Positions 1-47,579 of a stretch of 47,579 nucleotides of DNA are shown in pieces. The translations under genes were made by a program, and so were the position numbers. Position 1 is the stretch's first letter. Each line of letters opens with the position of its first letter. Source of the DNA: Acidobacteriaceae bacterium (GTDB lineage: Bacteria > Acidobacteriota > Terriglobia > Terriglobales > Acidobacteriaceae). The notes beneath the pieces were generated by a model. That model had not been told where the DNA came from. It searched no databases and worked only from the letters and a program-made list of their open reading frames with translations. The stretch is from positions 1 through 47,579 of the forward strand of contig JANXZM010000041.1 of NCBI GenBank assembly GCA_025355505.1, written 5' to 3'.

Positions 1-417
1 GCATTTCTTGCGAGGGATCCGGAGGCGGCAACGAAGTTGTCGGAGGAACAGCAGCGCAAGCTGCCGGATGCAGCACAGAGCAATAACACCAAGGCGGTTC
101 GGCTAATGCTGGAGGCTGGCTGGCCGGTCGATATCCCGGGAGAGGCGGGAGCGACGGCGCTGCATTGGGCGGGGTTCCACGGCAATGCGGAGATGGCACG
201 TGCGATTTTAAAGCACCATCCGACGCTGGAGTTGAAGTCACGGGAGCATGAGGGAACTGCGCTGGGGTGGGCACTGTACGGATCGGGGAATGGGTGGCAT
301 CGAGACACGGGCGACTATGTGGGGACGGTGCGCGCGCTGCTGGAGGCCGGGGCGATCCTGCCGCCGCACGCGGCGGTACTGGAGCCCAGTGATGGCGTAC
401 TGGAGGTGCTGCCATGA
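1..417 (+). CDS. Ankyrin-repeat protein, 5' end outside the window
   Basis: The frame is open from the first base, so the true start lies upstream; a TTG at 37 is only an internal possibility. The visible 138 residues contain ankyrin-type helices: a segment ending in VRLMLEAGWPVD, then GATALHWAGFHGNAEMARAIL, which matches the G-x-T-x-L-H-x-A core of an ankyrin repeat, and a last helix reading VRALLEAGA. Ankyrin repeats mediate protein-protein contacts, and the partner cannot be inferred. The stop overlaps the ATG of the next gene by four bases (ATGA), so the two are probably co-transcribed and translationally coupled. Confidence 0.75.
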   Translation, partial: AFLARDPEAATKLSEEQQRKLPDAAQSNNTKAVRLMLEAGWPVDIPGEAGATALHWAGFHGNAEMARAILKHHPTLELKSREHEGTALGWALYGSGNGWHRDTGDYVGTVRALLEAGAILPPHAAVLEPSDGVLEVLP

Positions 418-752
418 ATGCGAACAAACGACCTGTGACTGTGCTGATTGTCGCCTGTATGTTTATTGCAGTGGGCGTGCTTGGCTTTGGCTATCACCTC
501 CGCGAGTTGTTGACGCTGCAGAAAGACAGCGTGTGGGTTGAGCTGACCGAACTGCTGGCGCTTGTTTGCGGAGTTTTTTTGCTGCGCGGGCAGAACTGGG
601 CGCGATGGGTAGCGGTTGCGTGGGTCGCGTTGCATGTGATGGTGAGCGTGCTGAATACATCCCACGGAATCGTGGTGCATAGCTTCTTGTTCATGTTGAC
701 CGCGTGGCTTCTCTTTCGGACAGAAGCCGCGCGATATTTTCGTGGCCCGTAG
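414..752 (+). CDS. Small integral membrane protein, unknown function
   Basis: A 112-residue protein that is almost entirely hydrophobic. There are about four membrane segments, near residues 8-27, 42-58, 62-82 and 88-104, with short charged loops (RELLTLQKDS and RGQNWARW). The arrangement resembles small DoxX-like or DUF-type four-helix membrane proteins, but no signature residue allows a firm family call. The start is set by the ATGA overlap with the upstream ankyrin gene. No enzymatic motif is visible. It is the last gene before a roughly 1 kb stretch without convincing coding sequence. Confidence 0.65.
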   Translation: MNANKRPVTVLIVACMFIAVGVLGFGYHLRELLTLQKDSVWVELTELLALVCGVFLLRGQNWARWVAVAWVALHVMVSVLNTSHGIVVHSFLFMLTAWLLFRTEAARYFRGP

Positions 753-1807
753 GAGCTGCGATGAATCATGCCTTCGTGGATGACGGGCAACCCGGAAATT
801 AGGAGAGGGCAAGCGTGGGTGGCAAAGGAATGGAAAGGTGTGACCTCCGCATCCTGGAAAGCCCGTTGCTTTTTCTTTATCCATCCGGGGCGAATCTGTG
901 GAATACTGTGATCGCTATGTGGTGCCCGCGGACTCCAGAGCGAGAAGCATTTCGTACAATAAACGTACAATGGATCGGGCAATGGGGCCTTTTTAGCCGT
1001 TGTAGCAGTTCCGAGAATCACTAAGTTACGTGTTATCAATACCCTGAATAGTTCGACTCCCGCCGCCTCCACCATTCAATCTCAAGCACTCACCTATGCT
1101 GTGCGCGGGAAACGGCCGGACGTGCCGGCAGTTCCGCTCATGATTGTTTCTCCAAAGAATGGGTTATGACTTGCCTGCCTCTGCGGCAGGAGGTTGACCG
1201 AATCAAGCATTGCAGCGCCTGAGTACAAACTGCGGATCTCTACGGCGTACTGCTCCACAATCGGTGATAGCTGTGACAAAACCAGAAACCCGAACCTGTC
1301 CCAAACTATTTTGCTCCCGCATCTACTCGCTGATCCAGAATCTTGGAACATGCCCGGCTCGGATGAACTACTGGCACAGCTGGCGGAAACGCCTCGGGAA
1401 AACGGAACGGGAAGCCTCCGCGACGCGGCTTCCGGTCTGGTCGAGGTCATACGTGTGGCTGGCGTGAAGGCACAGCGCGCAGTTTTCATCGCACATCCAA
1501 GTAGGCGTCGAGCTTGCGCAGTTCGTCGGGTGTGAGCGGCTGGGGGAGTCATTCAATCTTGCCTTTCTATTTCAAGCTCTTTCCTGTCTTACTTTCTTAG
1601 TGTCACCTCCGCCCGCACCCGGAAGGGCGTGCCTCGGCAAGTAACAACTTTCGTGTTGGAGAGAAGCCGGAATTCCGAAGTAAGGAATGCCTGAAGGCTT
1701 GCCCCGATACAAAATCCCACTCACCACGCGCTGCTAAACACTCGCCGATCGTCTATCCTCGAAATGGCGGGTCTCGCTACGAAAAGATTGAGGGATGAGG
1801 AGCCTTT
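753..1807. other. Long stretch without a convincing gene
   Basis: About 1,050 bases with only short, unrelated open frames on both strands. It contains an isolated tmRNA/tRNA-like 3' end (1051-1074). On the minus strand near 1496-1550 there is a short frame reading LTPDELRKLDAY, reminiscent of the N-terminus of phosphoketolases but too short to call. Another minus-strand start at about 1142 has a good Shine-Dalgarno (TTGGAGAAA) but stops after 15 residues, just before the tRNA-like end. The picture is of decayed or rearranged DNA. The last 200 bases are the leader of the next gene; no clear promoter was recognised there. Confidence 0.6.
1051..1074 (+). other. Isolated tmRNA/tRNA-like 3' end, candidate att scar
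   Basis: This 24-base segment begins GTTCGACTCCCG and ends CCGCCTCCACCA. That is the T-loop, the 3' half of the T-stem, the acceptor strand and the CCA typical of tmRNA (ssrA) genes. The bases upstream (CCTGAATA) do not form the 5' half of the T-stem, and no matching GGAGGCG-type 5' acceptor strand or tag-peptide frame is visible upstream. It is therefore a fragment rather than a gene. Such duplicated 3' ends are left where integrative elements use the tmRNA or a tRNA gene as attachment site. No integrase is recognisable beside it, so the att interpretation is inference. Confidence 0.55.
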
Positions 1808-4567
1808 ATGAGTTTGACCGAGGCTGGTGTCGTCGGACAATCGCCTAATAATGATGACGGGAAACAGACAGCACCAGCGAGATACGGCTTAGACGCTATG
1901 TTCGCTCCGGGCTCGGTGGCCGTCATCGGTGCGACCGATCGTCCCGGCACCGTAGGCCGGACTGTTCTCGAGAACCTGCTGCACGGCAGATTTCAGGGAA
2001 AAGTGTATGCCGTCAACGTCAAGCATCCGGAAGTTCTGGGGCTCAAAGCCTACCGGAGCATACGCGACATCCCGGGTCCCGTGGACCTCGTGGTAATTGC
2101 CACCCCGGCGGCAACGGTCCCGCAGCTTATTGGAGAGTGCGTGGATGCCGGCGCCAAGTCCGCAGTCGTGATTTCTGCTGGATTCAGGGAACACGGTGCG
2201 GAAGGCGCTGCCCTCGAACAGCAGATTCACGAGCAGTTGCGGCGCGGATCCATGCGCTTGATTGGCCCAAACTGTCTGGGCATTATGAACCCGGCGATCG
2301 GGTTGAATGCTACTTTCGCCAAAGATGCGCCCAAGGCGGGCAACGTCGCGTTCCTGAGTCAGAGTGGAGCACTGTTGAGCGCGATTCTGGATTGGAGCCA
2401 CCACGAACAAGTAGGTTTCAGCGCAATTGTCTCGACCGGTTCGATGTTGAATGTTGGTTGGGGTGATTTGATTTACTACTTTGGCGACGACCCGCACACC
2501 AAGAGCATCCTGCTCTACATGGAATCCGTAGGGGACGCGCGGTCATTCTTGTCCGCAGCCCGTGAAGTCGCACTGACCAAGCCGATCATCGTGATCAAAG
2601 CCGGTCGGTCGCAAGCGGCCTCGCGGGCTGCAGCATCGCACACGGGTGCGCTCACGGGCAGCGACGAAGTGCTGGAGGCAGCTTTCCGTCGCTCGGGAGT
2701 CTTGCGGGTGCACAATATCGCGGACCTTTTCTATATGGCGGAAGTGCTCAGCCGGCAACCCCGCCCCAAGGGTCCGCGGCTTACCATCCTGACCAATGCG
2801 GGCGGACCCGCAGTCCTGGCCACGGACTCGCTGGTGGCCAATGGTGGAGAACTGGCCGAACTTTCCCCAGAAAGCCTGCGGCGCCTGGATGAGTTCCTCC
2901 CGACCCACTGGAGTCATAACAATCCCATCGATATTCTCGGCGATGCTGATTCCGAGCGCTATGCCCGAGCTCTGGAAATTGCTACGCAAGACCCAAACAG
3001 CGATGGGCTTCTGGTCATCCTTGCTCCGCAGGGGATGACTGACCCTGCGCAGATTGCAGAACGTTTAAAACCTTACGCCAAACAATATGGCAAGCCCGTG
3101 CTCGCCAGCTGGATGGGAGCAGACAGTATTGCCGCCGGCGAAGCTGCCCTGAATTCGGCAGGCATTCCGACGTTTTCGTATCCCGACACCGCCGCGCGGG
3201 CGTTCACCTACATGTGGCGCTACACCTACAACCTGCGCGGACTCTACGAAACTCCCACACTGGCGGACCAATCGGAGATGGAGAGCACATCCCGCAACCA
3301 AGTAGGGCAAATCATACAGAATGCGCGCAGGCAAGGGCGCGTTCTGCTCAACGAGTTGGAATCAAAGGTGTTGTTGTCGCTTTACGGCATCCCCACAGTG
3401 GAGACGCGCGCTGCGGCCAGCGAGGACGAGGCGGCCACGATTGCTTCGGAACTTGGCTTTCCGGTTGTCCTGAAAGTCTTTTCCGCAATTATCACGCACA
3501 AGACGGATGTTGGCGGAGTCAAACTGAACTTGCAAGATGAAGCGGCGGTCCGCTCCGCCTATCGCGCCATCAAGTCTTCGGTTGCGGAGAAAACTGGCCC
3601 CGACCAATTCTCCGGCGTCACGGTACAGCCGATGGTGAAGCTCGATGGCTACGAATTAATTCTCGGCAGCAGCGTGGACCCACAGTTTGGGCCCGTCGTC
3701 CTCTTCGGTTCTGGTGGCCAGCTTGTCGAAGTGTATCGCGACCGCGCCCTGGCGCTTCCACCTCTGAACACCACGCTGGCGCAAAGAATGATGGAGCAAA
3801 CACGAATCTTCACTGCGCTGAAGGGAGTCCGCGGACGCAAGCCGGTCAACATGGAGGCTCTGGAGCAACTCTTAGTGCGCTTCAGTCAGCTTGTGCTCGA
3901 ACAGCGGTGGATCGCGGAAATTGACATCAATCCCCTGCTGGCTTCACCGGAGCGCCTGCTGGCGCTCGACGCCAGAATTGTGCTGCACGGGCCCAACGTA
4001 ACCCTCGAACAGTTGCCCAAGCCCGCGATCCGTCCCTATCCCTTGCAGTATGTTTCAACCTGGACAATGAAGGATGGGAATCTGGATACGATCCGCCCGA
4101 TCCGCCCCGAAGACGAACCGCTGATGGTTAAGTTTCACGAGACGCTTTCCGATCGCAGCGTCTATTTGCGCTACTTCTGCACCCTCAGCTTGAGTAGGCG
4201 TGTGGCGCATGAGCGTCTGCTGCGCATCTGTTTCGGTGATTACGATCGCGAGATCGCGCTGGTCGCTGAGCACACCGATCCCGCCACCGGAGAGCGCCGG
4301 ATCATGGCGGTTGGGCGTCTGAACAAACTTCACGGCAAGAATGAAGCGGAAGTCGCGGTCCTGGTTTCCGATCACTATCAAGGCCTCGGTCTGGGAAATG
4401 AACTACTCCGGCGCGCCATACAGATTGCCCGCGACGAAAAATTAAGCGAAGTGTCCGCGGAAATATTGCCTGACAACATAGCGATGCAGGTCATCATGAA
4501 GCACCATGGCTTTCGTGTTCGCGCGGGTGAAGATCTAACTTCGGTCCAGGCCTTCCTGAAGCTCTGA
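1808..4567 (+). CDS. ADP-forming acyl/acetyl-CoA synthetase fused to a GNAT acetyltransferase (PatZ/ACD-GNAT architecture)
   Basis: A 919-residue three-module protein. Residues about 28-470 are the CoA-binding/ligase alpha module, with the phosphorylatable histidine in ASHTGALTG (His278). Residues about 510-725 are the ATP-grasp beta module, with HKTDVGGV (His564). Residues about 750-919 are a GNAT domain with the acetyl-CoA loop YQGLGLG (857-863). In ADP-forming acetyl-CoA synthetases both histidines relay phosphate between acyl phosphate and ADP. E. coli PatZ has the same architecture but a non-catalytic ligase part. Here both histidines are kept, so energy-conserving acetate formation as well as protein lysine acetylation is possible. 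The ATG is preceded by GAGGAG. It lies just upstream of pyruvate:ferredoxin oxidoreductase, which would supply acetyl-CoA. Substrate range cannot be told from sequence. Confidence 0.9.
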
Positions 4568-4574
4568 GTCCTAC

Positions 4575-4609
4575 GGTGGAGGGACGGGCGTCTCGCCCGG
4601 CTCTCCACC
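4575..4609. repeat. GC-rich palindrome after the synthetase gene
   Basis: An imperfect hairpin with outer arms GGTGGAG and CTCCACC and inner arms CGGGCG and CGCCCG around a TCT loop. It starts eight bases after the stop codon and has no T-tract, so it is more likely an interspersed palindromic element or mRNA 3' stabiliser than a classical terminator. A related start, GGTGGAGGGGCGGGGGCGTCT, recurs at about 20586-20606. Confidence 0.6.
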
Positions 4610-4634
4610 AGCAAGCCTTCTCATCCTTTCCGCT

Positions 4635-4650
4635 TGTGATCTGGATCACA
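4635..4650. promoter_or_regulatory. CRP/FNR-family operator upstream of PFOR
   Basis: TGTGATCTGGATCACA fits TGTGA-N6-TCACA and is a palindrome except at its central TG. It is one base from the idealised CRP site. It lies about 108 bases upstream of the PFOR start. Similar palindromes precede the CoA-transferase (8582), the small membrane gene (10309) and the cytochrome (10397). A CRP/FNR-superfamily activator (CRP, FNR-like or HcpR-like) is the likely binder; which one cannot be told here. Confidence 0.65.
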
Positions 4651-4757
4651 CGTTCCTGTGAGCCGCGTTCCCGACAATATCCCTTCCTTCCGTCATGCTC
4701 GATGTAACCGTTTCTTTAGAACAGGCGAAGTCATCGAGAAGTCCAGAAGGGGATGTC

Positions 4758-7700
4758 ATGAAGCGTAAGTTTAAGACCATGGACGGCAACGAGGCAGTCG
4801 CCAATGTCGCGTACCGCCTCAATGAAGTCATCGCCATTTATCCCATCACGCCATCGTCGAACATGGGCGAATGGGCCGATCAATGGTCGTCGGAAAGTGT
4901 ACCCAATATCTGGGGTACCGTGCCCCACGTGATCGAAATGCAAAGCGAAGGCGGTGCCGCCGGAGCCGTTCATGGCGCGCTCCAGACCGGAGCCCTGTCC
5001 ACCACCTTCACCGCGTCACAAGGCCTGCTGCTCATGATCCCCAACATGAACAAGATCGCAGGCGAACTTACGCCGACGGCGTTTCACGTCAGCGCACGCA
5101 CGGTAGCAGCTCACGCCCTCTCGATTTTTGGCGACCACTCGGATGTAATGTTTTGCAGAAGTACGGGATTCGCCATGCTCTGCTCGAACTCCGTTCAGGA
5201 GGCAATGGACCTGGCCCTCATCGCCCATACGGCCTCGCTCGAGACCCGCATCCCTTTCCTGCATTTCTTTGACGGCTTCCGCACTTCGCATGAAGTTAAT
5301 AAGATCGAGATGCTTACCGAGGACGACATGCTCGCCCTCATCAACATGGATCGCATCATCGAACACCGGCAGCGAGCGCTTTCTCCGGACCATCCCGTGT
5401 TACGCGGTACCGCACAGAATCCTGACGTCTACTTTCAGGCGCGTGAAGCCGGCAATCCCTACTATGAAGTTTGTCCGGACAAGGTCCAGGTGGTCATGGA
5501 CAAGTTTTCCGAGGTTGTCGGGCGTTCGTATCACCTGTTCGACTACGTGGGCGCGCCCGATGCCGAGCACGTGATCGTCATGATGGGCTCCGGTGCAGAG
5601 ACCGCACACGAGACGGTGGAGCATCTGAACCAGAGCGGCGAAAAAGTTGGCTTGCTGAAAGTCAGGCTGTATCGGCCGTTTTCCGTCAAGCGATTCATCG
5701 AGGCGCTGCCGGCAACCGTGCGCAAGATTGCCGTCCTTGATCGCACCAAGGAAGCTGGTGCATCGAGAGAGCCGCTTTATCTCGACGTCGTCAACGCGAT
5801 TCAAGAAGGAATCAAACTTGGCTATGGAACGCTCAAAGTCGTACTGGAAACCATCGGTGGACGCTACGGCCTCTCCTCAAAAGAATTCACGCCCGCGATG
5901 GTGAAAGCGGTGTATGACAACATGGCGAAGGCGCAGCCCAAGGACCACTTCACCATCGGCATTCAGGACGACGTCAGCCATACGAGTCTCGATTACGATC
6001 CCGATTTTTCCATCGAGCCCGACAATGTGGTTCGAGCGATGTTCTACGGCCTGGGCGCGGATGGCACGGTCGGCGCCAACAAGAACTCCATCAAGATCAT
6101 CGGCGAAAACACCGACAACTACGGGCAGGGCTACTTCGTCTACGACTCCAAGAAGTCTGGGGCGATGACGGTTTCGCACCTGCGTTTCGGTCCGCAGCCG
6201 ATCCGCTCCAGCTACCTGATTACCAGGGCCAATTTTGTAGCCTGTCATCAATGGATTTTCCTCGATCGCTATGACATGCTCAGCACCCTGGTTCCAGGCG
6301 GCGTTTTCCTGCTCAATAGTCCTTTCAATAAAGACGAGGTTTGGGACCATCTGCCACGCGAAGTGCAGACGCAATTGATCGCCAGGAAGGCCCGCTTCTT
6401 CATAATTGACGCCTATCAGGTGGCGCGAGAGACCGGCATGGGTTCGCGCATGAACACCATTCTGCAAGCGTGCTTCTTCGCCATCTCCAAGGTCTTGCCT
6501 CGCGAACAAGCCATGGAAGCGATTCGCGAGTCCATCCGCTACACCTACGGCAGAAAAGGCGATGAGGTTGTCCAGCAGAACCTGCGCGCCGTGGATGAAA
6601 CACTGGCCCGCCTTTTCGAAGTCACGGTACCGGAGAAAGTAACGAGCCACACCGAAATGCCGGCTGCGTTCGCTTCCGGGGCCCCCAAGTTCGAGCGCGA
6701 TGTGCTCGGCGTAATCTACGCGGGCCACGGTGATGACCTTCCCGTGAGCGCGTTCTCCGTCGATGGCACCTTCCCCACCGGTACGGCCAAATGGGAAAAG
6801 CGCAACATCGCGCTCGAGATTCCCGAATGGGATACGAAGATATGTATTCAGTGCGGCAAGTGCGCCATGGTCTGCCCGCATGCTGTGCTCCGCATCAAGG
6901 TCTACGGCTCAAAGCAGCTAGAGGGTGCGCCCACGACGTTCAAGTCTACGGAGGTGCGCGACAAGGAATGGCAAGGTTTGAAATACACAATCCAGGTTGC
7001 GCCCGAAGACTGCACCGGATGCGGCATCTGTGTCGATATCTGTCCCGCGAAGAACAAGAGCGAGGCCCGTCTGAAAGCCATCAACATGGTGCCGCAGCCG
7101 CCGCTGCGCGCGCCGGAGCGCGAAAACTGGGATTTCTTCCTCAAGATTCCAGAGCTGGATCGCCGCAAGATTAAAGTCACGAATATCCGCCAGCAACAAG
7201 TGCAGGAACCTTTGTTTGAATTTTCGGGGGCTTGTTCCGGATGCGGCGAAACACCTTATCTGAAGCTGGTTTCTCAGCTCTTTGGAGATCGGTCCGTCAT
7301 CGCCAATGCCACCGGCTGCTCTTCCATCTACGGCGGCAACCTACCGACTACGCCCTGGTCTAAAAATCTCGACGGCCGCGGGCCCGCCTGGTCAAATTCC
7401 CTGTTTGAAGACAATGCCGAGTTCGGCCTGGGTTTCAGGCTGTCCATCGACAAGCAGACCGAATTCGCGCGCGAGTTGGTGCGCCGTCTTGCGGCACAAA
7501 TCGGAGACGAGCTCGTTACCGCATTGCTGACCTCACCGCAGAAAGACGAGGCGGACATTTTCGAGCAGCGGCAGCGTGTCGAACTGCTGAAGGAAAAGCT
7601 GCAGAGTGTCCACTCGCCAGACTCCAGGCACCTGCAAGCCCTCGCCGACATGCTGGTGAAGAAGAGCGTTTGGATCGTGGGCGGCGACGGTTGGGCGTAC

Positions 7701-8369
7701 GACATCGGTTACGGAGGTCTGGACCACGTGCTGGCCAGCGGCCGCAACGTGAACCTCCTCGTGCTCGACACCGAAGTCTATTCCAACACTGGCGGCCAGG
7801 CCTCGAAATCCACGCCGCGGGGAGCAGTGGCCAAGTTCGCTGCGGGAGGCAAACCGGGGCTAAAGAAGGACCTTGGACTCATGGCCATGACTTACGGCAA
7901 TGTCTATGTGGCCAGCGTGGCCATGGGCGCCAAGGACGAGCACACCCTCAAGGCGTTCCTGGAAGCGGAAGCTTATGACGGCCCCAGCCTTATCATTGCC
8001 TACTCCCACTGCATCGCACACGGCATCGACATGACGACGGCCATGTCAGACCAGAAAGTCCTGGTTGATTCTGGCCAGTGGCTGCTCTATCGCTACAATC
8101 CGTCGCGCACCCTCGCCGGGGAGAATCCACTAACCCTTGATTCCCGCGCGCCCACGCGCAAGGTTCGAGACTTCATGCAGCAGCAGACGCGCTTCAAAAT
8201 GCTGGTCAAGAGCAATCCTGAACACGCCAAGCACCTGTGGCAAGAGGCACAGCAGGATGCTGAGACTCGCTATCGCATGTATGAGTATCTGGCGCAGCGC
8301 AAGTCAGGCCCGGCGGCCCCGGTTGAAAAGCGCCCCGATCCGCCGGTGCCAGTAGAAACCGTAAAATAA
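4758..8369 (+). CDS. nifJ: Pyruvate:ferredoxin (flavodoxin) oxidoreductase, single-chain
   Basis: The enzyme oxidises pyruvate with CoA to acetyl-CoA and CO2, passing electrons to ferredoxin or flavodoxin in the cytoplasm. The ATG at 4758 (MKRKFKTMDGNEA) is chosen over one 63 bases upstream because AAGGGG precedes it and the family begins there. The protein is 1,203 residues, normal for one-chain PFOR. Domain order is intact: N-terminal pyrimidine-binding domain with YPITPSSNMGE; a two-[4Fe-4S] ferredoxin domain with cysteines 696/699/702/706 and 752/755/758/762; then the thiamine-diphosphate domain with CSGCGETPY, GCSSIYGGN, GDGWAYDIGYGG (about 976) and TEVYSNTGGQASKST. A CRP-type palindrome lies upstream. 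With the preceding ADP-forming synthetase it forms a plausible pyruvate-to-acetate route. Confidence 0.95.
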   Translation: MKRKFKTMDGNEAVANVAYRLNEVIAIYPITPSSNMGEWADQWSSESVPNIWGTVPHVIEMQSEGGAAGAVHGALQTGALSTTFTASQGLLLMIPNMNKIAGELTPTAFHVSARTVAAHALSIFGDHSDVMFCRSTGFAMLCSNSVQEAMDLALIAHTASLETRIPFLHFFDGFRTSHEVNKIEMLTEDDMLALINMDRIIEHRQRALSPDHPVLRGTAQNPDVYFQAREAGNPYYEVCPDKVQVVMDKFSEVVGRSYHLFDYVGAPDAEHVIVMMGSGAETAHETVEHLNQSGEKVGLLKVRLYRPFSVKRFIEALPATVRKIAVLDRTKEAGASREPLYLDVVNAIQEGIKLGYGTLKVVLETIGGRYGLSSKEFTPAMVKAVYDNMAKAQPKDHFTIGIQDDVSHTSLDYDPDFSIEPDNVVRAMFYGLGADGTVGANKNSIKIIGENTDNYGQGYFVYDSKKSGAMTVSHLRFGPQPIRSSYLITRANFVACHQWIFLDRYDMLSTLVPGGVFLLNSPFNKDEVWDHLPREVQTQLIARKARFFIIDAYQVARETGMGSRMNTILQACFFAISKVLPREQAMEAIRESIRYTYGRKGDEVVQQNLRAVDETLARLFEVTVPEKVTSHTEMPAAFASGAPKFERDVLGVIYAGHGDDLPVSAFSVDGTFPTGTAKWEKRNIALEIPEWDTKICIQCGKCAMVCPHAVLRIKVYGSKQLEGAPTTFKSTEVRDKEWQGLKYTIQVAPEDCTGCGICVDICPAKNKSEARLKAINMVPQPPLRAPERENWDFFLKIPELDRRKIKVTNIRQQQVQEPLFEFSGACSGCGETPYLKLVSQLFGDRSVIANATGCSSIYGGNLPTTPWSKNLDGRGPAWSNSLFEDNAEFGLGFRLSIDKQTEFARELVRRLAAQIGDELVTALLTSPQKDEADIFEQRQRVELLKEKLQSVHSPDSRHLQALADMLVKKSVWIVGGDGWAYDIGYGGLDHVLASGRNVNLLVLDTEVYSNTGGQASKSTPRGAVAKFAAGGKPGLKKDLGLMAMTYGNVYVASVAMGAKDEHTLKAFLEAEAYDGPSLIIAYSHCIAHGIDMTTAMSDQKVLVDSGQWLLYRYNPSRTLAGENPLTLDSRAPTRKVRDFMQQQTRFKMLVKSNPEHAKHLWQEAQQDAETRYRMYEYLAQRKSGPAAPVEKRPDPPVPVETVK

Positions 8370-8431
8370 CCGTTTACGATTAGATAGCGACACGCATTTA
8401 CAGCGACAGACATTACGAAGAGGAACCATTC

Positions 8432-8545
8432 ATGGACCTAAGCACGAGGATCTTCGGCGGCGAATGGGCCTAAACATGCCGCAAAGTCTCGCCTGCTCGT
8501 GGCAGAAAAACGTTGCCTCACACAACCTGCGAAATCCATCCCTGC
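8432..8545 (+). pseudogene. Decayed start of a dihydroorotate-dehydrogenase-like gene
   Basis: An ideal ribosome site (AAGAGGA, 7-base spacing) precedes an ATG encoding MDLSTRIFGGEWA and then a stop. In another frame the sequence continues GLNMPQSLACS and QKNVASHNLR. Dihydroorotate-dehydrogenase-like proteins that often follow PFOR genes begin MDLST-x-Y-L-G-L-x-L-x-P-P/S-L and continue with a similar KNxxxxRR helix. This looks like that N-terminus with a frameshift and loss of the rest. The match is short, so confidence is limited. The remainder of the 8370-8753 gap holds only the palindrome at 8582 and the leader of the next gene. Confidence 0.4.
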
Positions 8546-8581
8546 GTATTTGCCAACCTCTAAAGAGGGGTTAAAGCCTGA

Positions 8582-8597
8582 TGTGACGCGCCTCACT
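8582..8597. promoter_or_regulatory. CRP/FNR-like operator upstream of the CoA-transferase
   Basis: TGTGACGCGCCTCACT matches TGTGA-N6-TCAC(A/T) and lies about 157 bases before the ATG at 8754. The half-sites equal those of the stronger site at 4635, though the spacer is different. Seen directly; function is inferred from repetition next to functionally related genes. Confidence 0.5.
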
Positions 8598-8753
8598 ATG
8601 ACGCGTGCGGGAGGTCACCGCCTCAGGAACAAAGAGGCCTTCTAATGGAATTTGGCGGGGTGCACGGCAGCCGTAGTGACAGGAATCTCGCGCCGGAAGT
8701 AAGTCCGTGCCGAGGATGACCACCCCTGAAGAGCACAGACAAGGGGAAGAAAA

Positions 8754-10085
8754 ATGTCCTGGGAGCTTGATTACAATAACAAGTTGCGAACGGCAGATGA
8801 GGCGCTGCGGTGTGTGCAGTCCGGAATGCGTGTCTACATTCAGCCGGGTTGTGCCGAACCTGAGACTCTTGTAGAGGCGCTGCTGCGCCGGGGTCCCTTT
8901 GTGCAGAACGTGGAAATCGTTCACATGATGACCATGGGAGCGGCCCCTTATGTGGCTCCAGAGATGGCAGGACACTTCCGGCACAACGCAATGTTTATCG
9001 GCGGCAATGTGCGCGAGGCCATCAACGATGGCCGGGCCGACTACACGCCCATTTACCTGAGTGAGATTGAAGGACTTTTCGAGAGCGGCGCCATGCCCAT
9101 CGATGTGGCCCTGCTGGAACTCTCTCCCCCCGACCCGCACGGCTTTTGCAGCTTCGGCGTGGGTGTGGACACGTCGCTCACCGCGGCCAAATGTGCCCGC
9201 TACGTGGTGGCGCAGATCAATGATCAAATGCCGCGCACCTTCGGAGACAGCTTTATCCATGTAAATGACCTTGATGTCGTTGTGCATTCCTCCCGGCCTC
9301 TGTGCGCCATGAAGCAACCGCAAGTCACTCACATGCATAAGGCCATCGCCCGCAACGTCGCAGATTTGATTGAGGACGGAGCCGTGCTGCAGACTGGCAT
9401 CGGCGGAATCCCGGATGCCGTGCTGCCATTTCTCATGGATCGCAAGGATCTCGCGATCCACAGCGAATTGGTTTCCGACGGCGTGATTCCTTTGATCAAT
9501 GCCGGCGTGATCACGGGTGCGCGCAAGAACTTCAAGCCGCGGAAGATCATCCTGGGATTTGCCATTGGCACGAAACAGTTGTTCGACTTCGTAGACAACA
9601 ATCCGATATTCGAGTTCCACCCTACCGCCTACACCAACGATCCCGCGCTCATCGCCCGAAACGACAACATGGTGGCCATCAACTCCGCGTTGCAGATCGA
9701 TCTCACCGGCCAGGTCTGCTCTGATTCGATCGGCAACCAGTTCTATAGCGGCATTGGCGGGCAAGTGGACTTCATTCGCGGGGCTTCGCGCTCCAAGCAT
9801 GGCAAGCCGATCATCGCCATTTCGTCAACCGCAAAAGATGGCGCAATCTCGCGGATTGTGCCCATGCTGAGTCCCGGCGCGGGAGTGGTTACTTCGCGCG
9901 GGCTCATCCGGTATGTAGTCACCGAATACGGGATAGCCTATCTGCACGGCAAGACCATCCGGCAACGGGCGCAGGCCTTGATCGACATTGCACATCCCAA
10001 CTTCCGGGAAGAACTTTATCAATTTTGCGAGAAAACCAAGTGGCTGCAGCGATCGCTAGCTGAGGAGACAGTGGTAACCAGGTGA
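8754..10085 (+). CDS. Acetyl-CoA hydrolase / 4-hydroxybutyrate CoA-transferase family protein
   Basis: A 443-residue member of the family that moves CoA between acyl-CoA and a carboxylic acid (often acetate), or hydrolyses acetyl-CoA. The sequence has HSELVSDG, whose glutamate is residue 238. This is the position and context of the catalytic glutamate that forms the enzyme-CoA thioester in 4-hydroxybutyrate CoA-transferase. GIGGQVDFIRGA in the C-terminal half is the conserved CoA-site glycine loop. The ATG follows GGGGAAG. It follows PFOR and a CRP-type palindrome, so a role in acetate or short-chain acid metabolism is likely. The exact acid partner is not determinable. Confidence 0.88.
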   Translation: MSWELDYNNKLRTADEALRCVQSGMRVYIQPGCAEPETLVEALLRRGPFVQNVEIVHMMTMGAAPYVAPEMAGHFRHNAMFIGGNVREAINDGRADYTPIYLSEIEGLFESGAMPIDVALLELSPPDPHGFCSFGVGVDTSLTAAKCARYVVAQINDQMPRTFGDSFIHVNDLDVVVHSSRPLCAMKQPQVTHMHKAIARNVADLIEDGAVLQTGIGGIPDAVLPFLMDRKDLAIHSELVSDGVIPLINAGVITGARKNFKPRKIILGFAIGTKQLFDFVDNNPIFEFHPTAYTNDPALIARNDNMVAINSALQIDLTGQVCSDSIGNQFYSGIGGQVDFIRGASRSKHGKPIIAISSTAKDGAISRIVPMLSPGAGVVTSRGLIRYVVTEYGIAYLHGKTIRQRAQALIDIAHPNFREELYQFCEKTKWLQRSLAEETVVTR

Positions 10086-10113
10086 ACCAGGGCAGGCCAA
10101 GCTCGCGGTAAAG

Positions 10114-10257
10114 TCACGGTCGACGTCGAGGGTGTGCGGCGTCACCTTTGGCTGCACGTTTGAGCTTGGACTGCTCCAAAACCACCGCGACTGTCAGCAG
10201 AATCCCAATAAGGCCAAATACTAACAACGCGAGCAGCGCCATCATAAGAATCGGCAT
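10114..10257 (-). CDS. Small single-span membrane protein
   Basis: A 47-residue peptide starting MPILMMALLALLVFG, with one membrane helix (residues about 2-28) followed by a basic tail (KLKRAAKGDAAHPRRRP). The ATG at 10257 is favoured over a longer start because GAGGTG sits 7 bases ahead of it. It is divergent from the cytochrome c gene, and a CRP-type palindrome lies about 52 bases upstream, in a normal activator position. Function unknown; it could be a small subunit or assembly factor of a respiratory complex, which is speculation. Confidence 0.55.
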   Translation of the reverse strand: MPILMMALLALLVFGLIGILLTVAVVLEQSKLKRAAKGDAAHPRRRP

Positions 10258-10308
10258 AGCTACACCTCGCTGCTGCCATGGATTATCCTTCCTGATTGCG
10301 CGACACGC

Positions 10309-10324
10309 TGTGACCCCAGTCACC
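10309..10324. promoter_or_regulatory. CRP/FNR-like palindrome (divergent promoter, site 1)
   Basis: TGTGACCCCAGTCACC, with half-sites GTGAC and GTCAC around a four-base spacer. It lies 52 bases upstream of the minus-strand membrane gene and 268 bases upstream of the cytochrome. Confidence 0.45.
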
Positions 10325-10396
10325 TATCGAGGTGATCCTTGCTTCCAAAGGCCCGCTGGTTTTAGCGCGTCCATCTCAACCATGGTCACGATCTAG

Positions 10397-10412
10397 GGTG
10401 ACCTGGATCACT
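10397..10412. promoter_or_regulatory. CRP/FNR-like palindrome (divergent promoter, site 2)
   Basis: GGTGACCTGGATCACT. Its core CTGGATCAC is identical to the core of the PFOR site at 4635. It lies 180 bases before the cytochrome start and could serve either divergent gene. Confidence 0.5.
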
Positions 10413-10591
10413 GCGGCTGTTCTCTCCAAACGTTGAAACTCACAATAGGCGGCGAAGGAGTTACTGAGTTCTGTTACATCCTGTTCCTGAAAGATTGTAT
10501 CGGTGGTTACTTTCCCAACATAGGCACGACTGCGAGACGATCCGCCAGTCTTATCGAGTTGCAAAACTCTACAAGGAGAAGAAACGAAATC

Positions 10592-10909
10592 ATGAAGACG
10601 ACGAAGCTGGTTATGCTGGTAATGACAATCGCGGTAGCCCTGTTCATCCTGATTCCAAATCTGTCCTGGGCCGCCGATGACGGAGCCACTCTCTACAAAG
10701 CAAAATGTGCAATGTGCCACGGGCCGGATGCGGCTGGCAAGCCCGCAGCCAAAATTCCGAGTCTGATTTCGGACGAGGCAAAGAAGATGTCGGATGACGA
10801 CCTGGCCAAGGCCGTTACGGAGAAACCAAGGCATGCGGGCGTGGCCAAGAGTCTGACGCCTGATCGGGTGAAAACCGTTGTGACGTACGTTCGCAGCCTG
10901 CAGAAGTAG
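10592..10909 (+). CDS. Exported c-type cytochrome, single haem
   Basis: A 105-residue protein with a signal peptide (MKTTKLVMLVMTIAVALF, cleavage near SWA-AD) and one haem-attachment motif CAMCH about 14 residues into the mature chain. It is therefore a periplasmic class-I type electron carrier. The ATG at 10592 is chosen over an upstream in-frame one because AAGGAGAAG precedes it and the signal peptide begins there. The usual distal methionine ahead of the last helix is not in its normal place: the corresponding stretch reads EKPRHAGVAKSLT, with a histidine. The neighbouring palindromes suggest control by a CRP/FNR-type regulator together with the PFOR module. Confidence 0.85.
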   Translation: MKTTKLVMLVMTIAVALFILIPNLSWAADDGATLYKAKCAMCHGPDAAGKPAAKIPSLISDEAKKMSDDDLAKAVTEKPRHAGVAKSLTPDRVKTVVTYVRSLQK

Positions 10910-10984
10910 TTATTGGCTGTTGTTTCCCGCTCCGCATACTCGTTCGGCCTCAGATACCCCAGGCGAACCGTTCCGCACGTGTAG

Positions 10985-11004
10985 AGCGGACACTCCTGTC
11001 CGCT
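10985..11004. repeat. Palindromic repeat AGCGGAC-N6-GTCCGCT
   Basis: A perfect 7-bp inverted repeat around ACTCCT. A related element with the same GGACA/TGTCCGC arms and flanking GTAG/CTAC occurs at 20535-20566. Seen in sequence; probably an intergenic palindromic repeat family. Confidence 0.6.
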
Positions 11005-11086
11005 GCCGTTGACGTTGACGTGGATTGGTTCGATCTGGAATCGCAAGAAAACAAGTGCAGCAAAACCCCATCTCCCTCGACCCGGT

Positions 11087-11133
11087 TTTTTCATCACACC
11101 CAACCCGTGACCGCCATCACTGACATCCAACCC
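11087..11133 (-). repeat. 47-base interspersed repeat, copy A
   Basis: The minus strand matches the plus strand at 19342-19388 at 42 of 47 positions (TTGGATGTC...GGGTGTGATGAAAAA). It contains a CRP-like palindrome, GTGA-N6-TCAC, at 11107-11120. Confidence 0.65.
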
Positions 11134-11276
11134 AACCCGCGCGACAATGTCATCGAACCTGTAGCAGTGGCGACGTGTGCCATCCACTGGGACGGCCCTC
11201 GAACCTGCTCCAGCCCCATACGGGGATAGGTACTCTTTGATAATCAAACTTCGTCCGATGAGAGGTGCCAGTTCTC

Positions 11277-11308
11277 GCCCAATTCTATGGAGTTTCATAG
11301 AATTGGGC
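11277..11308. repeat. Perfect 13-bp hairpin
   Basis: GCCCAATTCTATG and CATAGAATTGGGC are exact reverse complements around a GAGTTT loop. The arm is AT-rich compared with its surroundings and no T-tract follows on either strand. It could be an operator, a hairpin at the end of a lost element, or a weak terminator. Confidence 0.6.
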
Positions 11309-11617
11309 CGAAAACACAGCTAACTCCTTATTCCGGAATACTTCCTATGTAAGTCCTTTAGATTCAAAGACCCAGCGGATTTTTCTCTCTAAACCCATGA
11401 TTCCACAATACAGGGGGGGAGGGGCGCAGTAAACAGCGTTAATATCTCATCAGTTACTACCGCGCCCCGGCGGATGGCCCACGCTTCGGGTTTGGTTCCC
11501 TTTCCAATCACACAACTGTGGGTGGCAGTCTGATCGCACCGTGCTCTGCTGGCTCTTCGACATACCCTTCCCCCTTTCCCCAATATCAAATCATATTTAG
11601 GTGCGTGCGGTTTTTGG

Positions 11618-12034
11618 GGAGCAGGTCAGGGGGTCATGCTGGCGGCTTCTGCGTGATTGGCGCGGTGCACTTGTTCAACGTCAAGCGCCTGCACAGCGTT
11701 GTGCGCCCTGCGGTGCTCTGACAGAGACGCTTCTCGAAAGCGAACTCTTCGAGCATAACAAAAGGCGCGTTTACCGTTTCGAATTGCCGCCGCTGCGCGA
11801 GCGACGGAAAGATATCCCCGTGCTGATGAGCCACTTCGTGCAAAAGTTCTCGCTGGCCATGAACAAACGCATCACCCGGGTTTCACCCGCGGCCATGAAC
11901 CAATTGCAACAGCAGCACTGGCTGGGGAACGTTCGTGAGCTCGAGAATGCGGTGGAACGCGCCACGGTTGTGGGACAGGAGCCGGAGCTGCACGAACAAA
12001 ACTTTATCTTTAAGCCAGCCAGCGACCGCCGCCT
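11618..12034 (+). pseudogene. Broken sigma-54-dependent activator (NtrC-like AAA+ fragment)
   Basis: The readable frame gives LTETLLESELFEHNKRR and jumps directly to YRFELPPLRERRKDIPVLM, then WLGNVRELENAVERATVV. In intact activators ESELFGHEKGAFTGA and the Walker B segment separate these motifs by roughly 70-80 residues, so an internal deletion removed the GAFTGA loop and Walker B. Upstream, FNVKR and CGAL recall the segment after Walker A, but in shifted frames. No Walker A and no C-terminal HTH are present. The fragment ends four bases from the convergent permease stop. It is a relic, not a functional gene. Confidence 0.75.
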
Positions 12035-12037
12035 GCG

Positions 12038-12844
12038 TCAACTCGGTATCCAATGCGGATTCGCGGTAAAGAGACCGTCGATAAAACCGATATGGACGGT
12101 GATGAACAGACCGAAAGCGACGCTGATGAGTCCGGAGGCCACGGTGAGGCCGCGGTTGAAATTTATGAAGCGCTTGCCGGTGTAGGCGAACGGCGCGGCG
12201 ATAATCATGGTAATCAGCATCATTCCGGCAATTGTCCCGACGCCGAAAATAAGGAGGTAAATGATGGCCCATCGTGGATCGCGGATGGTGGCTAGAACCA
12301 GCAGGGCGACGGCAGCAGATCCGGCTAGTCCGTGGACGAGTCCGACGACCAGGGGGCGAAGCAACTGGTAGAGCCCGATCCGCGCTAGGGCTTTCTGCAA
12401 ATTGCCCTCAGGCTTCTGTTCGAAGTGCATGTGCACCTCGGGGTTGTGCCCATGGATATGGGCGTGTGCATCCACACCATGCTTGTGCGGGTGCGCATGG
12501 ACGGCTCCCGCATGGGTGTGAGCGGGAGTGAAGCGGTTGGTGATCCACTGTGTGACACCAGTGAGATTGAGGATGCCAAGAAAAATCAGCATTAGGCCGA
12601 CAGCAAATTCCATAGTGAGACCGACGCGAGGCGGAATCGCCAGATTGAAGAGAATGATGGCCGCGCCGACAAACAAAATCGTTAGCGTGTGTCCAATGCC
12701 CCAGAGAATTCCAATAAGTCCGGCGCGCCGGATGCTTTGCTGGCGGCTGACGATGGTGGTCACGGCGATGACATGGTCAGGGTCGGTCGCATGGCGCATC
12801 CCGAGCAGAAACCCGACGCCGATCACGGTTAGTAAGCTCACCAT
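12038..12844 (-). CDS. NiCoT-type nickel/cobalt permease
   Basis: A 268-residue, multi-span membrane protein. The signature RHATDPDHVIAV in the first helix contains H-x4-D-H (His18, Asp23, His24), the metal-recognition motif of HoxN/NixA-type nickel/cobalt transporters. A histidine-rich loop (residues about 108-140, HTHAGAVHAHPHKH) probably binds metal. It sits 58 bases downstream of the NicO-type transporter gene and on the same strand, so it may be the last gene of that cluster. Direction of transport and metal identity cannot be fixed from sequence; UreH-like members are an alternative label. Confidence 0.82.
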   Translation of the reverse strand: MVSLLTVIGVGFLLGMRHATDPDHVIAVTTIVSRQQSIRRAGLIGILWGIGHTLTILFVGAAIILFNLAIPPRVGLTMEFAVGLMLIFLGILNLTGVTQWITNRFTPAHTHAGAVHAHPHKHGVDAHAHIHGHNPEVHMHFEQKPEGNLQKALARIGLYQLLRPLVVGLVHGLAGSAAVALLVLATIRDPRWAIIYLLIFGVGTIAGMMLITMIIAAPFAYTGKRFINFNRGLTVASGLISVAFGLFITVHIGFIDGLFTANPHWIPS

Positions 12845-12902
12845 ACGAAGTTACCTTGAAATCCCTTCATTCGAATCGAGTCCAGATTCATGCGAGGATC
12901 GT

Positions 12903-14654
12903 TCATAGGCGGATCTGCACAATCCCACCCGTGATCAAAGCCCGAATCGCAATTCCCAACCCTAAAAACGTAATCACCGCAGCGGAGGTTAGGGGCAGCC
13001 AGCGGGTGATCAGCAGTCCTTCGCTGCGGAATTTGGTCATGAATTTGCGAGCGTAAACCATCAGCACCCCTACAGCAATCAACACGCCGGCGAGGCCAAC
13101 GCTGAAAGCGACAATCAAGAACAATCCAAAACCGACCCGGTTGAGCGCGACCGCGCTGAGAAGCACTACGAGCGCGGCGGGACACGGAACAATACCACCA
13201 GTGATGCCCAAGGCGAGGAGCTGCCGGTAAGGGACGCCGCTGCGAATCTCGTCATGACGATGGCCTTTAACGTCGAGTTCGTCGTGGCTATGTTCTTGGC
13301 CGTCGTGAGAATGAACGTGTCCATCGGCGTGCGCGTGGTCGAGGCCGTGGTGATGGTGTCCACCCGGGCCATGGGAGTGGCCCACTTCGTTGCCTACGTA
13401 GCGTTGGAGAAACAAGTAAGAACCGACGGCCGCAATCAATAGTCCGGAGATGGCGCCCAGCCACGGATACAGTTGTTCCGGAACAATGTACTTCGAGGCG
13501 TAGAGCGTTACGAACCCCAACGCGTAGACGCTCGCGGTGTGAGACACGGTCACAATCAGCCCGAGCAGAAAAGCGTGATAGGCCGTTCCCTTCGATCCTA
13601 CTAAGTAGGCGGCGACAATTGTCTTTCCGTGTCCGGGTTCCAACGCGTGCATGGCTCCGAGGCCGGCTGCGATGGCAGCTGCCACAACCAGGAACCAGAT
13701 GCTGAACTGCTTCGTGGTCATCAGCTCGGTGAATCTGTTCTTGGGAGTAGATTGCTGGTTCGCTCGGAGCGGTAGAGTGAGAAAGTCTCCGGGTCTTGCC
13801 GGGCTGGAACTCTCCGCGTCGGATTTTGCCGCACCGGGATTTTGCTCGATAGTCCGTGCAGTATTCTCTGCCGCTGGTGGCGAGGACGGGATCAACGTCT
13901 GATGTGCAATCTGGTTTGCTTGGCTGGACTTCAACGCTTCAGAAGACGCCGCTTTCGACGCCGCTCGGCTCGCTGTGGTCAGTTCGGCGGCGACTGGCTC
14001 CCAGCGCAGACTCACGCTCGCTTCAAGATTGAGAGGCGGACTGTTGAGAAGATCGGTTGGATAATTGGAAAGCTGGGAACTGCGATCTCTGTTAGGGACG
14101 GTTGCGTTCACGATGCTTACACCCGGTCCGGCGTTCGCCACGACTTCTTTCCATCCGGCTCGATTGGGAAAATTGTTGTCTCGATAATACAGAGCGTATT
14201 GGCCGCGCCCCGCCTTCTCCTGGTCCGATCGGAGAATGGGTGCGCGGTACTTAAAAACCATCTTCATGGTGGGAAGGCCGCCGGCACCCGGTGGAAAGAT
14301 CACTTCCGCCGACTCCGTTCGCAGCGTCAGTGGCTGGCCATTGAGAGTCAGAACCAGGCCTGCCTTCAACCTCTCGGCTTGTTTCGCAAGGTAGCTGCGA
14401 GTGCCAGCGTTTTCGGGGTTAGCAGCCAAAGCACTTTGCTGGATCTCCTGGAAGGCGGGAATCTCGGCCATATCGATCAAGTAATGAATTTCGACAAAGT
14501 CTCGCTCGATGCGAAGGCCAGAATAGTGACTGGTGCTAAAGTTGCCCATCGGATGGGCAAAACTCGTTGATGAAATCAGGAGCAGACACAAGGCCAAGAG
14601 GAATGGCCAGCGCAAACGGGAATGATCGAGGGTCGAGATTATGCGGTCCTTCAT
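12903..14654 (-). CDS. NicO/RcnA-type metal transporter with large exported N-terminal domain
   Basis: A 583-residue protein. Residues 1-33 are a signal-like segment ending SFAHP. Residues about 34-225 form an exported domain with beta-rich character (FVEIHYLIDMAEIP, YYRDNNFPNRAGWKE). Residues about 226-305 are a low-complexity Ala/Ser/Pro linker. Residues 316-583 are a six-span membrane domain with HALEPGHGKT (336-345), a histidine-rich loop (425-468) and GGIVPCPAAL (486-495). These are the marks of the NicO family, which includes the nickel/cobalt efflux protein RcnA. Its start overlaps the end of the upstream TPR gene by four bases, so translation is coupled. RcnA itself lacks the exported domain. 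An export or metal-delivery role across the envelope is inferred. Confidence 0.8.
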   Translation of the reverse strand: MKDRIISTLDHSRLRWPFLLALCLLLISSTSFAHPMGNFSTSHYSGLRIERDFVEIHYLIDMAEIPAFQEIQQSALAANPENAGTRSYLAKQAERLKAGLVLTLNGQPLTLRTESAEVIFPPGAGGLPTMKMVFKYRAPILRSDQEKAGRGQYALYYRDNNFPNRAGWKEVVANAGPGVSIVNATVPNRDRSSQLSNYPTDLLNSPPLNLEASVSLRWEPVAAELTTASRAASKAASSEALKSSQANQIAHQTLIPSSPPAAENTARTIEQNPGAAKSDAESSSPARPGDFLTLPLRANQQSTPKNRFTELMTTKQFSIWFLVVAAAIAAGLGAMHALEPGHGKTIVAAYLVGSKGTAYHAFLLGLIVTVSHTASVYALGFVTLYASKYIVPEQLYPWLGAISGLLIAAVGSYLFLQRYVGNEVGHSHGPGGHHHHGLDHAHADGHVHSHDGQEHSHDELDVKGHRHDEIRSGVPYRQLLALGITGGIVPCPAALVVLLSAVALNRVGFGLFLIVAFSVGLAGVLIAVGVLMVYARKFMTKFRSEGLLITRWLPLTSAAVITFLGLGIAIRALITGGIVQIRL

Positions 14655-15970
14655 CGGCTGGCGCCTTCCAATTTGGCGGCCCCATTGGTCTGCATTTCTT
14701 CAAGCGCGCGCCGCGCCGCGTCGGCATAGAAAATGTGGAAGTGCGGATTGATCGCGAGCGCTCGCCGCAGATAATCACGAGCTCCGTCCGTGTCGCCCAT
14801 GTCCCGATGGATCATTCCAGCATGAAAATCAAACATGGCGTCTTTAGTTCCCATACTTAAGGCTTTGTCCATCGTCGCGGCAGCTTCTTTGAGTTTTCCG
14901 TTCTTGTAGAGCGACCAGGCGAGGACATCCTGGGTGTAGACGTCGCGGCGCAGTTCCAGTTCTCTTTGCGCTAACGCCATTGATTCGGGCAGCTTGACGT
15001 CGCGGTCAGCATAGAAAACGGCCAGTTCGCGGTTGTACGCGCGCTGGTTGAGGCTGCTCAGGTATCCGATGTATTCCACCAGGTCGTGTTGCTTTTTAGC
15101 TTCTTCTTTTTCTCCGATCTTGGTGTAGATGTCGCCCAAGGCGGCGATGTAATCAGGGAAAGGGATTTCTTCAATCGCCTTTTTATAAAAATCAATTGCC
15201 TCTGGATATTTCTGCTGCGCCACGCGCACTTTGGCCAAGCCGCTGAGACCACGATAATAACCGGGGAGGGCGGTCAGAGCCTCTTGATAGGCCGCCTCCG
15301 CGCCAGAGATATCCCCGGCTTGAAAGAGATATTCTCCCAATTGAAAGTAGGTCCAGCCTACGTTCTCAGCCGGCAGGTGCAGTGCGGTAGCCGCATTCGT
15401 CGCTTTCTTCGCCAGCTCAATCGCACCCGCATTGTCACCATGAATAAATTTAAGGTACGACACCCTGCTGTCGTGCATGAAGACGAGGCCCCGCGAAGGT
15501 TCCTGCGACGTGAGATGAAGGAGGAGTTTTTCGTAATCCTGCGCCGCCTGGTCGTAGTCGCCCATATCGGCGTGGGCGTCTCCCAGCAAACCAAAGGGCG
15601 ATAAATCTCCAGACCCCAGAGCCAGCGCGCGTTGAGCGTAGTCCGCGGCCTCCGCGAACCGATGTTCGGCCATATAAGTAGCAGCCATGTGGGTCAAGGG
15701 CGCGGCCGCCGACATGTCCATTGAGGAGGTGAGCGCCAGCGATTTGGTCAGGGCCTTCTCCGCCAGGTCGTAGTAGGCGAAGTCGGAGGTTTCACGTCCT
15801 TTTTGAACGTAGGCGGCGCCCAGCTTGTCGTAATCGGTGGCGTTGTTCGATGCGGCCGCCCGCACCTGGTACAAGGCGATGCTGCGGTCTGTAGCGCCCT
15901 GTTGGGCCATCGCGACAGAGGAGAACGAAAGACCAAGAAACAAGACTATCCGGTTCTGAATTCTCGCCAT
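14651..15970 (-). CDS. Exported TPR protein, first of a paralogous pair
   Basis: A 439-residue protein with a signal peptide (MARIQNRIVLFLGLSFSSVAMA) followed by about ten tetratricopeptide helix pairs, such as LGAAYVQKGRETSDFAYYDLAEKAL and GLSGLAKVRVAQQKYPEAI. It shares two unusual stretches with the upstream TPR protein: RETSD-x3-Y near the N-terminus and RRDVYTQDVLAWSLYKNG near the C-terminus, so they are paralogues. AGGAG precedes the ATG. The stop overlaps the NicO gene start (ATGA). A scaffold role for the envelope metal system is plausible but inferred. Confidence 0.82.
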   Translation of the reverse strand: MARIQNRIVLFLGLSFSSVAMAQQGATDRSIALYQVRAAASNNATDYDKLGAAYVQKGRETSDFAYYDLAEKALTKSLALTSSMDMSAAAPLTHMAATYMAEHRFAEAADYAQRALALGSGDLSPFGLLGDAHADMGDYDQAAQDYEKLLLHLTSQEPSRGLVFMHDSRVSYLKFIHGDNAGAIELAKKATNAATALHLPAENVGWTYFQLGEYLFQAGDISGAEAAYQEALTALPGYYRGLSGLAKVRVAQQKYPEAIDFYKKAIEEIPFPDYIAALGDIYTKIGEKEEAKKQHDLVEYIGYLSSLNQRAYNRELAVFYADRDVKLPESMALAQRELELRRDVYTQDVLAWSLYKNGKLKEAAATMDKALSMGTKDAMFDFHAGMIHRDMGDTDGARDYLRRALAINPHFHIFYADAARRALEEMQTNGAAKLEGASR

Positions 15971-16084
15971 TTCGGAGCTCCTTTCTTTGGAAAGCCTAAT
16001 TGTTGAACTGCGTTTAATCGGAATCGGATCGGTTGCCGCGACTTCTGCCCTGCAATATGTACGGTGACGAGCGCAACTTTGGAT

Positions 16085-17353
16085 TTAGCGATTGACCGCG
16101 GCAGCCTGTCCGAGACTGGCAAGACGCAGGCGTGCCTGCTCCGAACCATTGGCGTGGAGCGCAGCGGAGTCTTTCAGATAGCGCTCGGCGGCGGTTTGGT
16201 CGCCAAGCTTCAACGCGATTTCGCCGGCGTGATCCAGGAGGCTGGCGTCGCGGATACCGATTGCCAGGGCGGTTTCGATTTGCTTGCGAGCTTCCGTGTC
16301 CTGACCGTTGACGTGCAGCGCCCAGGCATAAGCGTCAAGCGTGTACACGTCGTGACGCCATGCGTATTCCTGTTGCGCGACTTTCAGTGCTTGGGCTGGC
16401 TGTTGCGCGTGATCGGCATAGTAGAAGACCAGGTCGTGATTGGAGTTATCCTTACGGATTGATTCTGCCAACGACTGGGCCTCAAACTCGGCGAAAGTCT
16501 TTTTCGCCTCGTCTTCGCGACCTGCGAGTTTTAGCGCTTCGGCGAGATCGTAAAGATTCTCGGCGTGCGGGGTGGCCTGATAGCGCTGTTGCATCAACAC
16601 CACGGCGTCTTCATAGCGCTTCTGCGCGATGCGAACCTTGGCCAGATTTCCCTGGGCGTAGTAATAGCCGGGAAAAATGATCAGCGCCTGCTTCAGAATG
16701 TTGTCTGCCTCGTCCGTTTTTCCCGCTACGAAACGCAGATGGCCCATCTGGCTGAGAATCCAGGCGCGGTCTTCGGTTTCGGTGGGCGGAGTGGCTTTAT
16801 AAGCGATGTCCAGTAATTCGTATGCGCCGTCTACGTCGCCGAACAGTTCGCGCAAGTAAGCGGCGCGCGTCAAGCCGGGCAGGTTACCCGGGCGCAGATT
16901 TAGCATCCATTGGACGGCGTTTTCTGCTTCTTCGTATTTGCCCAGTTCGGCATTCGCGTCGCTCATGAAGCCATAGACCAGAACGTCGTCTGGATTTTTT
17001 TTGTTCAAAGCTTTCGCGGCTTCGAGGGCAGAGGGAAATTCGTGGCGGCCGAGCAACAGCCAGACGTGGATTTTCCCGCTCTCCAAGTTGCCAGGAGCAA
17101 GTTCGAGGGATTTTTTCAATGCATCTTCGGCCTGACTGTAGCAACTGGAGTCGGAGGTTTCCCGAGCGCGGCGCGAGAGGGCGATGGCGAGCTGGTTGTA
17201 GCCCGCAAACTGGCCGGGCTTATTCTCGATTTCCTTTCTGGCGGCGGCCATGCTTTGCTCAGCGGGGGAGAGTTGCAAGGCGGGCATGGGAGAGTTTTGC
17301 GCCGGCGCGTAGAGGGCAAAACTGAAGGTCAGAAGAGCAACTTTCGCTTTCAT
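16085..17353 (-). CDS. Exported TPR protein, second of a paralogous pair
   Basis: A 422-residue protein. The ATG at 17353 is chosen because GAGGA lies 6 bases ahead and the signal peptide MKAKVALLTFSFALYAPAQ starts there; the longer frame upstream has no such features. TPR-like repeats fill the rest. ARETSDSSCYSQAEDALKK and RHDVYTLDAYAWALHVNG correspond to stretches of the downstream TPR protein, so the two arose by duplication. It lies downstream of the DUF4331 gene, separated by a terminator-like hairpin, and 114 bases upstream of its paralogue. Confidence 0.82.
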   Translation of the reverse strand: MKAKVALLTFSFALYAPAQNSPMPALQLSPAEQSMAAARKEIENKPGQFAGYNQLAIALSRRARETSDSSCYSQAEDALKKSLELAPGNLESGKIHVWLLLGRHEFPSALEAAKALNKKNPDDVLVYGFMSDANAELGKYEEAENAVQWMLNLRPGNLPGLTRAAYLRELFGDVDGAYELLDIAYKATPPTETEDRAWILSQMGHLRFVAGKTDEADNILKQALIIFPGYYYAQGNLAKVRIAQKRYEDAVVLMQQRYQATPHAENLYDLAEALKLAGREDEAKKTFAEFEAQSLAESIRKDNSNHDLVFYYADHAQQPAQALKVAQQEYAWRHDVYTLDAYAWALHVNGQDTEARKQIETALAIGIRDASLLDHAGEIALKLGDQTAAERYLKDSAALHANGSEQARLRLASLGQAAAVNR

Positions 17354-17423
17354 GATGTTCCTCATTTCGATTACAACCAGATCATCGCATTCCCCGTAGG
17401 CACGGGTTCCCTGCCTGCGGCGC

Positions 17424-17439
17424 ACGCGGCAAGCCGCGT
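17424..17439. repeat. Palindrome ACGCGGC-AA-GCCGCGT
   Basis: A perfect 7-bp inverted repeat with a two-base loop. The same arms recur at 26790-26811 (GAGACGCGGC-TT-GCCGCGTCTC). It is a member of a small intergenic palindrome family. Confidence 0.6.
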
Positions 17440-17448
17440 CCTTAAGGG

Positions 17449-17486
17449 AAAAACGCGGCCGCCGTTACGGTTTTGGTAACGGCGGC
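17449..17486 (-). terminator. Rho-independent terminator or attenuator after the DUF4331 gene
   Basis: On the minus strand an 11-bp stem (GCCGCCGTTAC and GTAACGGCGGC, 7-base loop) is followed within a few bases by TTTTT. It begins 12 bases after the DUF4331 stop. The TPR genes lie beyond it, so they would be expressed by read-through or by their own promoter, at a lower level than DUF4331. Confidence 0.7.
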
Positions 17487-17497
17487 GCGCAAGTTAG

Positions 17498-18988
17498 CTA
17501 CTGAACGGGGCAAATGCCGTTGGGTTGTCCGGAGCAGCCTGCTTGTCCGGGGCCTATGTGAACTGAGTTGCGCCCGTTGTTGGCGGGCATCACATAGGGA
17601 AAGGTAGCGCCATAGCCTTCCGGATTGAACTGGACGCCGTCGCCAATGCGCGTCCCGTACTTCGTTCCATCCACAAGGATTCCCGCCACTGCCCGCGAAG
17701 CGATATCTACGACATCGTCGATGGGGCGGCGTCCGTTAGGGAAGCCGGCGTTGTCACCGACGAGGAAGCCGAGACGTTTCTGGCTCCCAACGGGGGTCGG
17801 AGGAATGCCGGTGTTGAGCCGAAGCAGGTCGGCAACTGGCCCGGCGTCGTTGGGTCCGCAACCGGGACAGATCGGCGCCTCATATTGAACCAGGAGCAGC
17901 AAGTCGGTGCGGGGCGGCGGAGCCACTGGAATCCCAAGCGATCCAAAAACCGCGGCCAGCACAGGATTAAGAACGAAGCTCGCGAACTGCGAGTCGTTTT
18001 TGGGGTCGTCCCTACTGAAGCGGTCTTTTGATCCGGTTCCAATGATCAGTTCGTTGATCAGGGGATTGCCTTCGCGTTGTACCTGCTGGAATGCGCCAGA
18101 ATTCAAATCTTTGAATGGGGACTGGCGCACGGTGAGTCTGGGCCGCGAGGTCGCGCCATAGGTTCCGATAACGGCTTGCTTCTCGCCGGCAGGATGGATT
18201 TTGCCGTCCACCGTCAGCATGGAGGTCGGGACTTCCAGCACAATGGAGTTGACGTTGAACCCGGCGACCGCGTCGGGAGAGTAGTTGTGAGTGTCGTCGG
18301 CATCCTCGGCGGCAGGAAGCACGCCACCGACTCCCATACGGAAATTGAGCGAATCAAAGGCCGCGCCCAGGTCGATGAAGAAAGGATCATCGGCCGTACC
18401 CGCCCACACGCTCAAGTTGTTGTTCAGGGTATAGATTCCCTGGTTGAATAACGCCTGGTAATTCGGCATGGTCCGCGGGCCGACATTCGAAGGCACCGCG
18501 TAGAGTGTCTGATCACAGCTCAGGCAGGTCGAGACTCCATTTTTCACCATGGTCACGGTGTAGGTCTGGCGGAGGCTTAGTCCCTTGGAACCTGGACCAC
18601 TCAGCGAAGTAATGGGTGGAATGCCCGCGATGCCACCGACAAAGCCGGTAAACAAGCCGGGCAGCCGGATCTCGGTCTTGAAGCGGAACTGAAAGGTGAC
18701 ATCCTCTACTCCATCCTGATTGTTGTCGACCTTCATTTCGTAAAGCACGTTGGGATCGAAGGGAAAGTAGTTGGGACCGTTGGCCGGTTCGAGGAACGGG
18801 TCCACATTGAGGATCATGGTGACCCGGTCGGGATGGTTGTAACTGACAAAGGCGTACCAGTCAGTAATGTCCGCAGTACGGTCGAGCGCGGTAACGGGGG
18901 CCTCGCGATGACTGGATGCCAACATACTGGCCGGAGCCAGAATGAAAAGCGCCATGGCGAGGGTCACACAAGACTTAAAATTCTTCAT
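17498..18988 (-). CDS. Exported DUF4331 family protein
   Basis: A 496-residue protein with a signal peptide (MKNFKSCVTLAMALFILAP, cleavage near MLA-SS). The mature N-terminus SSHREAPVTALDRTADITDWYAFVS carries the hallmark of DUF4331: HREAP followed by an aspartate-rich D-x-x-D-W-Y-A-F. The family is predicted to be extracytoplasmic and has no established function. The ATG is preceded by AGAGGT. It heads a minus-strand cluster with two TPR proteins and two nickel/cobalt-type transporters, suggesting envelope metal or ligand handling. An intrinsic terminator follows at once. Four cysteines near the middle occur as TCLSC, and PICPGCGP lies further on; these may form disulfides or bind metal. Confidence 0.85.
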   Translation of the reverse strand: MKNFKSCVTLAMALFILAPASMLASSHREAPVTALDRTADITDWYAFVSYNHPDRVTMILNVDPFLEPANGPNYFPFDPNVLYEMKVDNNQDGVEDVTFQFRFKTEIRLPGLFTGFVGGIAGIPPITSLSGPGSKGLSLRQTYTVTMVKNGVSTCLSCDQTLYAVPSNVGPRTMPNYQALFNQGIYTLNNNLSVWAGTADDPFFIDLGAAFDSLNFRMGVGGVLPAAEDADDTHNYSPDAVAGFNVNSIVLEVPTSMLTVDGKIHPAGEKQAVIGTYGATSRPRLTVRQSPFKDLNSGAFQQVQREGNPLINELIIGTGSKDRFSRDDPKNDSQFASFVLNPVLAAVFGSLGIPVAPPPRTDLLLLVQYEAPICPGCGPNDAGPVADLLRLNTGIPPTPVGSQKRLGFLVGDNAGFPNGRRPIDDVVDIASRAVAGILVDGTKYGTRIGDGVQFNPEGYGATFPYVMPANNGRNSVHIGPGQAGCSGQPNGICPVQ

Positions 18989-19599
18989 GGGATTGACCTC
19001 TTGGTATTGAATTTGTGGACGATGTCCCCTTGGAACGGAGCTGCCCCAAGCGCGGCGACGCGACTGGTGCAGATAGGCAATGGGCTCCGTCTACAACCCT
19101 AGTACGGATGGGATTAAAGAATGGATTGGTGGAGTTAGTAGGGATCGAAGCCTGTCGTCGCCCGCTCAGGGCGGATTCGTAACCCTTCAGGTCCCTTCTC
19201 ATCGCCCGACAAAAAAAGCACAGACAGCGCCGTCTGCCTGTTCACTTTCGTACTTTCGCACAGGTATCGGTCTTGTCCAAAATCATGGTTTCGGCTTCTG
19301 CGATCTAAGGTTTTTACTCAAGCGGTTATTTCGTACAGGCCGGATTGGATGTCTGTGACGGCGGTCACCGGCTGGGTGTGATGAAAAAGGTCAGCTCAGT
19401 GGGAATCGCAATCCAGCGCATCATGCGGAGGGATGAGCGGTCTTCCGGCTGTGCGCGCGCTTCCATCGGCAGAAAATTCCCGCCCAAGCGGAGCTTGAGC
19501 GGGGCACCCTCCGAATCACGGGGCACTCGGACGCGATCTTTGCGTTTGCGATGTCAGCGGAATGGTTTGATAATGGACTGATCGTCAGGCACCTATCCA
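18989..19599. other. Divergent intergenic region with an interspersed repeat
   Basis: About 610 bases between the divergent DUF4331 and pseudouridine synthase genes. No supported gene was seen. The only recognised element is the 47-base repeat at 19342-19388, with its internal GTGAC-GTCAC palindrome. Promoters for both genes must lie here, but none was recognised with confidence. Confidence 0.55.
19342..19388 (+). repeat. 47-base interspersed repeat, copy B
   Basis: Identical at 42 of 47 positions to the reverse complement of 11087-11133. It contains TGTGACGGCGGTCACC (19354-19369), a CRP-like palindrome of the same form as the site at 10309. Confidence 0.65.
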
Positions 19600-20391
19600 A
19601 TGAAGAAACTTCCACGAAAGGCTCGGAGCCGTACGGGAAAGCCGGATCGGGTTTCGGCCCCCACGAAGTCGGCAAAAGAAGACCGGCGCCGGCCTCGTTT
19701 CTCCCGTGAACTTTCCGTGCTTTACGAAGACGATGCCGTGGTGGTTCTCGACAAAGCGGCCGGACTTCTGGCTGTGCCGGTTGAGGGCTCCGATACTCCG
19801 TCGGCGTTGTCTCTGCTGTCCGCAAAACTCAAGCTGAAGAGACAACAAGCCTTGATCGTGCACCGCATCGACCGTTTTGCCTCCGGGGCTCTGCTGTTTG
19901 CTAAGACCGGCCCAGATCGAAACGCGCTGGTGCGACAGTTTCTCGACCATACTCCCGTAAGGCAGTATCTCGCGGTAGTGCGCGGCCGCATCGAGGTTGA
20001 GGCAGGGACGCTGGTGCACTATTTTCGACGGGAAGGAATGTTTCAACAGTTGCGCACGGCGAGAGACCCCCGCGCGACTCGTGCCGAACTTCGATATTCC
20101 GTCGAACGCCTTTTTGCGGATGCTTCGCTGGTGCGGGTTGAGCTGGTGACGGGATTGCAGAATCAGATTCGAGTGCAATTTTCGGCGATGGGCCACCCGG
20201 TTATCGGCGACAGAAAATACCACCCGGCGGAATCGTCGGAGCCGCTCATTGCTCGCGTTGCTCTTCATGCCGCGTACCTTCAGTTTGTCCATCCCCGCTC
20301 GGGAAAGAGCGTCTCGATTGACTGCAAAGTGCCCGCCGATTTTCAGAATTTGATTCGGAAATTATCGCGAACAAGCCGTGCGCGCCGGTAA
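19600..20391 (+). CDS. RluA-family pseudouridine synthase
   Basis: A 263-residue cytoplasmic RNA-modifying enzyme that isomerises uridine in rRNA or tRNA. The catalytic motif HRIDRFASG holds the essential aspartate (canonical HRLDxxTSG). YEDDAVVVLDKAAGLLAVP and GLQNQIRVQFSAMGHPVIGDRKY are further family motifs. It has a basic N-terminal extension of about 37 residues and lacks an S4 domain. The Shine-Dalgarno is weak, so the start may be off by a few codons. The target nucleotide cannot be assigned. Confidence 0.85.
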   Translation: MKKLPRKARSRTGKPDRVSAPTKSAKEDRRRPRFSRELSVLYEDDAVVVLDKAAGLLAVPVEGSDTPSALSLLSAKLKLKRQQALIVHRIDRFASGALLFAKTGPDRNALVRQFLDHTPVRQYLAVVRGRIEVEAGTLVHYFRREGMFQQLRTARDPRATRAELRYSVERLFADASLVRVELVTGLQNQIRVQFSAMGHPVIGDRKYHPAESSEPLIARVALHAAYLQFVHPRSGKSVSIDCKVPADFQNLIRKLSRTSRARR

Positions 20392-20691
20392 GTACGTGAT
20401 CCGTCCGGCGATCGAGACGAGGACTGCGACCGCGTCACTCGGAAGCAATCCGGTCTTAGGCGACGCTGATGTTGCCATGCCTTGGAACCACATGGGACTG
20501 CACTCTGGAGAGCGGGCTTGCCACGTCTCTAGAGGTAGGGGCGGCAGACAGCAGTGTCCGCCCTACACTACGAACTGATTCATGCGGTGGAGGGGCGGGG
20601 GCGTCTTCTGGCCGACCCCGCTTTATAAACCACGCTTTATAATAGATAGGTTCGGTCGCGAGTTTTGATCCGTCTGTAGTGCCAGGGGAAG
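20392..20691. other. Upstream region of uvrA with palindromic repeats
   Basis: 300 bases. A palindromic repeat (20535-20566) and a second GC-rich repeat start (about 20586) are followed by CTTTATAAACCACG and CTTTATAATAG, a short direct repeat. TATAAT at 20638-20643 is a possible -10 element for uvrA, but no good -35 was seen. No acidobacterial LexA box was recognised. Confidence 0.45.
20535..20566. repeat. Palindromic repeat GTAGGG...CCCTAC
   Basis: Arms GTAGGGGCGG and CCGCCCTAC around a core containing AGACA and TGT. Related to the element at 10985-11004. Confidence 0.5.
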
Positions 20692-23631
20692 ATGTCGACA
20701 GATAGCATTGTGGTTCGCGGGGCCCGGGTTCATAACCTCAAAAACATTGATTTTGAGATCGAGCACAACGCTCTGACCGTGGTCACAGGTGTGTCCGGTT
20801 CGGGCAAGTCATCGCTTGCTTTCGATACAATCTATGCCGAAGGTCAGCGCCGCTACGTCGAGTCGCTCTCCGCATACGCGCGCCAGTTTCTGGAGCGGAT
20901 TGAGAAGCCCGACGTCGATCTGATTGACGGCATCGCGCCTGCCGTTGCTATCAAGCAGAAGAACTCTACGCGCAATCCGCGATCTACTGTCGCTACCGCC
21001 ACCGAGATTTTCGATTACCTGCGGCTGCTCTTCGCCAGGGTCGGACGTACTTACTGTCTGCTATGCGGGCAGGAAGTGAAAAAAGATACGGTGGACGAAG
21101 TCATCGACCGTCTGCTCGCTTTGGGCGACGGTACTCGGCTGAATGTGTTCTTTCCGATTCAGGTACACCTGCCCGCTGCCGTAGAAACAAATATTAAGAA
21201 GCCTCGCGGAAAGAAAAAGCCAGCCGAGTCGAATCTGCCCTCGGACGCGATTAAGGCGCGCCTGTTCGATCTGCGTAAACGCGGCTTCAACCGCATCTTT
21301 CAGAACGGACAGATCTTCGAGTTTTCGACTCCGGAATCGCTGCTCGACATTAAGTTTTCAGAACCTGTTTTCGGCTTGGTGGATCGTCTGGCGGTCTCCG
21401 CCGACCAGCGCTCGCGGATTGTCGATGCGGTCGAGATTGGCTATCGCGAGGCGGGTGAAGTCATATTCGAAACCGCGCGTCGGGTTGGGGATGGGGGCGG
21501 CGATGGCGAAACTCCTCAGCGGCTGCGATTTTCCCATCGCTTCGAGTGCAAGAACGACGGTAGCCGCTACGAAGAGCCCGAACCGCGCCTGTTTTCATTC
21601 AACAATCCTTACGGCGCCTGCCCGCGTTGCCAGGGCTTCGGCAACACCATCGATTTCGATCTCAACCTCGTCATCCCGGACAAAAGCAAGACGCTGAATG
21701 AAGGCGCCATCGAACCCTGGACTAAGCCAAAGTACAGGCCGCTGTTCACGGAGCTTAAGCGCTTCGCGCGCCAAGCCGAAATTCCGCTGGACGTGCCCTG
21801 GTATGAGCTGGATGCGGGGCAGCAGAAGTCGATCGTCGATGGTGACGGCAGTTTCAGCGGCGTCCGTGGCTTCTTTCATCTTCTTGAGCGCAAGAAGTAC
21901 AAGCTGCACGTGCGCGTGTTTCTCAGCCGTTATCGCGGATACTCGCTTTGCTCCGCTTGCGGGGGAACGCGCCTGCGGGTGGAAGCGCGCCAGGTAAAGA
22001 TCGATGGCAAGAATATTTGCGAGGTGTGCAGTATGACAGTCGAAGGGGCAGCCCGCTTCTTCGGTCAACTCACGCTCTCGACCGAGCAAGCCGCGATTGC
22101 CGAAAAGCTTCTGATCGAACTTCAGGAACGCCTGCGTTTTCTCAACGAAGTCGGGCTTGAGTATCTGACGCTTGACCGTCTCGCTTCCACACTATCGGGC
22201 GGCGAAGCGCAGCGCATTCAGCTCGCAACTTCTCTCGGTTCGCGTCTGGTCGGCACACTGTACGTTCTCGACGAGCCTTCGATCGGGCTGCACAGCCGCG
22301 ATACGCACCGGCTCATCAAGATCCTCCACGACCTGCGCGATCTGGGAAATACGATCCTCGTGGTTGAGCACGATCCCGATATCATGCGCGCCGCCGACCG
22401 CATTCTCGACCTCGGGCCGGGCGCCGGAGAGAATGGCGGAAAAGTCGTTGGCGCCGGCACCTATAGCGAGATCATAAAGATGCCGCACTCGCTCACCGGC
22501 CGTTACCTCGCCGACGAAATTCACATCCAGATTCCTTCGAAGCGGCGGCAGCCTGGGTCACATAAACTTCGCATCACCGGCGCCCGTGCGCACAACCTGA
22601 AGCACATTGATCTGGAAATCCCGCTGGACATGCTGGTTGCAATTACCGGTGTCTCGGGCTCGGGAAAATCTTCGCTGCTGCATGATGTGCTCTACCAGGC
22701 GTTGGCCATAGCCAAGCGGCAGACTACCGGCGGCGCATCCGCTATTTTGTGGGACGACATCGAAGGCGACGAGTATCTCGACGAGGTCATCCTGGTCGAT
22801 CAATCGCCCATCGGCCGCACTCCGCGCTCGAATCCGGTCACCTATATCAAGGCTTTCGACATCATCCGCGAACTGTTTGCGTCGCTGCCGGAAGCGCAGA
22901 AGCGCGGCTTCCCTGCCGGACATTTCTCCTTCAACGTCCCCGGAGGCCGCTGCGAAAACTGCCAGGGTGACGGCACCGTCACCGTCGAGATGCAGTTTCT
23001 GGCCGACGTGGAACTGATCTGCGACGAATGCAAAGGCTCACGCTACAAGCCGCAGGTGCTCGAAATACACTACAAAGGCAAGAGCATTCACGAAGTTTTG
23101 AACCTCACGATTCGCGAAGCGCTCAAGTTTTTCGCCGACTTTCCGCGGCTCACGGAAAAATTGCGGGTGATGGACGAAGTTGGGCTCGGCTACCTACGCC
23201 TCGGGCAGTCGGCGACCACGCTCTCGGGAGGCGAAGCGCAGCGCATGAAGCTGGCTGCGCACCTCCAGCCCGGCGCCCGTTCGGCCAGTCGCCCCGCGGA
23301 GGACGGTGATGGGCCCAAGCGCAAGCGCCGCATGCTTTACATTTTCGACGAACCTACTACCGGCCTGCACTTCGACGATGTCAGCAAACTACTTTCCGCT
23401 TTTCGGCGTCTAATCGAAGCGGGAGGCTCCATCGTCGTCATCGAGCACAATCTCGAAGTGATCAAAACGGCTGACTGGGTCATCGATCTCGGTCCGGAAG
23501 GCGGCGATCGCGGTGGGAACCTCGTCGGCGTCGGCACGCCCGAAGCGATCGCGGAACTGGAAAACTCTTACACTGGACATTACCTGAAGCGGGTCTTGAA
23601 CGGAAACGGCGTGCGCAATGACAACCATTAA
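20692..23631 (+). CDS. uvrA: Excinuclease ABC subunit A
   Basis: The DNA-damage sensor ATPase of nucleotide excision repair, acting with UvrB and UvrC. It has 979 residues with two ABC ATPase halves: Walker [10 protein letters not shown] at about 33 and again at about 652, and LSGGEAQR signatures at about 501 and 843. The C-terminal zinc module is complete (CENC at 753, CDEC at 776). In the N-terminal zinc module the first pair reads CKND instead of C-x2-C, while the second pair (CPRC) is kept. A 20-residue basic insert (near [13 protein letters not shown]) precedes the second Walker B. Its last 14 bases overlap the following TPR gene, so the repair gene is translationally linked to an envelope protein. 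Confidence 0.97.
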
Positions 23632-25003
23632 AATACTCGTGGAGCGCAGGGCGCCCTCGCCCGGCAACCGCATGAACCGCCCGATCAGCAAAGCGGTGCT
23701 GGTCATGGTCGTCGCGGTGACCGCCTGCGCCGCCGCCTTCGCGCAAACCCACACCACCATCCGTCATCACAGGGAAATCGTCACCGAGCAGCCCCCAGAA
23801 ATTGCACAGGCCGAAGATGCCATCCAGAAGAACGATTTGCCCGGCGCAGAGACGCTGCTGAAAAAAGCGATCGATCACGATGCCAACAATTATCAGGCAT
23901 GGTTCGATCTTGGATTCGTACTGAACCGCCTCAGCCGCGCCGACGAATCTATCGCCGCGTATCGCAAGTCCGTCGCCGCCAAGCCCGACGTTTTTGAATC
24001 GAACCTCAACCTGGGCCTGATGCTCGTCCGCGCCAATAGTCCCGAGGCTGAGCAATTCCTGCGCGCTGCCACTGGCCTCAAGCCCACGGCTCAAGTTGAA
24101 GAAGGTCAGGCCCGGGCCTGGCTCGCACTCGCGCATCTGCTCGAAGGTAGAAAGCCGCAAGACGCACTCCAGGCTTACCGCAAAGCCTCCGAGCTCACGC
24201 CGAAGGATCCCGAGCCCCATCTCTCCGCCGGTCTGCTGCACGAACGGCAAAAAGAATTCTCCGATGCCGAAGCTGAATACAAACAGGTGCTGACGCTCGA
24301 TCCGCGCTCGATTGATCCGCACACCAAGGAAGCCGCAATCGGCCTTACCAATCTGTACATGAAGTCCGGCCGCCTCGGCGACGCCGAACCGCTGCTGCAC
24401 CGACTGGCCGCCGAGCGCCCCGACGATGCCGGCATTCATCTCCAACTGGGGCGCGTACTCGCTGCGCAAGGCAACAGAGACGATGCCATCGCGGAAATCC
24501 AGACGGCGCTGAAACTCGCTCCAGCGGACGCCGAGGCGCAGCGGGAAATTGCCGACCTTTATGCAAGTGCCGGGAAAAATGATCTCGCAGAAAGCGCGTA
24601 TCGCGCCCTGGTCACTGCCCAGCCGAAAGACGCGGAATTACATCGTGGGCTGGGGAAGGCTCTGCTGCTGCAGAAGAAATTCCCGGAAGCGCAACAGGAG
24701 TTTCTGGTGGCGGTGCGGCTGAAGCGCGATTGGCCCGATGTCTACATCGATCTGGCGTTTGCGGCGAGCGAGAACAAGAACTACGAACTCGCGATCCGAG
24801 CGCTCAATGGGCGCACCATGTTAAATGCGGAGATGCCTGCAATCTGTTTTTTTCTTCGGGCCTCCGCTTATGACCACTTACGCGACTACAAACATGCCTC
24901 ACTCGATTATCATCGCTTTCTGGATGTTGCTAACGGGAAGTATCCCGATCAGGAGTGGCAGGCTACACACCGCCTGATCGCCATTGAACCGAAGAATCGT
25001 TGA
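23618..25003 (+). CDS. Exported TPR protein overlapping uvrA
   Basis: A 461-residue protein. The frame opens at an ATG inside the end of uvrA, but a second ATG at 23672 begins a better signal peptide (MNRPISKAVLVMVVAVTACAA). Neither has a strong ribosome site, so the start is uncertain. About eight TPR units follow, such as YQAWFDLGFVLNRLSRADESI and GIHLQLGRVLAAQGNRDDAI. It is probably periplasmic or surface-associated and mediates protein contacts. Two small exported proteins follow within a few bases, so the four genes from uvrA on form one transcription unit. Confidence 0.85.
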   Translation: MTTIKILVERRAPSPGNRMNRPISKAVLVMVVAVTACAAAFAQTHTTIRHHREIVTEQPPEIAQAEDAIQKNDLPGAETLLKKAIDHDANNYQAWFDLGFVLNRLSRADESIAAYRKSVAAKPDVFESNLNLGLMLVRANSPEAEQFLRAATGLKPTAQVEEGQARAWLALAHLLEGRKPQDALQAYRKASELTPKDPEPHLSAGLLHERQKEFSDAEAEYKQVLTLDPRSIDPHTKEAAIGLTNLYMKSGRLGDAEPLLHRLAAERPDDAGIHLQLGRVLAAQGNRDDAIAEIQTALKLAPADAEAQREIADLYASAGKNDLAESAYRALVTAQPKDAELHRGLGKALLLQKKFPEAQQEFLVAVRLKRDWPDVYIDLAFAASENKNYELAIRALNGRTMLNAEMPAICFFLRASAYDHLRDYKHASLDYHRFLDVANGKYPDQEWQATHRLIAIEPKNR

Positions 25004-25008
25004 CCGCC

Positions 25009-25458
25009 ATGCGCCGACTTGCCTTTACCATGCTTTTCCTCGCAATCGTGTCCGCCTACGGCGCCGCCAGGGACGAGACCGTAGACGGACTGAAATCACG
25101 CTTCGAAAGCGCGCATCCCGAGGACCGCCCCGAACTCGGCATCCAGATCGCACGGCATCAGCTTCGCAATGCTGACAAGCTCTACAGCGATGGCAAGGTC
25201 GAGCAGGCCAGCGCCGCCGTCGAGGACATCGTTAGCTACTGCGAGAAAGCCCGCGACGCGGCAACGCACACCAGGAAGCACCTCAAGAATGTGGAGATCG
25301 ATGTGCGAAAAATCGCGGAGAAGCTGCGTGACATCAAGCGCACTCTCGCCTTCGACGACCAGCCCCCGGTCGAACACGCCATCCGGCGCCTCGAAGATGT
25401 TCGCACCACGTTGCTCAAAGAAATGTTCGCCAAGGACAACAAGAAGGAGAAGAAATGA
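25009..25458 (+). CDS. Small exported protein of unknown function
   Basis: A 149-residue protein. The ATG at 25009 starts a signal peptide (MRRLAFTMLFLAIVSAYGA). A TTG nine bases earlier overlaps the upstream stop and is a possible alternative. The mature part is helical and highly charged, with a likely coiled-coil between about residues 70 and 145 (KHLKNVEIDVRKIAEKLRD). It ends in a lysine-rich tail (KDNKKEKK). No family was recognised. The stop overlaps the next start by four bases. Confidence 0.7.
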   Translation: MRRLAFTMLFLAIVSAYGAARDETVDGLKSRFESAHPEDRPELGIQIARHQLRNADKLYSDGKVEQASAAVEDIVSYCEKARDAATHTRKHLKNVEIDVRKIAEKLRDIKRTLAFDDQPPVEHAIRRLEDVRTTLLKEMFAKDNKKEKK

Positions 25459-25994
25459 AGCAGCGCTGGCCCACGGCGCTCGGGCTGGCCTGGTTGCTTG
25501 CCCTCCCGCTGTTCTCTCCGCTTTGGGCCCAGCGCCGCCACGATCCGCTGAATCCGCTGGAGATCGACCAGCTCCGCGACGCCATGCTCGATCCCGACCA
25601 GCGCTTAAAGCTTTACGTCCGGTTTTCGCGGGATCGCATGACAAAACTTGAGCAAATGCGCAGCGATCCGAAGACCACCGAGCGCGCCCGGCAGACTCAT
25701 GACCTGCTGGAAGATTTCCTCGCCGTCTACGACGAACTCAACCACAACATTGACATGTACGTCGGTCGCAAGGACGATATCCGCAAGCCGCTGAAGGTCA
25801 TCATCGAAGCTGACACCGAATTTCAGTCCAAGCTGCGCGCGCTCAAGAACTCGGCGAACACCAATGCCGCTGAATCGAACCAGTACGAATTCCTGCTGGC
25901 CGACGTTCTCGATACCGTCGACTCCAGCGCCGACGACCACCGCAAAACCGTCGCCGAAGTCGAGGAATACGTGAAGCGCAAAAAACGAAAATAG
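25455..25994 (+). CDS. Small exported helical protein of unknown function
   Basis: A 179-residue protein with signal peptide MKQRWPTALGLAWLLALPLF (cleavage near WAQ). The mature part is helix-rich and charged, and ends EEYVKRKKRK. Translation is coupled to the previous gene by ATGA. The gene pair has similar size, composition and export signals, so the products may act together. No recognisable domain. No clear terminator follows; the 275-base gap after it contains only a degenerate repeat-like stretch (GGAGCACAGGGGTCACAGG at about 26022). Confidence 0.7.
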   Translation: MKQRWPTALGLAWLLALPLFSPLWAQRRHDPLNPLEIDQLRDAMLDPDQRLKLYVRFSRDRMTKLEQMRSDPKTTERARQTHDLLEDFLAVYDELNHNIDMYVGRKDDIRKPLKVIIEADTEFQSKLRALKNSANTNAAESNQYEFLLADVLDTVDSSADDHRKTVAEVEEYVKRKKRK

Positions 25995-26269
25995 GACGAT
26001 CGCGGCAAAGTTTTTTACCACAGGGAGCACAGGGGTCACAGGAACTCACCGAGGAAAGCATAGGGGTTCCTATGTGTACCTCTCAGCTCCCGGTGCTTCA
26101 GCTTCTTGTCTTTGGCGATTTTAATTAAGACGGTAGTTGCAGAAAGCTCGGAAAACGTTCCGTCTGTCCCTGGGTTTTGTCCGAGGGGCTCACGTCCCCA
26201 AACAGGCGCGAGACGCGGGCACCTTGATGGAAGGTGGGTTTCGAAGCGATATAATCCAGCCACACTAGA

Positions 26270-26725
26270 ATGGACGATATGAAGAAGCGCGTTTGGGTCT
26301 TGAGTGCGGCGGTGATCTTGCTTGGGTTTGGCATGATTGGGTTGGCGTGGGCTCAGGACGACGATGGGCCGATGTCGGATTTGCGATTTGTGGTGGTGCG
26401 GGATTACAACGGCAAGCCAGTGAGGAACGCGGCGGTCGTACTGCATCCGGTGAATAAAAATGGGAAGCAGTCGCGCGGTGGGTTGGAGTTGAAGACGAAT
26501 GGGGAGGGGCGGACCAATATTGACGGGATTCCGTATGGACCGCTGCGGGTGCAGGTGCTGGCGCCTGGCTACCAGACTTTTGGGGAAGACTACCAGATCA
26601 ACAAGGCGGAGATGGAGATTACGGTGAAGCTGAAGCGTCCGGGGGGGCAGTACTCGGTGTACGAGAATCATGGGGACGCGAAGAAGGCTGACGAGAAGAA
26701 AGCGCCGGAGCAGAAACGGCAGTAG
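26270..26725 (+). CDS. Exported carboxypeptidase-regulatory-like (beta-sandwich) protein
   Basis: A 151-residue protein with a signal peptide (MKKRVWVLSAAVILLGFG, starting at an internal ATG at 26279; either ATG is possible). The mature part has the pattern of a carboxypeptidase regulatory/CnaB-like fold: DLRFVVVRDYNGKPVRNAAVVL, then TNGEGRTNIDGIPYGPLRVQVLAPGYQ. The C-terminus is Lys/Glu-rich. A TATAAT-like sequence at 26250-26255 lies 15 bases before the start, with TTGATG 20 bases further up. Function unknown; such domains are common in surface proteins of Acidobacteriota. Confidence 0.7.
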   Translation: MDDMKKRVWVLSAAVILLGFGMIGLAWAQDDDGPMSDLRFVVVRDYNGKPVRNAAVVLHPVNKNGKQSRGGLELKTNGEGRTNIDGIPYGPLRVQVLAPGYQTFGEDYQINKAEMEITVKLKRPGGQYSVYENHGDAKKADEKKAPEQKRQ

Positions 26726-26789
26726 TTAGTGGTCAGTGACGCGATGGCATCGGCGCCCAGTCCCTAAAGAACGTGTCTATTCTCCCGTA

Positions 26790-26811
26790 GAGACGCGGCT
26801 TGCCGCGTCTC
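26790..26811. repeat. Palindrome GAGACGCGGC-TT-GCCGCGTCTC
   Basis: A perfect 10-bp inverted repeat with a two-base loop. It has the same core as 17424-17439. Confidence 0.65.
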
Positions 26812-27094
26812 CGCAGGGTCACAGAGCGAGCAGCCTCCATTCTCGCGCCGGGTGCCTCATACCCCTCCTGTCACTAAGCGTCTCGACTGGCCGGCCTTTG
26901 ATCTCCAGCGTCCACTCCTAAAATTTCACACGCACCAGTCGCGTCTCTCCAAGAAGGTGAGAACGAAGGCTACTCCATTCCCACTACTCGGGGCCATGGT
27001 TGTGACAAACCCACTCATCGCAAAAAGTGCGGTGAGTGGGTACCCAGCTACTGCATTGATTATAAGTGACTTACTTACGTTAACAGTTGGGCGC

Positions 27095-27124
27095 TTGACA
27101 ACCACCCGCTCACATTTCTATAAT
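27095..27124 (+). promoter_or_regulatory. Consensus sigma-70-type promoter of groESL
   Basis: TTGACA (27095-27100), an 18-base spacer and TATAAT (27119-27124). The -10 element runs straight into the CIRCE operator, so repressor binding would block it. Confidence 0.85.
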
Positions 27125-27150
27125 TAGCACTCGTAAGCCTCAAGTGCTAA
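27124..27150 (+). promoter_or_regulatory. CIRCE operator (HrcA target)
   Basis: TTAGCACTC-N9-AAGTGCTAA, one mismatch from the consensus TTAGCACTC-N9-GAGTGCTAA. It lies at the predicted transcription start of groESL. HrcA, itself stabilised by GroEL, is the known repressor of such sites. Confidence 0.92.
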
Positions 27151-27221
27151 CAGTCCTGGATTTCCGGGCAGTTCTGCATTCGACTGAACCTATTTACAAC
27201 TCTTGAAAGGAGTACGCAACT

Positions 27222-27560
27222 ATGGCAACCAAGTTTACCCCGCTGCATGACCGCATCCTGGTCCGTCGGGTGGAAGAAGCCGATACCACCCGCGGCGGGA
27301 TCATTATTCCCGACTCCGCGAAAGACAAACCGATGGAGGGAGAAGTCATCTCCGCCGGCAAAGGCAAGATCAGCGAAGAAGGCAAGGTTCGTCCGCTGGA
27401 TGTAAAAGAAGGCGACCGCATCTTGTTCGGCAAGTATTCCGGCACGGAGATCAAAATCGATGGTGAAGACTTCATCATCATGCGCGAAGAAGAAGTACTG
27501 GGCATCCTCAGCGGCGCCACCACTTCGGCAAAGAAGGAACACGCCGGATCGCGCCGGTAG
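27222..27560 (+). CDS. groES: Co-chaperonin GroES
   Basis: The heptameric lid of the GroEL folding chamber. It has 112 residues with the family N-terminus ([18 protein letters not shown]), the mobile loop [16 protein letters not shown] and the core [20 protein letters not shown]. It is about 12-15 residues longer than typical GroES because of a tail ending in KKEHAGSRR. The ATG is preceded by GAAAGGAG. It is transcribed from the CIRCE-controlled promoter, and groEL follows after 114 bases. Confidence 0.97.
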
Positions 27561-27614
27561 CTCTCAGTCGTCAGCGATCAGCTTTCAGTTAAAACCCTGA
27601 GGGCTTACACCTGA

Positions 27615-29342
<1,728 letters not shown>

Positions 29343-29382
29343 GGTAGTTGAAAGCTTTCAGCTATCAGCTTTTAGTTGGATT

Positions 29383-29412
29383 AAAAGCCCCGCTCGCGAG
29401 AGCGGGGCTTTT
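29383..29412 (+). terminator. Rho-independent terminator of groESL
   Basis: AAAAGCCCCGCT and AGCGGGGCTTTT form a perfect 12-bp stem around CGCGAG. The A and T tracts on both sides allow it to act in both directions. Confidence 0.9.
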
Positions 29413-29716
29413 GTTTGTGTGGCATGGATACTCTTGTCCGCGTGAAGTCGGAAGTGGAAATCCGCTCAACTTGCCGCTCCTTCCTGTCGCGCTTTTTGGA
29501 CGCGATCGAGGACGGACTGAAGGCTGTCTACTTCCATGTAGAGAGTCAGCCTTGCGCCGATGCCGGCAGTGGTCGGTCTGTTTCCAGGACACTAAACACC
29601 AAGGGCACGAAGGTCCACAAAGAAAACCTCTGGCGTCAAAGCTTCCGTGATACCTCGCGTTATTGGTGGTTAATTCGATTTTTGTCTTATGGTGGAACTG
29701 ACCCACGACCGCATCG
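29413..29716. other. Convergent gap between groEL and the exopolysaccharide operon
   Basis: About 300 bases with no supported gene. It holds an imperfect hairpin (AAGGCTG-TCTAC...GTAG...CAGCCTT, about 29520-29553) and a degenerate stretch reading CACCAAGGGCACGAAGG at about 29597. It forms the 3' side of both transcription units. Confidence 0.5.
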
Positions 29717-30859
29717 TCATAGTAATCCGCGATAGGTGTTCACCCACTGTTCGCGGACGGCTTCCCATGTGTACTTTCGCGATTCATGGTGTGCGTTCTG
29801 TGCCAGGCTTGCGGCGAGCGCGGGGTCGCGCAACAAACGGATCACATTTGCGGCCAGCGCTTTTTCGTCACCTACGGGCGAGAGCAATCCAGTGCGCTCG
29901 TGCTCGACCAGATAGGGCATGCACTCCGGCGAGGTGGTGACAACGGGGGTGCCCGCCGCAAAGGCTTCGATGACTGAGAGCGGCATATTATCCAGCCACG
30001 AGGCGTTGATGAAGATGTCTGCCTGGTCGTAGTACTTGCCGATTTCCTGACGGGAGGCTACGCCGGTAAAGTCGACGCCGGTGAGATTTAAGTCCGCAAC
30101 CAGCTTGCGGATATCGGCCTCTAGCGGGCCGCCTCCTACCAAATCGAGATGCGCTTTTGGATATTGTTTTTTTATTTCGGCAAATGCCCGAACTACTACA
30201 TCCACGCTGTAGTAAGTGGAGAAGCCCCGGGTGCAGACAAGGTGCGGGCGCAACGGAGTGCGTTCTCGATAGTGGAACTGCAAAAGGTCGACTATGTTGG
30301 GCACAGCAGATGCGGGCAAGTGGACTTCGCGGAAGACATCCACCAGGTAGCCGGATGGAACGACAATCTTATCGACGCGAGAGAGAACGAACTTGGCCGA
30401 GCGGAAGCGCTGGAGGTGGTCGCGGGCTTCGCCACTGTGGTAGTTGATCAGCGTCTTGCTGCCCGGCGTCTTCATTTTTATTTTTGCCAACAACCAAGCG
30501 GGTCCTGGAGCGAGCAGGAAGGACCAGTAAGCTGCGGAAAAGATGTGAACGATGTCGACATCTTTGAGGCCGCGCCAGAGGTGCCAGAGGAAGATAGGCT
30601 CGCGCAGAATTGTGCGCAGGCCGGGAATGCTTTCCGCCCAGGCGAGAACACGGGGCAAGGGTGGATCGACGGCGAGAAAGCGGATATCGATGTCAGAATC
30701 GTTTTGCCAATGCCGCAGGAGTAAGTCGGCCTGGACGGATTGTCCGCCGACATAACGCAGGCTGGGCGCAACTATGCAAACTCGCAGGCGCTTCGCAAGG
30801 CTTTGATTGGACGGGGCACCCTGGAGCGGGGTAACGCTTTGCTTAGCAGGCTTGCTCAT
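29717..30859 (-). CDS. GT4-family glycosyltransferase (last gene of EPS operon)
   Basis: A 380-residue cytoplasmic or membrane-associated sugar transferase of the GT-B fold. The C-terminal half carries the GT4 donor-site pattern: VCTRGFSTYYSVDVVVRAF, then ADIFINASWLDNMPLSVIEAFAAGTPVV with the conserved glutamate. The N-terminal acceptor domain begins RLRVCIVAPSLRYVGGQSVQ. The start overlaps the upstream GT4 stop (ATGA). It probably adds one sugar to the exopolysaccharide repeat unit; donor and linkage are unknown. Confidence 0.88.
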   Translation of the reverse strand: MSKPAKQSVTPLQGAPSNQSLAKRLRVCIVAPSLRYVGGQSVQADLLLRHWQNDSDIDIRFLAVDPPLPRVLAWAESIPGLRTILREPIFLWHLWRGLKDVDIVHIFSAAYWSFLLAPGPAWLLAKIKMKTPGSKTLINYHSGEARDHLQRFRSAKFVLSRVDKIVVPSGYLVDVFREVHLPASAVPNIVDLLQFHYRERTPLRPHLVCTRGFSTYYSVDVVVRAFAEIKKQYPKAHLDLVGGGPLEADIRKLVADLNLTGVDFTGVASRQEIGKYYDQADIFINASWLDNMPLSVIEAFAAGTPVVTTSPECMPYLVEHERTGLLSPVGDEKALAANVIRLLRDPALAASLAQNAHHESRKYTWEAVREQWVNTYRGLL

Positions 30860-32025
30860 GCGACGGAATTCCTTCGGCGCTTTTTCTGGAGAAGGCTAAC
30901 GTAGAGTTCCACGTAACGCTGGTGCACGCGATCGAGGCTGAAGTTATCCTGGGCGAACCGCTGGGCGTTGCGGCCGACTTGCCGGCGAAGTGCGGAGTCC
31001 GCTAACAATTTCACGACGCCATCGGCAAAGCTGGATTCGTTTCCCGCGGGAATCAGGGCTTCGGGTAGTTGGCTGAGGAGTTCGGAATTTCCGCCTACGT
31101 CATAGGCGACTACGGGCAAACCGGCGGCCATGGCTTCCAGAATGACGTTGGACAAGCTTTCGGAGTCGGAAGTATTGACCGCGACGTCGAGCGAAGTCAG
31201 GACGGCGGGCATATCCTGGCGATCGCCTAGAAATATGGCAGCGGCGCCGAGGCCGAGGCTCAACGCTTCCCTTTCCAGTTCCTGACGCAGCGAGCCATCG
31301 CCGACGAGAAGAAATTCTACATCCGGCATGCGCTGATGGATCTGCGCGGCGATGCGTAGAAATCCCGAGTGATTTTTGTAGCGATGATTCATGCGCGCGA
31401 CCATGCCGACACGGGTGACACCGGGACGCTTGGGCAGAGCTGGGGGCGGTGCGGTGAAAGCCTCGGATGGGAGGGCGTTTCCGATGACTGCGATTTTATT
31501 GGGCGAGAGACCGGTGACGATGAGGCGATCGGCGGCGGCTTGCGAGTTGCAGACAACCACGTCGCACCAGCGAAAAGCGGCGGCCTGCGCGCGGAACTGC
31601 GCGGAGGTCATCAGGTCTCCAAGTTGGCGATGGCTGCCAATGACGACGGGCACGCGGGCCAACCTGGCGGCGGGAATCAGTGTGAGATTGGTGTAGAAGT
31701 CGAAGGCGTGGGCAACTTGCACATGAAGCTGGCGCAGATAACGGCTCAGGTTGAGGCGCGTGCGCAGCGATTGCCATCCGAAGAGGCTGCCGCCCAGGGG
31801 AAATTGGGTCGCGTCTGGAAAGTTGTGGGCGAGCGGTCCACGGCGGCTGACGCAGCCGACATGAGTTTGGAATTGTGGAGGCGTGAGATTCTGCGCGAGG
31901 ACCGTGAACTGGCGCTCGGATCCTCCCGTTTCAAAAGTGTTGATCATCAGAAACAGGCTAATCGCCGGATCGGAAACATCTGATCGAGGATGTGTGGTCC
32001 TGCTGGAAGGATAGATGGGGTGCAC
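30856..32025 (-). CDS. GT4-family glycosyltransferase
   Basis: A 389-residue protein. The start chosen is a GTG at 32025, because GGAGG lies 8 bases upstream inside the end of the previous gene; a TTG 15 bases earlier is the longer alternative. INTFETGGSERQFTVLAQNL is the typical GT4 N-terminal acceptor motif. The GT4 donor region reads DVAVNTSDSESLSNVILEAMAAGLPVV. It is coupled to both neighbours and is part of the exopolysaccharide assembly set. Confidence 0.88.
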   Translation of the reverse strand: MHPIYPSSRTTHPRSDVSDPAISLFLMINTFETGGSERQFTVLAQNLTPPQFQTHVGCVSRRGPLAHNFPDATQFPLGGSLFGWQSLRTRLNLSRYLRQLHVQVAHAFDFYTNLTLIPAARLARVPVVIGSHRQLGDLMTSAQFRAQAAAFRWCDVVVCNSQAAADRLIVTGLSPNKIAVIGNALPSEAFTAPPPALPKRPGVTRVGMVARMNHRYKNHSGFLRIAAQIHQRMPDVEFLLVGDGSLRQELEREALSLGLGAAAIFLGDRQDMPAVLTSLDVAVNTSDSESLSNVILEAMAAGLPVVAYDVGGNSELLSQLPEALIPAGNESSFADGVVKLLADSALRRQVGRNAQRFAQDNFSLDRVHQRYVELYVSLLQKKRRRNSVA

Positions 32026-32029
32026 CCGA

Positions 32030-34006
32030 TCATCCTCCAACCGGCGCGGAGGTTAGCGCGGCGGCCAAATTAGGCGCATGGCGGCGCGAGTCGGCTACCA
32101 CGGGAAGAGAGAACAGGCCAGCGGGCTTGATGTATTTTTCCAGGAAGTTGCGATGCCAGAGCTCGAACATTAGCAGACGCCATATGCGTCCAGTCATGGT
32201 GCGGCCGCGGAGGAGGTGGTCGTCCATTAATTTGCGAACACCGTCGGCGGCAAAGTATCCGCGATCGAGGGTGCGAGGTTCGAGCAGGATCATCAGCATG
32301 TCTTTGAGTTCGTTGCGCATCCAGTGGACGAGCGGGAGGGAGAATCCCTGCTTCTGGCGATAGAGCACTTCGCGGGGCACGCCTACGCGCTCCGCCAGTT
32401 TTCGGAGAATATATTTTTGCTGGTTGCCGCGCAGCTTCCACTGCGGTGGCAGGCCGGCAACCCACTCGACGAAAACATGATCGAGCATGGGGACGCGGAC
32501 TTCGAGCGAATTCAACATGCTCATGCGATCAACCTTGGTGAGGATGTCGGCCACCATGTAGGTTTTGGTGTCGACGTAGAGGAGTTGGTCGACGGGATCT
32601 TTGGCGGGCGCTTGCGCAAAGTACCGGCGCATAACATTGGCGGGATCGTCGCTGCGGTCCAGTATCTGGCGAAACTCAGGCGAAAGGAGCGGAGTATCAC
32701 GCTCGAAGGCAGGGAGGAAAGAAATGCCGTCGATGTAGCGTTCCTGCCAGGGCAGCGAAACGTTGTAGCTGAATTTACGGCCCTGCATGCTGTTGGGCAG
32801 ACGCGGGAAGACCTGGTCGCGAAAGAACTTGCGGGCCCATCCGGGAATGTGTTCGAAAAAGCGGCGGTCGGCGTGAATGCGGTAGCGATCGTATCCTGCG
32901 AACATTTCATCGCCGCCATCGCCGGAAAGAGCGACGGTGACGTGCTGGCGCGCCATCTGCGAAACGTAGTAGGTGGGCAGCATGGAGGAGTCGCCGAAAG
33001 GCTCTTCGAGCGAACTGGTGAGATGCTCGACGGTCTGGACGACGTCGGGCTCAAGAATCATTTCGTGATGATCGGTGCCAAATTTCTTGGCGACGATGCG
33101 CGCGTAGTTGGCTTCGTTGAAATCGTCTTTCTTAAATCCGATGGAAAAAGTTTTTACGGGGCCGGAACTGGCGCGCGCCATCAAGGCAACGATGGTGGAG
33201 GAATCGGTGCCACCGCTGAGAAACGCGCCGAGGGGCACGTCGGAGATCAAGCGAATCTTGGTCGCCTCAAACAGACGCTGCTCTAATTCTTCCAGACATT
33301 CTTCTTCGTTCTTGGGAGGGTGCGTGTTGTATTCGGGAATATCCCAGTACTGACGAATGCGGACCTTGCCGTCCTGAAATTCGAGCAGGTGCCCGGGCGG
33401 GAGTTTATGAATTCCGGTAAAAGCGGTGATGGGATCGGGGACGTACCCATAATAAAGATATTCGAGCAAGCCCTGGGAGTTGACTTCGGCGAGTTCAGGA
33501 GCTACGGCGAGGATCGATTTGATTTCGGAAGCGAAGTAGAGATTGCCTTTGTGCAGCGCATAGTGAAGCGGCTTCTTGCCCATACGGTCGCGGGCGAGGA
33601 TCAATTTGCGTTTGCCCTTATCGTAGATGGCGAGGGCGAACATGCCACGCAGCTTCTTGACGCAATCGGCGCCCATTTCTTCGTAGAGATGAATGATGAC
33701 TTCGGTGTCGGTGTTGGTGTAGAAGCGATGGCCGCGGCTTTCGAGCTCCGGGCGGAGTTCGGGGAAATTGTAAATCTCGCCGTTGAAAACGATCCATGCG
33801 CTGCGGTCTTCGTTGAAGACGGGCTGATGGCCGCCGGAGAGGTCGATGATGCTGAGGCGGCGCATGCCGAGACCAGCACCGTCGGCGACGTAAAGTCCTT
33901 CATCGTCGGGACCGCGGTACACGATTTGTTGGCACATATGGTGCACGAGAGCTTCAGTGATGTTGCTCTCGCGAGTTGCGCTTACCACTCCAGCGATTCC
34001 ACACAT
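32030..34006 (-). CDS. Asparagine-synthase-like glutamine amidotransferase of the EPS locus
   Basis: A 658-residue protein. The class-II glutaminase domain has the nucleophile Cys2 (MCGIAGVV) with IVFNGEIYNF and RGPDDEG. The C-terminal synthase domain has the ATP-pyrophosphatase loop SGGTDSS and SGDGGDEMF. It has the size and context of amidotransferases found in exosortase-A-type exopolysaccharide loci rather than housekeeping AsnB, and may amidate a uronic-acid sugar. An asparagine synthase role remains possible. The stop overlaps the ribosome site of the next gene. Confidence 0.88.
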   Translation of the reverse strand: MCGIAGVVSATRESNITEALVHHMCQQIVYRGPDDEGLYVADGAGLGMRRLSIIDLSGGHQPVFNEDRSAWIVFNGEIYNFPELRPELESRGHRFYTNTDTEVIIHLYEEMGADCVKKLRGMFALAIYDKGKRKLILARDRMGKKPLHYALHKGNLYFASEIKSILAVAPELAEVNSQGLLEYLYYGYVPDPITAFTGIHKLPPGHLLEFQDGKVRIRQYWDIPEYNTHPPKNEEECLEELEQRLFEATKIRLISDVPLGAFLSGGTDSSTIVALMARASSGPVKTFSIGFKKDDFNEANYARIVAKKFGTDHHEMILEPDVVQTVEHLTSSLEEPFGDSSMLPTYYVSQMARQHVTVALSGDGGDEMFAGYDRYRIHADRRFFEHIPGWARKFFRDQVFPRLPNSMQGRKFSYNVSLPWQERYIDGISFLPAFERDTPLLSPEFRQILDRSDDPANVMRRYFAQAPAKDPVDQLLYVDTKTYMVADILTKVDRMSMLNSLEVRVPMLDHVFVEWVAGLPPQWKLRGNQQKYILRKLAERVGVPREVLYRQKQGFSLPLVHWMRNELKDMLMILLEPRTLDRGYFAADGVRKLMDDHLLRGRTMTGRIWRLLMFELWHRNFLEKYIKPAGLFSLPVVADSRRHAPNLAAALTSAPVGG

Positions 34007-34016
34007 GGTCTCTTTT

Positions 34017-35192
34017 CTATCCTTTCAAACTCACGGGAACAGAAGTGGATTTCTCCGCTGATAGCGGTAAGCCGGCAATCCTCTTGAAGCGATAATCGCG
34101 ATAGTCGCCCGGATTGCCATCGCGACCGTCGCAGGCGGCGAGCAGGATGTTGGCCATCTCGCGGGCGGCGACGAAGTGCAGCGTTTCCTTCCTGTCAGCC
34201 GCACCTCCCACCAGGGCAGCAAGAAAGTTGCGGAAGCTGTCGCCGATCACGGCATCTTTCTGGGTCGGGTCCATGCTATGACAATGCAGTTTAATGAACA
34301 GCCAGTCGGGCCGTCCCAGGACGCGGACTTGCGCCTGCTTCCAAAGGGAAAGCCGATGCAAGGTTGCGGGCTGGGCTCCGGTAATCGCGCCGTTTTCGAA
34401 CGCCGGCCGGGCAGAACGTAACGTGCGCCGGAGGTCGGTCAGGAGCGGACCTTGGACGATGAGAGGAAAAGTGATGGGTGCGCGTCCGGCAACCAAATCG
34501 CGGCCTTTGCGGTGCGGCGCTGCCTGATCGAGAGCAAGGGCGCATTCGTATACGGAATTAAGTTTTTCAATCTGCGCGGGATGCCAGAAACCGGTGGGCA
34601 TGGTCAAGTCGGCGTAGCAGCCGGTCTCGGCAAGAATCTGCATTTCCGAATCGACGCCGCAGAAACGTCCGGCGGCGGAGTTGGCCAGCGCGAAATTTCC
34701 GTGCACAAAGGCGTAGGCGGGGCGAGTGGAACCTTCCTCGAGGGCGAGACAACGATGGCGAAAGGCGAGCTGGTCGCGGAATTCAACGAGCGCACGGCGT
34801 GTGTTTTCGGCGGTGTCGGGATGCGAAATTCCATGGTGCAAGTGGATCTCAACTTCTCCCCAGCCGGCATGGCAGTGATCGGCGAGCATATCGAGCAAGC
34901 CCTGGTCGTACTGCTCGGCGGGATAGAAGTAGGTGTGGAGAAGCGGGCGGCCATCGTGATCTCGCCAGGGGTCGACGATTTTGGGATACTCGCGCGCCCA
35001 GTGTTCCAGGCGGCGCTCCTGCTCAGGGCGGGAGGCGCGCTTCTGGCCGTCTTCGGGAACGATGGACGGTTCGAAATGATCGGCCAGGGCAAGAATCAGG
35101 TGCACGGGGCCGCGGGCAGGCGGGTTGAGTGCGCGCCAGGTCGCGGCTGGCAGGATCTTTCTTGCATAGGCGATTTGTTTTTTGAGACGCAT
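34017..35192 (-). CDS. Polysaccharide-deacetylase-like protein of the EPS locus
   Basis: A 391-residue protein with histidine/aspartate clusters that could form a metal site of a carbohydrate-deacetylase-type barrel: ADHFEP (about 38), VEIHLHHGISHPD (about 114), FVHGNFALANS (about 163) and IKLHCHSMDP (about 302). No signal peptide is visible. The assignment rests on these motifs and context, and the exact family is uncertain. It sits 10 bases ahead of the amidotransferase gene. The ribosome site is weak, and its start is two bases from an interspersed repeat (35194-35272). Confidence 0.55.
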   Translation of the reverse strand: MRLKKQIAYARKILPAATWRALNPPARGPVHLILALADHFEPSIVPEDGQKRASRPEQERRLEHWAREYPKIVDPWRDHDGRPLLHTYFYPAEQYDQGLLDMLADHCHAGWGEVEIHLHHGISHPDTAENTRRALVEFRDQLAFRHRCLALEEGSTRPAYAFVHGNFALANSAAGRFCGVDSEMQILAETGCYADLTMPTGFWHPAQIEKLNSVYECALALDQAAPHRKGRDLVAGRAPITFPLIVQGPLLTDLRRTLRSARPAFENGAITGAQPATLHRLSLWKQAQVRVLGRPDWLFIKLHCHSMDPTQKDAVIGDSFRNFLAALVGGAADRKETLHFVAAREMANILLAACDGRDGNPGDYRDYRFKRIAGLPLSAEKSTSVPVSLKG

Positions 35193-35193
35193 G

Positions 35194-35272
35194 TCAGTTT
35201 TCGATGCCCAGCCCTAAAAGAGCACCCGATTTTCAAGAACTACAGTATCGCTAAAGCGATACCCCGATACGA
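35194..35272 (+). repeat. About 80-base interspersed repeat, copy 1 (flanks polymerase gene)
   Basis: It aligns with 36677-36756 in the same orientation: TCAGTTTTC, then CCAGCCCTAAAAGAG, then a perfect hairpin GTATCGCT-AA-AGCGATAC (35245-35262), then CCCGATACG. It lies between the polymerase stop and the deacetylase start. Confidence 0.65.
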
Positions 35273-35282
35273 AACCCGCAAG

Positions 35283-36632
35283 TCAGCGGACCGGAAAGAC
35301 AGCGCCGGTCGTGCCGCGATCGGCATAAACATCCAGGAAATAGTGCGGCTTATTCGCCGGCGCCGGCGCCGTACCGGGTTGTTGTTGCTCTTTGACTATC
35401 TGCAGCAATGTTGCCGTAAACGCCACGGCAAAATAGGGGAAGAACTGGTAACCCTCGGGGGCGAAGCAAGCACCCACGACGAAACCTACCAGCGAACTTT
35501 GCAATGCTCCGATGAACAAGACGATGTCCGGATCGAGATTCTTCGTTTGGCGCAGGGTTTTCAGATTCTTAAAACCGCGATAGAAAAACATGAGATAGAG
35601 AATCAGGACGGCGATTCCGCCTTCGGCGCAGATCTGGAGGTAGGTCATGTGCACGTCATGCCAGATCAGCGAGTAGGTGGAGAAGTTGCGAACGCCAAGG
35701 CCAAGGATGGGGTAGTGTTCGATGGCATCGAGGGCGCGCACCATGAGGTACTTGCGATCCTCGTAGGATCCGTAGGCGGACTGATCGGTAGTGCTGTCGC
35801 CCGACAAGGCGGCAAAGCGATCATAGAGTCTTCCGCCGGCGGCGGTCATCACCACGATGCCGACGAGGCCAGTGGCCACGATCAGGTAAGGGCGCTTTCC
35901 CTTGATGGCGAAGTAGTAGAGAGTGACACCGCCGGAGATGATGAGGTCGATGAAACCGGCGCGGGATGCGGTCATAAAAATGGCGACGGCCATCACCAGC
36001 ATTCCGCTGAGCCAAAGCACTTTGGTGAAAGAATTTCTGGCCGTGATCATAAAGGCCAGCGCAAACGGCAACGATAACACGATGGCGAATGCAAGATCGT
36101 TCGGGTTCGAATAGATGCCGCCCAGCACACCTTCGAGGCGGTGCGTGCCGTGGCCCTTGATGATGGCGGCGGCACAAACGAGCATCACTGAAAACACCTG
36201 GATAAAGATGATTCGCCGCAAGCGGTCGAAGGTGGTAACCAGCAGAAAAACCATTACCCATGCAATGTATATCTTGGAAAAATCAGTGGTGCGAGTAAGG
36301 GCGCCACCCCTCCAGACGGGAGACAGAAAAGCTCCGACATAGAGAAGGCCGATCATGGTCAGGAGGAGTTTTGCTTCCTTGGGCAGATCCTTGAAGGTGC
36401 GTTTGGTTTTACCTAAGGTAGTGAACAGCCCCCACATGGCCGGGATGGCGGTAAGCTTGGCGAGCGGCAGATACTTGAGACCGGGAATCCAGTCTTCCGG
36501 GCGGGCGCAATAGACCACGAAGAAAGCGCTGAGCCAGAAGAACGCGCTCCTAGTCGGGTCCGCGACTCGGAAGGATGTGGGCCTTCCAGAGACTTCCGCC
36601 GGAACTGGATTGCCGTTTTCGCCGATGGCCAC
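35283..36632 (-). CDS. O-antigen ligase/polymerase-like membrane protein (Wzy_C type)
   Basis: A 449-residue protein with about ten membrane segments and the periplasmic loop signature HDVHMTYLQICAEGG (Wzy_C: H-N-x-Y-L-x-x-x-x-E-x-G). MTASRAGFIDLI matches the conserved SRAG segment. It would polymerise or ligate the exopolysaccharide repeat unit at the outer face of the inner membrane. The start is a GTG preceded by AGAGGA. The gene is flanked on both sides by copies of an 80-base repeat, unlike its neighbours, which suggests past insertion or exchange. Confidence 0.83.
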   Translation of the reverse strand: MAIGENGNPVPAEVSGRPTSFRVADPTRSAFFWLSAFFVVYCARPEDWIPGLKYLPLAKLTAIPAMWGLFTTLGKTKRTFKDLPKEAKLLLTMIGLLYVGAFLSPVWRGGALTRTTDFSKIYIAWVMVFLLVTTFDRLRRIIFIQVFSVMLVCAAAIIKGHGTHRLEGVLGGIYSNPNDLAFAIVLSLPFALAFMITARNSFTKVLWLSGMLVMAVAIFMTASRAGFIDLIISGGVTLYYFAIKGKRPYLIVATGLVGIVVMTAAGGRLYDRFAALSGDSTTDQSAYGSYEDRKYLMVRALDAIEHYPILGLGVRNFSTYSLIWHDVHMTYLQICAEGGIAVLILYLMFFYRGFKNLKTLRQTKNLDPDIVLFIGALQSSLVGFVVGACFAPEGYQFFPYFAVAFTATLLQIVKEQQQPGTAPAPANKPHYFLDVYADRGTTGAVFPVR

Positions 36633-36676
36633 AAAATCCTCTTTTTCTTTTACGCTTTCTTTGCCGCTAAGTGCGG

Positions 36677-36756
36677 TCGGTTTTCATGCTCCAGCCGCTA
36701 AAGAGGCGTCTAATTCTAAAAAACTTACGGCATCGCTAAAGCGATGCCCTGACACG
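36677..36756 (+). repeat. About 80-base interspersed repeat, copy 2 (flanks polymerase gene)
   Basis: Same element as 35194-35272 with a perfect 9-bp hairpin GGCATCGCT-AA-AGCGATGCC (36729-36748). It runs into the 3' end of the adjacent GT4 gene and supplies its last codons and its TAG stop. Confidence 0.65.
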
Positions 36757-38025
36757 CATGCCACTTCCGCCACGGGCTGCTAGAGATTTATTTTCCGCCA
36801 CCGACTGCAAGATTTCGCTGAAGCGCTCGCCGATCGCGGGCCAGTCGTAGCGGGCGGCGGTCTCGACGGCAGCTTTTTGGTAGCGGAGCCGGAGGTCCGG
36901 ATCGCGCAAGAGCATGATCACTGCCTGGGCAAAGGAACGGGCATCGTCGGCCAGCACAATGTCGCGGCCGTGATGAACATCCAATCCTTCGGCGCCGACG
37001 GTGGTGGAGACGACAGCTTTGGCGGTGGCCATGGCCTCGTAGATCTTCAGACGCGTTCCGCCTCCGATGCGCAAGGGCACGATGACTACGGCGGACTGGT
37101 GCAGATGCTCGACCACCGAAGGCACACGGCCGGTAACTTCGATCGAATCTTTGCTGGCATCGGAGGCCCATTTTTGGACGCGGCGGTCGGGGTTGCGACC
37201 GACAATGCGGAAGCGAGCCTGCGGCACTTGGGCCTTGATCAAGGGCCAGATTTCACTGCAGAAGTATTCGACGCCGTCGACGTTCGGCTCCCAGTCCATG
37301 GCGCCGACGAAGGTAATGAGGGGCGCGGATGGGTTCGCATCGGATGCGACCGGATCGGGGCGATACTCCGCGAGATCGACTCCAGTGGGGACGACGGTAA
37401 CGCGATCTCCATCCACCCACTGCGTCATGAGAGAGCGATCGTTTTCAGAGACGGCAATCACATGGTGGAACTTGCAGACTGCGGCGCGCTCGTAGCGAAG
37501 CATCTTCTGAAACTCCATGCGATACATCATGGTTTTTGCCGGGTTAGCTGCGGTGGCGGCATGGCGGCGCCAGATTTCGCTTTCCACGTTGTGCTGGAAC
37601 AGGACACTTGGCAGATTGAGGCTTCCGGGAAAGTTGACGGCGGCATCGAGGAAATCGCAAACGGCGACATCGAAGCGCTGCTCGCGGAACCAGGTCTGGA
37701 GCTGCTTCTGGACTTTAGCGTCGGCGAAGCGGCTGACCGCATACGGCGGATGGGCTCTGAGCTGAGACAGGTAGTCGAGGCCGCGCGCGGCTCCCGAGAG
37801 TGCGCGCTTGCCGGTGCAGACGGCCACCGCACCGGGCAACTGGCGCTGCAACTCGCGCTCGTAGTCTGGGTCGGACGTTCCTCCATAGTAAGAGTAGAAC
37901 GTAAGCTGATGACGTGCAGACAGATATCGCAAGACGTGGTACGTGCGGATATTGCCGCCGTTCTGCACGGGGAGGAGCTTATCGGCTTTGACCCAAACGA
38001 TTCTCATGGCAGCATCAGCGAACAT
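36736..38025 (-). CDS. GT4-family glycosyltransferase (exosortase-locus Stp1-like)
   Basis: A 429-residue protein. The open frame begins at an ATG three bases after the upstream stop; a second ATG at 38007 (MRIVWVKADKLLPVQNGG) matches family starts better. The N-terminal NGGNIRTYHVLRYLSARH is typical of sugar transferases of PEP-CTERM/EpsH-type loci. The GT4 donor region reads VIVPLRIGGGTRLKIYEAMATAKAVV. The final residues (VRASL) are encoded inside the 80-base repeat, so the original C-terminus may have been replaced. Confidence 0.85.
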   Translation of the reverse strand: MFADAAMRIVWVKADKLLPVQNGGNIRTYHVLRYLSARHQLTFYSYYGGTSDPDYERELQRQLPGAVAVCTGKRALSGAARGLDYLSQLRAHPPYAVSRFADAKVQKQLQTWFREQRFDVAVCDFLDAAVNFPGSLNLPSVLFQHNVESEIWRRHAATAANPAKTMMYRMEFQKMLRYERAAVCKFHHVIAVSENDRSLMTQWVDGDRVTVVPTGVDLAEYRPDPVASDANPSAPLITFVGAMDWEPNVDGVEYFCSEIWPLIKAQVPQARFRIVGRNPDRRVQKWASDASKDSIEVTGRVPSVVEHLHQSAVVIVPLRIGGGTRLKIYEAMATAKAVVSTTVGAEGLDVHHGRDIVLADDARSFAQAVIMLLRDPDLRLRYQKAAVETAARYDWPAIGERFSEILQSVAENKSLAARGGSGMRVRASL

Positions 38026-38028
38026 TAT

Positions 38029-39201
38029 TCAGCGAACCCAGACTGCCTTTCTGCCGGTGACAAAGTTGATGAAGGCGACGATCGCGGCGGAATTAAGGAT
38101 AACGAAAGTGCAGGCGGGATCGGCCAGGCGCGAGAGCGGGCCAATCTTGACTCCGGTAAGCGCGGCCAAGCTAAGCGCGTAAAACGCAAGCTGGGCCCCA
38201 AGCGCCGCGCGATAGAGCGGCTGGGGCAGGAATATGGAGGCGATCAGGAGCGCCAGCAAAGCAAAGGGCACGGCCAATCTTGAGAGTTTGTGGCTCACGA
38301 ATTCAAATCGAATGGTGTTTTGCGAGCTCAACAGCCATGGGGCAAGTTGCAGGAGCTGATAGTTGCCGCTCAGGGTGCGCACTTTGCGGGAAAATTCGCG
38401 GCCTTCGCCCAAGTCGGGCGAGTCCCAGGCGCGGGCGCGAGAGTCGAAGATGACGCGAGATCCCTGGCGCACGATCTGCATGGGCAAGAGGACGTCGTCG
38501 AGGATGGCGCCCTCGGGCAATGGCGACGCATCGAGCAATCTGCGGCGGGCGCAGTAGATGGCGCCGGTGGCGCCGACGACAGAACCGGAGGCGGACTCCA
38601 GTTCGCGAATAATTTTTTCGACGCGCCAGTACAACCCCATTCCCTTCCCGGTCTCGCCGCTGGTGGGATCACCGAGCATCAATTCGCCACTGACGGCGCC
38701 GACATCGGGATCGGCAAAATTTTCGATGAGAAAACGCAGGGCGCCGGATTCGATCTGCTGGCGGGCATCGGTGAATAGCAGCACTTCCCCGGTCGCCAGT
38801 TTGATCGCATCGTTGAGGCCCGCAGCTTTGCCCTGGGACACCGGCTTCGTCAAAATTCTCACTCTAGTTCGCACCTCGGAATCGCGGGCGTAGTCGGCAA
38901 GAATGGCGGCTGTGCGATCGCTGGAACCGTCGGAGACCACGACGACGTCCAGCTTGGCCTGGGGATAGTCAAGCGTCAGCAGGTTTTCGAGCTTGCGAGC
39001 GATGACGGCTTCTTCATTGCGCACGACCATTACCGCCGAGACGGCGGGGCTGTCCACAAAACCCCGGCGCACGGGACGCGGCGACCACCGGCTGCGCAGC
39101 CACAACCACGCCGGATAGCCTAAGTAGGAGTAGCCGACGAGCGCAGCCGCGAGCCAGAAAACATATTTCATCTTCATCATTGCGCGCCCATTATTGCGCA
39201 C
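38029..39201 (-). CDS. GT2-family membrane glycosyltransferase
   Basis: A 390-residue inner-membrane processive-type glycosyltransferase. There is one N-terminal helix (YVFWLAAALVGYSYLGYP), a cytoplasmic GT-A domain with VVVSDGSSDRT, a DxD-like FTDARQQI and ILDDVLLP, then an RVRTL-type segment (RKVRTLSGNYQLL), and three or four C-terminal helices. The frame starts at a GTG overlapping the sugar transferase stop; ATGs at 39180 and 39177 are alternatives. It probably elongates the repeat unit on its lipid carrier. Confidence 0.88.
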   Translation of the reverse strand: MRNNGRAMMKMKYVFWLAAALVGYSYLGYPAWLWLRSRWSPRPVRRGFVDSPAVSAVMVVRNEEAVIARKLENLLTLDYPQAKLDVVVVSDGSSDRTAAILADYARDSEVRTRVRILTKPVSQGKAAGLNDAIKLATGEVLLFTDARQQIESGALRFLIENFADPDVGAVSGELMLGDPTSGETGKGMGLYWRVEKIIRELESASGSVVGATGAIYCARRRLLDASPLPEGAILDDVLLPMQIVRQGSRVIFDSRARAWDSPDLGEGREFSRKVRTLSGNYQLLQLAPWLLSSQNTIRFEFVSHKLSRLAVPFALLALLIASIFLPQPLYRAALGAQLAFYALSLAALTGVKIGPLSRLADPACTFVILNSAAIVAFINFVTGRKAVWVR

Positions 39202-40564
39202 CTCGGCGCAACAGAACGGTCTTGACCGTCTGGAACATGATCAGGAGATCCAGGCCAATCGAAGCATTCTTGATGTAGAAGAGGTCATATTGAAGTTTTT
39301 CGCGCGAATCTTCGACGGTGCTGCCGTACTTGTACTTTACCTGCGCCCATCCGGTGAGGCCGGGCCGCACCATGTGCCGCACGCCGTAATAGGGGATCTC
39401 TTTGGAGAGCAGCGCGATGAATTCCGGACGCTCGGGACGCGGGCCGACAAATGCCATATCGCCTTTGAGCACGCACCACAACTGGGGAATTTCATCCAGG
39501 CGCGAGGAGCGGAGAAACCTGCCGACGCGGGTAACGCGGGGATCGTTATCGCCCGCCCACTGGGGACCGCTCGCCGCTTCCGCATCCTGGCGCATGGTGC
39601 GGAATTTCACGACCCTGAAGATGTGCCCGGCCTTACCCACTCGCGTCTGGGTATAGAACACGGGACCCTTGGAATCGATGGCGATGGCGAGCACGATCAA
39701 CGGAAGCAACGGCAGAGCGAGGATGAGACCAATGAGCGAGATGACGATGGAAATCACGCGGCGAACCACGATGAAAATAGTGCTGCGGCGAAAGCCCTCG
39801 CCATACACCAGCCAACTGGGATAGAGATTCTCGACCTCGATTTTGCCAGAGATTTTTTCCAGCCACGAGGTGGCTTCCTCGATCTTGACGCCCTCCACGC
39901 GGAGTTCAAGCAGTTCCTGCATGGGGATGGTACCGCGGCGATCGGGCATGGCCACGATGACACGATGGACTTTCTGTTTGTGGACGATTTCCATCAAGTG
40001 CGCCCCCACGGACTCGAGGGTGATCGCGCCTTCCATCTTGCCCGTCCAACTGGCAATCTCGACTCCGAGTTCAGGGTTCTGACGCAGGCCCTGCACCACG
40101 CGCTGGGCGCGGTCGCCGGTACCGAGGACATAGACGCGCTCGACCAGAATTGGCATCTGGACGAGCCAGGTGAAGCCGAGCCGCCATCCGATCAGAGCGA
40201 CCGTGAGGATGAGTAGCCCGACGGTCGAAGACCCGCCCCCCAACAAGTAATTGGGCTTTACGTAGGCTACGCCCGCCAGAATAAAGGCCATCACGCCGGG
40301 AACCATCAGCAAGCGGAAATAGAGCTCACCTTTGGTATTGAGGCGCGCGGTGTCGTACAAGTCGAGCCCGTGCGAACAGAGCAATACCAGCACGGTGAGT
40401 CCTAATATCTTGTAGTAGCCACCGTCGACGTTGAGCGCCAGGTAACTGTCTTCTCGAAATTCGTATATTGTGCCGAGCAGGAACGAGGTCCAGACGATCA
40501 GGGCCTCTCCGATCAACAGGACCAGAGTACGGACTGGGTAATAGACATTGAAGAGCCGGATCAA
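39191..40564 (-). CDS. Polyprenyl-phosphate sugar-1-phosphate transferase (priming enzyme)
   Basis: A 457-residue protein. Four N-terminal membrane helices and a nucleotide-binding-like segment (VYVLGTGDRAQRVV) precede a further helix and the bacterial sugar transferase domain: FRVVKFRTMRQDAE, RSSRLDEIPQLWCVLKGDMAFVGPRPERPEF and MVRPGLTGWAQV. It starts repeat-unit assembly by transferring a sugar phosphate to undecaprenyl phosphate. Architecture fits the EpsB/WcaJ-like enzymes of exosortase-type loci. It lies 29 bases after the kinase gene. Confidence 0.92.
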   Translation of the reverse strand: MIRLFNVYYPVRTLVLLIGEALIVWTSFLLGTIYEFREDSYLALNVDGGYYKILGLTVLVLLCSHGLDLYDTARLNTKGELYFRLLMVPGVMAFILAGVAYVKPNYLLGGGSSTVGLLILTVALIGWRLGFTWLVQMPILVERVYVLGTGDRAQRVVQGLRQNPELGVEIASWTGKMEGAITLESVGAHLMEIVHKQKVHRVIVAMPDRRGTIPMQELLELRVEGVKIEEATSWLEKISGKIEVENLYPSWLVYGEGFRRSTIFIVVRRVISIVISLIGLILALPLLPLIVLAIAIDSKGPVFYTQTRVGKAGHIFRVVKFRTMRQDAEAASGPQWAGDNDPRVTRVGRFLRSSRLDEIPQLWCVLKGDMAFVGPRPERPEFIALLSKEIPYYGVRHMVRPGLTGWAQVKYKYGSTVEDSREKLQYDLFYIKNASIGLDLLIMFQTVKTVLLRRGAQ

Positions 40565-40593
40565 CTTGGCCTCAGTTCCAATTCCTCTCGATA

Positions 40594-41502
40594 CTAGACT
40601 TGGCTGTTCACGGCCGCGCCATAGTAGTACTTCGACTGTGCCAACTTTCCGGATGGGGTTCCGTTAAGCACAACTCCGAGCAACAACTTGTCGGGAAATT
40701 CCGCGCGGGCCCGGCGAGCCAAATCGGAAGGCGTTACATTGGAGCGCACGACCAAGAGAATGCCGTCGCAGGAACTGGCGATCAGTGTGGCATCGGACAC
40801 GGGGATGACGGGCGACGTGTCGATAATGATCCAGTCAAACAAAGGCTCGACGCGCTGTAATAAGAGCTTCAGACGGCCGTTGGAGAGCAGTTCGGGAGCG
40901 CTGCCAGCGATTTTTCCGGCGGGCATGAAGAACAGGTTTTCCATGGGGCCGCGTTGCAGGGCGGCGAACTCGTCGCATTCGCCCAATAAGTAGTCGGTCA
41001 ATCCAGGCGACTGGGCCGCACCGAGGTGGCGGTGCATGCCGGGGTTGCGCAGATCGGCGTCGATCACAAGGGCGCGGCGGCCGTGCTGCCGCACCATGAC
41101 CTGAGCGAGATTGGCAGCCACGAAAGACTTCCCCTCTTTGGGAAGCGCGCTGGTTACCATGAGGCGCTTGAGCTGCATCTTCTCGCGGATCTGGTAAAGG
41201 CGGGAGCGCAGGGTGCGGAACTCTTCCGCGCCGATGCGACTGTCGTCTTCCTGGAAGAAGAGCATAGTGAGCGGATCGGGAGTCCATTCGGCCTGGGGGC
41301 AGCGGGCGAGCAGCGATTCGTAATTGAACCCGGAGGCCATGGCTGGGATGGCGGTGGCTCCCGATGGTTGCAGCGAAGGCATGCTTTCGAGTGGCCCGTC
41401 GTTTTGTAATTGGGGTTGGTCGAAGGCGGGCTCGAAGTGCGTCCCCATGGAGGTTGCTCTTTCCTGCTCGGCGCGTTTTAAAGCGTCATGGATGCGGCTC
41501 AT
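40594..41502 (-). CDS. BY-kinase (CpsD/CapB-type tyrosine autokinase)
   Basis: A 302-residue cytoplasmic ATPase controlling polysaccharide chain length with Wzz. The N-terminus MSRIHDALKRAEQER is typical of kinases of exosortase-type loci. Walker A is ALPKEGKS (118-126 region), Walker A' is ALVIDADLR (144-152) and Walker B is IIIDTSPV. The C-terminus has only a short tyrosine run (YYYG) instead of a long cluster. It overlaps the upstream ATPase gene by four bases and has AAGGAAAGG as ribosome site. Confidence 0.9.
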   Translation of the reverse strand: MSRIHDALKRAEQERATSMGTHFEPAFDQPQLQNDGPLESMPSLQPSGATAIPAMASGFNYESLLARCPQAEWTPDPLTMLFFQEDDSRIGAEEFRTLRSRLYQIREKMQLKRLMVTSALPKEGKSFVAANLAQVMVRQHGRRALVIDADLRNPGMHRHLGAAQSPGLTDYLLGECDEFAALQRGPMENLFFMPAGKIAGSAPELLSNGRLKLLLQRVEPLFDWIIIDTSPVIPVSDATLIASSCDGILLVVRSNVTPSDLARRARAEFPDKLLLGVVLNGTPSGKLAQSKYYYGAAVNSQV

Positions 41503-42455
41503 AGTTTCCTTTCCTTGGGGAGATCCTGTTGTTCCGATTGGCGCAGCCGGTCAGCCAGTGTCGCCAAGGTGCGTAAGGCTTCGACCAGATCAAATTTTTC
41601 GGAAGAGGGTGGAGCGGGCGCAGTCATGGCTGCGGCGGCGTTGCCATCGGCCAGATCGAAATCGCGGGCAACCGAATCGACGACTTCGGAAGCGACCGTC
41701 TTTTTCTGATCAACGAAGGCGCTGACCAGGCAATGCTCGCAGAGCAGGTTGATGATGCGCGGAATGCCCAGCGAGTAGCGAAAAAGGGCAACGGTGGCGT
41801 CGGCATCGAAAATCGGGTCGCCGTTCGACCCCGCGATGCGGAGACGCTGGGTGATATAAGATTTGGTTTCCTCGAGATTGAAAGGATGAGTCTTGGCGCG
41901 CAGGGTCAAGCGCTGACGCAACTGGCGTAACTGGGGCTGCTTCAAGCGCTGTTCGAGTTCCGGCTGCCCGACGAGAACGATCTGCAGGAGCTTTTCGGTG
42001 AAGGTCTCAAGATTGGTGAGCATGCGAATCTCTTCGAGCACTTCGTCGGAAAGATTTTGAGCCTCGTCGATGATGAGAACCGCAGTCTCCCCAGCGCGAT
42101 AGCGATCAAGCAGCCAGTTGTAGAGACGCTGCAGGAGCTGGCTCTTGGACTTGGTATCGCAGGGAATGCCGAAATCGGCCATCATGAAATCGAGGAGCTG
42201 AGGCACATCCATGCGGGAGTTGAAGATGAAGGCGGTGGCCACCTGCTGAAGGCGGAGCCACTCCATCAATTTATTGATCAGCGTGGTTTTGCCGGTACCG
42301 ACCTCCCCGGTAAGCAACACGAAGCCTTTCCGGCTTTGTATGCCGTAGGTAAGGCAGGCCAGCGCCTCTTCGGTATGCCGCGTGAGGAACAGGTAACGCG
42401 GGTCCGGATTGACGTTAAACGGGTTGGCGCGAAGTCCGAAAAATTCCTTATACAT
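41499..42455 (-). CDS. ExeA-like AAA ATPase of exosortase-type EPS loci
   Basis: A 318-residue protein beginning MYKEFFGLRANPFNVNPDPR, the hallmark of ExeA/GspA-like and XrtA-associated ATPases. Walker A is GEVGTGKTT; Walker B is LIIDEAQN. No membrane helix is present, and the C-terminal 50 residues are a low-complexity Ala/Pro and charged tail. Its molecular role in exopolysaccharide export is not established. It is encoded nine bases after wzz. Confidence 0.9.
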   Translation of the reverse strand: MYKEFFGLRANPFNVNPDPRYLFLTRHTEEALACLTYGIQSRKGFVLLTGEVGTGKTTLINKLMEWLRLQQVATAFIFNSRMDVPQLLDFMMADFGIPCDTKSKSQLLQRLYNWLLDRYRAGETAVLIIDEAQNLSDEVLEEIRMLTNLETFTEKLLQIVLVGQPELEQRLKQPQLRQLRQRLTLRAKTHPFNLEETKSYITQRLRIAGSNGDPIFDADATVALFRYSLGIPRIINLLCEHCLVSAFVDQKKTVASEVVDSVARDFDLADGNAAAAMTAPAPPSSEKFDLVEALRTLATLADRLRQSEQQDLPKERKL

Positions 42456-42464
42456 AGTCTTGCG

Positions 42465-44051
42465 CTAGACCTCGACGTTCTCGTGATCTTTAGGCGAGGC
42501 GGGATCACTGCGGCCCCAAAATCGGCGACGGGTGTTGCCGTTGGCAGCGGCATCGTCCGCGTCGTCACCCAGCCACGGCACGGAAATCAGGAGGGGCAGA
42601 TCCATGATGGCGGCAGCATCTTTTTCGGTGCGGATGGACTTGTCACTAAACTCCAGAAAGATGGCGATGATCATGCCCAGCGCCAGGCCGGCGCCCAGGC
42701 CGGCTCCGGCAAATAACAGTCGGCTGGGGAAGCTGGGAGATTCTGGCAGGCCCGCCGCGGCCAGAATGTGCATCTGTTCGCCCTGCTGCTGGTTCTCCAT
42801 GCTGGTGCCCAGTTCGGCGGAACTTTTCTTGGCCAGTAGATCTTTGTAGAAGGCCTGGGCGTTATCGTTGTCGCGGGTAAGCAGCTTGTATTGCTCCTCG
42901 ACGTTGGGGCTCCTGGCGGTGCGACTCTGGTAGACGCCAATCTGGCTTTGCAGCCTTTTCTGATCGAGGGCGGCTTGCTCAATCACGTTTTGGTACTGGT
43001 GAATCTGGAGACGGAGCTGGCGAACTTCAGGTGGTTCGGCGGAGCTGGCCTTATCGCTGCTGTCGGTGGCATTGGCGGCAGCGGAGTTAACCTCTTTCAG
43101 CTTCTTCTGGACCCCGGCGATGTCGGCCTTGGTTTTGATCACGTCGGGGTGGTCTCCGGTATAGCGCGCCTGCAGTGTCATCAATTGCGACTGCAACTGG
43201 CTCAACTGTTGTTCCAGGGTCTGCGGATTGGTACTGGACTGCGAACTTTTCCACGTGGCAATCTGCTGCGCCAGCATGCTTTCGGTGTAGGCCTTATCCT
43301 GTTGGGCGCGGCTCAGGGTCTGGGTGGTGGCATCGAGTTGCGAGTTCAGCGCCATCAACGTGCGCATGTTGTTGTCGGCGTCACCGGGCAACTGACCCAT
43401 GTATTGTCTTTTGAAGTTGGCGAGCTTGGCATCCTGCTCGTCAATGGCGCGCTTGGCGTCTTCGACCTGGCGGCTGAGAAACTCGGTGGTACCCTGTGCA
43501 ACCTCGGCGCGAGAACGCAGGTTTTCATCCACGATGAGCGAGGTCATGGCATTGCAGATTTTTTGCGCGCGGACGGCGTTGCTGTCCGTGTAGTTGACAT
43601 TGAAACCGGGCACCGGCTCTTGCGAGGCCGAGGGCTTCTTTTTCTTGGCGCCCGAAATTCCCGCTCCGCTGGCGGCCATGCTCATCGAGGTAATCACGGG
43701 CTCGACCGACATATTCTGCTGGATGTCTTCGATAAGCTTGTTCTCTTCACCAAGCTTAACAATCGCAAGACTCTGAATTACGGGACGCAGGCGGCTGGGG
43801 CTCAGAACCTGCTGGCTGAGAGTCTGGATACGCTGGGTAAAGTCGGAAGTAATTACCGACTGGACCAAGCTGTCGGGGACCTTCTGGCCTTCCACCAGAA
43901 CCGTGGACTGGGAAGTGAATTTTGGCGGGAAGACGTAGGAGACCAGGAAGCCCGCCAGGGGGGCGAGCAGGGCCGGGATCAAAATGACTTTAAAGCGCCG
44001 CCGCAACATCGCCAGGTAATCGTCCATCGTCAGTTCGCGATTCTCACTCAT
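42465..44051 (-). CDS. Wzz/GumC-type polysaccharide chain-length determinant
   Basis: A 528-residue inner-membrane protein. The ATG at 44051 (MSENRELTMDDYLAMLRRR) is preferred to a longer frame because the family starts there and GGTGA precedes it. One helix lies near residues 25-43, followed by a long periplasmic coiled-coil region (about 170-440) with QVEDAKRAIDEQDAKLANFK. The second helix is near 465-485, and a short cytoplasmic tail follows. It works with the adjacent BY-kinase and Wza-type exporter. Confidence 0.9.
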   Translation of the reverse strand: MSENRELTMDDYLAMLRRRFKVILIPALLAPLAGFLVSYVFPPKFTSQSTVLVEGQKVPDSLVQSVITSDFTQRIQTLSQQVLSPSRLRPVIQSLAIVKLGEENKLIEDIQQNMSVEPVITSMSMAASGAGISGAKKKKPSASQEPVPGFNVNYTDSNAVRAQKICNAMTSLIVDENLRSRAEVAQGTTEFLSRQVEDAKRAIDEQDAKLANFKRQYMGQLPGDADNNMRTLMALNSQLDATTQTLSRAQQDKAYTESMLAQQIATWKSSQSSTNPQTLEQQLSQLQSQLMTLQARYTGDHPDVIKTKADIAGVQKKLKEVNSAAANATDSSDKASSAEPPEVRQLRLQIHQYQNVIEQAALDQKRLQSQIGVYQSRTARSPNVEEQYKLLTRDNDNAQAFYKDLLAKKSSAELGTSMENQQQGEQMHILAAAGLPESPSFPSRLLFAGAGLGAGLALGMIIAIFLEFSDKSIRTEKDAAAIMDLPLLISVPWLGDDADDAAANGNTRRRFWGRSDPASPKDHENVEV

Positions 44052-44089
44052 ACTGTTCACCAATCCGGCCGCCCGAGGCGGCCAACAAA

Positions 44090-45496
44090 TTATTCGATAC
44101 GAGTCGGCCTGGGGTGCCATTCCACCCCAATGCTACCGACGTGCCGCTGCGCAATCTGGCCGCAGCCGAGCGCGCTTTGACAATCCGCAGTAGGAATATC
44201 GAAGCCCACCTCGCTGAAGCGATAAGCGACAAACAAGTCGTAATACCGTCCCAGGTGTTTGCGGATGACGGCTGCGGCATAACCTTCGTCGAAGGTGCCC
44301 GCGGCCACGCCGCCGAACGCTACGCTCTGCAGTTTCTTGTTATGGGAGTAGCCCAGGTCGCCATAGAAATCAATCGTGCGTGCCAGTAGGCGTTTGTACC
44401 CGAGCCGTGCAGCCTGGGTATCGGCGCCCGCGAAGAAGCCCGATCCTTCGGACGTGAATTTTTCGTAGGTGGCAACCAGCGAGGAATGAGCGAACTTGTA
44501 GCGCAACTGAACCCGAGCGCTTACCGACCAATGCTTGAGGTTGCCACCCTGTTGCAGGTCGGTGTATTGCGGACCGGCTCCGGCAATCAAGCTCATCCGG
44601 TTGCTGATGGTGTGGCTCCAGCGCACATTGATGACGTGGTTAAAAACCTCGCCGCCCGTGTTTTGCGGAAATTGAAATAGCTGAAAACCGTAGACTGCGC
44701 CGATCTGATCGTGACGGGAAAGCAGATGGCTGTATCCGCCCTGAGCCGTGATCTGGTCGCTGTTGAGCAAAAGAGGAGGGTTCGAGGGGTCGTAGAAATG
44801 CGCATTGCTGAATCCGCCCGCCACCGTGATGGCGGAGACGGGATTTAGCGCTTGCACAGCATCGAGAATGGCCGTGTTCCCGAGCCGGGGAATATTTCCA
44901 ACCGAGCCTAGCTGACCGGTGAGGTGCATGCCGGGCAAACCGCCGCCCAGCGTCGCGCCCCCGCCGGTGGCAAGACCCAACCCTGGGACACCACCAAAGG
45001 TGCCGATAGCGAAGGAGCCGTCCGGCAAGTAACTGAAGGAGTCGCGCACCGTGGCTTGGCCAGTACGCCAGCGCGTCACGGCCTCGAGGCCAGCGGCTTG
45101 CAATTGCTTCGCGTCATAAGGACTGGAGTAGAATGCTCCGCCACCGAGGTACTCGAGAAATAGATCGCTCTTGGGCCAGAATTGCTGGAGGTCGACAGCT
45201 CCGAGAACACGCGTGACAGATTCCAGGCCAGTGGCGCCCAACCGGTTGCCCCCGTTTGTGTCCACCGACTGACTCACCTGCAAAGCTGGCGCGATGAAGC
45301 TCCGGGTGGCGGTGTGCAGTTCGAGGCTAGGTTCGTCCAGGCCAGTTACCGGCGGGTTCTCTGGGTTCAGCACCGGCGAGTTCTGCCCGAAGGCCGGAGC
45401 CGGCCCGGGCTGGGACTGGGAACTAGTCTGGGCGGCGGCGCACAGGCTCATGCCGAGAACCAGCAGCGTCAACCGGATTGTTCGCATTCCTACCAT
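44090..45496 (-). CDS. Outer-membrane beta-barrel protein of the EPS locus
   Basis: A 468-residue protein with signal peptide MRTIRLTLLVLGMSLCAAAQ preceded by a few residues; GGTGA supports the ATG at 45496, and a GTG 12 bases upstream is the longer option. The mature chain shows alternating-residue strands rich in Gly and aromatic residues (such as LFVAYRFSEVGFDIP and GSIGVEWHPRP). About 16 such strands are consistent with a barrel. A run of glycine-rich repeats (LGLATGGGATLGGGLPG) lies near residue 175. It occupies the place where EPS loci often encode a secretin-like or AlgE-like exit pore. No named family recognised. Confidence 0.72.
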   Translation of the reverse strand: MVGMRTIRLTLLVLGMSLCAAAQTSSQSQPGPAPAFGQNSPVLNPENPPVTGLDEPSLELHTATRSFIAPALQVSQSVDTNGGNRLGATGLESVTRVLGAVDLQQFWPKSDLFLEYLGGGAFYSSPYDAKQLQAAGLEAVTRWRTGQATVRDSFSYLPDGSFAIGTFGGVPGLGLATGGGATLGGGLPGMHLTGQLGSVGNIPRLGNTAILDAVQALNPVSAITVAGGFSNAHFYDPSNPPLLLNSDQITAQGGYSHLLSRHDQIGAVYGFQLFQFPQNTGGEVFNHVINVRWSHTISNRMSLIAGAGPQYTDLQQGGNLKHWSVSARVQLRYKFAHSSLVATYEKFTSEGSGFFAGADTQAARLGYKRLLARTIDFYGDLGYSHNKKLQSVAFGGVAAGTFDEGYAAAVIRKHLGRYYDLFVAYRFSEVGFDIPTADCQSALGCGQIAQRHVGSIGVEWHPRPTRIE

Positions 45497-45535
45497 ATTT
45501 TTCACCACGCAGATCCCTTGGGGACCGCATATCCC

Positions 45536-46171
45536 TTACGGGACGACAATTGTATCCCCCGGCTGCAACAGATAATTCTGTTCGATCTGCTCACCCTTGA
45601 CTAGCTTGCGATAGTTCACCGGCAGTTTCTGCTGTTTACCGTTCTCGGTGCGCAGAACGTAAATGCGTTTGGTGTTGGCAAACTGGCTAATTCCGGCGCT
45701 GGACAATGCTTGCAGAACGGTCATGTTGGGCAGCATCGGCGCGGCCCCGGAATGCAACACCTCGCCCACCAGGTATATCCGCTTGCTGTTGATCTCGGTC
45801 ACAACCACGGTGACCCGGGGGTCGGCAATGTACTTTTTCAGCTTCTCCGTCACCGAGTCGGCCAACTGCTTGGGCGTCAGCCCTGAGGCCTGCACATCGT
45901 TCAGCAAGGGAAGAGAGATCTTGCCATCGGGACGCACCGGCAAGGTAGCGGTGAGGTCGGCTTCCTTCCACACTGCAATGTGGAGCACATCCTGGGGTCC
46001 GATGACATACTCGGGTCCGGCTTGGTTGTTCGAAGCCTCATTTGTCGTCTTATCGGAAACGGCCTTGTCGGAAGCGGGACTGGCGGCGGGCTGGGCGGGC
46101 GCATCCTGCGCCAACGCGATGCTGCTGATCAGGATTAGTGCCGCGACCGCCGCTTTCCATGCTGATTTCAT
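45536..46171 (-). CDS. Wza-type polysaccharide export protein
   Basis: A 211-residue periplasmic/outer-membrane export protein. It has a signal peptide (MKSAWKAAVAALILISSIALA) without a lipobox cysteine, a polysaccharide-export domain (YVIGPQDVLHIAVWKEADLT, LPVRPDGKISLPLL) and a following SLBB-like domain (IYLVGEVLHSGAAPML). AGAGGAG precedes the ATG. Classical Wza is a longer lipoprotein with a C-terminal helix, which this one lacks, so the adjacent barrel may provide the outer-membrane pore. Confidence 0.9.
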   Translation of the reverse strand: MKSAWKAAVAALILISSIALAQDAPAQPAASPASDKAVSDKTTNEASNNQAGPEYVIGPQDVLHIAVWKEADLTATLPVRPDGKISLPLLNDVQASGLTPKQLADSVTEKLKKYIADPRVTVVVTEINSKRIYLVGEVLHSGAAPMLPNMTVLQALSSAGISQFANTKRIYVLRTENGKQQKLPVNYRKLVKGEQIEQNYLLQPGDTIVVP

Positions 46172-46200
46172 ATTTTCTCCTCTAAACCTCTAACTCCTCT

Positions 46201-46217
46201 CAGCGCCCTGAGCGCTG
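46201..46217. repeat. Inverted repeat between regulator and export gene
   Basis: CAGCGC-CCTGA-GCGCTG, a perfect 6-bp palindrome four bases after the regulator stop. It may be an mRNA hairpin or an operator for autoregulation. Confidence 0.4.
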
Positions 46218-46220
46218 CGA

Positions 46221-47150
46221 TCAGGCCCCGTACTCTTCGTAACCGATCTGCTTTAGCTTGTAAAGCAGGGCCTTATAGCTGATCTGCAACTCCTGGGCGG
46301 CCCGCCGCCGGTTCCAACGGGTTCGCGTCAACACCTGAAGGATGATTTCCCTTTCGGCTTCGCGGGAGGCGGCGCGCGCCGCATCCTTGAGAGATATTCT
46401 TTCGCCGTTGCCGTTGCGATCGACCCGCCGCAACAAAGACCGCAATCCTCCCATGGCCAGCGTTTCATCGCCGAGCGCAACAATGGCTCGAGCGGCGTCT
46501 TTCAGTTCGCGAATGTTTCCCGGCCAGTTGTATTCCAGGAAAAAATTCTGGGTCTCGAGACTGAGCACCGGTACCGCCCGGCAAAAATCACGGGCAGCGG
46601 CCGAGAGAAACCAGTCGCGCAGCACGGGAATATCTTCTTTCCGCTGCCGTAAAGGAGGCAGCCGCAAACAAACTCCGCTGATTCCATAATAGAGGTCTTC
46701 GCGGAACTTGCCGGCCTTGACCTCGGGTTCCAACTCGCGCGAGGTTCCGCAGATGAAACGAGGCACGCGACGTTGCTCGGCGCCAGTCAACCCGATCTGG
46801 CGAACCAGTTCCTTCTGGGCCGCCGCGCTGAGGTCTCCCACTTCCTGAAGATAGACGGTTCCACCTTGACCGTCGCGAGCAACCAGAATTGCTTCGCTGG
46901 CTTCCCGACCCTGATCGACCTGAAACGACTCCGAGGCGCGGCTGGAAAGAGCATGAATGCGGCCCGCCGCTGCTGCCTTGCCGGAACCGCGCTCAGCTAC
47001 CACCAGCACAGGAACGTCATTCTGCGACAGTTCACGGATCACCGCTTCGACGGTGCGCATGCCGGCGCTGACGCTCTCCAGCCAGACACGGGACCCGCCA
47101 TTCTGCGAGCCTGCGGCTGTTTCCTGGATTTCGGTTCTGTCGAGGTCCAT
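46221..47150 (-). CDS. Atypical NtrC-like AAA+ regulator lacking the GAFTGA loop
   Basis: A 309-residue protein. The ATG at 47150 (MDLDRTEIQ) is preferred over a longer frame because GGAAA precedes it. Walker A is AERGSGKAA (52-60). The region before Walker B is about 25 residues too short and has no ESELFGHEKGAFTGA. Walker B reads VYLQEVGD, with Gln where Asp is usual. Sensor and arginine-finger motifs (FREDLYYGISGV, LPPLRQRKEDIPVL, WPGNIREL) and a Fis-type HTH (RRRAAQELQISYKALLYKLKQIGY) are intact. There is no receiver domain. It heads the exopolysaccharide operon, so it is a likely pathway regulator, but probably not a sigma-54 activator. The gap to wza is 49 bases. Confidence 0.85.
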   Translation of the reverse strand: MDLDRTEIQETAAGSQNGGSRVWLESVSAGMRTVEAVIRELSQNDVPVLVVAERGSGKAAAAGRIHALSSRASESFQVDQGREASEAILVARDGQGGTVYLQEVGDLSAAAQKELVRQIGLTGAEQRRVPRFICGTSRELEPEVKAGKFREDLYYGISGVCLRLPPLRQRKEDIPVLRDWFLSAAARDFCRAVPVLSLETQNFFLEYNWPGNIRELKDAARAIVALGDETLAMGGLRSLLRRVDRNGNGERISLKDAARAASREAEREIILQVLTRTRWNRRRAAQELQISYKALLYKLKQIGYEEYGA

Positions 47151-47506
47151 ACTTTTCCGCTTTACTTTTCCGCAGCCAAGACAGTGGGGGGACGTCTCGG
47201 ACAAAGGCTTATACAGTCTAGAGCACACGCACTGCCAATCCGGCCAAGATGACTCAGAGCCTCCGAAACAATATGCTCTTATTTATCAATTACTTACGAC
47301 TTTAGCCCTCTATCCCGACTCTACTCATACGCTACCACGTTGCGGACAAATGGGAAATTTATTACCCACATCCTCGGTAATCTGTGGGGATTACTTTCTG
47401 CTTGTCTTGGGGAAAAAGTCCTAACTCTGTGCAAGCACTAGTGTAGTGTCTCATTATTAGAGTCGTTTATGTATCGAGGGTCATCTTATGATGAGGAGAC
47501 CTCGAA
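47151..47506. other. Divergent region: EPS operon leader and probable IS end
   Basis: About 350 bases between the divergent regulator gene and the transposase start. It should contain the exopolysaccharide promoter. It is locally AT-rich (47270-47400), unlike its surroundings. No sigma-54 type GG-N10-GC element was recognised with confidence. The terminal inverted repeat of the insertion sequence probably starts near 47440 (AGTGTAGTGTCTCAT), but only one end is visible. Confidence 0.45.
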
Positions 47507-47579
47507 ATGCGCGTAGCTCAGCCCATTTTTTTGCAAGAAGACGTCCGGCGGAAACTGGAGAAGCAGGCGCGCGGACGTT
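47507..47579 (+). CDS. N-terminus of a probable IS630-family transposase (cut by the window end)
   Basis: GAGGAG precedes an ATG that opens a frame to the window edge. The 24 readable residues, MRVAQPIFLQEDVRRKLEKQ and then ARGR, resemble the start of IS630-type transposases, which typically begin MRVAPxIxLTxEQRxxLExWARGR. The catalytic DDE region is outside the window. The identification is by pattern over a short stretch. Confidence 0.55.
   Translation, partial: MRVAQPIFLQEDVRRKLEKQARGR

Follow-up and report, generated by a model that had tools for sequence, protein, structure and literature searches.

The five genes on the minus strand between positions 12038 and 18988 of the window (the whole 47,579-nucleotide stretch of Acidobacteriaceae DNA analysed here) encode a DUF4331 protein, a pair of exported TPR paralogues and two permeases, one a NicO fusion and the other NicO/NiCoT-like. 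We put at about 0.5 the probability that they make up one instance of a widespread envelope module whose role is to handle a transition metal outside the cytoplasm, in a relay feeding a permease. Copies of the module occur in no fewer than four phyla (Acidobacteriota, Actinomycetota, Cyanobacteriota and Pseudomonadota) and the group looks like a previously undescribed system for cell-surface metal handling. Its features are as follows:

17498 to 18988, minus strand: DUF4331 protein of 496 amino acids (PF14224)
17458 to 17486, minus strand: hairpin of 11 pairs with a T-rich tail, between the DUF4331 and TPRa genes; possible attenuator
16085 to 17425, minus strand: TPRa, exported TPR protein from the branch tied to DUF4331 (several TPR models and tree)
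14651 to 15970, minus strand: TPRb, exported TPR protein from the branch tied to NicO (several TPR models and tree)
12903 to 14654, minus strand: NicO fusion of 583 amino acids, with signal peptide, beta-sandwich domain with predicted N-terminal histidine, RcnA-like NicO membrane domain and His-rich loop
13986 to 14555, minus strand: N-terminal extracytoplasmic domain of the NicO fusion (predicted mature residues 1-190, beginning HPMGNF)
12038 to 12844, minus strand: second NicO/NiCoT-like permease of 268 amino acids, with an RHATDPDH (HX4DH) motif

Gene order and distribution

All five ORFs are open and lie on the same strand, as a first-pass annotation of this DNA had described. That annotation also claimed translational coupling of the last TPR gene to the NicO gene, and the TPRb stop and NicO start indeed share four nucleotides (ATGA). 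In the ORF table the remaining gaps measure 72 nt (DUF4331 to TPRa), 114 nt (TPRa to TPRb) and 58 nt (NicO to NiCoT), the first being larger if TPRa begins at a later ATG; its actual start is probably the ATG at 17365 or 17353. The hairpin lies in a region holding 13 sites of its type against 9.7 in shuffles (sd 3.5), a number not above that in shuffles, and a search of the window with Rfam gave no match at the gathering threshold and no riboswitch. An inverted repeat (11087-11144 and 19331-19388) was considered as the boundary of a mobile element, but it is dispersed, with 31 matches in the genome, so its copies are probably not the ends of an element.

The two TPR proteins match several TPR models above cut-off, are 29% identical to one another and have short, hydrophobic N-termini in which an A-x-A site can be recognised by eye, in keeping with their description as twin exported paralogues. 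TPRa belongs to the branch of TPR proteins linked to DUF4331 and TPRb to that linked to NicO, grouping with the TPRs encoded upstream of NicO in loci L093 and L095 with a support of 0.999. The cluster is thus not the single fixed unit of five genes that had been supposed: it consists of two separable units, DUF4331-TPRa and TPRb-NicO-NiCoT, with the NiCoT part optional. In one genome (G023) the two lie on separate contigs, L094 and L093.

Rarity of such partners near DUF4331 orthologues, the outcome that the first-pass annotation had named as telling against its idea, is not what a survey of 93 DUF4331 genes found, and the genes do appear to belong together. A same-strand TPR gene lies less than 4 kb from 71 of the 93, compared with none of the 93 in the control interval of 5-9 kb. 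For 37/93, a permease is found within 4 kb, either a NicO fusion (12) or a HupE/UreJ-2 protein (25); the two never adjoin the same DUF4331 gene, so that the swapping of permease type is plain from the sequences compared. The other 56 have neither permease at this distance, some of their contigs ending early. The 30 survey genes in this count omit L122, which has a TPR neighbour and a DUF4331 score of 32 bits (below the cut of 40), as well as two short places, G132:C41 and G026:C37. A DUF4331-TPR-HupE operon is carried, for example, by plasmid pHP-187 of Marinobacter adhaerens HP15 (L131). Of 32 junctions between a TPR and a permease gene, 20 allow a four-nucleotide overlap, and these come from several phyla. 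Among 149 genomes of the phylum, a strong NicO-fusion match occurs in eight (four weak matches of at most 35.7 bits, covering the TM part only, were not counted) and DUF4331 in 26; all eight also carry DUF4331, within 4 kb of the NicO fusion in six.

Predicted N-terminal histidines

The first-pass annotation took the exported parts of the system as pointing to metal. This fits our results, although the better evidence comes from N-terminal histidines that it did not mention. The DUF4331 gene product was correctly named, scoring 369.6 bits with PF14224 (gathering score 27), and its mature form is predicted to start at residue 25 with SSHREAP, placing histidine at position 3. The -1 residue of this cleavage site is A and the -3 residue M, the latter lying outside the small/aliphatic set applied. 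Among non-redundant DUF4331 ORFs of at least 300 amino acids, 83 of 86 place histidine third in the predicted mature chain (an X-X-His or ATCUN pattern), with the motif coming after a hydrophobic stretch; L057, L063 and L064, which automated placing set out of register but which hold A-N-H, are counted within the 83. Cleavage before X-X-H is the best register overall, fitting 75/83 by a loose rule and 50/83 by a strict one. The three exceptions are a truncated ORF (L065) and two ORFs with no signal peptide (L022 and L030). In alignments A1 (61 of 74 candidate rows) and A3 (all 54 rows of its list) the histidine is invariant only conditionally, because the rows were selected by the X-X-H pattern. 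Judged by its sequence, DUF4331 fits the free N-terminal X-X-His criterion of ATCUN metal-binding proteins, a motif rather than proof of binding. Further along the chain lies a DNNQDGVED loop of calcium-site type.

The structure model of the window DUF4331 protein has a pLDDT of 90.1 and a pTM of 0.92. We claim no fold for it: the best Foldseek match has an E-value of 0.011 and a probability of 0.09, VIA-align gives Z scores of at most 5.5, mostly to antibodies, and sequence comparison with the PDB finds no solved relative. Pfam names this exported family 'of unknown function', and a search of one paper collection found no mention of DUF4331 or PF14224, nor did the best-ranked papers there describe this combination of genes.

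The membrane part of the NicO fusion begins only after about 280 residues. The N-terminus reads SSTSFA and then HPMGNF, with the histidine directly after the predicted signal peptide. Of 13 distinct NicO-fusion genes (another three ORFs are truncated fragments of these), 12 have alanine immediately before the conserved histidine, so that the predicted mature chain starts with histidine; in the exception, the Nonomuraea gene of L144, leucine precedes it and predicted cleavage would leave extra residues. Here too an invariant histidine in alignments A2 and A4 is conditional, the rows having been selected with an HP[LM]G motif and trimmed at the histidine (L006, 72 amino acids and the same gene as L099, is omitted from A2). 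HupE/UreJ-2 proteins show the same arrangement: on manual reading, histidine directly follows the signal peptide in 25 of 26 in the loci examined. Automated placing gave 21/26, with two misplaced (L056 and L098) and L105 unreadable. Alignment A5 holds 14 of the 21 HupE rows listed.

No Pfam family matches the first 190 mature residues of the NicO fusion at E 0.1. Modelling supports an Ang-1-type Ig-like beta-sandwich for this domain: the closest structure in the PDB is 9GCE, the Ang-1 'anglerase' domain that binds copper, with a Foldseek probability of 1.00 and a Z score of 8.9 (rmsd 5.7 over 142 residues), which barely exceeds the best Z of 7-8 quoted by the tool for models with no clear match. 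Next in fold similarity come the zinc-binding proteins ZrgA (Z 7.9) and PA4063 (Z 7.1), which are separate proteins and not part of a permease. By sequence, the domain has no match to 9GCE and resembles the HupE N-domains only weakly (hhalign 77.7%); searches of the PDB with the HupE N-domains did not find 9GCE, and those with alignments A1, A2, A5 and A6 found nothing useful.

The membrane part of the fusion passes PF03824 (50.7 bits, gathering score 27.7) and shares with RcnA a central His-rich loop and the HALEPGHGKT stretch present in that protein. Its 142.7 bits with the RcnA-type model NF007454 fall under the cut-off of 195, so we call it RcnA-like only; unlike RcnA, it has a large exported N-terminal domain and is encoded together with TPR and DUF4331 proteins. 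The second permease also passes PF03824 (32.9 bits, cut-off 27.7) and has HX4DH, the signature of NiCoT importers such as HoxN and NixA. The claim of two nickel/cobalt-type transporters stands to that extent, but 'NiCoT' is a loose label for the 268-residue protein, which scores 22.4 bits with the classical model TIGR00802 (HoxN/HupN/NixA; cut-off 333.05) and whose counterpart in six relatives' genomes forms one ORF with the NicO part. The NicO fusion has a His-rich loop of about 69 residues, 15 of them His, and the NiCoT-like protein one of about 72 that includes 12 His. The first-pass annotation took these loops as a sign of metal capture or delivery outside the cytoplasm. Modelling and analogy with RcnA place them probably in the cytoplasm, and the second loop of relative L093 has no His at all; we reject the loops as the outside metal site on this predicted topology and variability.

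A candidate metal relay and its alternatives

In the mechanism that we propose, DUF4331 and the N-terminal domain of the permease would be exported, and cleavage by signal peptidase would leave the former with an ATCUN-type X-X-His N-terminus and the latter with histidine as the first residue of an Ang-1-like beta-sandwich. The exported TPR proteins, each specific for its partner, would dock DUF4331 and the permease domain, so that metal caught outside by DUF4331 could be handed to the N-terminal histidine of the permease and moved, most likely inward, by the NicO/NiCoT or HupE/UreJ-2 membrane part, with the cytoplasmic His-rich loops acting as a buffer. The metal may be copper, nickel or cobalt. 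Gene order, conservation, the N-terminal motifs and the exchange of permease types can be read directly from the sequences, and the Ang-1-like fold has the backing of a model; the cleavage sites, metal binding by these proteins, docking by TPRs, the order and direction of the relay and the choice of metal are inferred. An argument against inward transport is that the named protein most closely related to the NicO membrane part, RcnA, is an exporter. We know of no uptake system like this relay. Its most detailed form, a cross-phylum metal-capture relay with ligands made by cleavage, dedicated TPR proteins that pass the metal, interchangeable permeases (NicO, NicO-NiCoT double permease and HupE/UreJ-2) and DUF4331 as capture protein, is tentative and rather less likely than not.

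The nearest precedents are the Ang-1/Ang-2 'anglerase'-HupE/UreJ-2 proteins (PMC12537917; 9GCE), which likewise have a signal peptide, an N-terminal histidine, a beta-sandwich whose strands 2 and 3 are separated by helices, and then a nickel-type permease. According to that paper, 9GCE binds copper and nickel, with copper seen at the N-terminal histidine, and DUF4198 proteins are secreted nickel binders (PMC12537917); its main text has no mention of DUF4331, TPR or NicO. Unlike Ang-1/Ang-2, the window permease is an RcnA-like NicO protein (PF03824) with a NiCoT-like part, not PF13795, and it is therefore not classed with them; the host genome has no PF13795 match. DUF4198 proteins are exported N-terminal-His metal binders, a design that DUF4331 would share, and their genes lie near DUF4331 in L017, L059 and L061, but they are a different Pfam family.

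Nickel supply for [NiFe]-hydrogenase or urease was considered and rejected: neither enzyme was found in the host genome, where the sole matches to such queries are what we take, from their ORF sequences, to be NuoD and an amidohydrolase. A need for nickel is thus not evident; the Ni-SOD count of 0/1 says little, since the control gave no signal either. The genome encodes a B12-type methionine synthase domain, making a need for cobalt possible.

An unlikely alternative is delivery in the outward direction, in which the RcnA-like permease would export metal that the His1 domain and TPR proteins pass to DUF4331, a metalloprotein matured outside. The best-scoring model for the NicO half is the RcnA-type exporter, which fits this, as does the DUF4331-TPR pair being the more constant one, with the permease less often near; moreover, five Rhodobacterales loci that lack TPR and permease alike have DUF4331 next to genes of type II secretion, suggesting an exported end product. 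However, HupE/UreJ-2, which replaces NicO in the same place, and the NiCoT part belong to known importer families, according to PMC12537917 and PMC11247825, and TonB-receptor-type cluster genes, typical of uptake, lie beside 7/93 DUF4331 genes.

Metal resistance or buffering, in which excess metal would induce the module and be sequestered in the envelope and exported by it, appears distinctly unlikely. It would suit the ECF sigma genes found less than 4 kb from 25/93 DUF4331 genes and the RskA-type anti-sigma genes near 9/93, the occurrence of DUF4331 on 32 plasmid records (loci examined in 21), single loci with an ArsR/SmtB-type regulator (L128) or RND efflux genes (L133 and L139) within a few kb, and the HupE/UreJ-like gene that is the most nickel-induced gene in Sphingobium ba1, according to PMC5557971. 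Against this, metal-regulator and efflux genes are not recurrent among the neighbouring clusters listed (those in at least four loci, few of them identified), and the window has no sigma/anti-sigma pair near the cluster.

Were the relay true, DUF4331, a large family, would be the capture protein of a metal uptake system. The link of DUF4331 and its conserved TPR partner to permeases with N-terminal histidines offers a function for it that can be tested at the bench, and extends the anglerase concept, which was described for HupE/UreJ-2 in 2025, to another family of permeases and to a system of several genes that spans four or more phyla. It also suggests that bacterial envelopes may commonly use metal sites created when a signal peptide is cleaved off.

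Very unlikely, finally, is a structural role for the histidines in a module with another function (surface polymer, secretion or adhesion), with the TPRs as assembly factors and the permease serving another solute: DUF4331 having no solved relative by sequence leaves room for it, and sortase genes (two actinobacterial loci), PEP-CTERM proteins (a few others) and the type II secretion genes of Rhodobacterales adjoin DUF4331, but two unrelated exported families of one module place histidine at predicted mature residue 1 or 3, and two DUF4331 relatives with no signal peptide still start M/V-S-H-H.

Gene content and neighbourhood

The first-pass annotation had described five genes on one strand, the last TPR gene being translationally coupled to the NicO gene; all five minus-strand ORFs are confirmed as described, as is a 4-nt overlap between TPRb and NicO:

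17498-18988, minus strand, ORF: DUF4331 (PF14224), exported
16085-17425, minus strand, ORF: TPRa, exported TPR protein
14651-15970, minus strand, ORF: TPRb, exported paralogue of TPRa
12903-14654, minus strand, ORF: NicO fusion (exported N-terminal domain, RcnA-like membrane domain)
12038-12844, minus strand, ORF: second NicO/NiCoT-like permease

DUF4331 may be produced in excess, since the gap between its gene and TPRa holds a hairpin (11 pairs) with a T-rich tail. The assembly shows a single DUF4331 gene. The closest named relatives are Acidobacteriota MAGs. On both sides of the cluster lies a 58-nt inverted repeat (11087-11144 and 19331-19388; 83% complementary); the repeat is dispersed, matching the host genome at 31 places. 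An ORF at 11601-12185 (plus strand), which overlaps the final part of the minus-strand NiCoT-like gene, looks like a gene remnant; its sole match is AAA_lid_14 (80.7 bits), as in sigma-54-type regulators.

The module is real and conserved. Neighbours were counted around 93 DUF4331 genes, drawn from three sources. A similarity search with the window's DUF4331 gave loci holding 41 of them, a set skewed towards close relatives; 30 came from a survey of the phylum that covered 149 genomes, the own one among them; and 22 lie on 21 plasmid loci, from 32 matching plasmid records. The control was the sequence 5-9 kb from DUF4331 in the same loci, on either strand, shortened where contigs end early, as many do. 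This survey upheld the proposed association: 71 of the 93 have a TPR gene on their own strand no more than 4 kb away (34, 20 and 17 by set; control 0), a count that depends on TPR profiles derived from DUF4331-adjacent genes, and a NicO fusion lies near 12 (0, 6 and 6). HupE/UreJ-2 permeases (PF13795) are found near 25 (12, 5 and 8), and no DUF4331 gene has both kinds of permease as neighbours. ECF sigma genes (25/93; control 1) and RskA-type anti-sigma genes (9/93; control 0) are also neighbours.

A strong NicO-fusion match occurs in eight of the 149 phylum genomes, all eight among the 26 that bear DUF4331. With the own genome excluded, DUF4331 is present in 7/7 NicO-fusion genomes vs 25/148 overall (~2e-6, relatedness ignored). 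The two genes lie within 4 kb of each other in six of the eight. The exceptions are G023, which has them on separate contigs, and G132, whose NicO gene sits at the end of its contig. HupE/UreJ-2 is encoded in 40/149 genomes, near DUF4331 in five survey genomes, and a NiCoT-like protein in 44/149, mainly distant from DUF4331.

Two joined units with exchangeable permeases

The window joins two units, as indicated by a TPR tree and by gene order elsewhere. In a FastTree phylogeny of 46 TPR proteins (>200 bits to the profile, >340 aa), TPRb clusters (support 0.999) with the L093 and L095 TPRs whose genes immediately precede NicO, and TPRa clusters with TPRs adjoining DUF4331. Genome G023 carries TPR-NicO (L093) and DUF4331-TPR (L094) on different contigs, G084 (L095) has the order TPR-NicO-DUF4331-TPR, and G063, G051 and G009 (L096, L097, L102) have one TPR only, in the order DUF4331-TPR-NicO.

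The permease varies. In six genomes a single ORF (772-896 aa) encodes both NicO and the NiCoT-like part, for which the window has two ORFs; the 576-aa NicO ORF of G009 has no adjoining NiCoT-like part, nor do the DUF4331-TPR-NicO plasmid loci of Streptomyces, Embleya, Nonomuraea and Nostoc. HupE/UreJ-2 takes the permease place in Comamonadaceae, Marinobacter, Lichenicola, Variovorax and Paraburkholderia loci (one of the last ordered TPR-HupE-DUF4331) and in one of two Pseudoalteromonas loci. Loci of Miltoncostaea and Adhaeribacter (Bacteroidota) have DUF4331-TPR alone. Twenty of 32 TPR-permease junctions permit a 4-nt overlap. TPRa His 128 (about 17042-17044) has equivalents in 46/46 aligned TPR partners and His 399 is nearly invariant (39/46); both are possible further metal ligands.

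On five Rhodobacterales plasmids (L130, L134, L135, L139, L140), DUF4331 has type II secretion genes as neighbours, in 4/5 together with a prepilin peptidase, and neither TPR nor permease; on these plasmids the type II system may secrete it.

N-terminal histidines and the permease domain

In DUF4331, the NicO fusion and HupE/UreJ-2, signal peptides vary and the first residues past them are constant. Among 86 non-redundant DUF4331 ORFs of 300 aa or more, 83 have [SA]-[SND]-His right after the hydrophobic stretch, with cleavage predicted directly before X-X-H in 75/83 by a loose small-x-small rule and 50/83 by a strict one (57 and 0 in the next best register). His3 is found in 61/61 alignment rows, these having been selected by that same motif. 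A free N-terminal X-X-His is an ATCUN site for Cu(II)/Ni(II). Two relatives without signal peptide (L022:1498-2571 and L030:1462-2457) start V/M-S-H-H, which would leave S-H-H after Met removal; they are probably cytoplasmic, the His nevertheless N-terminal.

Thirteen distinct NicO-fusion genes from three phyla carry HP[LM]G early in the mature part, with Ala immediately before the His in 12; the exception, from Nonomuraea (L144), has Leu there and an A-Q-A site four residues earlier. For HupE/UreJ-2 in the fetched loci, we read the His as directly following the signal peptide in 25/26. An EF-hand-like loop (DxNxDGxITxxE) lies past the His in HupE/UreJ-2 proteins such as L043-L055 and in some NicO N-domains, and DUF4331 has a DNNxDGxED loop; these motifs suggest additional calcium sites.

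The DUF4331 model (pLDDT 90.1, pTM 0.92) gave no clear structural match in Foldseek or VIA-align. That of the NicO fusion is poor overall (pLDDT 64, pTM 0.40, 8 rows), with residues 8-160 mostly good, and its N-domain has as top PDB match in both programs 9GCE, a HupE/UreJ-2 protein's Ang-1 ('anglerase') domain with copper bound (Foldseek: E 1.2e-3, prob 1.00; VIA-align: Z 8.9 and rmsd 5.7 over 142 residues). VIA-align ranks two zinc proteins next, ZrgA (7.9) and PA4063 (7.1), ahead of ligand-gated channel domains (~6). The model places helices between strands 2 and 3 of a beta-sandwich, the same order as in Ang-1 (PMC12537917). Neither the NicO nor the HupE N-domains match 9GCE in sequence, and profile comparison of the two lends weak support (77.7% over 71 columns).

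The core idea, a nickel-type permease bearing an N-terminal-His domain, already appeared in print in 2025. Ang-1 and Ang-2, such domains on HupE/UreJ-2 permeases, bind Cu (Kd 62-74 nM), Ang-1 also binding Ni (220 nM), and are proposed to fish for metal and supply the permease; DUF4198 is described as a secreted Ni binder (PMC12537917). The DUF4331 neighbourhoods of L017, L059 and L061 include DUF4198 genes. DUF4331, TPR and NicO have 0 occurrences in the main text of PMC12537917, and no description of the module as a system was found in the literature searched.

Direction of transport and metal

We propose that exported DUF4331 would capture a transition metal at its own N-terminus, that the TPR protein would carry it to the N-terminal-His domain of the permease and that the permease would then transport it. 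Import is the more probable direction, as both HupE/UreJ-2 and NiCoT are families of importers and DUF4331 sometimes has TonB-type receptors as neighbours: a gene of the TonB-receptor-type cluster is near 7/93 (control 0), three of five members scanned having the receptor barrel and two a carboxypeptidase-regulatory-like domain only. The NicO part resembles RcnA, and for this reason we retain the opposite direction, export of metal for metallation of DUF4331, as a less probable alternative to import. The RcnA His-rich loop is predicted to be cytoplasmic (PMC11247825); that of the NicO fusion would be so too, given an extracytoplasmic N-domain and, ahead of the loop, three long helices with a short one after the first.

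Large carboxypeptidase-regulatory-like-domain proteins, some with a TonB-receptor barrel, occur near DUF4331-TPR in L031, L032, L036, L039, L069, L094 and L111.

By analogy, the metal may be Cu or Ni. A HupE/UreJ-like gene showed the strongest induction under nickel (PMC5557971). Neither [NiFe]-hydrogenase nor urease is evident in the host assembly (96% complete); a B12-type methionine synthase domain is present in the genome.
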